Origin: Candidatus Accumulibacter conexus
GTDB taxonomy: Bacteria; Pseudomonadota; Gammaproteobacteria; Burkholderiales; Rhodocyclaceae
Direction of reading: 5' to 3'
NCBI GenBank assembly: GCA_017592775.1
Contig: JAGFNJ010000007.1
Location: forward strand, 54,567-118,566
Length of the DNA: 64,000 bases
How positions within the stretch are numbered: position 1 is the first letter of the stretch; each line of letters begins with the position of its first letter. Shown in pieces: positions 1 to 64,000 of the stretch. Under the pieces are notes generated by a model. The model ran no database searches. It was not told where the DNA came from and worked only from the letters and a program-made list of their open reading frames with translations. The translations under genes were made by a program, and so were the position numbers.

Positions 1-688
1 TCTCGGTCCGCAAGACGCGCGGCCCGAGACGTACTGGCAGAAAACCGGATGACGCCGCCAACTGCGCTTCCTCGGCAGCCAGCCCCCCTTCGCTGCCGAC
101 CAGCAGCTCGACGGGCCTGCCCGCGAGCGGTGGCGACACACGCTGCAGCGAGTGTGCCGCGCCTGCTGCCAGCATCAGACGCAGTGCCCCGGCCGGTGGC
201 GGGCGCAGCAGCCAGCTCTCGAGTGGCTCGACGGGCGACAGCTCCGGCAACCGGTTGCGGCCGCATTGCTCGCAGGCAGCGACAATCACCGCCCGCCAGT
301 GGTCCAGCCGGCGCCCTGCCCGCTCCCCGGCCAGACGCGCCACGCTGCGCCGCGACAGCACCGGCACGATGCGCGCGACACCCAATTCGACGGCCTTCTG
401 CACGGTCAGGTCCATTTTCTCGCCAGCCTGCAGCGACTGGACCAGCGTGACCGGCAGCAGAGACTCCCGTTCCACCGCCGACCAGTCGGTCAGCTCGACG
501 CTCACCCGCCGGCGATCGCTGGCGACGATGCGCGCACGATACTCGCCGCCGGTGCCGTCGAACAGCGTCATCTCATCGGCACGGCGCAGTCGCAGCACCG
601 TGCTCGCATGGTGCGCCACCCGTTCCGGCAGGTCGAAACGGGCACCTGCCGCGAGCGGCTGCGGGCAATGAAAGCGGGGATGGTTCAC
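1..688 (-). CDS. rsmE: 16S rRNA (uracil-1498-N3)-methyltransferase, 3' end cut by window edge
   Basis: RsmE methylates N3 of U1498 in the decoding region of 16S rRNA using S-adenosylmethionine. The minus-strand translation from a GTG at 688 contains the family's landmarks: the GEKMDLTVQKAVELGV segment, AACEQCGRNR, the SAM-binding LVGSEGGL and the knot-forming LGPRVLRTE just before the edge. By comparison with E. coli RsmE only about 15 C-terminal residues are missing. GTG is chosen because no ATG lies upstream in frame and the product then begins like the family (NHPRFH). A perfect TATAAT lies 6 nt upstream of the GTG, so the transcript may have no leader. Identity is secure; the start is probable. 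Confidence 0.93.
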   Translation of the reverse strand, partial: MNHPRFHCPQPLAAGARFDLPERVAHHASTVLRLRRADEMTLFDGTGGEYRARIVASDRRRVSVELTDWSAVERESLLPVTLVQSLQAGEKMDLTVQKAVELGVARIVPVLSRRSVARLAGERAGRRLDHWRAVIVAACEQCGRNRLPELSPVEPLESWLLRPPPAGALRLMLAAGAAHSLQRVSPPLAGRPVELLVGSEGGLAAEEAQLAASSGFLPVRLGPRVLRTE

Positions 689-694
689 CGTGCT

Positions 695-700
695 ATTATA
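695..700 (-). promoter_or_regulatory. -10 box TATAAT of rsmE
   Basis: A consensus TATAAT read on the minus strand ends 6 nt before the rsmE GTG, placing the predicted +1 on or next to the start codon. No convincing -35 hexamer is visible at the normal distance. Inferred from sequence only. Confidence 0.5.
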
Positions 701-744
701 AGTTTTTCCGCAATCGATGTTCGCTGTTTGGAGGCCCCTGGCGC

Positions 745-1296
745 ATGGCGCTCAATACCCCGGTGTGCGAGTTCGGCTGGCGAGCCACAGACTTCGAGCT
801 GACCGATACCAGCGGTTCGCGCCAGACCCTGTCCACCCTGCGCGGCGCGAACGGTCTGCTGCTGATGTTCATCTGCAACCACTGTCCGTATGTCAAGGCG
901 ATCATCGACCGCATCTGCCGCGACGCGCGCGAGCTGCAGACCCTGGGCATCGGCGTAGCGGCGATCATGAGCAACGATCCGGCCGAGTATCCCGAGGATT
1001 CGTTCGACAACATGGTACGCGTGGCGAGAGAACTCGATTTCCCCTTTCCCTATCTGTACGATCCGACGCAGGAAGTGGCTCGCAGCTATGGCGCCGTGTG
1101 TACGCCGGACTTCTTCGGTTTCAATCGCGAGCTCGAACTGCAGTACCGCGGCCGCCTCGATGCCAGCGGCCGCATGCCGGCGCCGCCGGATGCCCGCCGC
1201 GAACTGGTGGCGGCGATGCGCCTCGTCGCCGCGACCGGCCAGGGTCCGCGGGAGCAGACGCCGAGTATCGGTTGCTCGATCAAGTGGCGTCACTGA
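745..1296 (+). CDS. Thioredoxin-like (AhpC/TSA-type) redox protein
   Basis: A 183-residue thioredoxin-fold protein. Near residues 50-56 it has ICNHCPYVK, the CxxC-type centre typical of a bacterial subfamily of thioredoxin-like proteins annotated alongside AhpC/TSA and TlpA. The N-terminal A-x-D-F-x-L-x-D-x-x-G segment (about residues 12-22) matches peroxiredoxin-like folds, and CTPDFFGF later supplies the cis-proline region. No signal peptide is seen, so it is probably cytoplasmic. It likely reduces or oxidises disulfides or acts as a thiol peroxidase; the substrate is unknown. GGAGG lies about 10 nt before the ATG. It is divergent from rsmE and followed after 6 nt by the IMPase-family gene. 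Confidence 0.8.
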   Translation: MALNTPVCEFGWRATDFELTDTSGSRQTLSTLRGANGLLLMFICNHCPYVKAIIDRICRDARELQTLGIGVAAIMSNDPAEYPEDSFDNMVRVARELDFPFPYLYDPTQEVARSYGAVCTPDFFGFNRELELQYRGRLDASGRMPAPPDARRELVAAMRLVAATGQGPREQTPSIGCSIKWRH

Positions 1297-1302
1297 GCGG
1301 GC

Positions 1303-2187
1303 ATGCGGGAGAAGAACGGCGCGGTCGCCCCGCTGGCTGACGGCGAACTCAAGCGGATGCTCGATGCCAGCATCGCGCTGGTCCGTGAAGTGGCTCAACG
1401 TGAGATCATTCCGCGCTTCCTGCGCGTCAGCCACGGCCAGCGCAAGGATGACGGGTCGCTGTGTTCGGAAGCGGATGTCGCCGCACAGCGTTTCCTTGTC
1501 GACCGCCTGAGCGGGATTCACCGCTGCCCGATCATCGGTGAAGAGATGTCGCCGGAGGCGCAGCGCGCCATCTGGGAGGCGAGCGGTGACGACCCACGCG
1601 GCCTCTGGTCGATCGATCCGATCGACGGCACCACCAACTTCATCAACGGATTGCCCTGCTTCGCCGTTTCAATTGCCTGGCTGGGGGCGCGCCGCACGCG
1701 CCTGGCGGTCACCTACAATCCGATCACCGACGAGATGTTCTACGCCCGGCAAGGCAATGGCGCCTATCTCAACGGCCGCCGCCTGCCGCTGCGCCAGGTG
1801 ACGGCCGACATCGCCCGCGCCGTCGGCGGCGTCGACTTCAAGAGGATCCCCAAACCACTGGCCGATCGCATCGCCGTTCGCCCGCCGTTCTACTCGCAGC
1901 GCAACTTCGGCAGCTCGACGCTCGACTGGTGCAACCTGGCTGCCGGCCGACTCGATCTGTATCTGCACGGCGGCCAGATGCTCTGGGATTACGCAGCCGG
2001 CAGCCTGATCCTGCGTGAGGCCGGCGGCCGGATGTGTTCGTTGGCGCATGACGACTATGACGCCGAGGACGTCTGGCGCCGGCCGGTGATCGCCGCCCTG
2101 CATCCTGCCGTCTTCGCCGCCTGGCGCGACTGGGTTCGCCAGGACACACCGCCGGTCGTCGGCGCGAACGCGGACGAGAGCCGCTGA
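1303..2187 (+). CDS. Inositol monophosphatase family protein
   Basis: A 294-residue Mg2+-dependent phosphatase of the IMPase/CysQ/FBPase superfamily. The metal-binding motif DPIDGTTNFINGLP (about residues 106-119), the preceding GEEM, and the C-terminal WDYAAGSLILREAGG (about residues 225-239) are all present, so the active site looks complete. Likely substrates are inositol phosphates, 3'-phosphoadenosine phosphates or histidinol phosphate; sequence alone does not decide between them. The ATG is 6 nt after the previous stop, suggesting co-transcription. The opposite-strand PLP gene converges on it. Confidence 0.85.
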   Translation: MREKNGAVAPLADGELKRMLDASIALVREVAQREIIPRFLRVSHGQRKDDGSLCSEADVAAQRFLVDRLSGIHRCPIIGEEMSPEAQRAIWEASGDDPRGLWSIDPIDGTTNFINGLPCFAVSIAWLGARRTRLAVTYNPITDEMFYARQGNGAYLNGRRLPLRQVTADIARAVGGVDFKRIPKPLADRIAVRPPFYSQRNFGSSTLDWCNLAAGRLDLYLHGGQMLWDYAAGSLILREAGGRMCSLAHDDYDAEDVWRRPVIAALHPAVFAAWRDWVRQDTPPVVGANADESR

Positions 2188-2213
2188 CGCGCGGGCCGCC
2201 CGGGGACTGTCGG

Positions 2214-3353
2214 CTAGTCGTGCGTCAGTTCGCCGGCCAGTCGCCAGCCGGCTGACAGCTCTTCGGGAAGCTGTCCGGTGTCCAGGGTGACGGCGAGAGC
2301 GGCGCGCTCGCGCTCGCAACCCAGACCGGCCTGCTGCAACCAGCTCTCGCTGTAGTAGGTGTGGCGGTAGCGATCGCCCGAATCGCAGAGCAGGGTGACG
2401 ACCGAGCCCTGCACACCGCGCTCCCGCATCCGCGCCATGCACGCCAGCGTGGCGATCAGGTTGGTGCCGGTCGAGGCACCGACACTGCGTCCGAGACGGG
2501 CCGTGAGTTCGTGCATCGCCGCCAGTGACCAGACGTCCGGGACCGCGACCATGGCATCGATGACCTGCGGCAGGAAGGACGCCTCGACGCGCGGGCGGCC
2601 GATGCCTTCGATGCGCGAGCCCGCATGCAGCGAGAGGTCGGGCTGGCGGGTGCGGTAGTGATCGAAGAATACCGAGTATTCCGGGTCGGCCGCACAGACG
2701 CGGGTCGTGCGGGCACAGTAGCGGACGTAACGACCGATGGTGGCGACGGTGCCGCCGGTGCCGGCACCGGAGACGATCCACCCCGGCACCGGGTGACGCT
2801 CGAGACGCATCTGCTGAAAGATCGACTCGGCGATGTTGTTGTTCGCGCGCCAGTCGGTCGCCCGCTCGGCGTAGGTGAATTGGTCGAGAAAATGGCCACC
2901 GAGTTCGTCGGCCAGTCGCCTGGATTCGCTGCCGATGGCCGCCGGATCGTCGACCAGTTGGCAGCGCCCACCCTGGAACTCGATCGCGGCGATCTTCTCG
3001 CTCGAGGTCACCGCCGGCATCACGGCGACAAAGGGCAGCGAGAGGAGACGGGCGAAATAGGCTTCCGAGATCGCCGTCGAACCGCTCGACGCCTCGACGA
3101 CGGGGGCTCCCTGGCGCAGCCAGCCGTTGCAGAGCGCGTAAAGAAACAGCGAGCGCGCGAGGCGATGCTTGAGGCTGCCCGTCGGATGACTCGATTCGTC
3201 CTTGAGATACAGGTCCACCTGCGGAAAGCCGGGCAACGGCAGGGGAATCAGGTGCGTGTCGCTGGAGCGCTGGAAATCGGCCTCGATGCGGCGCACGGCA
3301 GCGAGTTCCCAGGCCCTCTCGCTGCCTGCCGCAGCTGGCATGCTCGTCTTCAT
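2214..3353 (-). CDS. PLP-dependent cysteine synthase-fold enzyme (Cds1-like)
   Basis: A 379-residue fold-type II PLP enzyme. The lysine motif [15 protein letters not shown] (about residues 51-65) is the Schiff-base site, followed by the [10 protein letters not shown] substrate loop and a GAGTGGT phosphate-binding loop near residues 195-205. The N-terminal extension, the [11 protein letters not shown] signature and the overall length resemble the L-cysteine desulfhydrase (Cds1/Rv3684) branch rather than CysK or CysM, so it may release sulfide from cysteine; a synthase activity cannot be excluded. It is monocistronic on the minus strand, convergent with the IMPase-family gene and divergent from apbC. 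Confidence 0.8.
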
Positions 3354-3485
3354 GGGCAGAGTCTAGCAGCCCGCGCGAGCGGCGGCAAAACCCCGTGCGA
3401 GACCCGCCACTGCGCGCGGCACGCGATTCTGGGTTAAACTATAGTAAATTGCTCAAGTATCCATCAATCACGGGAACGCGAACAG

Positions 3486-4577
3486 ATGTCCATCACGACG
3501 GAAGCGGTGCACGCAGCACTGAAACAAATCATCGACCCCAATACACGCAAGGATTACCTGTCGACGCGGTCGGCAAGAAACATCAGGATCGACGGTGCCG
3601 ATGTCTCGCTCGACATCGAACTCGGGTATCCGGCCAGAAGCCAGATCGACGCCATCCGGCGATGCGTGATCGACGGTCTGCGAACGATCCCGGGGATCGG
3701 CAACGTCAGCGCCAACGTCGCGTCGGGCATCGTGGCACACACCGTGCAGCGTGGACTGAAGCCGCTGCCGGGGGTGAAGAACATCATCGCCATTGCCTCC
3801 GGCAAGGGTGGCGTCGGCAAGAGCACGACGGCCGTCAATCTGGCGCTGGCGCTGGCGCAGGAGGGCGCGACCGTCGGTCTGCTCGATGCCGATATCTATG
3901 GCCCGTCGCAGCCACAGATGCTCGGCCTCGCCGGCAGGCGACCCGAGTCGAGCGACGGCGTGTCGATGGATCCGCTGCTCGCACACGGGCTGCAGGCGAT
4001 GTCGATCGGTTTCATGATCGACATCGATTCGCCGATGGTCTGGCGCGGCCCAATGGTGACACAGGCTCTCGAGCAACTGCTGAAGCAGACCAACTGGCAG
4101 GATGTCGATTACCTGCTGGTCGACATGCCGCCGGGGACGGGCGACACGCAGCTCACCCTGTCGCAGAAGGTTCCGGTCACCGGCGCGGTGATCGTCACGA
4201 CACCGCAGGACATCGCCCTCATCGATGCGCGCAAGGGGTTGAAGATGTTCGAGAAGGTCGGCATCCCGATTCTCGGCCTGGTCGAGAACATGAGCATCCA
4301 CATCTGCTCGCAGTGCGGGCATGAGGAGCACATCTTCGGTCACGGCGGCGGCGAGCAGATGTGCCGCGACTACGATACCGAGTTTCTCGGCGCTCTGCCG
4401 CTCGAGCTGTCGATCCGTGAACTGACCGATGCCGGTACACCGACGGTCGTCGGCGCACCGGATTCCCGGGCAGCCAGCATCTACCGCACGATTGCCCGCC
4501 GCCTGGCGGTGAAGGTCGCCGAGCGGGCACGCGACATGAGTGCACGCTTTCCGAACATCGTCGTCCAGAACACCTGA
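3486..4577 (+). CDS. apbC: Iron-sulfur cluster carrier ATPase ApbC/Mrp
   Basis: A 363-residue Mrp/NBP35-type P-loop ATPase that binds and delivers Fe-S clusters to apo-proteins in the cytoplasm. An N-terminal MIP18/DUF59 domain (about residues 5-80) precedes the deviant Walker A GKGGVGKST (about residues 106-114). The DMPPGTGD switch region and the cluster-binding pair ICSQCG (about residues 275-280) are intact. A possible -10 (TATAGT, 3440-3445) lies 40 nt upstream of the ATG. Length and domain order are normal for the family. It is followed by dcd in the same direction, a common betaproteobacterial neighbourhood. Confidence 0.95.
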   Translation: MSITTEAVHAALKQIIDPNTRKDYLSTRSARNIRIDGADVSLDIELGYPARSQIDAIRRCVIDGLRTIPGIGNVSANVASGIVAHTVQRGLKPLPGVKNIIAIASGKGGVGKSTTAVNLALALAQEGATVGLLDADIYGPSQPQMLGLAGRRPESSDGVSMDPLLAHGLQAMSIGFMIDIDSPMVWRGPMVTQALEQLLKQTNWQDVDYLLVDMPPGTGDTQLTLSQKVPVTGAVIVTTPQDIALIDARKGLKMFEKVGIPILGLVENMSIHICSQCGHEEHIFGHGGGEQMCRDYDTEFLGALPLELSIRELTDAGTPTVVGAPDSRAASIYRTIARRLAVKVAERARDMSARFPNIVVQNT

Positions 4578-4689
4578 AGCGCCGCTGGCGCCCTGCCGCG
4601 CCGCCGCTCGCCAAGGCGGTTTCATCCGCTGCCCGGACCCCGTAGAATGAGCAGACTTTTCTCTCTCGGTGGGGTGCGGGTGGCGGCCA

Positions 4690-5256
4690 ATGTCAATCAA
4701 ATCGGATAGGTGGATCCGCCGCATGGCGGAGCAGCACGGCATGATCGACCCCTTCGAACCGACGCAGGTGCGCGAGGTCGATGGTCGCCGCATCGTCTCC
4801 TACGGTACCTCCAGCTACGGTTATGACATCCGCTGTTCGGATGAATTCAAGCTGTTCACCAATCTCAACTCGACGATCGTGGACCCGAAGAACTTCGACC
4901 CGAACTCCTTCGTCGAGGTCAAGAACGACTTCTGCATCATCCCGCCCAACTCGTTTGCCCTTGCCCGGACGGTCGAGTACTTCCGCATTCCGCGCAGTGT
5001 TCTCACCGTTTGCCTGGGCAAGAGCACCTATGCGCGTTGCGGCATCATCGTCAACGTGACGCCCTTCGAACCCGAATGGGAGGGTCATGTCACGCTCGAA
5101 TTCTCCAACACGACGCCACTGCCGGCGAAGATCTACGCCAACGAAGGAATCGCGCAGGTATTGTTCTTCGAATCCGACGAGGAATGCGAGATTTCCTACA
5201 AGGATCGCGGTGGCAAGTACCAGGGTCAGGTGGGCGTGACCCTGCCCAAGATCTGA
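4690..5256 (+). CDS. dcd: dCTP deaminase
   Basis: Dcd deaminates dCTP to dUTP, the main source of dUMP for thymidylate synthesis in many bacteria. The 188-residue product begins MSIKSDRW, the family's typical N-terminus, which favours this ATG over one seven codons upstream. [17 protein letters not shown] and the catalytic-glutamate segment GHVTLEFSN are conserved, as is the C-terminal GKYQGQ. A TAGAAT -10-like box at 4643-4648 lies about 40 nt upstream. It acts as a homotrimer in the cytoplasm. Confidence 0.96.
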
Positions 5257-5363
5257 GCTGCCCGCGAGGCCACCAGGAGAGCAACGGGCAGCACTGTGTT
5301 TCCGCCGCCGGCTGACACCGACGCTGCCGACATCTCACCCCGACCAGAGACTGGATTCCGCAG

Positions 5364-7601
5364 ATGCATTTCAATTTCCCGGTAATCGTCATCGACAAGG
5401 ATTACCGCTCGGAAAACACCGGCGGAATCGGCATTCGCGCGCTCGCCAAGGCGATCGAGAAGAAGGGCTTCGAGGTCTTCGGCGTCACCAGCTACGGCGA
5501 CCTGACCTCCTTTGCGCAGCAGCAGAGCCGTGCCTCGGCCTTCATCCTGTCGATCGACGACGAGGAGTTCAAGCATGGCCGATCGGACCAGACGATCGCC
5601 AGCCTGCGCGCCTTCGTCAAGGAAATACGCTGCCGAAACGAGGACATTCCAATCTTCCTCTACGGCGAGACCCGCACCTCGCGCCACATTCCGAACGACG
5701 TCCTGCGCGAACTGCACGGTTTCATCCACATGTTCGAGGACACCGCCGAGTTCATCAGCCGCTACGTCGTCCGTGAAGCCAAGGCCTACCTCGAGAGCCT
5801 GGCGCCGCCCTTCTTCCGGGCGCTGACGCATTACGCCGAGGACGGATCCTACTCCTGGCACTGTCCCGGTCATTCGGGCGGTGTCGCCTTCCTGAAGAGC
5901 CCGGTGGGGCGCATGTTCCACCAGTTCTTCGGTGAGAACATGCTGCGTGCCGATGTCTGCAATGCGGTCGAGGAACTCGGCCAGCTGCTCGACCACACCG
6001 GCCCGGTGGCGGCCTCCGAGCGCAACGCGGCGCGCATCTTCAACGCCGATCACCTGTTCTTCGTCACCAACGGTACCTCGACCTCGAACAAGATCGTCTG
6101 GCATTCGACCGTCGCCCCGGGCGACATCGTCATCGTCGACCGCAACTGCCACAAGTCGATTCTTCACTCGATCATCATGACCGGCGCCATCCCGGTGTTC
6201 CTGATGCCGACCCGCAACCATTACGGGATCATCGGCCCGATTCCGAAGGAGGAGTTTCTCTGGCAGAACATCCGCGCCAAGATCGAGGCACACCCCTTCG
6301 CGCGTGATGTCCGGAGCAAGCCGCGCGTGCTGACCATCACCCAGAGCACCTACGACGGCATCCTGTACAACGTCGAGGAGATCAAGCAGATGCTCGACGG
6401 CGTCATCGACACCCTGCATTTCGACGAAGCGTGGTTGCCGCACGCGGCCTTCCATGACTTCTACGGCGACTACCATGCCATCGGCGCCGATCGGCCGCGC
6501 TGCCAGGATTCGATGATCTTCTCGACGCAATCGACGCACAAGTTGCTCGCCGGGCTGTCGCAGGCATCGCAGATCCTGGTGCAGGAGTCGGCAGGACGCA
6601 AGCTCGACCGTGATGTCTTCAACGAAGCCTATCTGATGCACACCTCGACCTCGCCGCAGTACGCGATCATCGCCTCCTGCGACGTCGCCGCGGCGATGAT
6701 GGAGGCCCCGGAGGGAACCGCGCTGGTCGAGGAGTCGATTGCCGAGGCGCTGAATTTCCGCAGCACGATGCGCAAGGTGGAAAGCGAGTGGGGTGCCGAC
6801 TGGTGGTTCAAGGTTTGGGGGCCAGAGGATCTGAGCGGCGAGGGTCTCGAGGAACGCACGGCGTGGATCCTGAGGCCGGGCGAGCGCTGGCACGGCTTCG
6901 GCCAACTCGCCGAGGGTTTCAACATGCTCGACCCGATCAAGGCAACCATCATCACACCCGGGCTGGACGTGGACGGAGCATTCGCCGAGTGGGGCATCCC
7001 GGCGGCGATCGTCACCAAGTACCTGGCCGAACATGGGATCATCGTCGAGAAGTGCGGTCTCTACTCGTTCTTCATCATGTTCACCATCGGCATCACCAAG
7101 GGTCGCTGGAATACCATGGTGACCGAGTTGCAGCAGTTCAAGGATGGCTACGACCAGAACCTGCCGCTATGGAAGGTCATGCCGGAGTTTCTGGGCAAGA
7201 ACCCGCGCTACGACAGGTACGGGCTGAAGGATCTCTGCCGGCAGATTCACGGCGTCTATGCGGCCAACGACGTCGCGCATCTGACCACCCGCATGTACCT
7301 CTCGGACATGGAGCCGGCGATGAAACCGACCGATGCCTTCGCCAAGATGGCGCACCGGGAGATTGACCGCGTGCCGATCGACGAACTCGAGGGGCGCATC
7401 ACCAGCACCCTGCTGACGCCTTACCCGCCAGGAATTCCGTTGCTGATCCCGGGCGAACGTTTCAATGCGACGATCGTCCGCTACCTGCAGTTCGCGCGCG
7501 ATTTCAACGAACGCTTTCCCGGCTTCGAAACCGACGTCCATGGCCTGGTCAAGGCGCTGGTCGATGGCAAGCCGGTGTATTCGGTAGACTGCGTCCGCTG
7601 A
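5364..7601 (+). CDS. Biodegradative-type Orn/Lys/Arg decarboxylase
   Basis: A 745-residue fold-type I PLP decarboxylase with the three domains of the AdiA/CadA/SpeC family: an N-terminal wing domain (about 1-140), the large PLP domain and a C-terminal domain. STQSTHKLLAGLSQ carries the PLP lysine; the HFDEAW aspartate and SWHCPGHSGG are conserved. Length and motifs such as DRNCHKSI and TPYPPGIPLL are closest to AdiA, so arginine is the best guess, but lysine or ornithine are possible. No antiporter gene is adjacent, which argues against a dedicated acid-resistance pair here; polyamine synthesis is an alternative role. A hairpin follows the stop. Confidence 0.88.
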   Translation: MHFNFPVIVIDKDYRSENTGGIGIRALAKAIEKKGFEVFGVTSYGDLTSFAQQQSRASAFILSIDDEEFKHGRSDQTIASLRAFVKEIRCRNEDIPIFLYGETRTSRHIPNDVLRELHGFIHMFEDTAEFISRYVVREAKAYLESLAPPFFRALTHYAEDGSYSWHCPGHSGGVAFLKSPVGRMFHQFFGENMLRADVCNAVEELGQLLDHTGPVAASERNAARIFNADHLFFVTNGTSTSNKIVWHSTVAPGDIVIVDRNCHKSILHSIIMTGAIPVFLMPTRNHYGIIGPIPKEEFLWQNIRAKIEAHPFARDVRSKPRVLTITQSTYDGILYNVEEIKQMLDGVIDTLHFDEAWLPHAAFHDFYGDYHAIGADRPRCQDSMIFSTQSTHKLLAGLSQASQILVQESAGRKLDRDVFNEAYLMHTSTSPQYAIIASCDVAAAMMEAPEGTALVEESIAEALNFRSTMRKVESEWGADWWFKVWGPEDLSGEGLEERTAWILRPGERWHGFGQLAEGFNMLDPIKATIITPGLDVDGAFAEWGIPAAIVTKYLAEHGIIVEKCGLYSFFIMFTIGITKGRWNTMVTELQQFKDGYDQNLPLWKVMPEFLGKNPRYDRYGLKDLCRQIHGVYAANDVAHLTTRMYLSDMEPAMKPTDAFAKMAHREIDRVPIDELEGRITSTLLTPYPPGIPLLIPGERFNATIVRYLQFARDFNERFPGFETDVHGLVKALVDGKPVYSVDCVR

Positions 7602-7613
7602 GTCCCTGGCTCA

Positions 7614-7640
7614 GCGGCAGGAGCGGCACTGGCCTGCCGC
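7614..7640 (+). terminator. Possible hairpin terminator between convergent genes
   Basis: GCGGCAGG (7614-7621) can pair perfectly with CCTGCCGC (7633-7640) across an 11-nt loop, between the decarboxylase stop and the convergent CBS-protein stop. There is no T-tract, so it may act weakly or with Rho. Confidence 0.35.
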
Positions 7641-7648
7641 CACCGGCC

Positions 7649-9166
7649 TCAGCGCCCGGCCGTTGGCGCCGGCGGCGGCACCTCGGCCAGATTGCCGCTG
7701 GCCGGCCCGGTCTCCGCATCGCTGGCCGGGACCGTTTCTTCGTCGTCTTCCGGCACCACCGGGTCGCCGGCTGAAGTATCCTCGACCAGGCGCTGGACGC
7801 CGTCCTCGCCCACCGCCGTGTCCTCGAAGCGGAGCAGCGTGATGCGGTGGTTGTCCATCTCGAGCACGGTCAGCCGGGCTCCCTCGAGCTGCACGGTATC
7901 ACCAACCTTCGGTACGCTGCCCAGTCGCTTGTAGAACAGGCCGGCCAGCGTCACGTAGTCGTCATCCCTCGGGAACGGGAAGTCGACCAGGCTCTCGAGG
8001 TCCGAGACGCGCATCGAGGCATCGATCTCGTACTGGCTGCCGACCAGTTTCTTCACCCGTCTCGCCTGGCGGGTGAACTCGTCCTCATACTCGCCGACGA
8101 TCTCCTCGAGGATGTCCTCGAGGGTGATGATCCCCTCCGTGCCACCATACTCGTCGATCACCACCGCCATCTGCTGCCGCGTCCGCTTGAAGTCCTTCAG
8201 CAGATCGCTCAGCAGCTTGCTGTTGGGCACGATGTACGGCGCCTGCGCAAAATCACCGACGGGTCGCCGGCTGACGTCATCGAGCTTGTCGCCGCTGCTC
8301 TCGGCCATGACGCTCAGCAGTTCCTTGATCGCCACGACGCCGGTGATGCGGTCGAGGCTCTTGTCGTAGACCGGGAAACGCGCATGCGGCACGTCGCGGA
8401 ACAGCCGCAGCGCCTCGGCCAGGGTCTCTTCGCGGGCCAGCGCACGAATCTGGGTGCGCGGGATCATCGCCTCGCGGACGGTGTGCTCGTCGAGCTTGAA
8501 GACGCCGCGAATCATCTCCGTCTCCTCGCGCGCGAGGGTTCCATCCTTTTCGCTCGCGGAGAGGATCATGCGGATCTCCTCGACCGACATCGTGAAGTGG
8601 CTTTCGCCGTGGCCTTCGAGGTTGCTCTGGCCGAACAGCCGCAGCAGCCCATTTGAAGACATCTTCATGACGTAGATCAGCGGCCTGAAGGTGAGGTACA
8701 GCAGGTTGATCATGCCACCGACGGCCATGCTGAGCTGCTCCGCCTTGTGGAAGGCGAGCACCTTCGGTGCCAGTTCGCCGGCGACCACATGCAGGTACGA
8801 GATGACGACGAAGGCAAAGACGTAGGAGACGGTGTGCGCGGCCTTGACCAGCGCCTCGCTGTCGCCGAAGAGCGTCAAGGCGGCGACGAACCAGGGATCG
8901 GTCAGCGTGCTGATGGTCTCCATGCCGACTGCTCCGAGACCGAGCGAGACGAGGGTGATGCCGACCTGGGTCACCGAGTAGAATCGTTCCGGTTCGTTGT
9001 GCAGCATTTCGACGCGGGCGGCCCGTTTGTCGCCGTCCTCCGCCAGTTGGCGAATGCGGCTGCGCCGCGCCGACGAGATGGCGATCTCCGAGCCGACGAA
9101 GAACGCATTGCCGGCGATGAACACCAGGATCAGCACCAGATTCATGTAAAGCGCCATCTGTTCCAT
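7649..9166 (-). CDS. CNNM-CBS-CorC/HlyC family membrane protein
   Basis: A 505-residue inner-membrane protein. A DUF21/CNNM transmembrane domain (about residues 1-190, starting with a hydrophobic helix near residues 6-25) is followed by a CBS pair (about 215-335, including REAMIPRTQIRAL and DEYGGTEGIITLEDILEEIVGE) and a CorC_HlyC domain (about 350-430), then a proline/acid-rich tail. Family members take part in Mg2+/Co2+ homeostasis or export; the older haemolysin label is not supported by function. AGGAGGGG lies 5-6 nt ahead of the ATG, giving a secure start. It is divergent from hisG. Confidence 0.9.
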   Translation of the reverse strand: MEQMALYMNLVLILVFIAGNAFFVGSEIAISSARRSRIRQLAEDGDKRAARVEMLHNEPERFYSVTQVGITLVSLGLGAVGMETISTLTDPWFVAALTLFGDSEALVKAAHTVSYVFAFVVISYLHVVAGELAPKVLAFHKAEQLSMAVGGMINLLYLTFRPLIYVMKMSSNGLLRLFGQSNLEGHGESHFTMSVEEIRMILSASEKDGTLAREETEMIRGVFKLDEHTVREAMIPRTQIRALAREETLAEALRLFRDVPHARFPVYDKSLDRITGVVAIKELLSVMAESSGDKLDDVSRRPVGDFAQAPYIVPNSKLLSDLLKDFKRTRQQMAVVIDEYGGTEGIITLEDILEEIVGEYEDEFTRQARRVKKLVGSQYEIDASMRVSDLESLVDFPFPRDDDYVTLAGLFYKRLGSVPKVGDTVQLEGARLTVLEMDNHRITLLRFEDTAVGEDGVQRLVEDTSAGDPVVPEDDEETVPASDAETGPASGNLAEVPPPAPTAGR

Positions 9167-9441
9167 GCAGTACCCCTCCTTTGTTGTCTCCGCTGCGGTC
9201 AGAACGCTGGCAGTGCCGGCAGCGGCACGGCGGGCGCCTGCCCACCGTTCATGATTGTTCGTCTAACGGGGGAATTCTCCGATATCCGCCTCGCGCAGGC
9301 CGAATGATACGCCATTGATGCCCGAATCCTAGCCGTTTGCGGCTCACCACAGCCGCCAGCGCCGGTCGCCCCGGCGTGCGCCAGCGGGCGACAGCCCGGC
9401 GTTGCGCTAGAATGCGCCATTTCTCCAGCACAAGGAAAGCA

Positions 9442-10086
9442 GTGGACGGCATCACCATCGCCCTCTCGAAGGGCCGCATCTTTGACGAGACGCTGCCGCT
9501 CCTGGCCGCAGCCGGAATCGAACCGCTCGAGAATCCGGAAACCTCCCGCCGCCTGATTCTCCCGACCAACCGGGACAATGTCCGCGTGCTGATCGTTCGC
9601 GCCACCGACACGCCGACCTACGTCCAGTACGGCGCCGCCGACCTCGGCGTGGCAGGCAAGGACGTCCTGCTCGAACATGGCAGCGACGGTCTGTATCAGC
9701 CGATCGACCTCGGCATCGCCCGCTGCCGGATGATGGTCGCGGTGCCCGCCGGTTTCGACTACCAGCGGGCGGTACGCCAGGGTGCCCGCCTGAAGGTGGC
9801 GAGCAAGTACCTCAACATCGCCCGCGAACATTTTGCTGCCAAGGGCGTGCACGTCGACCTGATCAAGCTCTACGGGTCAATGGAACTTGCCCCACTGGCC
9901 GGCCTTGCCGACGCCATCGTCGACCTGGTTTCCACCGGCAGCACGCTGAAGGCCAACAATCTCGTCGCCTGTGAGCACATCATGGACATCTCGTCGCGGT
10001 TGATCGTCAACCAGGCCGCCTTGAAGCTCAAGCGGGAGGCGCTGGTACCGATTCTCGATGCGATCGCCGGTGTGGTGCAGCGATGA
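9442..10086 (+). CDS. hisG: ATP phosphoribosyltransferase, short form
   Basis: HisG catalyses the first step of histidine synthesis, joining ATP and PRPP. The 214-residue product is the short form (HisG-S), which lacks the C-terminal regulatory domain and normally needs HisZ as partner; no hisZ is in the window. [24 protein letters not shown] and the PRPP-binding [14 protein letters not shown] are intact. The GTG at 9442 is chosen over an in-frame ATG 105 nt upstream because AAGGAAAG sits just before it and the product then starts like the family. It overlaps hisD by 4 nt (ATGA). Confidence 0.95.
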
Positions 10087-11399
10087 TCGCCATCAAGCGC
10101 CTGACCAGCAGCGACAGCGATTTCCGCGCGCGTCTCGACGCCCTGCTGGCCTTCGAGGCAGCGCAGGACCAGTCGGTCGACGAATGCGTCGCGGCCATTC
10201 TTGCCGATGTCAGGGCACGCGGTGATGCGGCAGTGGTCGAGTACACCCGCCGCTTCGATGGCCTGAGCGTCGCCTCGATGAGCGAACTCGAGTTGACACA
10301 GGACGAACTGCGCCAAGCGCTTGCCGGCTTGCCGACCGAGCAGCGAGGAGCCCTGGCGGCGGCGGCCGAGCGCGTGCGCCGCTATCACGAGCGCCAGCCA
10401 CTGCAGGGCTGGCAGTACGACGACCCCGACGAAGCCATGCGCGGCACCATGCTCGGGCAGAAGGTGACGCCACTCGACCGCGTCGGACTGTACGTTCCCG
10501 GCGGCAAGGCGTCGTACCCTTCCTCAGTCCTGATGAACGCGATCCCTGCGCACGTCGCCGGCGTCGGCGAACTGATCATGGTCGTGCCGACGCCGGCGGG
10601 CGCGCACAACCCGCTCGTCCTCGCAGCGGCAGCACTCGCCGGCGTGGACCGGGTCTTCACCATCGGCGGTGCGCAGGCGGTGGCGGCTCTCGCCTATGGC
10701 ACGCAGACGGTGCCGAAGGTCGACAAGATCGTCGGCCCGGGCAACGCCTACGTCGCGGCAGCCAAACGGCGGGTATTTGGCGTCGTCGGCATCGACATGG
10801 TGGCCGGACCATCCGAAATCCTCGTCATCTGCGATGGGCACACCGACCCCGACTGGGTGGCGATGGACCTCTTCTCGCAGGCCGAGCATGATGAACTGGC
10901 GCAGTCGATCCTCGTCTGCCCCGACGCCACGTTCATCGACCGGGTTGCCGAGGCAATCGAACGGCTGTTGCCGACGATGCCACGGCAGCAGGTGATCCGC
11001 GCTGCGCTCGAGAACCGTGGTGCGCTGATTCTCGTGCGCGATCTCGACGAGGCCTGTGAAATAGCCAATCGCATCGCGCCAGAGCATCTGGAGCTGTCGC
11101 TGGCCGACGCCGACGAGTGGGTGGGCCGCATCCGCCACGCCGGTGCGATCTTCATCGGTCGCCATGCATCCGAGTCGCTCGGCGACTACTGCGCCGGCCC
11201 GAACCATGTCCTGCCGACTTCCGGCAGTGCCCGCTTCTCGTCGCCGCTCGGTGTCTATGATTTCCAGAAACGCAGCAGCCTGATCCGCATTTCGCCGGCG
11301 GGGGCCCGGACACTCGGGCGAATCGCCGCGACGCTGGCTTACGGCGAAGGCTTGCCGGCACACGCACGCTCGGCGGAGTATCGCCTCGAGGAGAGCTGA
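10083..11399 (+). CDS. hisD: Histidinol dehydrogenase
   Basis: HisD oxidises L-histidinol to L-histidine in two NAD+-dependent steps with a catalytic zinc. The 438-residue product shows [32 protein letters not shown], and the zinc/catalytic stretch [13 protein letters not shown], followed by EHLELSL and the late [14 protein letters not shown]. Length is typical. Translation is probably coupled to hisG through the ATGA overlap. No hisC or hisB follows; the next gene is on the other strand. Confidence 0.96.
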
Positions 11400-11491
11400 C
11401 GGGGAGGGAGCGGGGTGGCGGGCGCGCTGGCCGGGTCCGCCAGCCGCCCTGGCTCAGCGGGCGGCGGCACCACTCCTCGCTGCCGCCCTGC

Positions 11492-13006
11492 TCACACGGC
11501 GGACCTGACGCGGGCAAGCTGCTGTACGTGTTCGATCAGCAGGGCTTCCGGGTAAGGCTTGCCGAGAACCACATTGACGCCGGCAGCCGCCGCTTCGTCC
11601 TGCAACTGATCGCTGTCCGAGGTGACGATGATGATCGGCAGGGAAGCGGTACGCGGATCGCCCCGCACCTGCCGCGCCAGTTGCAGGCCGGTCATCCCGG
11701 GCATGTCGACATCGGTGACCAGCACATCGGGCAGCGAGGCTTCGATCTGTCGCGCGGCATCCGCACCGTCCTCGGCCATGACCACCTGGAAGCGGTGCGC
11801 GGCAAGCAGCCTGCCGGTCTTGATGCGGACCACTTTCGAATCGTCGGCGACCATGACGACCGTCTGTTCAGCCGTCCTGAACGCGGGCGCCGGCGGCGGA
11901 ACGGCGGCCAGCTCACGGCGCCTCGCCTCCTCGGCCGCCTGTCGTGCTGCCTCACGCTCGATGGCGGCTTCGACCGCCAGGCGTTCCTCCTCCTCTTGGC
12001 GAAGCGCTTCCTCCACTGCCAGGCGATCTGCCTCGAGACGGGCGGCTTCCTCGGCCGCCAGCCGTTGGGCTTCTTCGCGGCGCGCTGCTTCCTCGGCGGC
12101 CAGGCGTTCGGCCTCGCGGCGAGCGGCTTCCTCGGCAGCCAGGCGTTCGGCTTCGCGACGCGCTGCTTCCTCGGCAGCCAGCCGTTCGGCCTCGCGGCGG
12201 GCGGCTTCCGCGGCGGCCAGCCGTTCGGCTTCGCGACGCGCTGCTTCCTCGGCGGCCAGGCGTTCGGCCTCGCGGCGCGCGGCTTCCTCGGCAGCCAGGC
12301 GTTCGGCCTCGCGGCGGGCGGCTTCCTCGGCGGCCAGGCGTTCGGCTTCGCGACGCGCTGCTTCCTCGGCGGCCAGGCGTTCGGCTTCGCGTCGCGCGGC
12401 CTCCTCAGCGGCCAGGCGTTCGGCTTCGCGTCGGGCGGCTTCCTCGGCAGCCAGGGGTTCTGCTTCGCGACGCGCGGCTTCCTCGACCGCCAGCCGTTCG
12501 GCTTCGCGACGCGCGGCTTCCTCGACCGCCAGCCGTTCGGCTTCGCGACGCGCGGCCTCCTCGGCGGCCAGGCGTTCGGCTTCGCGTCGGGCGGCTTCCT
12601 CGGCAGCCAGGCGTTCGGCTTCGCGACGCGCGGCTTCCTCGACCGCCAGCCGTTCGGCTTCGCGACGCGCGGCTTCCTCGACCGCCAGCCGTTCGGCCTC
12701 GCGGCGGGCGGCTTCCTCGGTGGCCAGGCGCTCGGCTTCGCGGCGGGCTGCCTCCTCGGCAACCAGGCGTTCGGCCTCGCGGCGGGCGGCCTCCTCGGCG
12801 GCCAGGCGTTCGGCTTCGCGGTGTGCGGCGTCCTCGACGGCGGCGCGCTCGGCCTCATGGCGCGCGACCAGCCCGGCCGCGTCCTCGGCAGCCTTTCCTG
12901 CCGCAGATGGCCTCCTCCCGGCGCGTCCGGCAACCAGCATTCGCCAGGCGACGAAAGCGACGACCACGCCGCCCAGGATCAACAGCCACACCTCATTCAT
13001 TGACAT
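11492..13006 (-). CDS. Membrane-anchored response regulator with long Ala/Glu/Arg helical repeat
   Basis: A 504-residue protein. A single N-terminal transmembrane helix (residues 5-20) is followed by a short basic linker, then about 20 nearly identical 13-residue repeats of the form [13 protein letters not shown] (residues 52-311), several degenerate copies to residue 365, a Pro-rich hinge, and a C-terminal receiver domain (about 383-500). The receiver keeps the acid pair D388/D389, phosphoacceptor D432 (TDVDMPG), T462 and K483. No output domain is present. The ATG at 13006 is preferred over an upstream in-frame start because GGAGGGG lies just ahead and the hydrophobic segment follows at once. 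It may present a receiver at the end of a long rod from the inner membrane; the partner is unknown. Confidence 0.8.
12074..12853 (-). repeat. Coding tandem repeat, 20 units of 39 bp
   Basis: Twenty consecutive in-frame 39-bp units encode [13 protein letters not shown] with changes mainly at the fifth and sixth positions (AA, AV, AT, VA) and one R-to-P change in unit 10. Further degenerate units extend to about 11912. Neighbouring copies are nearly identical in DNA, implying recent expansion or gene conversion. All six frames stay open across the block, which produces several long spurious ORFs. Confidence 0.93.
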
Positions 13007-13352
13007 TGCATGCCCCTCCGCATCGACCATCAGCGTCAGATACCGAAGCCCCTCCGCGCTCGCCCTTGCCGGCGCAGGCAGGTGGCCCCCCCACAGTATC
13101 CGCATGATAAAACGAATGACCGCCGGCTTGCGCGGTGCGCGCGAAGAACGTCGTCGGTCGTCGCTGCCGCGACCCGCCTGTCGTCGGCTGACGGCAGCAT
13201 GGCGGTAGCCTGCGGAAACTGAGAGAATCGCGTCCTCGAACATCGTTGGTCAGGCGTCCTGCGCGGCGCGTACCCGGCCCCGTCCCGAGAAGCCTGCTGC
13301 CGGCGCGTCGTCATGGCGCAGGTGTCGCCGATTCGACGTCTAGGAGGTACTG
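13007..13352. other. Intergenic region between divergent receiver gene and ribB
   Basis: This 346-bp stretch must hold both divergent promoters. No gene is supported here. An AGGAGGT ribosome-binding site (about 13342-13348) precedes the ribB-type ATG. I looked for the conserved segments of an FMN riboswitch upstream of the riboflavin gene and did not see them. Confidence 0.5.
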
Positions 13353-14486
13353 ATGGCACCACAAAGCTCTTCGGCAGATGTATCGTCAATCGAGGAGGTT
13401 ATCGTCGAAATGCGCGGCGGGCGCATGGTTGTCCTGGTCGACGAGGAGGATCGCGAGAACGAAGGTGATCTGATCCTGGCTGCCGAGCACGTCACTCCCG
13501 AGGCAATCAACTTCATGGCCCGCTTCGGCCGCGGACTGATCTGCCTGACGCTCACCGAGGCACGCTGCCGCCAACTCGGGCTGACGCAGATGACGCGCGA
13601 CAACAAGAGCCCGTACAGTACGGCGTTCACGGTCTCGATCGAAGCGGCGACCGGAGTGACCACCGGCATCTCGGCGCAGGACCGCGCGCTGACGATCAAG
13701 GCGGCGGTGGCGCGAAACGCCCGTCCGGACGACATCGTCCAGCCCGGCCATGTCTTCCCCATCATGGCCAAGACCGGTGGTGTGCTGGTGCGTGCCGGCC
13801 ATACCGAGGCCGGTTGCGACCTGGCCCTGCTGGCGGGCCTCGAGCCGGCGGCAGTGATCTGCGAGATTCTCAAGGAAGACGGCAGCATGGCGAGGTTCGG
13901 GGACCTGGTCGGCTTTGCCCGTGAGCACAGCCTCAAGATCGGCACCATCGCCGACCTGATCCACTACCGCAGCCGGCACGAGACGCTGGTCGAGCGGGCG
14001 CTGTCGAAGACCGTGCAGTCGGCGCATGGCGAATTCACGCTGCACGCGTACACCGACTGCACATCGGACGAGGTACACCTCGTGTTGAGCAAGGGCGAGA
14101 TCCGTCCCGACCGGGAGACCCTGGTGCGGGTGCACGAGCCGCTGTCGGTGGTGGATTTCCTCGATCCCGGCGGCGGTCGCCACAGCTTCCCGCTGAGCGT
14201 CGCGCAGGCGGCACTGGCGCGCGTCGAGGCGGGAGTCATCGTCCTCCTGCATCGCCCCGAAAGCGGCCAGGATCTGCTGTCGATCCTGCGCGAACCGGCG
14301 GCCACACGCCGACCGGCAACCCGCTGGGATCCGCGCATCTACGGCATTGGCGCACAGATCCTGCGCGACCTCGGAGTGGGCAAGATGAAACTCCTCTCGA
14401 GCCCACGCCGCATGCCGAGCATGACCGGTTTCGGTCTCGAAGTCACTGGACACGTGGCCACGCAGCACGACCTCGAAAGGCTCTGA
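13353..14486 (+). CDS. ribB: 3,4-dihydroxy-2-butanone-4-phosphate synthase with degenerate GTP cyclohydrolase II domain
   Basis: The N-terminal half (about residues 10-205) is a complete RibB domain that converts ribulose 5-phosphate to the four-carbon riboflavin precursor: [14 protein letters not shown], and the [15 protein letters not shown] segment that carries active-site residues. The C-terminal half (about 210-375) aligns in position with GTP cyclohydrolase II but lacks the three zinc-binding cysteines and the CDCG motif, so it should not hydrolyse GTP; such RibBX-type fusions are known in betaproteobacteria. A genuine ribA is therefore expected elsewhere. The stop codon overlaps the ribH start by one base. 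Confidence 0.93.
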
Positions 14487-15004
14487 TGGGAACCCCGAAC
14501 CGACCGACCAGCATTCGCCCCCTGACCAGCGGCAGCAGCATTCGCGAGTACGAAACAGCGCTCGACGGCACCGGCCTGCGCGTTGCCGTCGTGATGAGCC
14601 GCTTCAACCAGGACATCGGCGAGGGTCTGCTCAGTGCATGCACCAGCGAACTCACGCGTCTCGGTGTTGCCGAGGCCGCGATCACGGTGGCTACCGTTCC
14701 CGGGGCTCTGGAGATCCCCCTCGCCTTGCAGGCGATGGCGCAAAGCACGCGCTTCGACGCCCTGATCGCGCTCGGCGCGGTCATCCGTGGCGAGACCTAT
14801 CACTTCGAAATCGTCGCCAACGATTCCTGCCGGGCGTTGATGGAGGTTCAACTGGCCAGCGGGGTGCCGATCGCAAACGGCGTCCTGACCTGCGAGGATG
14901 ATGATCAGGCTGTGGCCCGAATGCATCAGAAGGGTATCGACTGCGCCCGGGCAGCGGTCGAGATGGCCAATCTGCTGCGCCTGGTCCGGGAGCACACGCA
15001 ATGA
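14486..15004 (+). CDS. ribH: 6,7-dimethyl-8-ribityllumazine synthase
   Basis: RibH condenses the ribB product with the aminopyrimidine intermediate to form lumazine, the penultimate step of riboflavin synthesis. The 172-residue product has a roughly 25-residue N-terminal extension before the core, which begins at [45 protein letters not shown] (including the catalytic histidine region) and [10 protein letters not shown] are conserved. It assembles into icosahedral or pentameric particles in relatives. It overlaps both the upstream gene (1 nt) and nusB (4 nt). Confidence 0.96.
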
Positions 15005-15492
15005 CCGCGGCGCAATCGCCGCGGGCCGGCGGCAAGCCGAGGCCACTCACGCCAAGGCGGCGCGCCCGCGAGTTCGTCCTGCAGGGACTCTACCAGTGGC
15101 AGGTCAGCGGCAGCGACGAAGCGGCGATCGAAGCCAACCTGCGGGACAGCGAGGGCTTCGAGAAGGCGGACCACGAGTTCTTCGCCGGCCTGCTGCGCGG
15201 CGTCCTCGCGCAGCACGAAGCGCTGCAGGAACAATTGCAACCCTGCCTCGACCGTCCGTTTGGCGAGCTGTCGCCGGTGGAAGGCTGCGTGCTTCTCGCC
15301 GGCGCCTTCGAGCTGCGCAACCATCCGCAGACACCGTATCGGGTGGTGATCAACGAATCGATCGAGCTGGCGAAGAGCTTTGGCGGAACCGACGGCCACA
15401 AATACGTGAACGGCGTGCTGGACAAACTGGCGGTTCGCCTGCGTCCGACCGAGGTTGCCGCCGGCCGTCCAGCCGCCAGCAGGAGCCGATGA
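15001..15492 (+). CDS. nusB: Transcription antitermination factor NusB
   Basis: NusB binds boxA RNA with NusE/S10 and promotes processive transcription of rRNA operons. The 163-residue all-helical protein has [16 protein letters not shown] near the N-terminus and the conserved [29 protein letters not shown] near the C-terminus. The ATGA overlap with ribH makes translational coupling likely. The ribH-nusB pairing is widely conserved. Confidence 0.96.
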
Positions 15493-15535
15493 GCCGCCAC
15501 TCCGGTTGCACGGAACAGCGCGACGCGCAATCAGG

Positions 15536-16489
15536 ATGCCCAGCGAGTTCGAACTGATCCGGCGCCATTTCACCCGGCCAACGCCGCAGGCATTGCTCGG
15601 ACCCGGTGACGATTGTGCGCTCCTCATCCCGAGCGAGGGAATGCTGCTGGCGGTGACCACCGACATGCTGGTCGAGGGCACGCATTTCCTGCCGGACACC
15701 GACCCTTGTGCGCTCGGCTGGAAGACGCTGGCAGTCAGCCTGTCGGATCTGGCGGCGATGGGTGCACGTCCACGCTGGGCTCTGCTCGCCGGCAGCCTGC
15801 CGGCGGACGACGAGTCATGGATCGCGCAGTTCGCTGCCGGCCTGTTCGCCTGCGCCGGCCGGCATGCGGTCGACGTCGTCGGCGGCGATACCACGCGTGG
15901 CCCACGCAACCTCTGCCTGACGGCGATCGGTGAACTCCCGGCGGCCACCGCGCTGCGGCGTGACCGCGCCTTGCCGGGCGACGATCTCTGGCTCTCGGGC
16001 CAGACCGGTCTGGCGGCACTCGGACTCGCTCACCTGCAGGGACGAGTCCACCTCGGCCAGGCGCTGCGGGACACGTGCGTCACTGCGTTGCAGCGGCCGT
16101 TGCCGCGCGTCGAACTCGGCCTTCGCCTGCGCGACCTGGCGCACGCCGCGATCGACGTCTCGGACGGCCTGCTCGCCGACCTCGGCCATATCGTCGAGCA
16201 GTCGCAGGTCGGCGCCGAGATCTCGCTCGCTCGCCTGCCGCCGCTACCGGGCGGGATCGAGCCGCTGCTGGCTCGCCGCTGCCAACTGGCGGGGGGTGAC
16301 GACTACGAACTGCTGTTCACGGCCGCAGTCGACAGACGCGACCAGCTTGCTGCCCTCGCGGGCGAGCTGGAGTTGCCGCTCTGGCGATGTGGCAGCATCG
16401 TTGCCGCGCCAGTGGGCGCGGTGAGAGTGGTGGATGAAGACGGACAGGTAGTGGATTTTGCCGCCAGGGGATTCGATCACTTTGCCTAG
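15536..16489 (+). CDS. thiL: Thiamine-monophosphate kinase
   Basis: ThiL phosphorylates thiamine monophosphate to the active cofactor thiamine diphosphate. The 317-residue protein belongs to the AIRS/PurM-like fold: GPGDDCALL (Mg-ATP acidic loop), TTDMLVEGTHF, LSDLAAMGA, the VVGGDTT segment and IDVSDGLLADLGHI are present in order, followed by GGDDYELLF. The ATG giving MPSEFELI is chosen because family members start close to that motif; an in-frame start further upstream would overlap nusB. It probably forms one operon with nusB and pgpA. Confidence 0.94.
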   Translation: MPSEFELIRRHFTRPTPQALLGPGDDCALLIPSEGMLLAVTTDMLVEGTHFLPDTDPCALGWKTLAVSLSDLAAMGARPRWALLAGSLPADDESWIAQFAAGLFACAGRHAVDVVGGDTTRGPRNLCLTAIGELPAATALRRDRALPGDDLWLSGQTGLAALGLAHLQGRVHLGQALRDTCVTALQRPLPRVELGLRLRDLAHAAIDVSDGLLADLGHIVEQSQVGAEISLARLPPLPGGIEPLLARRCQLAGGDDYELLFTAAVDRRDQLAALAGELELPLWRCGSIVAAPVGAVRVVDEDGQVVDFAARGFDHFA

Positions 16490-16967
16490 CCCGCCCTCGA
16501 TCCGCTTCCTGTTCGCCCATCCGGCGCATCTGGTTGCCTGCGGCTTCGGCAGCGGCCTGTCGCCGCGCGCACCCGGAACCGTCGGCACCTTGTTCGCGTG
16601 GCTTTCGTACCCGCTCCTCAGCCAGTCGATGAACGAGCTGCAGATGCTGCTCTTCCTGTCGTTCGCCTTCGTCGCCGGGGCGCTGGCGGTGCAGCGGACG
16701 GGCGTCGATCTCGGCGTCATCGACCACGGCAGCATTGTCTGGGACGAGATCGTTCCCTTCTGGCTGGTGCTGCTGTTCTGCCCGGGACACTGGCTGTGGC
16801 AGACCACCGCCTTCTGCCTGTTCCGCTTCTTCGACATCGTCAAGCCGCAGCCGGCGCGTTACTTCGACGAGCAGGTCAAGAACGGCTTCGGCGTGATGTG
16901 CGACGACCTGGTGGCGGCGGGCTACACGCTGCTGGTCCTGGCGATCCTGCGCTTCGCACTGCCATGA
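16482..16967 (+). CDS. pgpA: Phosphatidylglycerophosphatase A
   Basis: PgpA removes phosphate from phosphatidylglycerophosphate in the inner membrane. The product (about 161 residues) starts with RFLFAHPAHLVACGFGSGLSPRAPGTVG, the family signature, followed by hydrophobic helices and the metal-binding DEIVPFW and FRFFDIVKPQP segments. No ATG is available at the start. TTG at 16482, 8 nt before the thiL stop end and preceded by AGGGGA, is preferred; an alternative TTG at 16458 adds eight residues. It overlaps pncC by 4 nt. Confidence 0.92.
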   Translation: MPSPPSIRFLFAHPAHLVACGFGSGLSPRAPGTVGTLFAWLSYPLLSQSMNELQMLLFLSFAFVAGALAVQRTGVDLGVIDHGSIVWDEIVPFWLVLLFCPGHWLWQTTAFCLFRFFDIVKPQPARYFDEQVKNGFGVMCDDLVAAGYTLLVLAILRFALP

Positions 16968-17473
16968 ACGACCCCGGGCAGGTGGCGCTGGAAGCACTGG
17001 CGGCAGAGGTCGGACGCCGGCTGCTGCAGTCTGGCGAGCGCCTGACGACCGCTGAATCGTGCACCGGTGGCTGGCTCGGTCAATGCATCACGGCGGTCGC
17101 TGGCAGCTCGCGCTGGTTCGATCGCGGTTTCATCACGTACTCGAACGAGGCGAAGACCGAGTTGCTCGGCGTCAGCGGCGACACCCTCGCCAGCCACGGC
17201 GCGGTCAGCGAGACGACTGCCGCCGCCATGGCTCTCGGTGCCCTGGCGCGCAGCCCGGCGGACTGGGCGATCGCCATCACCGGTATTGCGGGTCCCGACG
17301 GCGGCACTACGGAGAAGCCGGTCGGCACGGTCTGTTTCGCCTGGGTTCGAGCCGATGCGCAGGTGTTTACCGCCACGCACCATTTCCAGGGCGATCGCCG
17401 GGCCGTGCGTGCGCAGTCGGTCGCACACGCGCTGCGCGAACTCGTGCCGCGGGTCGGCCACTGCAGCGCCTGA
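16964..17473 (+). CDS. pncC: Nicotinamide-nucleotide amidohydrolase (CinA C-terminal domain protein)
   Basis: PncC converts NMN to nicotinate mononucleotide in the pyridine nucleotide salvage cycle. The 169-residue product is a stand-alone CinA C-terminal domain: LTTAESCTGGWLG contains the catalytic serine and nearby substrate-binding residues, and TGIAGPDGGTTEKPVGTV is the second family hallmark. The N-terminal CinA nucleotide-hydrolase domain is absent. ATG overlaps the pgpA stop (ATGA). It appears to be the last gene of the ribB-pncC operon. Confidence 0.93.
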   Translation: MNDPGQVALEALAAEVGRRLLQSGERLTTAESCTGGWLGQCITAVAGSSRWFDRGFITYSNEAKTELLGVSGDTLASHGAVSETTAAAMALGALARSPADWAIAITGIAGPDGGTTEKPVGTVCFAWVRADAQVFTATHHFQGDRRAVRAQSVAHALRELVPRVGHCSA

Positions 17474-17709
17474 GGGTGTGGGAAGAAGTCGTCGCCAACC
17501 GGAGAGGATGACCGGCGCGGGAACGGGCAACGAAGCGAAGCGCCCCGCTTTCATCGGCGCCAGAGCGGCGGACGTGCGAGCCGACCGATCGGCAGCACAA
17601 CGGATCGGGTCACGGCCTTCGCGCTTTTTCCGGCGCGGCGGCAGCCGTCGGCCGCGTCGCCTTGCGTGGTCCGACAGATTCTCGGCACAGCGCCCTGCCA
17701 TGTAATAAA

Positions 17710-19518
17710 ATGAGCCACTTAAACGCGCCCAACCTGTCCCCGATGCTTCCCGGAATCGCCAATCTTCGTGCTGTTGCGGTGGCTGCCGTACTGCCGCCGC
17801 TGCTCGTCTGGTCCGCTGGCGCCGCACAGGCCGCCACTCTGGGCAAGATGACCGTGCTGTCGACGCTCGGTTCGCGCTTCCAGGCGGTGGTCCAGATTGC
17901 GGACGGTGCCGGCGACGGGAGAAGGATGCTGGCGGAGTGTTTCCGCCTCGCGCCGACGGGCGAAGGCGACCTGCCGACCCTGCGCAACGCTCACCTGACG
18001 GTCGAGGAGAGCGGCGGCCGGCTGCACCTGCGAATCGCCTCCGAGCAGACGATCAACGACCCGCTGCTGCAGGTCAATGTGCGGGTCGGTTGTGGCGCCG
18101 AAACCGGCCGCAACTACGTACTGCTGATCGATCCGCCGAATCGCCGGGCACAGCCGCCGACCCTCGCGCGACCACAGACCGGTGATCGGCAACTGCCGGT
18201 GCCCCCTCTCACCGCCGTGCCACTGGCGACACCCGCTACCACCGAGGCCGCGCGCGCCCGCCTGACGACACCCGCCGCGGCAGCAACGGCCACGCCGTCA
18301 GCGTCGCCACGCGAGCCATCCCGCCGAACGGCCGCCACCGGCAGGGCCGGCGACCGCCTCCTGCTGTCTGGCGAGGACGAGGCCGCCAGAGCCCTTCCGG
18401 GCGACGCGCATCCCTTGCGTCTGAGCACGCGGCTGTCGACCGAGCTGCTCGGGAAGAAGAGCGAAAGCCAGCGCGCCGTATTGCGCATCGAATATCAGCT
18501 GCTGTCAGCCGTGCATACGCAGGCGGCACAGCAGTTGGCGATGGCGCTGCAGATACGGCAGCTCGAGAGCACCCTCGAGGCACTGCAGAGAAAAAGCGCC
18601 GAGCAGCCGCTGCCACCGCCGGCCTCTGCCGCGGTGACTCCGGCAGGGGCGAGCGACAGCGACAGGCCGTCGCAGGCAGCGGCGACTCCGGCCGCCGTCA
18701 AGCCGAACGTCCCGCCGGTCGCGACAGCGAGCGAACCCGACTGGTGGTTCGAGGCGAGCGTGGTCCTGGGGTTGATTGCCGCTCTCGCCTGGTTCCTGCG
18801 ACGGCGCTCGGTGATGCCGTCGTCGACCGTGGCGCTGGCAGCCCCCGAAGTGATGCCGGACGTCTCCGCCGACGAGTCCCGCTGGGAATTGCAGATCGCC
18901 GACGATGGCGGCCGAACGAAGCCCGGCGGCGCGACCGTCACCACGACCGACAGCCTGCTGGCCCCCGACGACGGAGGCAACGATGCGGCCGCGTTACCGG
19001 TTCGCGAAGCCGAGAACGAGGTGACGGCAGTCGTCGAACTGGCCGAGATCATGCTCTCCTTCGGCCGCACCAAAGGGGCTCAGCGTGCCCTCGAGGAATT
19101 CATCGCACAGCAACCGACGGCGGCAGTCACACCCTGGCTGAAACTGCTCGAGGTCCATCGCCAGACCAACGAGCAGACCGCTTTCGAGTCGCTGGCTCTG
19201 AAGCTCACCAGCCTTTTCAACGTCGCCGCGCCCAGCTGGCAGGCAGCCGAAGAATTGACAGCGCCCATGGTGGCGAGCAGTGAGCTGGCGCGGATGCCCA
19301 TCGACCAGATCCTGGCACGCCTGCCGACCATTGGCGGGATGACGCACATCAGGCGCGAGCTGCTTCGTCTCTGGGATTCGCCGGAGTGCCTGGCCTACCT
19401 GGACAAGCTTCTGCGGGACAATCGCAAGGGGGAACGCAGGGGTTTTGAGATCGCCGCCGTGCGCGAGTTGCTGGTTCTGGCCGACATGCAGCAGGACCGT
19501 CGGCGGCCCGCGCGCTGA
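17710..19518 (+). CDS. fimV: FimV-like pilus/polarity protein
   Basis: FimV homologues organise the cell pole and support type IV pilus assembly and twitching. The product (602 residues from this ATG) has a signal peptide ending near AGAAQA, then the FimV N-terminal domain beginning ATLGKMTVLSTLGSRF, a Pro/Ala-rich linker, a short coiled coil (about residues 275-305), one transmembrane helix (about 360-375) and a cytoplasmic TPR-like and FimV C-terminal region ending near LVLADMQ. No LysM motif is obvious. An ATG at 17743 is an alternative start directly at the signal peptide; the TGTAATAAA at 17701-17709 would then serve as an extended -10. It lies upstream of recA. Confidence 0.8.
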   Translation: MSHLNAPNLSPMLPGIANLRAVAVAAVLPPLLVWSAGAAQAATLGKMTVLSTLGSRFQAVVQIADGAGDGRRMLAECFRLAPTGEGDLPTLRNAHLTVEESGGRLHLRIASEQTINDPLLQVNVRVGCGAETGRNYVLLIDPPNRRAQPPTLARPQTGDRQLPVPPLTAVPLATPATTEAARARLTTPAAAATATPSASPREPSRRTAATGRAGDRLLLSGEDEAARALPGDAHPLRLSTRLSTELLGKKSESQRAVLRIEYQLLSAVHTQAAQQLAMALQIRQLESTLEALQRKSAEQPLPPPASAAVTPAGASDSDRPSQAAATPAAVKPNVPPVATASEPDWWFEASVVLGLIAALAWFLRRRSVMPSSTVALAAPEVMPDVSADESRWELQIADDGGRTKPGGATVTTTDSLLAPDDGGNDAAALPVREAENEVTAVVELAEIMLSFGRTKGAQRALEEFIAQQPTAAVTPWLKLLEVHRQTNEQTAFESLALKLTSLFNVAAPSWQAAEELTAPMVASSELARMPIDQILARLPTIGGMTHIRRELLRLWDSPECLAYLDKLLRDNRKGERRGFEIAAVRELLVLADMQQDRRRPAR

Positions 19519-19571
19519 AAGGCCGGCTGCGGGCGCCGTCCCGGGCGACGATCGATCCCGCCGCTTTCATG

Positions 19572-19587
19572 CTGTATGTAAATGCAG
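19572..19587 (+). promoter_or_regulatory. LexA (SOS) box of recA
   Basis: CTGTATGTAAATGCAG fits the CTG-N10-CAG LexA consensus closely. It fills the 17-bp spacer between a weak -35 (about 19565) and TATATT (19588-19593), so bound LexA would occlude RNA polymerase. The recA ATG is 84 nt further on. This supports SOS control of recA-recX. Confidence 0.85.
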
Positions 19588-19671
19588 TATATTGAACAAG
19601 TCGGCGGCGGCATCTTCAGCGCTGTCGAACGTGGGATAATTCCCGTCAATCAAGAACAAGGACAGGCGACA

Positions 19672-20691
<1,020 letters not shown>

Positions 20692-20701
20692 GGGCCGGTT
20701 G

Positions 20702-21151
20702 ATGCCGGACGCGCTGCGCGAGCGGGCGCTGCGCCTGCTCGCGCGTCGTGAGCACACGCGCCAGGAGTTGATGGACAAGCTCGCCGCGCAGGCAGAGGGT
20801 CCGCAGGAGCTGTCGGCAGTGCTCGATGACCTGGGCAGCAGCGGCCTGCAATCCGATTGCCGTTACGCCAGCAGCCGCCTCAGGGCGCGTGCCGAACGTT
20901 TCGGCGACGCCCGGCTGGCGCATGAACTGCGGGCAAAAGGCGTTGCCGATGAGCTCGTGAATGCGGCGCTGACGGGTGCCGAAGACGAGCTGACACGAGC
21001 CCGGCGCGTCTGGGCGCGACGCTTCGGACAGCAGCCAGCCGCTCCCGGCGATGCGGCAGAGCGCGCGCGGCAGATGCGCTTCCTGGCCGGCCGGGGATTC
21101 TCCGCCGAGACCGTTCGGCGCGTACTGCGTGCCGCCCCTGACGACGAGTGA
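20702..21151 (+). CDS. recX: Regulatory protein RecX
   Basis: RecX binds RecA filaments and limits their extension. The 149-residue product is helical and charged, with the family pattern [19 protein letters not shown], a middle [27 protein letters not shown], and the C-terminal [20 protein letters not shown]. It follows recA by 10 nt and should share its SOS promoter. The stop overlaps a possible GTG start of lptB. Confidence 0.92.
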
Positions 21152-21153
21152 AC

Positions 21154-21888
21154 ATGTCCGAAAAGCAGAGCACCCTGTCCACGATCATGCTCAACAAGCG
21201 CTACAAGGCGCGCACCGTGGTCCACGACGTTTCGTTCGAGGTGACCAGCGGCGAGGTCGTCGGCCTCCTCGGCCCGAATGGCGCTGGCAAGACCACCTGC
21301 TTCTACATGGTGGTCGGTCTCGTTGCCTGCGATGGCGGCGAGGTTCGTCTCGATGACGTCGAGCTGACCCACCTGCCGATCCACAAGCGTGCCCGACTCG
21401 GCGTCTCGTATCTGCCGCAGGAAGCTTCTGTCTTCCGCAAACTGACGGTCAGCGAGAACATCCGGGCCGTGCTCGAACTGCAGCGGCTGCCCGCCGTCCA
21501 GATCGAGGAGCGAAGCGAACTCCTGCTTGAGGAACTGCACATCGGTCATCTGCGTGCGAACCCGGCGACATCGCTCTCCGGTGGCGAGCGGCGACGGGTT
21601 GAAATCGCTCGTGCGCTGGCCACCGAACCGCGTTTCATCCTGCTCGACGAACCCTTCGCCGGGGTCGATCCGATTGCGGTCCTCGACATCCAGCGCATCA
21701 TCCGCTTCCTGAAGGACCGCGGCATCGGTGTCCTGATCACCGACCACAACGTGCGCGAGACGCTGGGCATTTGCGACCACGCCTACATCATCAACGAGGG
21801 AAGTGTCCTCGCCGCCGGTCGTCCGGACGAAATCATTTATAATGAAAACGTCCGCAAGGTGTATCTCGGCGAGAATTTCCGCCTCTAA
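21154..21888 (+). CDS. lptB: LPS export ABC transporter ATP-binding protein LptB
   Basis: LptB powers lipopolysaccharide extraction from the inner membrane by LptFG. The 244-residue ATPase has Walker [11 protein letters not shown]-loop at [14 protein letters not shown], signature LSGGERRR, Walker [14 protein letters not shown] and the H-loop TDHNVRE. GTG at 21148 overlapping the recX stop is an alternative start. LptC and LptA genes, which normally precede lptB, are not here; recX is its upstream neighbour instead. rpoN follows after about 80 nt. Confidence 0.95.
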
Positions 21889-21969
21889 TCGCGACAGCCC
21901 TTCGGTGATGATCAGAGAACCAGACGGGCAGTCTACCGTGCCGGTACGGTGGCTCACCCGGTTCCGCAC

Positions 21970-23397
21970 ATGAAACCATCCCTAACGCTCAAGCTAACCC
22001 AGCATCTTGCGTTGACCCCACAGCTGCAACAGTCGATTCGGCTGCTGCAACTGTCAACGGTCGAACTGGAGCATGAGCTGGAGAAGTTCCTGCAGGAGAA
22101 CCCGCTGCTCGAGCGCGCAGAGGAGTATGCGCAGCCGGCCGCGCCGCCGGGTGACCACGCCGACAGTGATTTCCAGGAGAGCGAGCCGAGCACCGAGCCA
22201 CCGTCGGGATCGACCGCCGGCGACGACGACGGCTGGCCAGACGAGTACTTCGGCAACGGCGGCTCTGCCGGCTCTTTCGACGGCGACGAAGACGGCGACA
22301 ACGACTATCAGGACGTCCAGGCAGCAACCGTCTCGCTGCGCGACCATCTCCTGTGGCAGCTTGCTCTGACCTCGATCTCCGAGCGGGACCGCGTCCTGGT
22401 GGGCTATCTGATCGACCTCCTTGACGACGACGGCTACCTGTCGCAACCGCTCGAGGAGATCGCGCAGGCCATGCCCGACGAACTCGACGTCGGACTCGAG
22501 GACTTGCAGATCGCGCTCAGGTACCTGCAGAACCTCGACCCGACCGGCGTCGGCGCACGCAGCGCCCAGGAATGCCTGGCTCTGCAACTGATGGCCATGC
22601 CGCCGACCTCGACCAGCAGTCTGGCGCAGGAGATCGTCCTGCAGTACCTCGACCTGCTGGCCAGCCACGACTTCGCGCGGCTGAAGAAGCAGACCGGCGC
22701 CGACGACGAGGCGCTGCGCGCGGCCCACGTGCTGATCTGCAGTCTCAACCCGCGCCCTGGCGCTGCCTACGCCAACACCGAAACGCGCTACATCGTGCCC
22801 GACGTCGTCGTGCGCAAGATCCGGGGGCAGTGGTCGGCAAGCGTCAATGCCGACGCTTTTCCACGCCTGCGGATCAACAGCCTGTATGCCCAGATTCTTT
22901 CCCGCCAGCGCGGATCAGGACTCTCCGTTCAGTTGCAGGAAGCACGCTGGCTGATCCGAAATGTACAGCAACGGTTTGACACGATCCTGCGAGTGGCGCA
23001 GGCTATTGTCGAAAGGCAGCGCCAGTTCCTCGAACACGGCGAAGTCGCCATGCGGCCTCTGGTGCTGCGCGAGATCGCCGAAACGCTGGGGCTGCATGAG
23101 TCGACCATCTCGCGCGTCACAACGCAGAAGTACATGGCAACGCCGCGCGGGATCTTCGAGCTGAAGTATTTCTTTGGCAGTCACGTCGCCACCGAAGCCG
23201 GCGGAGCCTGCTCGGCAACGGCGATCCGTGCCCTCATCAAACAGATGATCGGCACGGAAGAGCCGACGAAGCCTCTCTCGGATGGCCAGATATCCGAGGT
23301 TCTTGGTCAGCAGGGCATTGTTGTCGCACGGCGAACAATTGCAAAATACCGTGAGTCGCTCAATATCCCGCCGGTCAGTTTACGCAAGTCCATTTAG
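21970..23397 (+). CDS. rpoN: RNA polymerase sigma-54 factor
   Basis: RpoN directs RNA polymerase to -24/-12 promoters that need AAA+ activators. The 475-residue protein begins [29 protein letters not shown], the Gln-rich region I, then an acidic region II (about residues 45-110), the core-binding region III, the HTH ([18 protein letters not shown]), and the C-terminal RpoN box [10 protein letters not shown] that reads the -24 element. An in-frame GTG 21 nt upstream is less likely. A matching -24/-12 site occurs at 49231 in this window. Confidence 0.97.
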
Positions 23398-23413
23398 AAG
23401 AAGGAGCCACACC

Positions 23414-23740
23414 ATGAACCTGCAAGTCAGTGGACACCACCTCGAGGTCACCCCGGCGCTGCACGACTACGTCACCGGCAAGCTCGAGCGGATCACCCGC
23501 CACTTCGACAACGTGATCGACGTCAACGTGATTCTTTCGGTGGACAAGCTGAAGCAGAAGGCCGAAGTCACCGTCCACCTGGCCGGCAAGGATGTCTATG
23601 TCGAATCGGTCGACGAAGACCTCTACGCCGCGGTCGATGGCCTGGTGGACAAGCTCGAACGTCAGGTGCAGAGGTACAAGCAGAAACTGCAGGACCATCA
23701 TCGCGGCAACAAGATCACCGACCACATCGTTGCCGAGTGA
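23414..23740 (+). CDS. hpf: Ribosome hibernation-promoting factor
   Basis: Short-form HPF/YfiA (108 residues) binds the 30S decoding centre to form inactive ribosome dimers in stationary phase. It starts [20 protein letters not shown] and contains the conserved [14 protein letters not shown] and [26 protein letters not shown] stretches. AAGGAG is placed about 7 nt before the ATG, giving a secure start. It lies between rpoN and ptsN as in most proteobacteria. Confidence 0.96.
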
Positions 23741-23833
23741 CCTTCAGCGCGTCGACAGCCGGACGATCGCTAGCCGGATCGTCCGGATGTACCCTTTTTC
23801 GCTAGCACACGTTCGTCATTCAGGTCTTGTCGC

Positions 23834-24286
23834 ATGAGCCATATAACCCAACTACTTCCCCTCGAGAACATCATTCTCGACCTCGACGTCAGCAGCAAGA
23901 AGCGCGCTTTCGAGCATGTCGGGCTGCTGTTCGAGAACTATATCGGCATTGCGCGCAGCACGGTGTTCGACAGCCTCTTTGCACGTGAGAAGCTCGGATC
24001 GACTGGGCTTGGTCAGGGCGTTGCCATCCCGCACGGGCGAATCAAGGGTCTGAAGGACGCCACGGGGGCCTTCCTGCGGCTGGCCGCTCCGGTCCCCTTC
24101 GACTCTCCCGATGGCAAGCCGGTGGCGCTGCTGTTCATCCTGCTCGTTCCCGAGGTGGCCACCGAGCAGCACCTGCAGATACTCTCCGAACTGGCACAGC
24201 ACTTCTCGGACCGCAGTTGTCGCGAAGCGCTGAGCAAGGCTCCCGACGCGCAGACCATCCGACAGATTTTCGCTGCCGGGCCATGA
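23834..24286 (+). CDS. ptsN: Nitrogen-PTS enzyme IIA (PtsN)
   Basis: PtsN is the terminal phosphoacceptor of the nitrogen-related phosphotransferase system and regulates potassium transport and other targets. The 150-residue EIIA domain has the active-site histidine in LGQGVAIPHGR (about residues 60-70) and the PVALLFILLVPE core. Its start follows hpf by 93 nt; the stop overlaps hprK (ATGA). Signalling rather than sugar uptake is expected because no EIIBC genes are nearby. Confidence 0.95.
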   Translation: MSHITQLLPLENIILDLDVSSKKRAFEHVGLLFENYIGIARSTVFDSLFAREKLGSTGLGQGVAIPHGRIKGLKDATGAFLRLAAPVPFDSPDGKPVALLFILLVPEVATEQHLQILSELAQHFSDRSCREALSKAPDAQTIRQIFAAGP

Positions 24287-25227
24287 ACGCCCAGCGTCAG
24301 TTCAGTGTGGTCCAGCTCTACGAGGACCATCGCGAGAAACTGAAGCTGACCTGGGTGGTGGCCGTCGGAGTGGACCGACAGATCGAACTCAGGGACCAGG
24401 GCTATTTTGGCGCCGAGGTCGTTGGCCACCTCAACCTCATCCATCCGGAGCGCCTGCAGGTCATCGGCCGCGCCGAGAACGACTGGGGCAATCGTGTCAG
24501 TGCGGAACGTCTGCGCAACCAGGTGCGGGAGTTGATGGCTGCGCGACCGCCGGCGCTGATCGTCGCCGACGATGTCGAGGTGCTGCCGGCGATCAGTGAA
24601 GCCTGCCAGTCGACTTCGACACCGTTGTTCGTCAGTCCGAAGCCCTGTTCGGCAGTGATCGACCTGTTGCGCATCTATCTTTCGCGCCGGCTGGCGGGCT
24701 CGACGTCGGTGCATGGCGTGCTGATGGACGTTTTTGGCATGGGCGTGCTGATCACCGGTGACTCGGGTGTTGGCAAGAGTGAACTCGCGCTCGAACTGAT
24801 CACCCGCGGTCACGGTCTGGTTGCCGACGATGTGGTCGAACTCGCGTGCATCGCACCGACGACGATCGAAGGGCGATGTCCGAGCATGTTGCGTGACTAT
24901 CTCGAAGTGCGTGGGCTCGGGCTGCTCAACATTCGCACCATCTTCGGCGAGACCGCCTCACGGCGCCGCATGAAGCTCAAGCTGATCGTGCACCTGCAGC
25001 GCCCGCTCAGCCGTGCCGATGGGCCACGGCTGCCGCTCGACGCGCAGACGCAGGAGATCCTCGGTGTTGCCATACGCAAGGTGGTGATTCCGGTCGCCGC
25101 CGGGCGGAACATCGCCGTCCTCCTCGAGGCTGCCGTGCGCAACAGCATCCTGCAGTTGCGCGGCATCGACAGCATGAGTGATTTCATCAATCGTCAGCAA
25201 CAGGCCCTGCTTGACGACGAACTCTAG
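24283..25227 (+). CDS. hprK: HPr kinase/phosphorylase
   Basis: HprK phosphorylates and dephosphorylates a serine of HPr, linking energy state to PTS signalling. The 314-residue product has an N-terminal domain (about 1-130), then HGVLMDVFGMGVLITGDSGVGKSELALELI with the P-loop, LVADDVVEL, and the family signature EVRGLGLLNIRTIFGE. The ATG giving MNAQRQF overlaps ptsN by 4 nt; a longer in-frame start inside ptsN is rejected. A rapZ-type gene that often follows is absent; psiF is next. Confidence 0.95.
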   Translation: MNAQRQFSVVQLYEDHREKLKLTWVVAVGVDRQIELRDQGYFGAEVVGHLNLIHPERLQVIGRAENDWGNRVSAERLRNQVRELMAARPPALIVADDVEVLPAISEACQSTSTPLFVSPKPCSAVIDLLRIYLSRRLAGSTSVHGVLMDVFGMGVLITGDSGVGKSELALELITRGHGLVADDVVELACIAPTTIEGRCPSMLRDYLEVRGLGLLNIRTIFGETASRRRMKLKLIVHLQRPLSRADGPRLPLDAQTQEILGVAIRKVVIPVAAGRNIAVLLEAAVRNSILQLRGIDSMSDFINRQQQALLDDEL

Positions 25228-25271
25228 CGATGGCCTAATCAGCACTCGCCATCAACTCAAGGAGAAGCGCC

Positions 25272-25589
25272 GTGAAAGCCCTCATCGCCCTTGTTGCACT
25301 CGCCATTGCCGCCGGCAGCGCGGTCGCTGTCGAAGAGAAGAAGGAAGCCTCGCCCGCGCAGAAGGCGCAGCAGGAGAAAATGAAAGCGTGCAACGCCGAG
25401 GCTGGCGAAAAAAGCCTCAAGGGTGACGAGCGCAAGAGCTTCATGAGCACCTGCCTGGGTGCCAAGCCGGCGCCGGCAACGCAACAGGACAAGATGAAGA
25501 GCTGCAACGCCGAAGCCGGCAGCAAGGAACTCAAGGGTGACGAGCGCAAGAAATTCATGAGCGAGTGCCTGAAGGGGAGCCCGAGCTAG
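25272..25589 (+). CDS. psiF: PsiF-repeat secreted protein
   Basis: A 105-residue protein starting from GTG with AAGGAGAA just upstream. A cleavable signal peptide (about residues 1-19, ending AVA) precedes two copies of the PsiF repeat, each of the pattern KMKxCNAEAGxKxLKGDERKxFMSxCL, so four cysteines are available for periplasmic disulfides. PsiF was first noted as phosphate-starvation inducible in E. coli; its function is unknown. No Pho box was identified here. Confidence 0.85.
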   Translation: MKALIALVALAIAAGSAVAVEEKKEASPAQKAQQEKMKACNAEAGEKSLKGDERKSFMSTCLGAKPAPATQQDKMKSCNAEAGSKELKGDERKKFMSECLKGSPS

Positions 25590-25709
25590 GTCCGTTCGCC
25601 CGGCGGGCGCGCCCGTCTCCTGCGACAGCCGTCGGATCGCGCGTCGAGCGTGCCGCAGCTTGCTGCGCATCGGCAACGTGGTCGCGGGTCGTTGGCGCCG
25701 CCGCCGCGG

Positions 25710-26090
25710 TCAGTCGGCGGCGCGTATCGTCTCGCTGGCGAACGCGACCACAACCGCTGGCAGACAGGCAACGTAACCGCGCTGCCTGCGTCGCAGCAGG
25801 CGACGCAGGCGACGCTCGGCATCCGCGTGGCTGCTGCAGGAATGGTGGAGAAATGCGTTGCACGCCGCCCAGCGGCCGTCCGTGGTGCGCAGCACGACGA
25901 CCGGGCGGCCGCCGTCGATGGTGGCCAGCAGACAATCCGGCGCCACTGACAGCCAGGACGCGACGAGCAGGTCCATGGCTTCGCCTCGCGGTAGGGTCAG
26001 CGCCAGCAGGGCGTCGAGCGCCGAGTCAAACTCGGCGCGGACGATTGCCGGAAGGTAGGCTCGGGCAGGCAGTCTGGCTGCGGGTGTCAT
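25710..26090 (-). CDS. Hypothetical protein, 126 residues
   Basis: I do not recognise this family. The minus-strand reading frame encodes an Ala/Leu-rich, basic protein with two cysteines (in CNAFLHHSCSSH) and a segment VVLRTTDGRWAACNAFLHH that could form a beta-hairpin. It sits between psiF and the UbiH-type gene, and a plausible GGACAA precedes the ATG. A competing plus-strand frame covers the same DNA but looks like an arginine-rich shadow. Coding status is uncertain. Confidence 0.4.
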   Translation of the reverse strand: MTPAARLPARAYLPAIVRAEFDSALDALLALTLPRGEAMDLLVASWLSVAPDCLLATIDGGRPVVVLRTTDGRWAACNAFLHHSCSSHADAERRLRRLLRRRQRGYVACLPAVVVAFASETIRAAD

Positions 26091-26174
26091 CAGCGATATT
26101 GTCCATCATCGTCGCCGGTTTCTGCGTTCTGCGATGACGCAGTTGCGGCCCGTCCCCTTTTCCGGATAAACCCC

Positions 26175-27344
26175 ATGCCAGTCAGTGACTTCGACGTCCT
26201 CATCGTAGGTGGTGGCCTGGCAGGCCTTTCGCTGGCGTGTGCGCTGCGCGACAGCCGCCTGCGGCTGGCACTGGTCGAGCAACATCCGCCACGACCAGCC
26301 GATGGCTGGGACGCCCGCGTCTATGCCATTTCCCCGGCAAACCGCAGCTTCCTGCAGGAGATCGGCATCTGGAAGCACCTGCCGGGCGAACGCCTGAGCG
26401 CGATTCATGCCATGAAGATTCATGGCGACCGCGGCGCCGAGCTGGATTTCTCGGCTTACGAGACCGGCATCGACGAGCTCGGCTGGATTCTCGAATCATC
26501 GTTGATGGCCTGCGAACTCTGGGAGAACGCCAAGCGGCAGGGGAACCTGAGCCTGTTCTGCCCGGCGGTTCCGGCGGCCGTCGAGATCGGTGACGGCACC
26601 GCCTCCCTGACCATCGGCGACGATCGCCGCATCACTGCCCGGCTGCTCGTCGCCGCCGATGGACGTGATTCGTGGGTGCGCGGAAAGGTCGGTTTGCGAG
26701 CCATCGACACCCCTTATGGAGAGCTGGGACTGGTCGCCAACTTCGACTGCCAGACCCCACACCGCGGCGTGGCGCGGCAATGGTTCCGGCACGACGGGGT
26801 GCTTGCCTGGCTGCCGCTGGCCGGCGATCGCATCTCGATCGTCTGGTCTGCGCCGGAAGAGCTGGCGCACCGGTTGCTCGACCTGCCGCCCGACGCACTG
26901 GCCGCCCGGGTTGCCGCCGCCGGCGACTGTGCGCTGGGCGAATTGCGGCCGCTGACACCGGCAGCAGCCTTTCCCTTGCGCCTGCTGCGGGTGCCGCAGA
27001 TCATCGCGCCACGCGTCGCCCTCGTTGGCGACGCGGCGCACGGGATTCATCCATTGTCCGGCCACGGCATCAACCTCGGCTTTCAGGATGCGCGTGCCTT
27101 GGCCAGCGTGCTGGCCGCGGCGCCGGAGTGGCAGGATGTCGGCCAGCAGCGTTTCCTGCGTCGCTATCAGCGGCAACGGCTGGAGGAGACCCTGCTGATG
27201 CAGACGACGACACATGCCTTGCACCAGCTTTTCGGGACCGCGCTGCCGGGGCTCGCGATGTTGCGCAACGCAGGAATGAACCTGACCAACGCTTTGCCGG
27301 TCGTAAAGAACCTGCTGGTACGCTACGCCATCGGCGTCTTCTGA
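26175..27344 (+). CDS. UbiH/UbiF/COQ6-family FAD-dependent hydroxylase
   Basis: A 389-residue flavoprotein monooxygenase probably acting in ubiquinone ring hydroxylation. It shows the N-terminal dinucleotide fold VLIVGGGLAGLSLACAL, the arginine region DARVYAISPANRSFL, the middle motif LLVAADGRDSWVR, and the FAD-ribityl segment RVALVGDAAHGIHPLSGHGINLGFQDA. Which ring position it hydroxylates (UbiH, UbiI, UbiF or UbiM-like) cannot be decided from sequence alone. It is followed after 29 nt by a DsbC-type gene, a pairing seen in betaproteobacteria. Confidence 0.87.
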   Translation: MPVSDFDVLIVGGGLAGLSLACALRDSRLRLALVEQHPPRPADGWDARVYAISPANRSFLQEIGIWKHLPGERLSAIHAMKIHGDRGAELDFSAYETGIDELGWILESSLMACELWENAKRQGNLSLFCPAVPAAVEIGDGTASLTIGDDRRITARLLVAADGRDSWVRGKVGLRAIDTPYGELGLVANFDCQTPHRGVARQWFRHDGVLAWLPLAGDRISIVWSAPEELAHRLLDLPPDALAARVAAAGDCALGELRPLTPAAAFPLRLLRVPQIIAPRVALVGDAAHGIHPLSGHGINLGFQDARALASVLAAAPEWQDVGQQRFLRRYQRQRLEETLLMQTTTHALHQLFGTALPGLAMLRNAGMNLTNALPVVKNLLVRYAIGVF

Positions 27345-27373
27345 ACCATTCACCATCACCCGGAGACAGACCA

Positions 27374-28084
27374 TTGATCACCAAGAGACTCGTGCCGCTC
27401 GTGCTCGCCGCGACCCTCAGCCTGCCCGCGCTGGCCGACGAGGCCAACGTCCGGAAAGCGCTCGAAAGCAAGCTCGGACGTCCCCTGACCAGCCTCGTCA
27501 GGACGCCGTATCTCGGGCTTTACGAAGCCTATGCCGACGGCCAGATCTTCTACACGGATGACAAGGTTTCGGTGATCATCGCCGGCGCGCTGATCGACGG
27601 CAAGAGCATGAAGAACATCACCGACGAGCGACTGCAGAAGCTGACCGCCATCAAGTTCTCCGAGTTGCCACTGACACTCGCGGTGAAACAGGTTCGCGGC
27701 GATGGCAAGCGCGTCTTTGCCACCTTCGAAGACCCCAACTGCGGCTACTGCAAGAAGCTGGCAAAGGATCTCGCGAAGCTCGACAACGTCACCATCTATA
27801 CCTTCCTTTACCCGATTCTCTCGCCGGACTCACTCGAGAAGTCGAACCGGATATGGTGCGCAGCCGACCGGGCGAAGGCGTGGAACGACTGGATGGTCGA
27901 CGGCAAGGCACCCGGCGGCAAGGGTGACTGCGATACGACGGCGGTCAAGAAGACCATCGAGGTCGGCCGCAAACTGGCGATCAATGGTACCCCGACGATC
28001 TTCTTCGCCGATGGCGAGCGCATCCCGGGCGCAGTTCCGCTGGCCAGGATCGAGGAAAAGCTGGCGCAAACCGCCAGCCGCTGA
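27374..28084 (+). CDS. dsbC: DsbC-family disulfide isomerase
   Basis: A 236-residue periplasmic thiol-disulfide isomerase. It starts at TTG (GGAGA 7 nt upstream; no ATG fits), has a signal peptide ending at LPALA, a DsbC/G N-terminal dimerisation domain (about 22-85), and a thioredoxin domain with active site CGYC (about residue 121) and the cis-proline loop GTPTIFF. Two further cysteines (in IWCAADR and GDCDTT) match the structural pair of DsbC. It repairs wrongly paired disulfides in the periplasm, kept reduced by DsbD. Confidence 0.9.
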   Translation: MITKRLVPLVLAATLSLPALADEANVRKALESKLGRPLTSLVRTPYLGLYEAYADGQIFYTDDKVSVIIAGALIDGKSMKNITDERLQKLTAIKFSELPLTLAVKQVRGDGKRVFATFEDPNCGYCKKLAKDLAKLDNVTIYTFLYPILSPDSLEKSNRIWCAADRAKAWNDWMVDGKAPGGKGDCDTTAVKKTIEVGRKLAINGTPTIFFADGERIPGAVPLARIEEKLAQTASR

Positions 28085-28231
28085 GACCTTGCCAGGAAGT
28101 CGTTGCGAGCAGGCGACGAGGCCAGACGCGAGAGGGCGAGCACGGCCGCAGAATGGCTGCGCAGCCGATGAGTCACAACCGCTGCGCGCTCTGGCGCCGC
28201 TCGGCCGGGGCGCCCGCGCCAACACCGGGGT

Positions 28232-29146
28232 TCAGACGGCCAGCAGCATCCCGTCCACTTCCCGTACTGTGCCGGCGCGAACGAGATCCCTGACCAGCCA
28301 GTGCGCCAGCGTTTCATCGCTGTGCTGCAGGTAGCGCGCGTTCACGCTCTGGCAGAAGGTCAGGCGGGCAAGAAAGGCCGGTAGTTCGGCACGCGCCAGT
28401 TGCCGCCTTTCCAGAAGGGCAAAGGCGAGCATCACCTTGAGCGCGTGTCTCGCCAGAAGCTCGACGTCCGCTTCGAAGACCGCCAGCCGCTGGTAGGCGC
28501 GCTCGAAGGCGTCGCCGACCTCGACGAACGGGGCACCGTGACCCGGTATCACGACATCGATCGCCAGGCGGGCCAGTTCGTCGAGGGTCTCGCGCGCCGC
28601 CCGCAGGCCGCCGGCGCCTTCGGGGTGTCGCAGCAGTTCCGAGAAGATGACGCCAAAGCCGTTGCGCCACAGCGCATCACCGGAGATCAGCAGGCGCCGC
28701 TCGGGGTTGTGGAAGGCAAGCGCGTCCATGTCGTGACCCGGAACGGCGAGCGCCCGCCAGCACAACCCGCCAAGCTCGACCTCATCGCCGGCGGCGATCG
28801 TCGCATGATGGTGAAACCTCGCCGCTGACTGGCCCAGCGGCGACAGCAGGAGGGCTTCCTCGTCCCATTCGGCGATCATCGCATCGATCCCCTGCGGGAC
28901 GATCACCCGACAACCGAAAGCCGCGGTGAGCGCGGCATTGCCACCGATATGATCGGAGTGCGAGTGCGTGTTGAGCAGTCGGCAAAGGCGACGGCCGGCG
29001 AGGGCGTGGTCGACCAGGGCAACGGTCTGTGCCGCGTGCGTGACGTAGCCGCTGTCGATCAGGGCCGCCCCCTCGCCCTCGAGGAAGAGGATGCTGTTCG
29101 ACGAGAGCCAGCCGCGTTCGATGACCAGCAGGCTGGCGGGAAGCAT
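28232..29146 (-). CDS. MBL-fold metallo-hydrolase
   Basis: A 304-residue metallo-beta-lactamase-fold hydrolase. Metal ligands are visible in NTHSHSDHIGGN (HxHxDH), the later VPGHDMD, LLISGDALW and VIPGHG. A C-terminal helical extension (about residues 215-300) follows the core. The substrate is unknown; glyoxalase II-like or thioesterase activity is possible. The ATG overlaps the stop of the upstream DUF1289 gene by one base, so it is likely the last gene of the liu transcript. A longer in-frame ORF starting upstream is rejected because it would overlap that gene. Confidence 0.8.
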   Translation of the reverse strand: MLPASLLVIERGWLSSNSILFLEGEGAALIDSGYVTHAAQTVALVDHALAGRRLCRLLNTHSHSDHIGGNAALTAAFGCRVIVPQGIDAMIAEWDEEALLLSPLGQSAARFHHHATIAAGDEVELGGLCWRALAVPGHDMDALAFHNPERRLLISGDALWRNGFGVIFSELLRHPEGAGGLRAARETLDELARLAIDVVIPGHGAPFVEVGDAFERAYQRLAVFEADVELLARHALKVMLAFALLERRQLARAELPAFLARLTFCQSVNARYLQHSDETLAHWLVRDLVRAGTVREVDGMLLAV

Positions 29147-29340
29147 CAGCGCCGGCGCACGCTGTCGCTGTCGGGCAGTTCGTCGGGGACGCGCCCGCTG
29201 CGCCGCTCCTCGACCACGACGATGCCCTGGGTGACCGGCGATACCGGCAGCGGCGGCCGGCCGCAACCCAGGCAGTAGCCGGAATCCGGATCCGGCATGC
29301 AGATGCCGACGCAAAGATAGTCATCTGCCGGCTCGCTCAC
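29146..29340 (-). CDS. DUF1289 small cysteine protein (second copy)
   Basis: A 64-residue protein from a GTG start. CVGICMPDPDSGYCLGCGRPP has the DUF1289 cysteine pattern (C-x3-C-x8-C-x2-C) expected to bind a metal or Fe-S cluster. The rest is short and basic. Its function is unknown. It ends on the first base of the MBL gene's start codon and lies directly after another DUF1289 gene. Confidence 0.72.
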   Translation of the reverse strand: MSEPADDYLCVGICMPDPDSGYCLGCGRPPLPVSPVTQGIVVVEERRSGRVPDELPDSDSVRRR

Positions 29341-29342
29341 GA

Positions 29343-29603
29343 TCAGCGCCCGCAATCGCCACGGAACTCGCCGCCGGCGGCGCAGCCCTGCGGGTCGTGC
29401 TCGGCACGACGCCGCTCGACGGCGACCAGAACCTGCAGGCGCTCGGCCGTCGAAGCACGACTCCACAAGCTGATCTCCGCGATCGTGCGAAAGCAACCAA
29501 GGCAGAAGCCGCTGCCGCTGTCGATGCGGCAGACGTTGATGCACGGTGAGGCGACGGTTTGCATCAGCGGCCACCGCGCCACGCCAGGAGGGCGCTCATG
29601 CAT
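29343..29603 (-). CDS. DUF1289 small cysteine protein (first copy)
   Basis: An 86-residue protein with CINVCRIDSGSGFCLGCFRT, the DUF1289 pattern, followed by the IAEISLW stretch typical of the family. The ATG at 29603 overlaps the HMG-CoA lyase stop by 8 nt; an ATG at 29564 (MQTVASPC) is an equally reasonable start. Function is unknown. It ends two bases before the next DUF1289 gene, and the two are divergent in sequence outside the cysteines. Confidence 0.75.
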   Translation of the reverse strand: MHERPPGVARWPLMQTVASPCINVCRIDSGSGFCLGCFRTIAEISLWSRASTAERLQVLVAVERRRAEHDPQGCAAGGEFRGDCGR

Positions 29604-30522
29604 CCCCGCCGCGTCTGGCGAGCAGCGCACGCGCCGCCTTCGATGCCGGCTGGCGGCCGAGGTGCTGCGCGATGTACTCACTGGCAACCAGCAGAGCAGC
29701 CATGTCCATCCCCGAGTCGATTCCCAGTCCCTGCAGCAGGAAAAGCACATCCTCGGTCGCCACATTGCCGCTGGCGCCGGGCGCGTACGGACAGCCGCCG
29801 AGGCCGCCGATCGCGCTGTCGAAGACTGCCATGCCGACTTCGAGCGAGGCGTAGATGTTGGCGATGGCCATCCCGAACGTATCGTGGTAGTGCCCCGCCA
29901 GCCTGTCCAGCGGCACCACGGCGGCGCAAGCCTCGATCATCCGCTGCACCGCCGCCGGCGTACCGGCACCAATCGTATCGCCAAGAGAGACCTCGTGGCA
30001 ACCCATCTCGAACAGCCGCTGCGCCACCGCTGCCACCTTCTGCGGCGCGATGCGGCCTTCGTACGGACAGGCGATGACGCAGGAAACGTAGCCACGGACC
30101 GGGATTTCGAGCGCGCTGGCGGAATCGACGACGGCAGCGAAGCGCTTCAGGCTCTCGCTGACGCTGCAGTTGATGTTCTTCTGCGAGAAGGACTCCGAGG
30201 CCGCAGCGAAGATGGCGACTTCCCGCGCGCCGGCTTCGACCGCCGCATCGAAACCCCTGAGATTCGGTGCCAGCACCGGAAACGATACGCCCGGCCGCCG
30301 CCGCGGGTTCGCCAGTACCGCCCGCAGGACCTCGCCACTGTCCGCCATCTGCGGCACCCAACTGGGTGAGACGAAGGAGCCGGCTTCGATGACCGACAGG
30401 CCGGCGTCGCAGAGGCGATCGATCATTCCGACCTTGACCGCCGTCGGGATGATCTGTTTCTCGTTCTGCAGACCATCGCGCGGACCGACCTCGACCAGTT
30501 TCACCCGTCCCGGCAACACCAT
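29596..30522 (-). CDS. liuE: Hydroxymethylglutaryl-CoA lyase
   Basis: Cleaves HMG-CoA to acetoacetate and acetyl-CoA, the last dedicated step of leucine catabolism. The 308-residue TIM-barrel enzyme has VEVGPRDGLQNEK near the N-terminus, the EAGSFVSP and SLGDTIGAGTP motifs, the HYHDTFGMA metal ligands, and the active-site loop GGLGGCPYAPGASGN that carries the catalytic cysteine. The ATG begins one base after the upstream carboxylase stop, so they are translated together. Confidence 0.95.
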   Translation of the reverse strand: MVLPGRVKLVEVGPRDGLQNEKQIIPTAVKVGMIDRLCDAGLSVIEAGSFVSPSWVPQMADSGEVLRAVLANPRRRPGVSFPVLAPNLRGFDAAVEAGAREVAIFAAASESFSQKNINCSVSESLKRFAAVVDSASALEIPVRGYVSCVIACPYEGRIAPQKVAAVAQRLFEMGCHEVSLGDTIGAGTPAAVQRMIEACAAVVPLDRLAGHYHDTFGMAIANIYASLEVGMAVFDSAIGGLGGCPYAPGASGNVATEDVLFLLQGLGIDSGMDMAALLVASEYIAQHLGRQPASKAARALLARRGGDA

Positions 30523-30523
30523 G

Positions 30524-32560
<2,037 letters not shown>

Positions 32561-32569
32561 TCAGGCACC

Positions 32570-33364
32570 TCAATCGGCAAGCCAGTCGGGCGGTCGCTTC
32601 TCGAGGAAGGCGGCCAGACCTTCCCGCCCCTCCGCGCTGGCACGAACGCGCGTGATGCGCTGCGTCGTCTCGGCGATCGTCTCGGCGTCGATCGGCTGCC
32701 CGGCGACGACACGGATCAACGCCTTGCATTCAGCCTGCGCGTTCGGCCCGTTGGCCAGCAGCGCTTCGACGATCTCGGCGATCGCGTCATCGAGTTCTTC
32801 CTCGCCCGGGACGAGTTCGTGCAGGAGGCCGATGCGGTAGGCTTCGGCAGCGGAAAAGCGCTCCGCGGTCAGCATGTAGCGCCGGCCGTAGCGCTCGCCG
32901 ATCGCCGCCAGCACGTACGGGCTGATCACTGCCGGCACGATACCCAGCTTGACCTCGCTGAGGGCGAAGATCGCGTCGTAGGTGCCGACTGCCAGATCAC
33001 AGGCGGCGATCAGACCGACACCACCGCCGTACGCCGCTCCCTGGACGCGGGCGATCGTCGGCTTCGGCAGTTCGTTCAGCGTCACCAGCAGTTCGGCGAG
33101 CCGGTTGGCATCGAGCAGGTTTTCCTCCGGCGTGTAGCCGGCGGCCCGCTTCATCCAGTTGAGGTCGGCACCGGCGCAGAAGCTCCTGCCGGTGGACGAG
33201 AGGACGACGACGCGCGCCCGCGAATCCGCCGCGAGTTGCCGCAGGCCGGCGGTGATCTCGGCGATCAGTTCCTCGTCGAAGGCATTGTGACGCTGTGCCC
33301 GGTTCAGCGTCAGGATGCCGACACCGCCATCCACCTCGGTGATGATCGATCGATAGTCGCTCAT
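32570..33364 (-). CDS. liuC: Methylglutaconyl-CoA hydratase (enoyl-CoA hydratase family)
   Basis: A 264-residue crotonase-fold enzyme that hydrates 3-methylglutaconyl-CoA to HMG-CoA. GRSFCAGADLNWMK forms the first oxyanion-hole segment and VQGAAYGGGVGLIAACDLAV the second. Function is assigned mostly from its place between the two MCC subunit genes. The start ATG is separated by 8 nt from the liuB stop, consistent with one transcript. A much longer upstream extension of the frame lies inside liuB and is a shadow. Confidence 0.9.
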   Translation of the reverse strand: MSDYRSIITEVDGGVGILTLNRAQRHNAFDEELIAEITAGLRQLAADSRARVVVLSSTGRSFCAGADLNWMKRAAGYTPEENLLDANRLAELLVTLNELPKPTIARVQGAAYGGGVGLIAACDLAVGTYDAIFALSEVKLGIVPAVISPYVLAAIGERYGRRYMLTAERFSAAEAYRIGLLHELVPGEEELDDAIAEIVEALLANGPNAQAECKALIRVVAGQPIDAETIAETTQRITRVRASAEGREGLAAFLEKRPPDWLAD

Positions 33365-33372
33365 GGCTGGCC

Positions 33373-34992
33373 CTACATGCGGAAAATGCCGAACCGGGTC
33401 GGCTCGGGGTGGGCGTTCAACGCCGCCGACAGGCCGAGACCGAGCACCCGCCGGGTGTCGGCGGGGTCGATCACGCCGTCGTCCCAAAGGCGGGCGCTGG
33501 CATAGTAGGGGTGGCCCTGCCGCTCGTACTGTTCGCGGATCGGCGCCTTGAAAGCCTCCTCGTCGTCGGCGCTCCAGGTCTTGCCGGCAGCCTCCAGGCC
33601 ATCGCGACGAACCGTCGCCAGGACGTTCGCCGCCTGTTCGCCGCCCATCACCGAGATGCGGGCGTTCGGCCACATCCACAGCAGGCGTGGCGAGTAGGCA
33701 CGTCCACACATGCCGTAATTGCCGGCGCCGAAGGAACCGCCAATGACCACCGTGAACTTCGGCACATTGGCGCAGGCGACGGCAGTGACCATCTTCGCCC
33801 CGTCGCGCGCGATGCCCCCGTTCTCGTACTTGCGGCCGACCATGAAGCCTGTGATGTTCTGCAGGAAGAGCAGCGGCACCCCCCGTTGCGCGCACAGCTC
33901 GACGAAGTGTGCGGTTTTCAGTGACGACTCCGAGAACAGGATGCCGTTGTTGGCGACGATGCCCAGGGGATAGCCCCACAGGCGCGCAAAGCCGCAGACG
34001 ATGGTCGTCCCGTAACGCGCCTTGAACTCGTCGAAGTCTGAGCCGTCGACGATGCGGGCAATGATCTCGCGCACGTCGAAGGGCTTCCTGGCATCGGTCG
34101 GAATCACCCCGTACAGCTCATCGGCGGGATGCAGCGGTGGCCGTGGTTCGCCGAGGCTGACTGCCGGCCGCTTCTGCCAGTTGAGATTGCCGACGATGCG
34201 ACGGGCAATGGCCAGCGCGTGTGCGTCGTTCTCGGCATAGTGGTCGGCGACTCCCGAGACGCGGGTATGGACGTCGGCGCCACCGAGATCCTCGGCGCTG
34301 ACCACCTCCCCGGTCGCCGCCTTGACCAGCGGCGGACCGCCGAGGAAGATCGTCCCCTGCTCCTTGACGATGATCGACTCGTCGCACATCGCCGGCACGT
34401 AGGCGCCGCCCGCCGTGCACGAGCCAAGGACGGCGGCGATCTGCGGAATCCCGGCTGCCGAGAGGCGAGCCTGGTTGTAGAAGATGCGGCCGAAATGCTC
34501 CCGGTCAGGAAAAACCTCGTCCTGCATCGGCAGGAAGGCGCCACCCGAATCGACCAGATAGATGCACGGCAGCCGGTTCTCGCTGGCGATCTCCTGCGCC
34601 CGCAGGTGTTTCTTGACCGTCAGCGGGTAGTAGGTGCCCCCTTTCACCGTCGCATCGTTGGCGACGATCATGCACTCGACACCATTGACACGACCGATGC
34701 CGGTGATCAGCGACGCCGCTGGCACCTCGAAGGGGTGCGCGTCACCGTACATGCCGTAGGCAGCGAGCTGCGACAGCTCGAGGAAGGGCGAGCCGGGGTC
34801 GATCAGCGCATCGACCCGCTCGCGTGGCAGCAGCTTGCCCCGCGCCAGATGCTTCTGCCGGGCAGCCTCGGGACCGCCGAGCGCCACGCGATCGACCGTC
34901 GCCCGCAGGTCGGCGACGATCCTGCCCATCGCCGCCACGCTGGCCTTGAAGTCGGCACTGCGGACATCGAGCCGGGTGCTGAGAACGGGCAT
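33373..34992 (-). CDS. liuB: Methylcrotonyl-CoA carboxylase, carboxyltransferase beta subunit
   Basis: A 539-residue carboxyltransferase with the two crotonase-like halves of the MCC/PCC beta family. It moves the carboxyl group from biotin to 3-methylcrotonyl-CoA. Visible landmarks are [40 protein letters not shown], the N-half oxyanion glycine stretch [16 protein letters not shown], and the C-half [17 protein letters not shown]. Length is typical. Its start overlaps the upstream isomerase stop by one base. Confidence 0.94.
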
Positions 34993-35594
34993 CAGAAGCC
35001 TCCGCTGCCCAGCCAGCGCTCGATCTGCGGTAGGCGATCGGCGCCAAAGAACGGTTCGCCATCAACGACGATGTATGGCGAACCAAAGACGCCGCGTGCG
35101 ATAGCCGCCTCGCACTCGGCCTTCAGGCGATCCTTCAGCTCCTGGCTGGCGAGCGCGATCGCCAGCGCGGCACGATCGACCTGCTGGCCGGCGGCGATCT
35201 CGAGCACCACTTCGCTGTCCGAGATGTCTCGCCCCTCGGTGTACAGGGCGCGGAAGACCGCGTGCGCGAACGAGCGCGCCGCCTGGCAATCCCGGTCGTG
35301 CAGCCAGTAATGGGCGCGCGCGGCATGCTGCGTGCTCAGCGGGAAGTTCTCCGGTTGCTCGTAGGGGATGTCGAGGAAGCGCGCCGAGCGCGCGAAGTCA
35401 TGCAGCGAGTACTCCCCCTTCAGCGGAATGCTGGTCAGCGGCGCGCCACCGGTCTGCCGGAAGACGACGCCGAGCAGGATCGGGTGCCATCGTACCTTGC
35501 GGCCGTAGCGGGCGGCAAGGTCGTCGATCTTCTCCGAGGCGAGGTAGCCGTAGGGCGATGAGAAGTCGAAATAGAAGTCGATCGGTTGTGACAT
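34992..35594 (-). CDS. 2-hydroxychromene-2-carboxylate isomerase-like DsbA-fold protein
   Basis: A 200-residue kappa-class GST/DsbA-fold protein. It begins [20 protein letters not shown], where the serine of SSPYGY takes the place of the thioredoxin cysteine and is the glutathione-binding residue in the family, and ends with [21 protein letters not shown]. Relatives isomerise hydroxychromene carboxylate in aromatic degradation or act as glutathione transferases. Its position at the head of liuBCDE suggests a role tied to CoA-ester catabolism, but none is established. Confidence 0.82.
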
Positions 35595-35684
35595 GGTGAA
35601 TCCTCACGAAATGTCAGGCTGCGGTGCCGCCCTGCTGCCTGCACAGCGACGTCGCCGGGCGCCGTCGCCAGTTGCGGCGCTGCA

Positions 35685-36164
35685 TCACTCCTGCCCCGGC
35701 GCCTGCGGGGCGCCTTGCGCCGATGGAACGACGGCCCTTGACCACAGGATCATCTGCGTGCACCGGAAGAGCGCCAGCCGCCTGCCATCCTCGCTGCTGA
35801 CGACCGCGTCCCAGACCTGCGTCGTGCGCCCGCAATGCGCTGCCGTCACCTCGCACAGCAGCACGCCCTCGGTCAGGGTACCGAGGAAATTGGTCTTCAG
35901 CTCGACCGTCGTGAAGCCGTCTGCACCCGTCGGCTGGTGGGCGATCGTCGCATAACCGGCGCTGGTATCGGCCAGCGCGACGATCGTCGCCGCGTGCAGG
36001 AAGCCGTTCGGTGCCAGCATTTCGGAGCGGATCGGCAAGCGCGCAGACAGCCTGCCGGGTTCGACACGGACGACCTCGATGCCGAACCAGCCGGGTAGGT
36101 GCCCCGCCGCCAGTTCGTTCAGCCCGGCGATGTCGACGCCAGGACGCAGGTGGCAGCGGCTCAT
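35685..36164 (-). CDS. PaaI-family hotdog thioesterase
   Basis: A 159-residue hotdog-fold protein. The NGFLHAATIVALADTSAGYAT segment matches the PaaI/4HBT active region, and VELKTNFLGTL is the following strand. It probably hydrolyses surplus acyl-CoA. The acyl-CoA dehydrogenase gene upstream stops one base before this ATG, so the pair is almost certainly co-translated. Confidence 0.82.
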   Translation of the reverse strand: MSRCHLRPGVDIAGLNELAAGHLPGWFGIEVVRVEPGRLSARLPIRSEMLAPNGFLHAATIVALADTSAGYATIAHQPTGADGFTTVELKTNFLGTLTEGVLLCEVTAAHCGRTTQVWDAVVSSEDGRRLALFRCTQMILWSRAVVPSAQGAPQAPGQE

Positions 36165-36165
36165 C

Positions 36166-37302
36166 TCATTCGCCGGCGACGGCGCGGCCGATCACCAGAC
36201 GCTGGATGTCGTTCGCCCCCTCGTAGATCTGGCAGACACGCACGTCCCGATAGATCCGCTCGACCGGAAAATCGCTGACGTAGCCATAGCCGCCGAGGAT
36301 CTGGATGGCGTCCGAGCAGACCCGCTCGGCCATCTCCGAGGCAAACATCTTGGCCATCGACGCTTCCTTCAGGCACGGCCTGCCGGCGTCCTTGTAGGTC
36401 GCGGCGCGCCAGACGAGCAGCCGGGCGGCATCGATCTGCGTCGCCATGTCGGCGAGACGGAAGCTGACCGCCTGGTGTTCGATGATCGGCTTGCCGAAGG
36501 TCTCGCGTTCCCGTGCGTACTGCACCGCCGCTTCGAAGGCGGCGCGGGCCATGCCGACCGACTGGGCGGCGATGCCGATGCGGCCGGCCTCGAGGTTCGA
36601 CAGCGCGATGCGGTACCCGTCGCCCTCGCGGCCGAGCAGGCAGGACGCAGGGATGCGACAGTTCTCGAAGAGGATCTGCGCCGTGTCGGAAGCGCGCTGG
36701 CCCATCTTCTCCTCGATGCGGGCGACGATGTATCCCGGCGTCTCGGTCGGCACCAGGAAGCATGAGATGCCCTTCTTGCCTGCCGACCGGTCGGTAACCG
36801 CAAAAACGATCGCCACCTGGGCGTACTTGCCGGTGGTGATGAACTGCTTGACGCCGTTGAGGACGAAATCGTCGCCATCCCGGTCGGCGCGGGTGGTGAT
36901 GGCAGCCGCATCGGAGCCCGTATGCGGCTCGGTGAGACAGAAGCAGCCGAGCATTTCGCCACGCGCCAGCGGCTTCAGCCAGTTCTCCTTCTGCTCGTCG
37001 CTGCCGTACTTCATCGTGATGCCGCAGGCAAGCGAATTCTGCACGCTGACGATCGTCGACGTGGCGCCGTCACCGGCGGCGATCTCCTCGAGGACGAGAA
37101 CCAGCGACATGTAGTCCATGCCGGCGCCACCCCATTCCTCGGGGACGACCATGCCGAGCGCACCGAGTTCGCCCAGCTCGCGCAGCGCTTCGGCGGGAAA
37201 GGTGTGATGGCGATCCCACTCGGCAGCAAAGGGCGCCAGCCGCTCCTGCGCGAAGTCGCGCAGCGAGTCGCGGATCATTTCCTGTTCCTGGGTCAAGATC
37301 AT
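36166..37302 (-). CDS. Acyl-CoA dehydrogenase
   Basis: A 378-residue FAD-dependent acyl-CoA dehydrogenase. [16 protein letters not shown] and the QFITTGKYA loop bind FAD and substrate, and the C-terminal [35 protein letters not shown] contains the catalytic glutamate in YEGANDI. It is typical of short/branched-chain dehydrogenases; isobutyryl- or 2-methylbutyryl-CoA are possible substrates given the branched-chain context. The ATG overlaps the DMT transporter stop by 4 nt. A much longer in-frame ORF upstream is rejected. Confidence 0.9.
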
Positions 37303-38243
37303 GCGGTCTTCTCCTTGCTGTGGGCGCCAGTCGCGAGCTGCGCGCCGGCGTGGTTGGTCATCAGGACGCCGGCGATCACCAATGAACCGCCAGCGAGAAC
37401 GGCGATCCCGAGCCGCTCGTGCAGCAGCAGCGCGCCGAGCAGGACGGCGCTGACCGGGACCAGATTGATGAATGCGGCCGAGCGCGTGGCACCGATCTCC
37501 TGTACCGCCGCGGCGTACCAGGTGAAGGCCACCGCGACACCGAAAACGCCGAGAAAGGCGATCGAACTCCAGGCGCGCCAGGTCGTTTCGGCCAAACTGA
37601 ACAGCGAGCCCTGCAGGAGCGCTGCGCCAGTCAGCATCGCGCAGCCGGTGAGGCTGGCACCGAAGGTCATCGCCAGCGGCGACAACGATCGCGTGGCGCG
37701 ACGGCCAATGAAGGTGTAAACCGCCCACAGCATGCTGCAGCCGATGATCAGCCATTCGCCGACGCCGATCTGCCCGCTGACGAGCAGCTGCAGGTCGCCG
37801 TTGCTGACCACCAGCAGGCAGCCGAACATCGCGACGATGATTCCCGTGGCCTTGAGTGGCGACATCGGCGCGCCGAAGAACAGCCAGTCGCTGGCGGCGA
37901 CCAGCGCCGGCGTCAGCGCGACGACGAGAGCGCCCCGGCCCGCCTCGATCAGTTGCAGACCGTAGAGGAAGCAGAGGTTGTAAAGGAAGATGCCGCTGGC
38001 GCCAAGCGCCGTCAAGGTCAGCCAGTCGCTGCGTGACCAGCGCGGCCAGCCCTCCCGCTGCACGACCAGCAGGCCGAGCAACAGTGCGGCGAGCAGGAAG
38101 CGCCAGCTGGCCACCGCCAGCGGCGCCGCTTCACTGACGGCAACCCGGCCGGCGATCCAGGTGGCACCCCAGAGAACGGCGGTGGCGACGAGCTTGAGAT
38201 AGGTCGCCGACGGTACCGCCGTGCGCTGCGCCAGGCTGCTCAC
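37299..38243 (-). CDS. DMT-superfamily (EamA) transporter
   Basis: A 314-residue inner-membrane protein with about ten hydrophobic helices arranged as two EamA repeats. The first starts near [16 protein letters not shown] and the second near [23 protein letters not shown]. Relatives export amino acids or metabolites. It starts from GTG. Because it lies inside the leucine-degradation cluster and overlaps an acyl-CoA dehydrogenase gene by 4 nt, a branched-chain metabolite or amino acid substrate is possible; this is inference. Confidence 0.85.
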
Positions 38244-38250
38244 GACGCGC

Positions 38251-39393
38251 TCACTTGGGCAGCGCCTCGAGCGCCAGGTTGTAGCTGGTCAGGACATCGT
38301 CGCTGCAATGCACGGTCACCCCGAGATCGCGCAGCAGACCGTCGTGCAGGCCATAGATCCAGCCGTGCACCGTCAACGGCTGGCCGCGCTGCCAGGCATC
38401 CTGCACGACGAAGGTGTGACAGACGTTGGCCACCTGTTCCAGCACGTTGAGTTCGCACAGGCGGTCGTGCTGCCGCTCCGGAGGCAGTTCGTCCACCAGC
38501 GCCAGGTGTTTGTCGTGCACGTCGCGCACATGTCGCAGCCAGATGTCGACCAGGCCGGCACGATCGCGTTGCAGCGCCGCCTTGACGCCGCCGCAGCCAT
38601 AGTGGCCGACAACCATGATGTGCCGCACCTTGAGCACATCGACCGCGAACTGGACGACCGACAGGCAGTTGAGGTCGGTATGCACGACGACGTTGGCGAC
38701 GTTGCGATGCACGAACAGCTCGCCAGGCAGCAGGCCGCAGATCTCGTTCGCCGGTACGCGCGAATCGGAGCAGCCGATCCAGAGGTACTGTGGCGTCTGC
38801 AGGCGCGACAGTTTGCGGAAGTACTCCGGGTCGATCTGCTGCATGCGATCTGCCCAGGCACGATTGAAATCGAAGAGGTGAAAGAGGTTCTCGGTCACCA
38901 CCTCTTCCGCCGACCAGTTCTCCAGGTCAAGGGCGAGAAACATCGTGCCTTCGAGCGGCGTCTGGTAGTAGGCCGGTGTCTCCTTGAAACCGAGTTCGCG
39001 GTAGAGCTTGACGGCGACGCGCATCGCCGGCAGCGTGTCGAGCAACAGCTTGCGGTAACCGATCTCCTTCGCAGCCTTGATGGCAGCCATCGTCAGATCG
39101 CGGCCGACGCCGTAGCTGCGGTGGCGTGGTTCGACGTAGAGCCGCTTCAGTTCGCACAGTCCTGCCGAGAGCGGGCGGATCGCCACGCAGCCGGCCGGCT
39201 GCCCGTCGCGTTCGGCGTAGAACAGCCGCCCCGCCGGTGGCGCGTACGCTCCCGGCAGCGCGGCCATCTCCTGGTCGAATTCCTGGAACGAAAGGTCGAC
39301 GCCCAGCCAGGCAGCGTAGTTGCGGATGAACTGGCGCACGTGCTCGAGTTGCACGCCGTCGGCGGCGCTCAGGATGCTCAGCTTGGTACTCAT
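38251..39393 (-). CDS. Fused GNAT acetyltransferase / beta-carbonic anhydrase
   Basis: A 380-residue two-domain protein. Residues 1-155 form a GNAT N-acetyltransferase, with the acetyl-CoA loop RHRSYGVG (about 90-97) and a C-terminal LYRELGFKETPAYY. Residues about 165-378 form a Can-type beta-carbonic anhydrase with intact zinc ligands and acid pair: C208, D210 and R212 in CSDSR, and H264 and C267 in HYGCGG. It interconverts CO2 and bicarbonate; the acetyl acceptor is unknown. It lies 7 nt upstream of the DMT gene, in the cluster that encodes bicarbonate-consuming MCC. The single reading frame shows no frameshift. Confidence 0.9.
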   Translation of the reverse strand: MSTKLSILSAADGVQLEHVRQFIRNYAAWLGVDLSFQEFDQEMAALPGAYAPPAGRLFYAERDGQPAGCVAIRPLSAGLCELKRLYVEPRHRSYGVGRDLTMAAIKAAKEIGYRKLLLDTLPAMRVAVKLYRELGFKETPAYYQTPLEGTMFLALDLENWSAEEVVTENLFHLFDFNRAWADRMQQIDPEYFRKLSRLQTPQYLWIGCSDSRVPANEICGLLPGELFVHRNVANVVVHTDLNCLSVVQFAVDVLKVRHIMVVGHYGCGGVKAALQRDRAGLVDIWLRHVRDVHDKHLALVDELPPERQHDRLCELNVLEQVANVCHTFVVQDAWQRGQPLTVHGWIYGLHDGLLRDLGVTVHCSDDVLTSYNLALEALPK

Positions 39394-39500
39394 CGCTTTC
39401 CGGATTCCTTCGGATCATGTGTCATGTGGGCAGAGGGCTGCGGCCCCGGCGGCGCGGCAGGCAATCGCCACCGCGCCTGCCGGTCAGGCGGGATGATGCC

Positions 39501-40664
39501 CTACAGCGTCTCGGCGAACAACTCCCGCCCGATCAACATGCGGCGAATCTCGGAGGTGCCGGCGCCGATCTCGTAGAGCTTGGCGTCGCGCCACAGGCGT
39601 CCCGCCGGGTAGTCGTTGATGTAGCCGTTGCCACCCAGCACCTGGATCGCTTCGCCGGCCATCCAGGTCGCCTTCTCGGCGGCGTAGAGGATGGCGCCGG
39701 CGGCATCCTTGCGCGTCGTCTCGCCACGGTCGCACGCCTGCCCCACCGCGTAGACGTAAGCACGGCAGACGTTGAAGGTGGTGTACATGTCGGCGATCTT
39801 GCCCTGCATCAGCTGGAACTCGCCGATCGACTGGCCGAACTGCTTGCGCTCATGCACATAGGGCAGGACGAGGTCCATCGCCGCCGCCATGATCCCGAGC
39901 GGACCGCCGGCGAGCACCGCGCGTTCGTAGTCGAGACCGCTCATCAGTACGCGCACGCCGCCATCTGGCTGGCCGAGGACGTTCTCCTCCGGCACTTCGC
40001 AGTCGTCGAAGAACAGCGGGTAGGTATTCGAGCCGCGCATGCCGAGCTTGTCCAGCTTGGCGCCGCAGGAGAAACCCTTCATTCCCTTCTCGACCAGGAA
40101 GGCGGTGATGCCGCGCGCACCGGCATTGACGTCGGTCTTGGCGTACACCACCAGCGTGTCGGCATCGCCGCCGTTGGTGATCCACATCTTGCCGCCGTTG
40201 AGGACGAAGCGGTCGCCATGGCGGTCGGCGCGCAGTTGCATGCTGACGACGTCGGAGCCGGCGTTCGCCTCGGACATCGCGAGGGCGCCGACGTGCTCGC
40301 CCGAGATCAGTTTCGGCAGGAAGCGGGCCTTCTGTGCCGGCGTGCCGTTGCGGCAGATCTGGTTGACGCAGAGGTTGGAATGTGCGCCGTAGGACAGCGC
40401 GACGCTTGCCGAGGCGCGCGAAATCTCCTCCATGGCGATGATGTGCGCCAGGTAACCGAGGCCACTGCCACCGTACTCCTCGTCGGCGGTAATGCCGAGC
40501 AGACCCATGTCGCCGAGCTGGCGCCAGAGATCGGCCGGAAAGAGATTGTCGCGGTCGATGGTCCCGGCACGCGGCGCGATCTCGCCAGCGGCAAAGCTGC
40601 GCACACTGCTGCGCAGCAGATCGATCGTTTCACCGTGGGCAAAACTGAGGCTCGGGTATTCCAT
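39501..40664 (-). CDS. liuA: Isovaleryl-CoA dehydrogenase
   Basis: A 387-residue acyl-CoA dehydrogenase that oxidises isovaleryl-CoA to 3-methylcrotonyl-CoA, the MCC substrate. It contains [48 protein letters not shown], and the C-terminal [35 protein letters not shown], all characteristic of IVD. The catalytic glutamate lies in the middle domain at [15 protein letters not shown], as expected for IVD. AGGAG precedes the ATG by about 8 nt. It heads the main liu segment. Confidence 0.94.
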
Positions 40665-40800
40665 TTCTCTGGCTCCTTGATCGGGGTTCGCGCGCATGGC
40701 CGCTGCCACAGCGCACACGTTTCGCCGCCGGTCGGCCGGCGTGGGACGGCGGCGGGGATGATGACAGAACTCGTCGCTGCCGTGATCCGGCCGGCGTGCA

Positions 40801-41274
40801 TCAGGTTGCGGGCCGCTGCCCAGGCTGTTCCTTCCTGCCATGGACGGCGATGATCGTCTGCTGCATCAGCGCGCAGGCGGTCTTCCTGCCATGATTGACG
40901 GCAAGCACCTCGGCCCGGGTGACGATCAGGGTGCGTCCGTAGCGGACCACCGATCCCTCGGCGATCAGCAACTGCCCATCGGCGGGCGCCAGCAGGTTGA
41001 GCTTGTACTCGACGGTCAGCACCTCGGTGTCGGCTCCGGTCAGCGTGCTGGCCGCGTAGCCCGCCGCCGAGTCGGCGATCATCCCGACCACGCCGCCGTG
41101 GATGTAGCCATGCTGCTGCGTGATGTCCACGCGCTGCGGCAGATGGATCTCGGTGTAGCCGGGCTCGATCACCGGCATGCTGGCGCCGATCAGGGCCATC
41201 GCCCGCTGGCGCGCGAAACTCGCCCGCACACGCTCGGCGAAATGCGGATCAAGCGGCTTGTGCATGCGCGTCAT
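40801..41274 (-). CDS. PaaI-family hotdog thioesterase
   Basis: A 157-residue hotdog thioesterase. [21 protein letters not shown] is the active-site helix, containing the GG dipeptide and aspartate used by the PaaI type; [13 protein letters not shown] follows. An ATG three codons downstream is an alternative start. It is the first gene of the minus-strand liu cluster, about 130 nt upstream of liuA, and is clearly distinct in sequence from the second thioesterase at 35685. Acyl-CoA removal is the likely role. Confidence 0.82.
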
Positions 41275-41470
41275 TCAGCCTGCCGGCAACGGCTCATCGG
41301 AGGTCAGCGCCGGCGCGGCGATGTAGCGTGTTGCGGGCTGTTCCAACGCTGGACCGCTCCCGATGGGATCAAGAGTACAATGCAGCGCGAACGAAGTCGC
41401 GCAGCCTCTGGCATCACGCCCAGAACTGGGCAGTTTATAGATTTCAGAGCTTTTTACAATCCGCCTGCCG

Positions 41471-42529
41471 ATGCTGCCCGACTACCCTTTTCCTGCTCCG
41501 CCCGCCGCCTGCGAGATCTTCCCCGTCGCCACGGGTGTGCATTGGCTGCGGATGCCGCTGCCCTTCGCGCTGAACCACATCAACCTCTGGCTGCTCGAGG
41601 ATGGCGCCGGCTGGACCATCGTCGATACCGGCTTCGCGCTGGACACGGTCAAGGAGTGCTGGCTGGCGATCCTCGAACAGCTGACCCGGAGCACCCGTGG
41701 CGGCCGCATCTCGCGCATCATCGTCACCCACTTCCATCCCGATCATCTCGGGCTTGCCGCCTGGCTGCAGCAGCGGACCGCTGCACCCGTGTGCATGACG
41801 GTCGGTGAATACCTGACGGCACACGCGGTCTGGAACGAGGTGGGCGGGCACGGCAACCAGCCGATGCTGCGCCAGTTTCGCGCGCACGGGCTCGACGAGG
41901 AGCGCTGTGCGGCGCTCGAACGCCGCAGCGGCGGCTACAACCGCGGTGTGCCGACCGTTCCCGACTGCTACCGGCGTCTGTTCGACGGCGACACACTGAT
42001 CATCGGCGGGCAGCGCTGGCAGGTGCGGGTCGGCTACGGCCACTCGCCCGAGCACGCCGCGCTGTACAGTCCGGACCTCGGCGTCTTCATTTCCGGGGAC
42101 ATGCTGCTGCCGACGATCTCGACCAACATCAGCGTCTTCGCCGTCACGCCGGAGGCCGATTCACTGGCCGACTACCTGCAGTCGATCGACCGCTACCGCG
42201 AGTTGCCGGCCGACACCCTGGTACTGCCTTCGCACGGCATGCCGTTCCGCGGTATCGCCGACCGGGTCGACGCCCTGCACGCACACCATGAGGACCGCCT
42301 GCAACTGCTCGCAGAGCACTGCCAGGTCCCGCGCAGCGCTGCCGAGCTGCTGCCGACGCTGTTCGCACGCGAGCTCGACACGCACCAGACCATGTTCGCC
42401 ATGGGCGAAGCGATCGCCCACCTCAACCGACTCGAGCACGCCGGACGAGTGCTGCGCAGCGAGGAACACGATGGCCGCATCCGTTTCGTCGCCAGCGGCA
42501 GGCCACCGGCAGCGGACGCGCTTCGTTAG
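41471..42529 (+). CDS. MBL-fold metallo-hydrolase
   Basis: A 352-residue hydrolase of the metallo-beta-lactamase fold. Metal ligands are in THFHPDHLGLA (HxHxDH), GYGHSPEHAAL, FISGDMLLP and LPSHGMPF. A C-terminal winged-helix-like extension (about residues 265-340) follows, as in a subgroup annotated with LACTB2-like proteins. The substrate is unknown. It is divergent from the liu cluster with a 196-bp gap, which contains TTTATA and TTTACAAT stretches that could form promoters. Confidence 0.83.
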   Translation: MLPDYPFPAPPAACEIFPVATGVHWLRMPLPFALNHINLWLLEDGAGWTIVDTGFALDTVKECWLAILEQLTRSTRGGRISRIIVTHFHPDHLGLAAWLQQRTAAPVCMTVGEYLTAHAVWNEVGGHGNQPMLRQFRAHGLDEERCAALERRSGGYNRGVPTVPDCYRRLFDGDTLIIGGQRWQVRVGYGHSPEHAALYSPDLGVFISGDMLLPTISTNISVFAVTPEADSLADYLQSIDRYRELPADTLVLPSHGMPFRGIADRVDALHAHHEDRLQLLAEHCQVPRSAAELLPTLFARELDTHQTMFAMGEAIAHLNRLEHAGRVLRSEEHDGRIRFVASGRPPAADALR

Positions 42530-42664
42530 GCAGGTGGCGGCCGGCTGATCGGCGACCCGCCACCCGGCCGCCGGTCGCTGTTGGCTGGCGAACGCGGCCG
42601 CACCGCAGGCCAAACGGAGCACCGCACGGTCGGCAGGCGATCGCTTGGCGTAGAATGGCGCACC

Positions 42665-43831
42665 ATGGGTTCGACGCTCCTTCCCGACTACGCAGGCGGC
42701 GGCCTCGTCAATCTGATGCAGAGCATCGCGACCGCCTGCGGCAGCAACGACCGGCGCTATCCGCCACTGGCCGCACTCGGCGCGGGCACCCTGAGCGGTG
42801 CCCGCAACATCCTGCTGCTGCTGGTCGATGGGCTCGGACTGAGGACCCTGACCCGGCACCCTGCCAGCCTGCATCTGCAGCGCCATCTGGTCGGCAGCCT
42901 GACTTCGGTCTTTCCATCGACCACCGCCAGCGCCATCACGACGGTCATGAGCGGCCTCGCTCCGGCACAGCATGGCCTCACCGGCTGGCACATGCACCTC
43001 GAAGAGGTGGACCAGACGCTGGCCATCCTGCCGTTGACGCCGCGCCAGGAAGCGCCGCGCGTGCCGCCGGAGCAGCTGCCGCCGCGGCTCTTCTCGCATG
43101 CCTCGCTGTTCGAGACGCTGACACGCGAGTGCTGGGTCGTCGCTCCGCGCACCATCGCCGCCAGCCCGTTCAACGCCTGGCACTCTCGCGGCGCGCGGGT
43201 GGCTGCCTACGCCACCCTGCCCGAGATGTACTCCTGCCTTGCCGAGCTGCTGCTCGAGACCGCATCGCCGCGCTACATCTATGCCTACTACCCCGAGCTC
43301 GACAGCCTCTCGCATCACTACGGCAGCGACAGCCGGCAGGCGCAGCGGGCGCTGGCCGAAGTCGATGCCGGTTTCGCCCAGCTCCTGCGCAACGTGCGCG
43401 GCAGCAACAGCTGGCTGGTGGTGACCGCCGATCACGGCTTCATCGATTCGCCACCGCGGCGGGTCATCACGCTCGATGATCATCCGCTGCTCGCCGCGCT
43501 GCTGCAACGCCCCCTCTGCGGCGAGCGCCGGGTTGCCTACTGCTATGTCGCCGGCAAGGACCGGCCGGCGTTCGAGGCCTACGTTCGCCGCCACCTGGCG
43601 CGTGCCGTTCACCTCCATGCCAGCGCGCACCTGGTCGCTGCCGGCTGGTTCGGGCCACCGCCCTGGCATCCGCGCCTGCACTCGCGAATCGGCGACTACA
43701 CCTTGCTGATGAAGGACAACTGGACGATAAAGGACTGGCTGCCGGGCGAACGGCACTTTGCCATGCTCGGTGTGCATGGGGGCATCAGTGCCAGCGAGAT
43801 GCGCATCCCGCTGATTGCCGCGCATGCCTGA
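42665..43831 (+). CDS. Alkaline-phosphatase-superfamily (type I phosphodiesterase/nucleotide pyrophosphatase) protein
   Basis: A 388-residue metal-dependent phosphodiesterase-like enzyme. The metal/nucleophile region LLLVDGLGLRTL leads to the nucleophile threonine in FPSTTASAITTVMSG, and later ligands fall in YYPELDSLSHHYG, VTADHGFID and LGVHGGIS. No signal peptide is visible. The substrate is unknown. TAGAAT (42651-42656) lies only 8 nt before the ATG, suggesting a very short leader. A longer in-frame start 84 nt upstream is rejected on that ground. Confidence 0.84.
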   Translation: MGSTLLPDYAGGGLVNLMQSIATACGSNDRRYPPLAALGAGTLSGARNILLLLVDGLGLRTLTRHPASLHLQRHLVGSLTSVFPSTTASAITTVMSGLAPAQHGLTGWHMHLEEVDQTLAILPLTPRQEAPRVPPEQLPPRLFSHASLFETLTRECWVVAPRTIAASPFNAWHSRGARVAAYATLPEMYSCLAELLLETASPRYIYAYYPELDSLSHHYGSDSRQAQRALAEVDAGFAQLLRNVRGSNSWLVVTADHGFIDSPPRRVITLDDHPLLAALLQRPLCGERRVAYCYVAGKDRPAFEAYVRRHLARAVHLHASAHLVAAGWFGPPPWHPRLHSRIGDYTLLMKDNWTIKDWLPGERHFAMLGVHGGISASEMRIPLIAAHA

Positions 43832-43858
43832 GCGCCCGGAAGACGCCGTGCGGGCAAC

Positions 43859-43888
43859 ATGAGCAACGACAAGGGGAACCGAGCATGA
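43859..43888 (+). other. Nine-codon upstream ORF from duplicated start region
   Basis: ATGAGCAACGACAAGG occurs at 43859-43874 and again at 43885-43900, where it starts the HNH gene. The first copy reads MSNDKGNRA and stops at a TGA that overlaps the real ATG (ATGA). AAGGGG between them can serve as the ribosome-binding site. It may be a translational-coupling device or only a 26-bp duplication. Confidence 0.6.
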
Positions 43889-44262
43889 GCAACGACAAGG
43901 CGGCAAGGACCGATCGCCTGATCGCCGATGCGGTGCGTGGCCGCCTGGCACGTGAAGCGGGCTATCGCGAGCAGGCACTGAAGATCTATCCCTGGGTATG
44001 TGGACGCTGTGCGCGCGAGTTCACGCACCGGAACCTGCGCGAGCTGACCGTTCACCACCGCAACCACAACCACGACGACAACCCCGCCGATGGCAGCAAC
44101 TGGGAACTCCTCTGCCTCTACTGCCACGACAACGAGCACGCGCGGCAGCTCGATGCCGACGCGGCCCGACAGGCTGGCGTCACCGCCACCGGTGGGCCGG
44201 CGAAGGCGCCGGCAACCGGGCAGCCATTCGCCAACCTGAGGGAACTGCTGAAAAAGGGCTGA
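43885..44262 (+). CDS. YajD-like HNH nuclease-family protein
   Basis: A 125-residue HNH-fold protein. Two CxxC knuckles (CGRCAREF and CLYCHDNEH) flank the catalytic LTVHHRNHNHDDNPADGSNWELLC segment, matching the E. coli YajD family. The biological role of YajD is unknown; DNA cleavage is inferred from the intact His-Asn-His motif. The start follows a perfect 16-bp duplication (see 43859). It is not part of a recognisable mobile element. Confidence 0.85.
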   Translation: MSNDKAARTDRLIADAVRGRLAREAGYREQALKIYPWVCGRCAREFTHRNLRELTVHHRNHNHDDNPADGSNWELLCLYCHDNEHARQLDADAARQAGVTATGGPAKAPATGQPFANLRELLKKG

Positions 44263-44333
44263 AGGGTTGTAGCCAAACGGCCCACCACCTCCCGAGGCCG
44301 CGCCGCACACACGATACCGAGGATCACGCACCG

Positions 44334-45182
44334 ATGAGCAACCAATTGAGCTTCAGGATTCTGGAAGACATCGCTCGCGACCTGTCGGGCGAGGTCGTTT
44401 CCTTCCCGACCTTTCTCGACATCACCTTCCAGGTCCGCACGGCGCTGAAGAATCCCCGGCTGACCGTCGACGAACTGGGCCACCTGGTCGCTGCCGAACC
44501 GCTGATGAGCACCAAGGTGATCCGCCTGGCCAACTCGGCGGCGATCAATCGCAGCGGGCGCGCGATCGTCGATATCAGGAGCGCGATCGGCCGCGTCGGC
44601 ATGGAGGCGGTGCGCACGGTATCGTTTGCCGTTGCCATGGAGCAATTGCTGAATTCCAAGAAGATGGCGGCATTCCAGACCCTGTCGCGGCGGCTGTGGG
44701 AACACACGATGCATGTCGCCGCCCTGTCGCGCGTGCTGGCGCGCCGGCTGACCCGCGTCAATGTCGATGAAGCGTTGTTTGCCGGTCTGGTGCACGACAT
44801 CGGCGTCTTCTATCTGCTGTCGCGAGCGGTCAATTTTCCGGAACTGGTTGCCAGCCCGCGCGACCTGCACCAGTTGCTGGTGCAGTGGCATGATCACATC
44901 GGGCATGCCCTCCTCGCGGCAATGGGAATGCCCGAGGACCTCGCACTGCTGGTACAGGAACACGAACTCGACCGCCCGCTGAGCAGCATCACGACGCTGG
45001 CAGACGTCGTCTTTGTCGCCAACCGGCTGGCCAACGTCGACCACGGCTGGCGCGATGCCGCCTTCTGCGAGCTGCCGGACGGCGGTATCGCGGCCCAGTT
45101 CTTCGACCCTGACTCGCTGGCAACCCTGCTCGCCGAATCGGCCGAGGACGTCGCCTCGCTCAAGGCTGCCCTCGGTAGCTGA
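44334..45182 (+). CDS. HDOD domain protein
   Basis: A 282-residue protein made almost entirely of an HDOD domain (about residues 20-215), a catalytically altered relative of the HD phosphohydrolases used in signalling. Visible landmarks are LAAEPLMSTKVIRLANSAAINRSG-like helices, LWEHTMHVAALSRVLA and LFAGLVHDIGVFYLL. HDOD proteins often act as adaptors in chemotaxis, c-di-GMP or stress signalling; the partner is unknown. It lies about 70 nt downstream of the HNH gene and convergent with rfaE2. Confidence 0.87.
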   Translation: MSNQLSFRILEDIARDLSGEVVSFPTFLDITFQVRTALKNPRLTVDELGHLVAAEPLMSTKVIRLANSAAINRSGRAIVDIRSAIGRVGMEAVRTVSFAVAMEQLLNSKKMAAFQTLSRRLWEHTMHVAALSRVLARRLTRVNVDEALFAGLVHDIGVFYLLSRAVNFPELVASPRDLHQLLVQWHDHIGHALLAAMGMPEDLALLVQEHELDRPLSSITTLADVVFVANRLANVDHGWRDAAFCELPDGGIAAQFFDPDSLATLLAESAEDVASLKAALGS

Positions 45183-45267
45183 AGCCTTCAGCGGACACGC
45201 CCGAGCAGACGACGGCCAGCCTTGTTGCGGACAGGCAACGTCTCCCGCGCAGCCGGCTGCGAGCGGA

Positions 45268-45777
45268 TCAGAGGCGCCGGATCTTCTCCAGCAGAGCGGT
45301 CGTCGATGTCTGGTGGATGAAGGGCAAGGAGAAGACACGCCCGCCCCAGCCGCCAACCTCGCGATTGCCGACGATCCGGTCGACCGGCCAGTCGCCGCCC
45401 TTGACCAGGATGTCCGGTCGACAATCGAGAATCCGTTGCAGCGGCGTATCCTCGTCGAACCAGGTCACCAGAGTCACCGCCTGCAGCGCCGCGATGATCG
45501 CCAGGCGGTCCGCCAGGGTGTTGACCGGCCGCCCGTCGCCCTTGCCGAGACGCCTGACTGACGCATCGGAGTTGAGCGCGACGATGAGCGCCGTGCCCAG
45601 CGAACGCGCTTCGGCGAGCAGGCTGACATGGCCCCGGTGGAGGACGTCGAAACAACCGTTGGTGAATACCAGCGGCCGCGCCAAGCTGGCGACCCGCTCG
45701 CCGAGCTGTTGCGGTGCGACGATCTTGCGCTCGAAATCCGCTTGCCTGTTGCCGCCGTCGATTGGTGCCTCGGACAT
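45268..45777 (-). CDS. rfaE2: D-glycero-beta-D-manno-heptose 1-phosphate adenylyltransferase
   Basis: A 169-residue nucleotidyltransferase that activates heptose-1-phosphate with ATP for LPS inner core synthesis. It is the stand-alone C-terminal half of HldE: FTNGCFDVLHRGHVSLLAEAR holds the HxGH motif, followed by NSDASVRRLGKG, and the LVKGGDW segment. The kinase half (RfaE1) must lie elsewhere. It is divergent from the HD-GYP gene. Confidence 0.93.
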   Translation of the reverse strand: MSEAPIDGGNRQADFERKIVAPQQLGERVASLARPLVFTNGCFDVLHRGHVSLLAEARSLGTALIVALNSDASVRRLGKGDGRPVNTLADRLAIIAALQAVTLVTWFDEDTPLQRILDCRPDILVKGGDWPVDRIVGNREVGGWGGRVFSLPFIHQTSTTALLEKIRRL

Positions 45778-45962
45778 GCTTTACTCCTGAAAGGCGGGTA
45801 TCGTACAGGCTTTGGACAAACCGGCGAAGCCTCACCGAGCCCGTCGGGCAACAGCCGGACGCACTGCCCGGCGCCGGCAGGGCCCGGCAGGGACGGCCGG
45901 CCCCTGCCGGGCCACGCGTGGCGGCTGTCACCCGGATTCGGAACCCTTGCGAGCCCATCGAC

Positions 45963-48896
45963 ATGCGTCGCCCCTATCCGCTGCACATTCACATCTCGAC
46001 GCTGTTCCTGACCCTGATCGTCGCCGTCTGCGCCGTTCTGGCGGGAATTGGCTACCGCTTGAGCAGTTCACTGCTGGAAAGCTCGGCCGCCAGCCTGACG
46101 TCACGCATCAGCCGCGAGACCCTGCTCGAGATGCGCCTGATCATCGACCCGGCGCAGATGGCGACCCGCCTGCTGAGCCAGCAGAGCGTCAGCACGGCCA
46201 GATCGCTGGTGCAGCGGCTGGAAAGTCTGCCGTTCCTGCGCCTGGCTCTCGACGATTCGCCGGCGTTGTCCTCGCTCTACGTCGGCTACGACAACGGCGA
46301 TTTCTTCCTGCTCGGCCGCATCGGTCACGGCAGCGCCAGCGAAAGCGCGCGCGCACCGAGCGCCGCGCGCTACGTCGTACAAAGCATCGAGCGGGCCACT
46401 CCCGTGCCGCGTGGCGTCTTCATGTACTTCGACGACAGGCTGCAGCTGCTGCGGCAGGACAATCGCCCGGACTACGTCGCCGCCTATGACCCGCGCCAGC
46501 GGCCCTGGTTCACCCAGGCGAGGAAAGCGGCCGGGCTTGTCGAGACGTCCCCTTACCTCTTCTTCTCCAGCCAGCGGGTCGGCACGACGCTGGCCCACAG
46601 CGCCGACGGCGGACGCGCCGTCGTCGGCGCGGACATCCTGCTGCATACTCTGGGTGAAGCGCTGGCGAGGCAGAAAGTGACGCCCACGACCGCCGTCGTG
46701 ATGGTCAATGGCGAGGGCCGGGTGCTTGCCTACGAGGAACCACAGCGAATGGTGCTCGGGCCCGCTGCCGACGGTGAGCACGCGTCGCTGGCGCAGCTCG
46801 ACGAACTTGGGGTGCCGGCGCTGGTTCCGGTGCTCGATGCGGTGCGCAACATGCAGGGCCGGCAGACGGCAACGCTGGCGGTCACCGCCGCCGGCAAGGA
46901 GTGGCGCGCGTCGGTCGACCGCCTGTTGCTCGAGAGTGCGGTGCCGCTGTACATCGTCACCGCCATTCCCGAGGACGAACTGCTGGCTGGTGCGCTGCGC
47001 CTCGCACGCCACTCGGCGTTTGCCACGCTGCTCGTCCTCTTGCTGACGGTGCCATTGACCTGGTGGCTGGCGCACGCGGTGTCCCGTTCGCTCGGCAGCC
47101 TGGCGGATGAAGCCGAGGCGATACGGCACTTCGAATTTGTGCGGCCGATCGTCCTTGATTCCTCGATCAAGGAAGTGAGTGAGCTGGCGCAGACAATGGA
47201 CGGCATGAAGCGGACGATCCGTCGTTTCGTCGACATCAGCCAGGCGGTTGCCGCCGAGCAGAACTTCGATCGCCTCCTGCCGCGTCTCCTGTCAGACACC
47301 CTGACGACCTCCGGCGCCCATGCCGGCATCCTCTACCTTGCCGAAGGGAACGAGTTGCAGCCTGCCGCCGCGCTGCAGCAGTCGGGACAGACCGGCGATG
47401 CTGGCCTGGCAACCGTCGCCATCGACCGTGGCGGCCCGCTGCTCGGCGCCGCACTCGCCGCACACGAGGCGCGCAGTGGCAGATTGCAGCCAGAGGACCA
47501 CGGGGCGCTTGGCCTGACCGGCTGCGAGTGGCTGCAGTCCCGATACGGAATCGCCGTGCCATTGCTCAACCGCAACTCCGAGCTGGTCGGTGCGATGATG
47601 CTTTTCGGCGACAGCGCAACGGATGCCGGCCGGCTGAGCTTCGTCAAGGCCCTTTCGGCGTCGGCCGCGGTATCGCTCGAAAGCAAGGCGCTGATCAAGG
47701 CGCAGAAGGATCTCTTCGCGGCCTTCATCCAGCTCATCGCGGCGGCGATCGACGCCAAGAGCCCCTATACCGGAGGCCATTGCGCACGGGTGCCGGAACT
47801 GACGAGAATGCTGGCCGATGCAGCCTGTGCTGCCGATAGCGGACCTTACAAGGACTTCCACCTCAGCGAGGATGACCGGGAAGCATTGCACGTTGCCGCC
47901 TGGCTACATGATTGCGGCAAGGTGACCACGCCCGAGTACGTGGTCGACAAGGCAACCAAACTGGAAACCATTCACGACCGCATCCATGAAGTGCGGATGC
48001 GTTTCGAGGTCCTCAAGCGCGATGCCGAGATCGACTGCCTGCGGGCCGTCGCTGGCGGCGACGACGCCGCAGCGGCACGTGGCCGCCTGCTCGCCGCGTG
48101 GCAGCAACTGGACGATGATTTCGCCTTCGTCGCGCGCTGCAACGAAGGCGGCGAGTCCATGGCGCAGAACGACATCGATCGCCTGCGGAGGATCGGCGCC
48201 AGAACCTGGCTGCGAACGCTCGACGACCGCATCGGCATCGCCCGTGAAGAACGCGTCCGCAAGGCATCCGGCGGGACCGTGGCGCTGCCGGTTGCCGAGA
48301 CGCTGCTGGCGGACAAGCCGGAGCACGTCGTACCGCGACGGGAGCAGGATCAGATACCCGAGAACAACCGCTGGGGATTCCGGATGAGCGTACCGTCAGC
48401 CCTCTACAACCGCGGCGAACTCTACAACCTGTCCGTTGGCCGTGGCACGTTGACGGACGAGGAACGGTACAAGATCAACGAGCACATCGTCCAGACGCTG
48501 ATGATGCTCTCGCAACTACCGTTCCCGAAGCATCTGCGACAGGTGCCCGAGATTGCCGGCGGCCATCACGAGAAGATGGACGGCAGCGGTTACCCGCGAC
48601 GGCTGCGGCGCGACGACATGAGCCCGCTGGCCAGGATGATGGCCATCGCCGACATCTTCGAAGCATTGACTGCGATCGACCGGCCTTACAAGACAGGCAA
48701 GACGCTGTCGGCAGCGCTGGGCATCATGAGTCGCATGCAACAGGAGCAGCATATCGACGGCGAGTTGTTCGCCCTCTTCCTGCGCGCCGGCGTTCATCTC
48801 GAGTACGCCCGCAAGTTCATGCAGCCGGAGCAGATCGACAGCGTCGACGTCGACGGGCTGCTGGCCCGATTGGAGTCACCACCGGCAGTCGCCTGA
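45963..48896 (+). CDS. dCache-HAMP-GAF-HD-GYP signalling phosphodiesterase
   Basis: A 977-residue membrane sensor. TM1 lies near residues 12-32, a periplasmic dCache-like domain about 35-340, TM2 about 350-372, HAMP about 372-425, GAF about 430-580 and HD-GYP about 585-950. H606, HD649-650, H841, HH868-869 and GYP876-878 are present, so c-di-GMP hydrolysis is plausible. About 160 residues (670-828) are inserted between the HD and GYP halves. The ATG encoding MRRPYPLHIH is chosen because the hydrophobic helix follows directly; a longer frame begins inside rfaE2. Confidence 0.88.
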   Translation: MRRPYPLHIHISTLFLTLIVAVCAVLAGIGYRLSSSLLESSAASLTSRISRETLLEMRLIIDPAQMATRLLSQQSVSTARSLVQRLESLPFLRLALDDSPALSSLYVGYDNGDFFLLGRIGHGSASESARAPSAARYVVQSIERATPVPRGVFMYFDDRLQLLRQDNRPDYVAAYDPRQRPWFTQARKAAGLVETSPYLFFSSQRVGTTLAHSADGGRAVVGADILLHTLGEALARQKVTPTTAVVMVNGEGRVLAYEEPQRMVLGPAADGEHASLAQLDELGVPALVPVLDAVRNMQGRQTATLAVTAAGKEWRASVDRLLLESAVPLYIVTAIPEDELLAGALRLARHSAFATLLVLLLTVPLTWWLAHAVSRSLGSLADEAEAIRHFEFVRPIVLDSSIKEVSELAQTMDGMKRTIRRFVDISQAVAAEQNFDRLLPRLLSDTLTTSGAHAGILYLAEGNELQPAAALQQSGQTGDAGLATVAIDRGGPLLGAALAAHEARSGRLQPEDHGALGLTGCEWLQSRYGIAVPLLNRNSELVGAMMLFGDSATDAGRLSFVKALSASAAVSLESKALIKAQKDLFAAFIQLIAAAIDAKSPYTGGHCARVPELTRMLADAACAADSGPYKDFHLSEDDREALHVAAWLHDCGKVTTPEYVVDKATKLETIHDRIHEVRMRFEVLKRDAEIDCLRAVAGGDDAAAARGRLLAAWQQLDDDFAFVARCNEGGESMAQNDIDRLRRIGARTWLRTLDDRIGIAREERVRKASGGTVALPVAETLLADKPEHVVPRREQDQIPENNRWGFRMSVPSALYNRGELYNLSVGRGTLTDEERYKINEHIVQTLMMLSQLPFPKHLRQVPEIAGGHHEKMDGSGYPRRLRRDDMSPLARMMAIADIFEALTAIDRPYKTGKTLSAALGIMSRMQQEQHIDGELFALFLRAGVHLEYARKFMQPEQIDSVDVDGLLARLESPPAVA

Positions 48897-49230
48897 CGCG
48901 CGATCTCCACCGCGCTGGCAGACGCGAACTGCGGCCGCGCGTGGCAGCGACCACCATGGCCGTGAAGCGCCACCGGCAGACCCGCAGCGGCCAGCGGCCG
49001 GCCGATCTGCAGCCAGGCGTCGCCGCGTTCACTTGGTGCTGCTCCCGCAGCCGCCCAGGCGGCTGCCCGCCCTCGCCCGCCAGGGTGCCGGTCTGCAGCC
49101 CGGCAGCAGCCTGCCTCTGCTCTGGCATCGCCAGCGACTGTCAGGATTCTTTACAGCCGCCCCCCGGCGATCAAGCCGGGACACGAACCCGTCGCCCCAA
49201 AGCCCTGAAGAATAAGCACAATTGATTTTA
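48897..49230. other. Gene-free interval before the sigma-54 promoter
   Basis: GC-rich sequence with short frames on both strands that look like shadows: arginine/proline-rich and without recognisable motifs. I see no RNA gene. It could hold upstream activator sites for the sigma-54 promoter that follows, but no clear palindrome was identified. Confidence 0.4.
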
Positions 49231-49246
49231 TGGCATAAAGGTTGCT
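49231..49246 (+). promoter_or_regulatory. Sigma-54 (-24/-12) promoter
   Basis: TGGCATAAAGGTTGCT matches the TGGCAC-N5-TTGCW consensus with the invariant GG and GC at exact spacing. It lies in a locally A/T-rich patch within GC-rich DNA, and rpoN is encoded in this window. The nearest downstream gene is the small Zn-finger CDS at 49589. The activator is unknown. Confidence 0.65.
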
Positions 49247-49588
49247 TATCTATTGCCGTCCGAACGCCTGCGCACCCTCGTCAGCCGGTGGTGCGCAGCG
49301 GCGGCGGAAGATGAGCGATCGAGCGCCAGGCTTTGGCGTCTGAGGTCAGCGAGCGCGGCCCCGCCAGGCGCGCGAGCGACTGGTCAGGCGCCGATCTCCG
49401 GCCGCTGCTGGCGCTTGCTGACGGGAGTCGGCGGCGGCAGCAGACAGATTGTTCGACGTGGTCCCCGCAGCGTGCCTGAAGCACCTTCGTCAGCAGCAAG
49501 GACGAGGGTGGGTGCAGCGCCAAGCTCATTAGTGATCCTGATTATGGAATGTCTTTCTGATCTCGTGATGGAACCTTCGACCGGTCCG
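49247..49588 (+). other. Long leader between sigma-54 site and small Zn-finger gene
   Basis: About 340 bp follow the -12 element before the best start codon. The frame is open to the Zn-finger gene, but its translation is arginine/serine-rich and unlike a domain, so I treat it as untranslated. It could hold an RNA element; no structure was established. Confidence 0.35.
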
Positions 49589-49786
49589 ATGAAAACCAAG
49601 ATCTGCGTCAAATGCAAGCAGGAAAAGTCCGTGGCCGACTTCCACAGGAATGCGCGCAGTTCGGACGGATTGCATTCCTACTGCAAGGAGTGCAACAAGG
49701 CGCAAGCCCTGGCGCACATTCGTGCCGAGAAAGCCAGGAAAGCCCTCCTGCGGGCGGCCAAGAAAGCCGCCGCGGGCAGCCAGTGA
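49589..49786 (+). CDS. Small CxxC zinc-finger protein
   Basis: A 65-residue protein. CVKCKQEKSVADFHRN followed by YCKECNKAQA gives two CxxC knuckles about 20 residues apart, resembling the zinc-binding half of phage-type HNH proteins but without the nuclease histidines. A basic Ala/Lys-rich helix follows. DNA or RNA binding is plausible. In-frame ATGs at 49543 and 49568 would add 15 or 7 residues; no strong ribosome-binding site settles the choice. It is the only candidate target of the sigma-54 promoter upstream. Confidence 0.65.
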   Translation: MKTKICVKCKQEKSVADFHRNARSSDGLHSYCKECNKAQALAHIRAEKARKALLRAAKKAAAGSQ

Positions 49787-49862
49787 TCGCCGCAACGGCA
49801 GTCCGCCGGACCGCGGCCACCGCCACGCGGGCAGCGCGCGCGTCGTGCTGGGGGCGGCCCCG

Positions 49863-50762
49863 TCATCGCGCCCAGTATTGCGGGTCGCCGAAAGTCCTCT
49901 TGACATGGTCGATGAACAGACGGACACGCAAGGGAAGATGTCGCCACTGCGGGAAGACGGCATAGATGCCCACCGCCGGCGCCGCATAGTCGTCCAGAAC
50001 GGAAACCAGATCCCCCCGCCGCAGATCGTCGCCCACTTCCCACATCGAGCGCCACGCCAGGCCCTTGCCGGCTCGCGCCCATTCATGCAGGACGGCGCCA
50101 TCGTTGCACTCGAAGCTGCCGGCAACCTTGTGGTTCGTCACCTCGCCAGCCGGCGTCTGCCGCAACGCCCAGCCGCGCTGCTGGCCCAGTGAGAGACAGT
50201 TGTGTCGCGCGAGATCGGCGGGCGTCGCCGGGATCCCGTGGCTGGCGAGATACGACGGGCTGGCGACGACCAGCCGCCTCATCTCGCCAAGCTTGCTCAC
50301 CGCCAGGCTCGAATCGGCCATCTCGCCGATGCGCACGGCGCAGTCGACGCCGTCGTTCAGCAGGTCGACGAGCCGATCGGTGAGGTCGAGGCGGACGCTG
50401 ACCTCCGGATTTGCCCGCATGAACGCCGCCACCTGCGGCGCGACGTGGCGCCGCCCGAAGCCGGCAGGAGCCGACACCCGCAGATGGCCGCTGGCCTGAA
50501 CGCCTCCGAGCGACACCGCCGCCTCGGCATTCGCCAAGTCGTTGAGGATCCGCTGGCAGTCTTCGAGAAAGGCCTGCCCTTCGAAGGTCAGCGACAGTCT
50601 GCGCGTCGTGCGCAGCAGCAGCTTGACGCCAAGACGGGCCTCCAGGGCATCGAGGCGCCGCCCGATCACCGCCGGCGTGACCGCCTCGATCCGCGCCGCG
50701 GCCGACAGGCTGCCGCGCGTCGCCGCGTTGACGAAAGCCTCGATCTGCTTGAGATGGTCCAT
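49863..50762 (-). CDS. LysR-family transcriptional regulator
   Basis: A 299-residue LTTR. The N-terminal winged HTH (residues 1-60, FVNAATRGSLSAAARIEAVTPAVIGRRLDALEARLG) is followed by the two-lobed effector domain beginning near SGHLRVSAPAGFGR. It is divergent from aceB with a 116-bp shared control region, the classic arrangement for a LysR regulator of its neighbour. The effector may be a C2 or C4 acid such as glyoxylate; this is inference from context. Confidence 0.9.
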   Translation of the reverse strand: MDHLKQIEAFVNAATRGSLSAAARIEAVTPAVIGRRLDALEARLGVKLLLRTTRRLSLTFEGQAFLEDCQRILNDLANAEAAVSLGGVQASGHLRVSAPAGFGRRHVAPQVAAFMRANPEVSVRLDLTDRLVDLLNDGVDCAVRIGEMADSSLAVSKLGEMRRLVVASPSYLASHGIPATPADLARHNCLSLGQQRGWALRQTPAGEVTNHKVAGSFECNDGAVLHEWARAGKGLAWRSMWEVGDDLRRGDLVSVLDDYAAPAVGIYAVFPQWRHLPLRVRLFIDHVKRTFGDPQYWAR

Positions 50763-50802
50763 CGGTCAATTGAATACCAGAAGTAAAAGATACTTTGATT
50801 CC

Positions 50803-50834
50803 ATTCGATCTTATCTTTCCTCAGCGCATCGAAT
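50803..50834. promoter_or_regulatory. Inverted repeat between the LysR gene and aceB
   Basis: ATTCGAT (50803-50809) and ATCGAAT (50828-50834) are perfect inverted copies with 18 bp between them, in the middle of the divergent control region. This is a candidate operator for the LysR protein; the spacing is somewhat larger than a single T-N11-A box. Confidence 0.45.
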
Positions 50835-50878
50835 AGAATTCTTGCACTGCATCATAACCCATCGACAGGAGCCGCCCA

Positions 50879-52477
50879 ATGAGCCTCGATCTGCCCGCCG
50901 GAATGCAAATCAACGCCCCGATCAGACCCGGATACGAAACCATCCTCACCCGCGATGCGCTGGCGTTGGTGGCCGCGCTGCACCGGGCCTGCGAAGGCCG
51001 CCGGCAGGAGTTGCTGCAGGCACGGCGCGATCGCCAGGCGCGGATCGATGCGGGCGAGATGCCGGACTTCCTCCCGGAGACGCGACACATCCGCGACGGC
51101 GACTGGAAGATCGCGCCGCTGCCGACTGCCCTCGCATGTCGCCGGACCGAGATCACCGGCCCGGTGGAAGCGAAGATGATCATCAACGCCTACAATTCGG
51201 GCGCCGATTCGTACATGAGCGACTTCGAGGACTCCAACAGTCCGAACTGGGACAATCAGGTGCAGGGGCAGCTCAACCTCTTCAAGGCGATCCGCCGCCA
51301 ACTGTCCTTCACCAACGAGGCCGGCAAGGAGTACGCGCTCAACGAGAAGGTCGCCACCCTGCAGATCCGCCCGCGTGGCTGGCACCTCGACGAAAAACAC
51401 GTCACCGTCGATGGACAGCGGGTCTCCGGCGGCATCTTCGACTTTGGCCTCGTCTTCTTCCATAACGCCCGCGAGCAGATCGCGCGTGGCGCTGGCCCGT
51501 TCTACTACCTGCCGAAAATGGAGTCGCACCTCGAGGCGCGCCTGTGGAACGACATCTTCATCCTCGCCCAGGAGCACATCGGTCTGCCCAGGGGAACGAT
51601 CAAGGCAACCGTTCTCGTCGAGACGATTCTTGCCACCTTCGAAATGGAGGAAATCCTCTACGAACTGCGCGAGCACTCGGCGGGCCTCAACGCCGGCCGC
51701 TGGGACTACATCTTCTCGTGCATCAAGAAGTTCAAGAAGAACCCGGACTTCTGCCTCGCCAACCGCGGCGCGATCACGATGGAAGTTCCCTTCATGCGCA
51801 GCTACGCGCTGCAACTGGTGAAGATCTGCCACAAACGCGGGGCGCCCGCGATGGGCGGGATGAGTGCGCTGATTCCGATCAAGAATGATCCGGTGGCCAA
51901 CGAGAAGGCGCTCGCCGGCATCCGCCACGACAAGACGCGCGACGCCAACGACGGCTTCGACGGTGGCTGGGTTGCGCACCCGGGACTGGTCTCGATCGCC
52001 GCCGAGGAGTTTCACAAGGTGCTCGGAGACCGTCCGAACCAGTGGGAAAAGCAGCGCGACGAGAACTTCTCTGCCGCCGACTTTCTCAATTTCCAGCCTT
52101 CGCAGCCGATCACCGAAGCCGGTGTGCGCAACAACATCAACGTCGGCATCCATTATCTCGGCAGCTGGCTGGCTGGCAATGGCTGTGTGCCGATCCACAA
52201 CCTGATGGAAGACGCAGCGACGGCGGAAATCTCGCGTTCGCAGGTGTGGCAGTGGGTGGTTTCCCCGAAAGGAGTCCTCGACGACGGGCGCAAGGTCACC
52301 GCCGAGATGGTGCGCGGAATGATCGCTGAAGAACTGGCCAAGGTGAAGGCTACCGTCAGCACCCAGGGAGAGAACACGGCCACCTACGATCAGGCGGCCG
52401 TCATCTTCGACCGCATGTCTCTGACACCCGACTACCCGGAGTTTCTGACGCTGCCGCTCTACGAAGCAATGGACTAG
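50879..52477 (+). CDS. aceB: Malate synthase A
   Basis: Condenses glyoxylate and acetyl-CoA to malate in the glyoxylate shunt. The 532-residue product is the A-type: ITGPVEAKMIINAYNSGADSYMSDFEDSNSPNWDN, RGWHLDEKHV, the catalytic region RWDYIFSCIKKFK, and NVGIHYLGSWLAGNGCVPIHNLMEDAATAEISRSQVWQW near the C-terminus. CAGGAG lies about 7 nt ahead of the ATG. Isocitrate lyase (aceA) is not in the window. Regulation by the divergent LysR protein is likely. Two hairpins follow the gene. Confidence 0.96.
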   Translation: MSLDLPAGMQINAPIRPGYETILTRDALALVAALHRACEGRRQELLQARRDRQARIDAGEMPDFLPETRHIRDGDWKIAPLPTALACRRTEITGPVEAKMIINAYNSGADSYMSDFEDSNSPNWDNQVQGQLNLFKAIRRQLSFTNEAGKEYALNEKVATLQIRPRGWHLDEKHVTVDGQRVSGGIFDFGLVFFHNAREQIARGAGPFYYLPKMESHLEARLWNDIFILAQEHIGLPRGTIKATVLVETILATFEMEEILYELREHSAGLNAGRWDYIFSCIKKFKKNPDFCLANRGAITMEVPFMRSYALQLVKICHKRGAPAMGGMSALIPIKNDPVANEKALAGIRHDKTRDANDGFDGGWVAHPGLVSIAAEEFHKVLGDRPNQWEKQRDENFSAADFLNFQPSQPITEAGVRNNINVGIHYLGSWLAGNGCVPIHNLMEDAATAEISRSQVWQWVVSPKGVLDDGRKVTAEMVRGMIAEELAKVKATVSTQGENTATYDQAAVIFDRMSLTPDYPEFLTLPLYEAMD

Positions 52478-52486
52478 GACGCTGCC

Positions 52487-52520
52487 GGGCCGGGCAGGAG
52501 AGCTTTCCCCTGCCCGGCCC
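52487..52520 (+). terminator. First hairpin downstream of aceB
   Basis: GGGCCGGGCAGG (52487-52498) pairs perfectly with CCTGCCCGGCCC (52509-52520) across a 10-nt loop, 10 nt after the aceB stop. No T-tract follows, so it may stabilise the 3' end rather than terminate alone. Confidence 0.55.
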
Positions 52521-52548
52521 TCGGCGCTGGCCGCAATTGCCGCAGCGC

Positions 52549-52587
52549 AGGGTGGGGCCGCATCGCGGCCCCACCCTCTTCTTTCCT
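52549..52587. terminator. Intrinsic terminator between aceB and hemH
   Basis: AGGGTGGGGCCGC (52549-52561) and GCGGCCCCACCCT (52565-52577) form a perfect 13-bp stem with a 3-nt loop, followed by the pyrimidine-rich CTTCTTTCCT. It can serve the convergent aceB and hemH transcripts. Confidence 0.75.
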
Positions 52588-52631
52588 GCGCCAGCGCCAA
52601 CGCGCGCCGGCAGGCCCGACGCTGGAAGGTC

Positions 52632-53735
52632 TCAGGATCTGGCGCCCAGGGCACGGGCGCGCAAGGCGCTCAGCTCGAGGGCAGCCGCATCGGCTGCTTC
52701 GCGCGTCGGCCAGCCCTGCAAATGGTTCGCCGCCAAGTCGGCCAGCGCGTTTATCCAGTCGTCCCGCTCGTTGAGGCACGCGATGTAGTGGTACTCCCTG
52801 CCTCCGGCGCGCAGGAACTCGCTCCTGCCTTCGATCGCCATTTCTTCGAGCGTCTCGAGGCAGTCCGCCGTGAACCCGGGACAGATCACATCGACCCGCT
52901 GCACACCCGCCTTGCCCAACGCGCGCAGGCTCGCCGCAGTGTAGGGCTGCAGCCATTCGGTGCGGCCGAAGCGGGACTGAAAGCAGACCAGATGCCCATC
53001 CTTGCGAAGGCCGAGCGCTTCGGCAAGCAGGCGAGCGGTCTTGTGGCATTCGCAGTGGTAGGGATCGCCCCTGTCGAGCGTGTAGCGGGGGAGCCCGTGA
53101 AAGCTCATCAGCAGACGATACGAGGCGACCGGATGGCCGTGGGTGGCCCAGTGCTCGCGGACGCTGGCGGCGAGCGCAGCGATGTAGCCCGGGTGGTCGG
53201 CGAAACTCCGGATGCTGCGTATTTCCGGCTGGTTGCGCAGCGCGCACAGCCAGCCGGCAGCGGCATCGAACGCGCTCGCCGTCGTACTGGCCGCGTACTG
53301 CGGATAGAGCGGCAACAGGAGGATGCGGGTGCAGCCCTCGGCCTTGAGCCGCGAGAGCGTTGCCGGAATCGACGGCTGGCCGTAGCGCATGGCGTAGTCG
53401 ACCACGACGCGGTGCCCGGCCTGACCGAGAAACCCGCGCAGGAGGGTTGCCTGGCGCGCGACATGGACCTTCAGCGGCGACCCTTCGCTCGTCCACACGG
53501 CAGCGTACTTCTCGGCCGAGCGTCCCGGTCGGGTGTTGAGAATGATTCCGTTCAGGATCAGCCACCACAACGGCCTCGGGATCTCGACCACCCGCGGGTC
53601 GGAGAGGAATTCCCCGAGATAGCGCCGGACCGCCGCCTTCGTCGGCGCTTCCGGAGTCCCCAGGTTGATCAGCAGGATGGCGGTCAGCGGCGGCGAACCG
53701 TGGCGGTACTCCGGTTCGGCGAGATAGCGCGGCAT
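52632..53735 (-). CDS. hemH: Ferrochelatase
   Basis: Inserts Fe2+ into protoporphyrin IX, the last step of protohaem synthesis, at the inner membrane face. The 367-residue protein has [13 protein letters not shown] at the start, [14 protein letters not shown], the catalytic-histidine motif [24 protein letters not shown], and [30 protein letters not shown] with the conserved glutamate near the end. Its ATG overlaps the hrcA stop by one base. Confidence 0.96.
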
Positions 53736-54763
53736 CAGCAGTTGGCCTGGTAGGTGAGCGCCGACGAAAGCAACTTGGCGGTGATGTCCACGATCGGTAT
53801 CACCCGCTCGTAGGCCATCCGCGTCGGGCCGATGACGCCTACCGAGCCGACGACCTCGCCATCGACCTCATATGGCGCGGTGACGACGCTGCATTCGTCA
53901 AGCGGCGCCAGGCCGGACTCGCCGCCGATGAAGATCTGCACACCGTCTGCGCGCTGTGAGAGGTCGAGCAACTGCATCAGCGCGGTCCGTTGTTCGAAGA
54001 GGTCGAACAGCTCGCGCAGCCGCTTCATGTTCGACGAGAACTCTTCGACGCCGAGCAGGTTGCGCTCGCCGGAGATGACGTAGCGCTCACCCGGGCCCCG
54101 TATCACCTCATCGCCTGCCGTCAGTGCGGCGGCCATCAGTGCTTGCAGGTCGCCGCGCAGTTCCTTCAATTCATCACGCACGCGTGTATGGATGTGCTCG
54201 AAATCGTGCCCGACAAAATGCTGGTTCAGGTAGTTGGTGGCGGTGACCAGCTCCGATGGGGTGTACGCGCGGTTGGTGAACAGCAGGCGATTCTGCACAT
54301 CGCCGTCGGCCGTCACCAGGATCAGCAGGACGCGACGCTCGGAGAGGCTGACGAACTCCATCTGACGAATCCGCAGCGTTGCACGACGCGGTGTCATGAC
54401 GATGCCGGCGAAGCGGGTCAACCCGGAGAGCAGGTGCGACGCATTGCTGATCAGTTGCCGCGGTTGCATCGGCGCCAACTGCCCCTCGATGGCCTGCAGC
54501 TTGTCGCGGTCCAGCGGCTTCACGGTCAACAGGCTGTCGACAAAGAAGCGGTAGCCGCGCGCCGTCGGCACGCGGCCCGCTGAAGTGTGCGGACTGGCGA
54601 TGAGTCCGATGTCTTCGAGGTCGGCCATCACGTTGCGAACGGTAGCGGCCGACAGCTCAAGGCCCGAATAGCGCGACAGCGCGCGCGACCCGACCGGCTG
54701 GCCTTCGGCGATGTAGCGTTCGATCAGTGTCTTCAGCAGTGTTCGTGCGCGATCATCGAGCAT
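53735..54763 (-). CDS. hrcA: Heat-inducible transcription repressor HrcA
   Basis: HrcA represses chaperone operons by binding CIRCE elements and is activated by GroEL. The 342-residue product has the N-terminal HTH with [54 protein letters not shown], a GAF-like middle, and the dimerisation end [20 protein letters not shown]. The ATG giving [10 protein letters not shown] is the family start; an upstream frame extension across the divergent nadK promoter is rejected. No CIRCE palindrome was seen here. Confidence 0.95.
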
Positions 54764-54841
54764 GGTCTGGATTCTACAAAAAAAATGCTGCGGACGCGGT
54801 GCGCCGCGGAAACAACTCGAATTGTGGTTTAATTCGGGCCC

Positions 54842-55768
54842 ATGACCAATGCCTTTCCGCAAGCTTCGGCCGACGGCGTACCGCCACCGCGAACGATCGC
54901 GCTGGTGGGAAAGTACCACAGTCCGGAGATCGCCGAGTCAATCCGCTTGCTGGCACGCTACCTGCACGAGCGCGGCATCACCGTCCTGATCGAAGAGGAA
55001 ACCGCTGGCAACGTCGTTTCACACCTGGCGCTCGGGAGCTGGGCGAGCGGCAACTTCCCCTGGCTCGGAGCGCATTCCGATCTGGCGATCGTCGTTGGTG
55101 GTGATGGCACGATGCTCAATGCGGCACGACAACTGGCGCGTTATCGCGTGCCGCTGGTGGGTGTCAATCAGGGACGTCTGGGCTTCATGACCGACATCGC
55201 CCGCACCGAGATGCTGTCGTGCATGGACGACCTGCTGGATGGCAGGTTCATCCCTGAGACGCGCATGCTGCTCGATGCCGAAGTCAGCCGCGAAGGGCGC
55301 AGCGTCGTCAGCAACCTGGCGCTGAACGATGTCGTCGTCGACAAGGGCGCGATCGGACGGATGATCGAGTTCGAGCTTTTCATCGACGGCGAGTTCATCT
55401 ATCACCTGCGCTCGGATGGACTGATCGTCGCCACTTCGACCGGCTCCACGGCCTATGCCCTGTCGGCCAATGGCCCCATCCTGCATCCGGGAGTGGCGGC
55501 CATCGCACTCGTGCCGCTTTGCCCGCACGCACTGACCAACCGGCCAATCCTGGTCGGTGACCGCAACGAGATCGAAATCCGCATCGTCCACGCAACTGAC
55601 TCACGGGCCCACTTCGACGGCCAGGTGACAGCCGACCTGAAGAACGGCGATACCGTTCGCATCCGGCGATCGGAGTACTCGATCACCTTGCTGCACCCAC
55701 CGGCCTACAGTTATTTCGCGATGCTCCGCCAGAAGCTGCACTGGAGCGAGCGGCCGAAGGAACATTAG
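54842..55768 (+). CDS. nadK: NAD kinase
   Basis: Phosphorylates NAD+ to NADP+. The 308-residue protein carries the diagnostic [11 protein letters not shown] (about residues 82-92), the [11 protein letters not shown] segment, LNDVVVDKG and the glycine-rich [22 protein letters not shown]. It is divergent from hrcA, an order conserved in betaproteobacteria. An extended -10 (TGGTTTAAT) ends 8 nt before the ATG, implying a very short leader. Confidence 0.96.
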
Positions 55769-55791
55769 GGCGGCAGGGGAACGGAAACGCC

Positions 55792-57459
55792 ATGCTCTGT
55801 CGTCTGACGATCCGCGACTTCGTCCTCGTTGACCGCCTGGAACTCGACTTGCAACCGGGCTTCGGAACGCTTACCGGCGAAACGGGTGCCGGCAAGTCGA
55901 TCCTGGTCGACGCGCTCGCTTTCGCCCTCGGCGAGCGTGCCGATACCGGTTTGATTCGCGCCGGCTGCGACCGCGCCGAAGTCACCGCCGAATTCGACCT
56001 CACGGCCGCGCCGGATGCCTCGGTCTGGCTGCTGGCACATGATCTCGACACCCAGGGAGGCCTGCTGCTGCGGCGAGTGGTCGACGGCAACGGTCGCTCG
56101 CGTGCCTACCTGAATGGTTCGCCGGTGACGGTACAGCAATTGCGCGAGGTGGCTGAATCGCTGGTAGACATCCATGGCCAGCACGCGCATCAGTCGCTCT
56201 TGCGCAGCGACGCGCAGCGTGCCTTGCTCGACGGGCATTCCCGGCTCGCGTCTCTGCAGGCGGAAGTGTCCACCGCCTGGCGCAACTGGCGAACGGCGCG
56301 GGCGGCCCTGGCAGCGGCCAGCGAGGGCGTCGAAGCGCTGGCGCACGAAAGGGAACAGCTTGAGTGGCAGGTTCGTGAATTGCAGACCCTCGCCTTTTGC
56401 AACGAAGAATGGACGCTTCTGAACCAGGAACACAAGCGCCTGGCACATGCCGCGAGCCTCGTCGACGGCGCCCAGTTCGCCTTGCAGGCGCTGGCCGAAG
56501 GCGATGCCGCCTGCGACGCACGACTGGCGGCGGTGAGCCATCGACTCGACGACCTTTCGGAGTATGACCCAGCGATCGCTGAAGTGGCCGCTCTCGTGCA
56601 GTCGGCCCAGGCCGAACTGGGTGAAGCGATCTCGGCTCTGCGCCGCTACGGCGGCCGCGTCGATCTGGATCCACGGCGCCTGGGCGAGGTCGAGCGGCGA
56701 CTCGATGCCGTTCTCGGCTGCGCGCGGAAGTTCCGCTGTGCCCCAGAGGACCTGCCGGATCTGCTTGAACGCTGGCTCGACAGGCTGGCCGTGCTTGGCG
56801 AGGCCGCCGACATCGATGCCCTGGCGACGCGCGCCGCTGCCGCACGCACCACCTACGAAGAGCTTGCCGGGCAGCTTTCCGCCGGCCGCCAGGCCGCGGC
56901 AAGCCAACTCGGCAGCGAAGTCAGTGTGGTGATGCAGCAGCTAGCCCTCGGCAGCGGACGCTTCGAAGTGGCTTTGCTGCCGGTCGAGGGAGGCAACGCC
57001 AACGGCCTCGAGCAAGTCGAGTTTCGCATCGCCGGCCTGGCCGGCAGCGAAGCACGCGCACTCGCCAAGGTCGCCTCCGGCGGCGAGATTTCGCGCATCA
57101 GCCTGGCGATTCAGGTCGTGACCAGTCAGGCGGCCAGCGTACCGACCCTGATCTTCGACGAGGTCGACGTCGGCATCGGCGGTGGCGTTGCCGAAGTGGT
57201 CGGGCGCCTGCTGCGCGAACTGGGAAATCAACGGCAGGTGCTGTGCGTGACCCACCTGCCCCAAGTGGCAGCGCGCGCCCACTGGCAATGGCAAGTCAGC
57301 AAGGAAGTCGAGCGGGAACAACTGCGCAGCCGGGTCGTCGTTCTCGATGGTGAGGCGAGGGTCGAGGAAATCGCCCGCATGCTCGGTGGCCTGGAGATCA
57401 CGCCAGTCACTCGCCAGCATGCGCGCGAGATGCTGGCCATCGGCTCACCAGAGGGCTAG
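55792..57459 (+). CDS. recN: DNA repair protein RecN
   Basis: An SMC-like ATPase that acts early in double-strand break repair. The 555-residue product has the N-terminal ATP-binding GETGAGKSILVDALAFALGER, central coiled-coil stretches (about residues 150-240 and 250-370), and the C-terminal ABC-type signature KVASGGEISRISLAI with Walker B LIFDEVDVGIGG and CVTHLPQVAA. It follows nadK by 23 nt and is probably co-transcribed; no LexA box was found in the short gap. Confidence 0.95.
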   Translation: MLCRLTIRDFVLVDRLELDLQPGFGTLTGETGAGKSILVDALAFALGERADTGLIRAGCDRAEVTAEFDLTAAPDASVWLLAHDLDTQGGLLLRRVVDGNGRSRAYLNGSPVTVQQLREVAESLVDIHGQHAHQSLLRSDAQRALLDGHSRLASLQAEVSTAWRNWRTARAALAAASEGVEALAHEREQLEWQVRELQTLAFCNEEWTLLNQEHKRLAHAASLVDGAQFALQALAEGDAACDARLAAVSHRLDDLSEYDPAIAEVAALVQSAQAELGEAISALRRYGGRVDLDPRRLGEVERRLDAVLGCARKFRCAPEDLPDLLERWLDRLAVLGEAADIDALATRAAAARTTYEELAGQLSAGRQAAASQLGSEVSVVMQQLALGSGRFEVALLPVEGGNANGLEQVEFRIAGLAGSEARALAKVASGGEISRISLAIQVVTSQAASVPTLIFDEVDVGIGGGVAEVVGRLLRELGNQRQVLCVTHLPQVAARAHWQWQVSKEVEREQLRSRVVVLDGEARVEEIARMLGGLEITPVTRQHAREMLAIGSPEG

Positions 57460-57463
57460 CCGC

Positions 57464-57802
57464 CTAGGTCGCAGCCTGGTCGTCTGCAGACGACTTGGCA
57501 GCCGCTTTCTTGAGTTTGTTCTTCGCCGCTTTCCTGAGGGCCTTGAACTGGTCCGGATCTTCTGCCTTGAGGTACTCCACCACCTCGAAGTCCTCGCGCT
57601 TGATGCGCTGGATGTCGATCTGCTCGACATGCACCAGGCGCAACAGCTCGCGTACCGGCTTGGGCATGTTGCGACCGCTCTCGTAGCGCGAACCGCCGCT
57701 CTGCGTCACGCCGATCTTCGACCATAACTGCTGCTGATTCATTCCCAGCCTGCGACGAATCTCGCGCGGATCGACCCGCTCAACGACCTTGACGGTGCTC
57801 AT
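57464..57802 (-). CDS. XRE-type helix-turn-helix protein
   Basis: A 112-residue protein. Residues about 10-60 form a Cro/XRE HTH: REIRRRLGMNQQQLWSKIGVTQSGGSRYESGRNMPKPV. The C-terminal tail (about 75-112) is lysine/alanine-rich and probably helical. It likely regulates transcription; its target is unknown. It is convergent with recN (stop codons 4 nt apart) and divergent from lysC. Confidence 0.85.
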   Translation of the reverse strand: MSTVKVVERVDPREIRRRLGMNQQQLWSKIGVTQSGGSRYESGRNMPKPVRELLRLVHVEQIDIQRIKREDFEVVEYLKAEDPDQFKALRKAAKNKLKKAAAKSSADDQAAT

Positions 57803-58007
57803 GACAGTCCTTTCTTGCTATTGGTTGACGCCTGGCAGCAGGCTCCCCGACCCCCTGCCATCACTGCATACCATATGGATGGGATGACGCACGCCACACT
57901 ATAAGGATTTCGTCCGCAATTGCAAGCAGCATTGAGACGGCAGATCCCGCAGTTGCCCACTGCCGGCCTTGGCGCCGGCCCTTTTGCCCTCAGGGCCGGC
58001 ATTGCCC

Positions 58008-58013
58008 TAGAAT
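58008..58013 (+). promoter_or_regulatory. -10-like box of lysC
   Basis: TAGAAT is preceded by TTGCCC (57984-57989) at 18 bp and lies 34 nt before the lysC ATG. The same TAGAATG string occurs ahead of dcd, hisG and the 42665 gene. Confidence 0.4.
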
Positions 58014-58047
58014 GGAGGCCTTTTGGCACTGTTCAACGGGATTTCGA

Positions 58048-59328
58048 ATGGCATTGATCGTACAGAAATTCGGCGGCACGTCGGTCGGCTCGACGGAACG
58101 CATCAAGAATGTCGCCAAGCGAGTGGCTCGCTGGCGCGCGCAGGGACACGACATCATTCTGGTGCCGTCGGCGATGGCCGGGGAAACCAATCGCCTGCTG
58201 GCCCTGGCAAGGGAGGTCTCGCCGTCGCCAGACCCGCGCGAACTCGACGTCATCGCTTCCACCGGAGAACAGGTGACGATCGCCCTGCTGGCCATGGCCA
58301 TGCACGGGGAAGGAATCAAGGCGAAGAGTTTCACCGGTTCGCAGGTCGGCGTCCTGACCGACAGCACCTTCACCAAGGCGCGCATCCTGAAGATCGACCA
58401 GGGCCGGATTCGCAAGGCCCTGGCCGATGGCAACGTCGTCGTCGTCGCCGGTTTCCAGGGCGCCGATGAGGAAGGCAACATCACGACGCTGGGTCGCGGC
58501 GGATCCGACACCTCGGCGGTCGCTCTGGCGGCGGCGATGAAGGCCGACGAGTGCCAGATCTATACCGACGTGGATGGCGTGTATACGACCGACCCGCGCG
58601 TCGTCCCGGAAGCCCGCAAGCTGGACACGATCACCTTCGAGGAAATGCTCGAAATGGCCAGTCTGGGCTCGAAGGTGCTGCAGATCCGCTCGGTGGAGTT
58701 CGCCGGCAAGTACAAAGTCAAACTTCGCGTCCTTTCCAGCTTTGAAGACGAGGGCGAAGGAACGCTGATCACTGTTGAGGAAAAAGGCCATATGGAACAA
58801 CCGATCATCTCCGGCATCGCATTCAACCGCGACGAAGCCAAACTGACCGTACTGGGCGTTCCGGACCGCCCGGGGATCGCCCACCAGATCCTCGGACCGA
58901 TCGCCGACGCCAACATCGACGTCGACATGATCATCCAGAACATCGGTCGTGACGGCACCACCGATTTCTCCTTCACCGTCAATCGCAACGACTTCAGCAA
59001 GTCCCTCAGGATTCTCGAGGGCGTCAAGGAGAAGATCGGCGCACGCGATGTCAACGGCGACGCGACGACATGCAAGGTTTCGGCAGTCGGGGTCGGCATG
59101 CGCTCGCACCCCGGGGTCGCCAGCAGGATGTTCGCTGCGCTGGCGAAGGAGAACATCAACCTGCAGATGATTTCGACCTCGGAAATCAAGATCTCGGTGG
59201 TGATCGAGGAAAAGTACCTGGAACTTGCCGTGCGCGTACTGCACAAGGCCTTCGGTCTCGAGAAGCCCCCGAAGTCGAAGTTGGGTTTGACCGGTCGCGG
59301 TGAAACCGATATCATCACGCCGTCCTAG
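58048..59328 (+). CDS. lysC: Aspartate kinase
   Basis: Phosphorylates aspartate, the entry point to lysine, threonine and methionine synthesis. The 426-residue monofunctional enzyme begins ALIVQKFGGTSVGS, carries GRGGSDTSAVALAA and the YTDVDGVYTTDPR catalytic segment, and ends with two ACT domains (about residues 265-420) that normally sense lysine and/or threonine. An in-frame ATG 36 nt upstream overlaps the promoter region and is rejected. Its TAG stop shares its last base with the tRNA-Ser that follows. Confidence 0.96.
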   Translation: MALIVQKFGGTSVGSTERIKNVAKRVARWRAQGHDIILVPSAMAGETNRLLALAREVSPSPDPRELDVIASTGEQVTIALLAMAMHGEGIKAKSFTGSQVGVLTDSTFTKARILKIDQGRIRKALADGNVVVVAGFQGADEEGNITTLGRGGSDTSAVALAAAMKADECQIYTDVDGVYTTDPRVVPEARKLDTITFEEMLEMASLGSKVLQIRSVEFAGKYKVKLRVLSSFEDEGEGTLITVEEKGHMEQPIISGIAFNRDEAKLTVLGVPDRPGIAHQILGPIADANIDVDMIIQNIGRDGTTDFSFTVNRNDFSKSLRILEGVKEKIGARDVNGDATTCKVSAVGVGMRSHPGVASRMFAALAKENINLQMISTSEIKISVVIEEKYLELAVRVLHKAFGLEKPPKSKLGLTGRGETDIITPS

Positions 59329-59421
59329 GAGACGTGGCCGAGAGGTCGAAGGCACTCCCCTGCTAAGGGAGCATGCGGGCATAAACCTGCATCAAGGGTT
59401 CGAATCCCTTCGTCTCCGCCA
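59328..59421 (+). tRNA. tRNA-Ser (anticodon GCU)
   Basis: The acceptor stem GGAGACG (59328-59334) pairs with CGTCTCC (59411-59417), followed by discriminator G and encoded CCA (59419-59421). The anticodon stem CTCCC/GGGAG encloses the loop CTGCTAA with GCT at 59362-59364. A long variable arm (GCATGCGGGCATAAACCTGCATC region) marks a class II serine tRNA, and GGTTCGAATCC forms the T arm. The first tRNA base is the last base of the lysC stop codon. Genomic islands often integrate at such tRNA 3' ends; the A/T-rich DNA that follows fits this. Confidence 0.96.
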
Positions 59422-59458
59422 GGACACCGGCTGCCAACTCTCTGCAGCAAAACCGAAC

Positions 59459-59491
59459 ACCCCGCTGAACGCCTTGTTCTGCGGGGTTTTT
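59459..59491 (+). terminator. Intrinsic terminator of lysC/tRNA-Ser
   Basis: ACCCCGC and GCGGGGT form the outer stem, GAAC/GTTC an inner stem after a T-T mismatch, with a GCCTT loop, followed by an uninterrupted T run to 59491. It is a textbook Rho-independent terminator. Confidence 0.9.
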
Positions 59492-59496
59492 CGTGT

Positions 59497-59577
59497 AAAC
59501 CTCCTGACCTCGCCTACCCCACAAATGTCATATCTGCGCTCTTAGAGGCCATTTCTCTCGAAACCTCCTGACTTCGC
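59497..59577 (+). repeat. 17-bp imperfect direct repeat at the island edge
   Basis: AAACCTCCTGACCTCGC (59497-59513) and AAACCTCCTGACTTCGC (59561-59577) differ at one base, 64 bp apart. They could mark an old insertion junction or a recombinase binding site. Confidence 0.6.
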
Positions 59578-59638
59578 AAATTTAGTACGGTTTTTTAAGT
59601 GGTTGTTTTTCCATGACTTTTCGAGTGGCTTGGACGGG

Positions 59639-59810
59639 TTTCGCGATGGCTTATGCTTTGGTTTCGTGAGGTACGCCATCGCGAAATTTCTGGTTGGTGA
59701 TGGGGAAAACCCGAGGGGCTCTTGCGATGAGGATCGGGCTTCGCAGACATACCTTCGGCTTTCAGAGTGGCGCTGATCGAATTCGCGATGGCGTGCGCTT
59801 TGGTATCGTG
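59639..59810 (+). repeat. Inverted and direct repeats ahead of the ParB-like operon
   Basis: TTTCGCGATGGC (59639-59650) and GCCATCGCGAAA (59675-59686) form a perfect 12-bp inverted repeat with a 24-nt spacer. A third, direct copy of the left arm plus flank (59782-59810) matches 59640-59668 at 25 of 29 positions. This is a candidate operator or parS-like site for the DNA-binding proteins encoded downstream. Confidence 0.6.
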
Positions 59811-59952
59811 TCGCTTTTGCGCGAAAAACCCTACAATCATAGGCCATAGGCTCATTGGTGGCTCCTGCTCGGTTCCCGTCGACAGCAAAGCTCACGTGGT
59901 GAGCCTGTCTACCGCGAGAATTTGCTAGCTCAGTGCGAAAGGAGACCAACCG

Positions 59953-60981
59953 ATGGACAAGCTCGAAATTCAGTATGTGCCGGTAGCTAGCATAATTCTC
60001 GACCGACGCAACCCGCGTGTGGCACCAGCCTTGGAGTCTATTGAAGGGGAACCGCCTCAGGACTTCATCGAGCTTGCTCTTGGTCAGTTTGCGCCCGATG
60101 ACGACGACAAGGGTGCGTCAACGACATTTTCTAGCCTAAAAGCGTCCATAAGAGCATACAAAGGCCTGATCAACCCCATCGTCGTCACCCCTCGTGATGA
60201 CGGCAGCTGCGTAGTGATCGAGGGCAATACCCGCGTCTCAATTTATCGCCAACTGGGCAAGGAGAAGGCGCCTGGCTCGTGGGACACGATTCCCGCAATC
60301 GTGCGCCCAGATATCGAAGAAGACGGTGAGCACGCCATCCGACTTCAGGCTCATCTAGTGGGCCCGCGCCAGTGGAGGCCTTACGCCAAGGCCAAGTACC
60401 TCCACTCGCTCTATACGGAACAGAAGCTCTCCATCAATGAAATTTTGGACTACTGCGGCGGGACTGCAAGGAAGCGCGAGATCGAAGAGTACATCGCTGC
60501 CTACACGGACATGCAGAACGACTACATCCCCTTGGTTGGACAGAATCAACCGGACTACTCTCGGTTCAGCGCATTCGTGGAGTTGCAGAAACCGCAGGTA
60601 AAGCAGGCCATCGCGAAGGCCGGCTTCACTTGGGGTGATTTCGCGCAATGGGTCCACGACTCCAAGATCAGCCCCTTGAACACAGTTCGTCAAATTCCGC
60701 GGATCCTCGCCAATCCCCAGGCAAAGAAGAAATTTCTGTCCCATGATGCGCGGGAAGCCATGAAGGTGCTTGAGCAACCGAACGCGAACGCTGCGATCAA
60801 AGAAGCCTCTGTTGATCAACTGGCCAATGCACTCGCCAGTAAAATCAGAAGCCTCAACTGGCCTGACGTTAAGGACCTCAGTGAGACGCATAACTCCCTG
60901 CGTGCCCAAGCACTCTTTGACTGCTTCGAGGAACTTCGCGACCTCTGCAAACAGACTGGCCTGATCACCGAGAGTGAGTGA
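59953..60981 (+). CDS. ParB-like protein with helix-turn-helix (first copy)
   Basis: A 342-residue protein. An N-terminal ParB/Srx-type domain (about residues 8-115) shows the opening DRRNPR and the motif VVIEGNTRVSIYR (residues 88-99), equivalent to the nucleotide-binding GERR region of ParB/Srx proteins. A KorB/ParB-style HTH follows (about 135-180, beginning QWRPYAKAKYLHSLY), then a helical C-terminal half. The two domains are homologous to those of the gene at 62891. No ParA partner is nearby. It lies in A/T-richer DNA than the host genes, starts the four-gene operon, and its stop overlaps the next gene by 8 nt. A sensor or DNA-binding role in defence is inferred. Confidence 0.75.
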   Translation: MDKLEIQYVPVASIILDRRNPRVAPALESIEGEPPQDFIELALGQFAPDDDDKGASTTFSSLKASIRAYKGLINPIVVTPRDDGSCVVIEGNTRVSIYRQLGKEKAPGSWDTIPAIVRPDIEEDGEHAIRLQAHLVGPRQWRPYAKAKYLHSLYTEQKLSINEILDYCGGTARKREIEEYIAAYTDMQNDYIPLVGQNQPDYSRFSAFVELQKPQVKQAIAKAGFTWGDFAQWVHDSKISPLNTVRQIPRILANPQAKKKFLSHDAREAMKVLEQPNANAAIKEASVDQLANALASKIRSLNWPDVKDLSETHNSLRAQALFDCFEELRDLCKQTGLITESE

Positions 60982-61414
60982 AAGCGATCATCACCGAAGC
61001 CTCATTCAGGCGCTGGCAAAAGCGATATCCAGTGATCCCGTGTGGGCAAACCCACCCATCGTCTATTGCGACATACGGGATGGAACTGGCACGGATGTGC
61101 CACCGATTGTCGGTAGCAATCGCCCGGATGTGTTTGCCCGTGACCTCGGTTCGTCCTTATCGATCATTGGTGAAGCGAAGACTTCCGACGATATCGACAA
61201 CAAGCACACCTTCGAACAGCTTGAATCCTTCTTCGATTACCTCCGCTTTCAACCCCGCGCCGAACTCTGGATGGGCGTGCCGTGGCTAGGTGCCGGGACG
61301 GCCACTCGGGTTTGCAGGCACGCCCAGAAGAAGTCAAATGCGCTCCATGTGCCCTTTCGGGTGGTCGCCTTCATGATCGGCAATACCAGCATCAGGCGAA
61401 CATGGTTTGAATAA
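60974..61414 (+). CDS. Small PD-(D/E)XK-type nuclease candidate
   Basis: A 146-residue protein from a GTG start that overlaps the previous stop by 8 nt. RPDVFA (P51-D52) and IIGEAK (E67-A68-K69) are separated by a beta-hairpin's length, as in restriction-endonuclease folds; a conserved-looking Q82 in FEQLESFF follows. I do not recognise a named family. It is probably a metal-dependent DNase or a decayed restriction-like domain. Because it lies between a ParB-like gene and a SNF2 helicase and shares overlaps with both, it likely works in one complex with them. Confidence 0.65.
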   Translation: MSESDHHRSLIQALAKAISSDPVWANPPIVYCDIRDGTGTDVPPIVGSNRPDVFARDLGSSLSIIGEAKTSDDIDNKHTFEQLESFFDYLRFQPRAELWMGVPWLGAGTATRVCRHAQKKSNALHVPFRVVAFMIGNTSIRRTWFE

Positions 61415-62894
61415 TTTCCGATTTCGCCTCCGTACAGAGCCAGTGCTGGAGCCCAAGTACAAGGCATTTCCATATCAGGAAGAGGCGGCGGAGTTTGTCG
61501 CGGCCAGGGACTACGCGGCCATTTTCCATGAGCAGGGGCTAGGTAAGACCAAGATCGCCATTGATGTCATGTTGTGCTGGCTTCAACGGCGGGAAGTGGA
61601 CACGATCCTGGTGTTTACAAAAAAGGGCCTTGTGGCGAACTGGCTGCGGGAATTCAAGGCGCACAGCGAATTGGCTCCCTTGGTATTGACCGAGAACTCC
61701 ACAAAAAATTACTACGTATTCACGACGCCCACACGCTTGGTACTGAGCCATTTCGAAGCTGCAAAGAAAGAACTGCGCAGATTCAAGGCCTGGTTGTCCT
61801 CTCGCCGCGTTGCCGTGATCATCGACGAGTCCGCCAAGATCAAGAACCCGGAAGCAGATCTGGCCAAGGCGTTTTTTGAATTGTCACCGCTATTCGCGAA
61901 GCGCGTGATCATGACCGGCACACCGGTTGCGAATCGGCCTTACGACCTTTGGGCACAAGTGTTTTTCCTCGATAGCGGCGCATCCTTGGGAACTGACTTC
62001 AAGGAGTTCAAGCGCGAGACGGATTTGACGGCTGACCTCAGTCATGATGAAAAGGCATTTGAGGCCTATCGGCGGCGACTAGAGAGTATTAACCAGCGGA
62101 TTGCGGCATTCTCTATTCGGGAAACCAAGGATGGGGGTCGAATCGTTTTGCCCTCGAAGGAATTCCAGCGTATCGAGTGTGATTGGGAACCAGCTCAGTT
62201 TGAGCTTTACCGACAGGTAAGGGAGGAACTACGAGCGCTAATCGTTCGAGATGGCAAGTTGATTGAAGACGATCAGGAATCAATACTCAAGAGATTATTG
62301 AGACTCGTCCAGATTTCGTCCAACCCTGCGATGATTGACGACAGTTATACCGCAGAGCCGGGAAAGTTCGAGCCGTTGTATAACCTACTTACCGACATCA
62401 CAGGTAGAGGCGAAAAGGCCATTGTCTGGACAAACTTCAATTGGAACTGCGAGTGGCTTGTGAAGAAGCTTGCTCCGTTCGGAGCGCACCCGCTCAACGG
62501 CAAGATGCCCGTCGAGCGTAGGAATGCTGTCGTCAACTGGTTCCTGGAGAACCCTGAGGATCAAGTGCTCGTAGCCACGCCGGGTGCAGCAAAAGAAGGG
62601 CTGACGCTAACGGTTGCTAACCACGTTATCTTCTACGACAGAACCTACAGTCTCGATGACTACTTGCAGGCACAAGACCGGATACACCGTGTTTCGCAGA
62701 CTCGAAAGTGTTATGTATACAATATGCTCATGGTCGATTCAGTCGACGAATGGGTAGACAGCCTACTTGAGGAAAAACGACTTGCGGCACAATTGACGCA
62801 AGGTGATATCGACGCGAAGGCTTATGCAGAGCGAGCTACTCTAGGTTTCTTCGCAATTCTGCAAAGGATTCTTGCAGGGAATCAGAATCAATGA
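61407..62894 (+). CDS. SNF2-type superfamily 2 helicase/ATPase
   Basis: A 495-residue SF2 ATPase with both RecA lobes: Q/motif I region FPYQEEAAEF...EQGLGKTKIA (residues 22-51), DExx box VIIDESAKIKN (137-147), motif III MTGTPVANRP (169-178), and the C-terminal KAIVWTNF, VATPGAAKEGLTL and arginine-finger motif VI QAQDRIHRVSQTRK. It lacks accessory nuclease or HIRAN domains. It starts from TTG, overlapping the nuclease stop by 8 nt, and ends in an ATGA overlap. SNF2 proteins translocate on duplex DNA; similar ones drive restriction or DISARM-like defence. The exact role here is inferred. Confidence 0.88.
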   Translation: MNNFRFRLRTEPVLEPKYKAFPYQEEAAEFVAARDYAAIFHEQGLGKTKIAIDVMLCWLQRREVDTILVFTKKGLVANWLREFKAHSELAPLVLTENSTKNYYVFTTPTRLVLSHFEAAKKELRRFKAWLSSRRVAVIIDESAKIKNPEADLAKAFFELSPLFAKRVIMTGTPVANRPYDLWAQVFFLDSGASLGTDFKEFKRETDLTADLSHDEKAFEAYRRRLESINQRIAAFSIRETKDGGRIVLPSKEFQRIECDWEPAQFELYRQVREELRALIVRDGKLIEDDQESILKRLLRLVQISSNPAMIDDSYTAEPGKFEPLYNLLTDITGRGEKAIVWTNFNWNCEWLVKKLAPFGAHPLNGKMPVERRNAVVNWFLENPEDQVLVATPGAAKEGLTLTVANHVIFYDRTYSLDDYLQAQDRIHRVSQTRKCYVYNMLMVDSVDEWVDSLLEEKRLAAQLTQGDIDAKAYAERATLGFFAILQRILAGNQNQ

Positions 62895-63886
62895 GCGAGT
62901 TTCAAGAAGACAGCATCACGCTGCGCAAGCGTGAGATCAAGGTCCAGACCGGCTATCTCCCGCATGCTGACCTATTGTTCTACACCGATAATCCACGCAT
63001 CTACTCGATGGTATGGAAGGACAACGAGGCTGAGCCTACTCAGGAAGAGATTTTCGATGCACTCTCGAAAACCGAGCACGTGCGTGAAAACCTGGTTCCG
63101 AGCATCAAGAATAATGGTGGTCTAATCGAGCCAGTTCTCGTCCGCAAAGGTGTTGTTCTGGAAGGCAATAGCCGCTTGGCGGCTTATCGTGTTCTTGCGC
63201 AGAAGGAGCCCGTCACTTGGGAGCGGATTCGTGTCCGTATCCTTCCTGAGTCGATCACTGACAGCGAAGTATTCTCGCTATTGGGCGAGTTTCATATTGT
63301 TGGGAAAAAAGACTGGGCGCCGTTTGAGCAAGCTGGATACTTGTACCGCCGATTCAAGACCCACGGTATTGACGAAAAACAGTTGCATGCGGAAGTCGGA
63401 CTCACGCCGGCCAAAATTCGGCATCTGATTTACGTTTACGGATTCATGCTTGAAATCAGCGACCGAAATCCGGAACGTTGGAGTTACTACGATGAGTTGC
63501 TCAAGGGACGGCGCTTCAACCATGCGCGAGAACTCTATCCTGGTTTCGATAAGAAAATAGCTGGGATGATTCTGGACCAAGAGATTGAGCGTGCTGTAGA
63601 TGTAAGAGATGGACTCCCAAAAATTGTCAAAGTCGGCGGTAACACCCTCAAGAAATTCATGAACGGCAGCCTATCATTTCACGATGCCGTACAGGATGCT
63701 CACCTAAGGGGTGCCGGTAACTACTACACAAAGAAGTTTTCGGATTTCAAGAATTGGTTGGCGGATGACCACGTCGATGCTGAAATAATGCGCATTCCTG
63801 CCGAGGAAAAGAAACAGCTGGCCTACATCATTGGCAGAATTGAGGCCCGAATCAAACAGATCGCCAAGAAGGTTACTAAGAAATAA
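62891..63886 (+). CDS. ParB-like protein with helix-turn-helix (second copy)
   Basis: A 331-residue relative of the product encoded at 59953. It has YTDNPR (31-36), VVLEGNSRLAAYR (88-100), and an HTH segment beginning DWAPFEQAGYLYRRF that lines up with the first copy's QWRPYAKAKYLHSLY. The two are clearly paralogous in architecture but strongly diverged. The C-terminal third is rich in lysine and probably helical. Its ATG overlaps the helicase stop (ATGA). It may bind DNA or a nucleotide as part of the system. Confidence 0.75.
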   Translation: MSEFQEDSITLRKREIKVQTGYLPHADLLFYTDNPRIYSMVWKDNEAEPTQEEIFDALSKTEHVRENLVPSIKNNGGLIEPVLVRKGVVLEGNSRLAAYRVLAQKEPVTWERIRVRILPESITDSEVFSLLGEFHIVGKKDWAPFEQAGYLYRRFKTHGIDEKQLHAEVGLTPAKIRHLIYVYGFMLEISDRNPERWSYYDELLKGRRFNHARELYPGFDKKIAGMILDQEIERAVDVRDGLPKIVKVGGNTLKKFMNGSLSFHDAVQDAHLRGAGNYYTKKFSDFKNWLADDHVDAEIMRIPAEEKKQLAYIIGRIEARIKQIAKKVTKK

Positions 63887-63908
63887 AGTATTTTAGTGCA
63901 TTTATACT

Positions 63909-63936
63909 TTGCCCGTCCGCGTTTTCATATTATACT
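63909..63936 (+). promoter_or_regulatory. Promoter for the right-edge gene
   Basis: TTGCCC (63909-63914) and TATACT (63931-63936) are 16 bp apart. The predicted +1 falls next to an ATG at 63944, so the message would be nearly leaderless. Confidence 0.5.
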
Positions 63937-63943
63937 ATGCGGT

Positions 63944-64000
63944 ATGAACTCTTCCCTAATGCCAAAGAGGCCGGTTTTCACTTCCCGCCGCATGGAACAG
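63944..64000 (+). CDS. Start of an unidentified gene cut by the window edge
   Basis: An ATG-initiated frame stays open for 19 codons to the edge (MNSSLMPKRPVFTSRRMEQ). It has no ribosome-binding site but a good promoter directly upstream. There is too little sequence to identify it. Confidence 0.35.
   Translation, partial: MNSSLMPKRPVFTSRRMEQ

Follow-up and report, generated by a model that had tools for sequence, protein, structure and literature searches.

A conserved, mobile set of ParB-like, nuclease-like and SNF2 genes beside a tRNA in Candidatus Accumulibacter conexus, and its possible place in a modification-linked defence system

Gene arrangement and genomic site

Four tightly packed genes lie at the end of the window, the whole stretch of 64,000 nucleotides of Candidatus Accumulibacter conexus DNA analysed here, and they raise the question of whether such a set constitutes a defence system and, if so, whether it is a complete one. 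All four are on the forward strand. Gene A (59953..60981, +) encodes a ParB-like protein of 342 aa with an EGNTR motif, gene B (60974..61414, +) a small PD-(D/E)XK nuclease-like protein of 146 aa, gene C (61407..62894, +; TTG start) a SNF2-family ATPase of 495 aa with GLGKT, DES and RIHRxxQ motifs, and gene D (62891..63886, +) a second ParB-like protein of 331 aa, a paralogue of A with an EGNSR motif. Successive genes (A/B, B/C and C/D) overlap by 8, 8 and 4 nt. The sequence AAGGAG is found at 59939-59944, 8 nt 5' of the ATG of A, and a promoter scan 5' of A found none. GC content is 0.48-0.56 in the five 1-kb steps between 59 and 64 kb, as against 0.58-0.75 in every other step. Thus, open reading frame, GC and tRNA calls agree with a sequence-only reading of this DNA, which had described four co-directional genes with these overlaps in low-GC DNA near a tRNA. 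The order A-B-C-D was found in 45 loci (the window counted and duplicates kept), so the arrangement is not due to chance.

The tRNA is a tRNA-Ser(GCT) at 59328..59421 (+), and the island starts approximately 265 nt downstream of it. The lysC-tRNA-Ser stretch is present in 26 of the 28 genomes of the genus (own genome counted), and none of 24 relatives compared matches the window beyond 59709, with some contigs ending near there. One relative (G158) is 97% identical across lysC-tRNA in an alignment that runs to 59686, and the island junction is taken, from this end of homology, as 59686. An inverted repeat around TTCGCGATGGC occupies 59639..59686, up to the point where the G158 homology stops, and may be a recombination site. 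After the same tRNA-Ser, G158 carries two HsdM genes, one HsdS gene and one HsdR gene; the site itself hosts type I genes in a relative, and as to setting the earlier description of the locus as a defence-like candidate was appropriate. Furthermore, a genome of a different genus in the same family (G183) has a tRNA-Ser(GCT), a spacer matching by 77% and then an island that contains both a DndB-family gene and a copy of A, 90% identical to that of the window over 292 residues, where the contig ends. The open reading frame before the tRNA in G183 is not lysC-like, as judged by eye. Given the type I genes in G158 and the 90% identical A after a matching tRNA in G183, tRNA-Ser(GCT) is a recurrent island position.

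Protein families of the four genes

By its sequence, C clearly belongs to the SNF2 family, with two predicted RecA-like lobes carrying SNF2 motifs. Matches to PF00176 (1.8e-23) and PF00271 (9.5e-17) are both over the Pfam cut-offs, as expected from its earlier designation as a SNF2 ATPase, and R[ILV]HRxxQ is kept in all 56 C open reading frames and GxGKT in 49 of them. C also matches the PHROG helicase family phrog_62 (1e-90) and, over its helicase part only, the PADLOC model ZorD (1.2e-45).

Protein B has no match in Pfam or PADLOC families, and a search of its profile against the PDB found no PD-(D/E)XK sequence. All 29 rows of an alignment share P51 D52, E67 A68 K69, D73 and Q82; in a fuller set of 52 rows, D, E and K are each kept in 51 and P in 50. 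On this PD...ExK motif and its AlphaFold model (pLDDT 90.9), B is assigned to the PD-(D/E)XK superfamily, in which such an active site sits on an alpha-beta core. SfsA, PaqCI, Can2 and the BspD6I small subunit are among the first six Foldseek matches of the model, and the restriction-endonuclease-like matches are weak (E 1.2e-3 for the best to 0.13). The conserved P-D...E-A-K and a model that resembles PD-(D/E)XK proteins, if weakly, bear out the initial assignment of B as a small protein of this type.

The sequence-only reading had also proposed that two paralogous ParB-like proteins bracket the set; the paralogy was confirmed, and the ParB-like similarity of A is of modest significance. A matches PF02195 at 9e-4, below Pfam's cut-off, and a PHROG ParB-like family at 5.5e-9, and its profile gives a weak Noc match in the PDB (E 0.006). 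The motif G[NQE][TSHR]R is present in all 48 A-family members scoring at least 200 bits. D matched no Pfam family, and its profile found nothing in the PDB. However, a comparison of the D profile with that of A gave an alignment of 238 columns (99.9% probability, E 1.6e-31), which identifies A and D as paralogues. The PADLOC candidate model PDC-M38A matches 18 of 25 A members and also D (2e-8).

Relatives of C and D are found among phage protein families, C near phrog_62 and D near phrog_3694 (2.4e-15), whereas a search of 50,697 phage records gave zero matches to D. Homologues lying mainly in phage replication modules had been named as evidence that would count against defence; they are absent for D at the level of phage records and present for C and D at the level of PHROG families. 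A phage replication module was rejected on the first of these results.

Partner genes in relatives

In relatives, A-B-C-D is accompanied by further genes, labelled here as E (DndB/DGQHR-family), F (radical-SAM, B12-fold), G (GHKL ATPase), H (PIN-domain, PIN_8), I (a second GHKL ATPase) and J (a large DGQHR protein). The closest relative of the set is in a Nitrospirae bin (L086), with A 82%, B 55%, C 84% and D 76% identical, and D of a length within a few residues of that in the window; there, E-F-G is convergent with D-C-B-A. Searching 72,556 plasmid records with D gave eight matches, of which seven carry F (two of the seven are from one strain) and the eighth is a 27.7% match in Vibrio. Among six D-plasmids examined (the other two, NZ_CP051294 and NZ_CP016287, were assessed by match positions), five have ABCD, in the same or a rearranged order, beside E, F and G, four of these five with H and I as well; the sixth is the Vibrio plasmid, an unannotated record with no F. 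In the virus collection, all five contigs with D also carry F. In total, F is present in 12 of the 13 plasmid and virus-collection records found with D, and these 12 are all of the good D matches. Orphan ABCD as the usual state was therefore rejected, the thirteenth record being the weak Vibrio match. Searching the same plasmids with F gave 17 records; 12 of these are at least 73% identical, and those 12 also match E. Seven of the 12 have D, and three of the remaining five were examined and have J (768-786 aa) instead.

A scan of genome contigs was started from F; of the 146 relatives it found, the best 80 were retained. Such a scan could not reveal ABCD without F, for which the D-first evidence consists of the 13 records above. 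Adding the loci from plasmids and the virus collection brought the F loci to 100, reduced to 90 by dropping ten with F at least 99.5% identical; the 90 comprise 77 genome, 7 plasmid and 6 virus-collection loci, and in all counts that follow the genome part is from the best 80 of 146. G is on the strand of F in 89 of the 90 loci, at no more than 150 bp in 83 of the 89, and the single F locus without G ends inside F. Under a permissive rule (C at 450 bits or more plus A at 100 or more or D at 50 or more), ABCD is present in 49 of the 90 loci; the strict order is kept in 38 of these, and the other 11 show a rearrangement, an additional ParB-like gene or divergent genes. A match to B turned up in 45 of the 49, and the ABCD gene nearest to F is at most 1717 bp away. 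The neighbourhood survey that had been suggested thus shows co-occurrence across relatives (49 of 90 from the best 80 of 146), but the wider partners are absent from the window's own assembly. Among the 90 loci, E is present in 45, H is present in 27 and I in 29.

J is present in 17 of the 90 loci, neither ABCD nor J in 24, and both in none (best 80 of 146). Half of the 24 'neither' loci (12) have less than 8 kb on one side; six of the 24 have both H and I, and six have a protein from a HerA-like cluster, of which two were checked with Pfam. In the 56 loci flanked by 8 kb or more on both sides, ABCD is found in 31, J in 13, both in 0 and neither in 12, and the chance of no locus with both is 2.8e-6, calculated over loci that are not independent; after dereplication at F<85%, the corresponding numbers in 37 loci are 20, 7, 0 and 10, with a chance of 0.0019 (both from the best 80 of 146). 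ABCD and J thus look like exchangeable nuclease-ParB/DGQHR modules. One locus (L069) has J plus a truncated A-like open reading frame at a contig end, a possible exception to this exclusion; another locus of the same bin (L075) also has a truncated A-like open reading frame.

In two loci (L009, 54.9 bits; L011, 46.7 bits), J passes the Pfam cut-off for a DndB/DGQHR domain; weaker matches, below the cut-off, are to the nuclease-like Card1 in one of the two (E 0.012) and to HEPN in the other (E 8e-4). J also keeps D...VEC in 20 open reading frames. On these matches and the kept residues, J may be a fused counterpart of ABCD. Where J has DGQHR, the 48 E proteins show DCQHR at 90% or more. The available text of PMC3710099 lists a ParB-HEPN fusion, Saro_3948, to which no link from J is drawn here.

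The modules are also exchanged among related loci. Between two groups of Rhizobiales loci (L004, L005 and L018 versus L015, L016 and L017), F is 95-97% identical and A and D only 42-45% and 47-49%; between L015 and L021, A is 92% and D 90% identical, but G is 62% and E 54%. Such a mosaic would be expected of modification and restriction modules selected separately, and could also be produced by general island recombination. Integrases or recombinases were noted near several loci. By record titles, F loci (best 80 of 146) are from Alphaproteobacteria, Gammaproteobacteria, Acidobacteriota, Verrucomicrobiota, Gemmatimonadota and others. The ABCD module is real, conserved and mobile. The set was originally regarded as a complete four-gene system; this was not upheld, given that in relatives it stands next to a radical-SAM/GHKL core as one of the modules that can be exchanged, and judged by these gene neighbourhoods A-B-C-D is probably not the whole system.

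The nature of that core depends on F. The motif CxxxCxxC is present in 100 of 100 F proteins (best 80 of 146 plus plasmid and virus-collection loci), and the structure model (pLDDT 83.6) predicts a B12-binding-like fold with a radical-SAM barrel. Its first fold matches are OxsB (9e-8) and MiaB-RNA (2e-7), and those at E <0.001 are OxsB, MiaB, MTAB, AprD4 and RimO. The substrates of OxsB are deoxyadenosine phosphates and that of MiaB is a tRNA base. F also matches the phage family phrog_9298 (5.5e-40). Annotated DNA methyltransferase genes are found close to weaker radical-SAM relatives in two of four annotated phage stretches and two of three plasmid stretches, and a fifth, unannotated phage stretch has a G-like open reading frame followed by an F-like one. 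Fold and neighbours favour a nucleic acid or a nucleotide as the substrate of F and do not prove DNA; RNA, protein or a free nucleotide could serve instead.

Proposed function and alternatives

We consider there to be an even chance that ABCD serves as the restriction (DNA-targeting) module in a modification-linked defence system not described before. The label 'defence' follows from the domains, the site and the mobility, and both defence and modification are read from sequence. In the proposed mechanism, F with G (and E) would install a mark on the cell's own DNA. A and D, as ParB-like nucleotide-dependent DNA binders, would probe whether DNA bears the mark or a site; C would translocate on unmarked DNA and B would cut it, so that the presumed outcome is anti-phage or anti-plasmid. 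The rest of the system in relatives would be F and G, often E and sometimes H-I. Against this reading stand the 24 of 90 F loci with neither ABCD nor J (best 80 of 146), the PHROG relatives of C and D, and the weak structural matches of B. DNA self-marking so far comprises methylation, phosphorothioation and 7-deazaguanine. A bolder proposal, that radical-SAM and GHKL proteins place a mark of a new chemical class and interchangeable cassettes (ABCD or J) destroy DNA that lacks it, is put forward tentatively, as somewhat less probable than not.

It is unlikely, though worth weighing against this coupled system, that the four genes act alone as a nuclease and a translocase steered by ParB-like sensors, with no modification enzyme needed. 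The operon is intact and compact, and E, F and G have no homologue in the assembled genome (E and G were searched without a positive control), where the sole radical-SAM match is generic, covering 67 residues at 19.8 bits. In G183, D was not found and the search for F gave only a 22-bit match. However, the contig of G183 stops within A, and the window ends where its own contig (C70) ends, 114 nt past D, in a repeat of approximately 127 nt (63874..64000) that comprises the final 13 nt of D plus these 114 nt and is found at four contig ends: besides this contig, three further ones end in it, one of them sharing 15 nt of D. The repeat has no match among plasmids and probably represents an insertion-sequence end that broke the assembly. 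The contig end was also considered as the start of G, convergent as in the Nitrospirae bin; this was rejected, as six frames read by eye contain no G C-terminus and the region is the repeat. With the contig breaking off in a repeat immediately past D and the searches for E, F and G negative, the partner F-G is unseen here: either it lies in unassembled DNA past the repeat or is absent, or, alternatively, ABCD can live alone in this family. Elsewhere, all well-matched D (7 on plasmids, 5 in the virus collection) have F in the same record.

Among 395 genomes sampled from the family, the D query matched 9 at 1e-10, of which the own genome and G183 were accepted after rescoring. The seven others (L115-L121, 35-61 bits) were dropped as other ParB-like proteins, on loci of approximately 3.5 kb that are too short for distant partners. 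For F, one genome alone (G221) matched at 1e-20, with a divergent set in the order 403 aa-572 aa-G-F, the first two without a Pfam match.

Plasmid or integrative-element maintenance, in which the ParB-like proteins, the remodeller and the nuclease would process the element's own DNA and have no part in immunity, appears improbable. Several loci are indeed plasmid-borne or integrase-adjacent, and the A profile matches Noc weakly (E 0.006). However, the set lies here at a chromosomal tRNA site that holds type I restriction-modification genes in a relative, and ABCD is present in L088 on a 2.7-Mb record titled chromosome.

Viperin makes an antiviral nucleotide, and one gene suffices. OxsB, the best fold match of F, would fit a viperin-like role in which F makes such a nucleotide and ABCD or J separately acts on DNA containing it, yet viperins are single-gene whereas F is accompanied by G in 89 and by ABCD or J in 66 of the 90 loci (best 80 of 146), and we give this reading little credence. 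Equally little is given to modification of RNA or protein by F in an RNA-level or toxin-type defence with PIN and HEPN effectors: MiaB and RimO are among the best fold matches of F, H has PIN_8 and one J a weak HEPN match, but the restriction-like nuclease, SNF2 ATPase and ParB-like proteins of ABCD are typical of DNA, and H and I occur together in just 13 of 49 ABCD loci, within the flanks covered (best 80 of 146).

If the modification-linked system is real, a further DNA-marking chemistry would underlie bacterial immunity across several phyla, the target of the radical-SAM family would become directly testable by mass spectrometry, and the phage relatives of F (phrog_9298) would gain a possible role as marking enzymes. 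Even with F acting elsewhere, ABCD is a nuclease-SNF2-ParB set named by none of the four profile libraries searched.

Comparison with known systems

No named system reaches its curated cut-off, and the composition is unnamed, as had been supposed; the strong ZorD match of C covers the helicase part only. The literature searched does not describe the gene set, a weak absence given that few subscription papers were covered. Of the criteria for named systems, the DndB domain alone was found, in E and J of relatives and not in the window genes. C shares a SNF2-family ATPase core with DISARM and Zorya. It differs from both in scores far below the cut-offs, at 50.6 bits against 950 for DrmD, with C being a 495-aa core only, and 76.5 bits against 1500 for ZorD; the Zorya models gave no match to A, B or D. 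The PADLOC candidates PDC-M38A and PD-Lambda-5_A have a ParB-like stretch in common with A and D; for PDC-M38A the comparison rests on that stretch, approximately 135-145 positions of a 715-position model. Type I restriction-modification occupies the same tRNA-Ser in G158 and resembles the set in its helicase and nuclease logic, whereas Pfam shows neither a methyltransferase nor a specificity subunit in A-D.

The likeness to Dpd lies in the clusters of relatives, where a DGQHR/DndB-family protein is near a candidate modification enzyme, a SNF2 ATPase and nuclease parts. The E of one Rhizobiales locus (L005) passes the DGQHR domain model (142 versus 59) and is closest to DpdB among named-system models (6.1e-15), at 55 bits against a cut-off of 300. 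DpdB serves DNA modification in Dpd, according to the available text of PMC12839542. The core in relatives differs in being radical-SAM plus GHKL, and C scores 22.3 bits against a cut-off of 500 for DpdE. DpdA was found over the NF041059 cut-off in 0 of 25 F-locus genomes (three weak, 20-28 bits) and in none of 14 controls. DndC likewise reached the TIGR03183 cut-off in 0 of 25 (one at 213.8 versus 290.4), again with no positive among 14 controls. An accessory of Dpd or Dnd was rejected on these counts.

Dnd and Ssp differ in that no PP-loop match was found in the cluster proteins scanned by Pfam, the window's A-D have no DndB match in Pfam, and SspB, SspC, SspD and SspE are not among the matches listed in general PADLOC scans. 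On the side of likeness, one E (that of L005, 37.9 bits versus a cut-off of 29.1) and two J proteins scanned have a DndB domain over Pfam's cut-off. Furthermore, the available text of PMC10853773 describes Dnd/Ssp as a modification core paired with varying nuclease partners, a logic shared with the loci considered here.

Partner genes of the radical-SAM/GHKL core

The core of F, a radical-SAM protein, and G, a GHKL ATPase, is also found at loci that carry neither ABCD nor J, the large DGQHR protein. Six such loci (L041, L053, L078, L079, L080, and L093) have one gene cluster member in common, which was HerA/DUF87-like in both of the two loci scanned (L041 and L079). In addition, a GHKL-like ORF is present in four of the six (L041, L053, L079, and L093), as is a protein of ~280-320 aa with no family match.

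A divergent G-F pair is present in a genome of the window organism's own family (L163; G221 contig C25, locus 4573-11032), with a truA-like gene recognised nearby by eye. This pair is preceded by genes of 403 aa and 572 aa, neither of which had a match in a Pfam scan, and these two genes are a further partner set of the core.

Repeats within the window

Four exact copies of TTCGCGATGGC occur in the window, three of them at the island junction (59640-59686 and 59782-59792) in both inverted and direct orientation. Allowing up to one mismatch, 10 copies were observed across the whole window against 4.1 expected. The junction copies are possibly REP-like or a recombination site.

Elsewhere, a 39-bp tandem repeat of 22 copies (12006-12866) encodes 13-residue units within a 583-aa ORF on the minus strand, the end of which resembles a response-regulator receiver by eye.

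C-terminal motif and phage relative of F

An ExxEDAxL-type motif is present in 92 of 100 F proteins (residues ~515-522 in the F protein of L015) and is placed by the structure model in a low-confidence C-terminal tail, where it is perhaps a docking motif. A relative of F is also encoded by a phage, Marinitoga camini virus 1 (L108, locus 7998-9080; 31.7% over 69%), adjoining genes annotated as HerA helicase and Rad50/Mre11-associated exonuclease.
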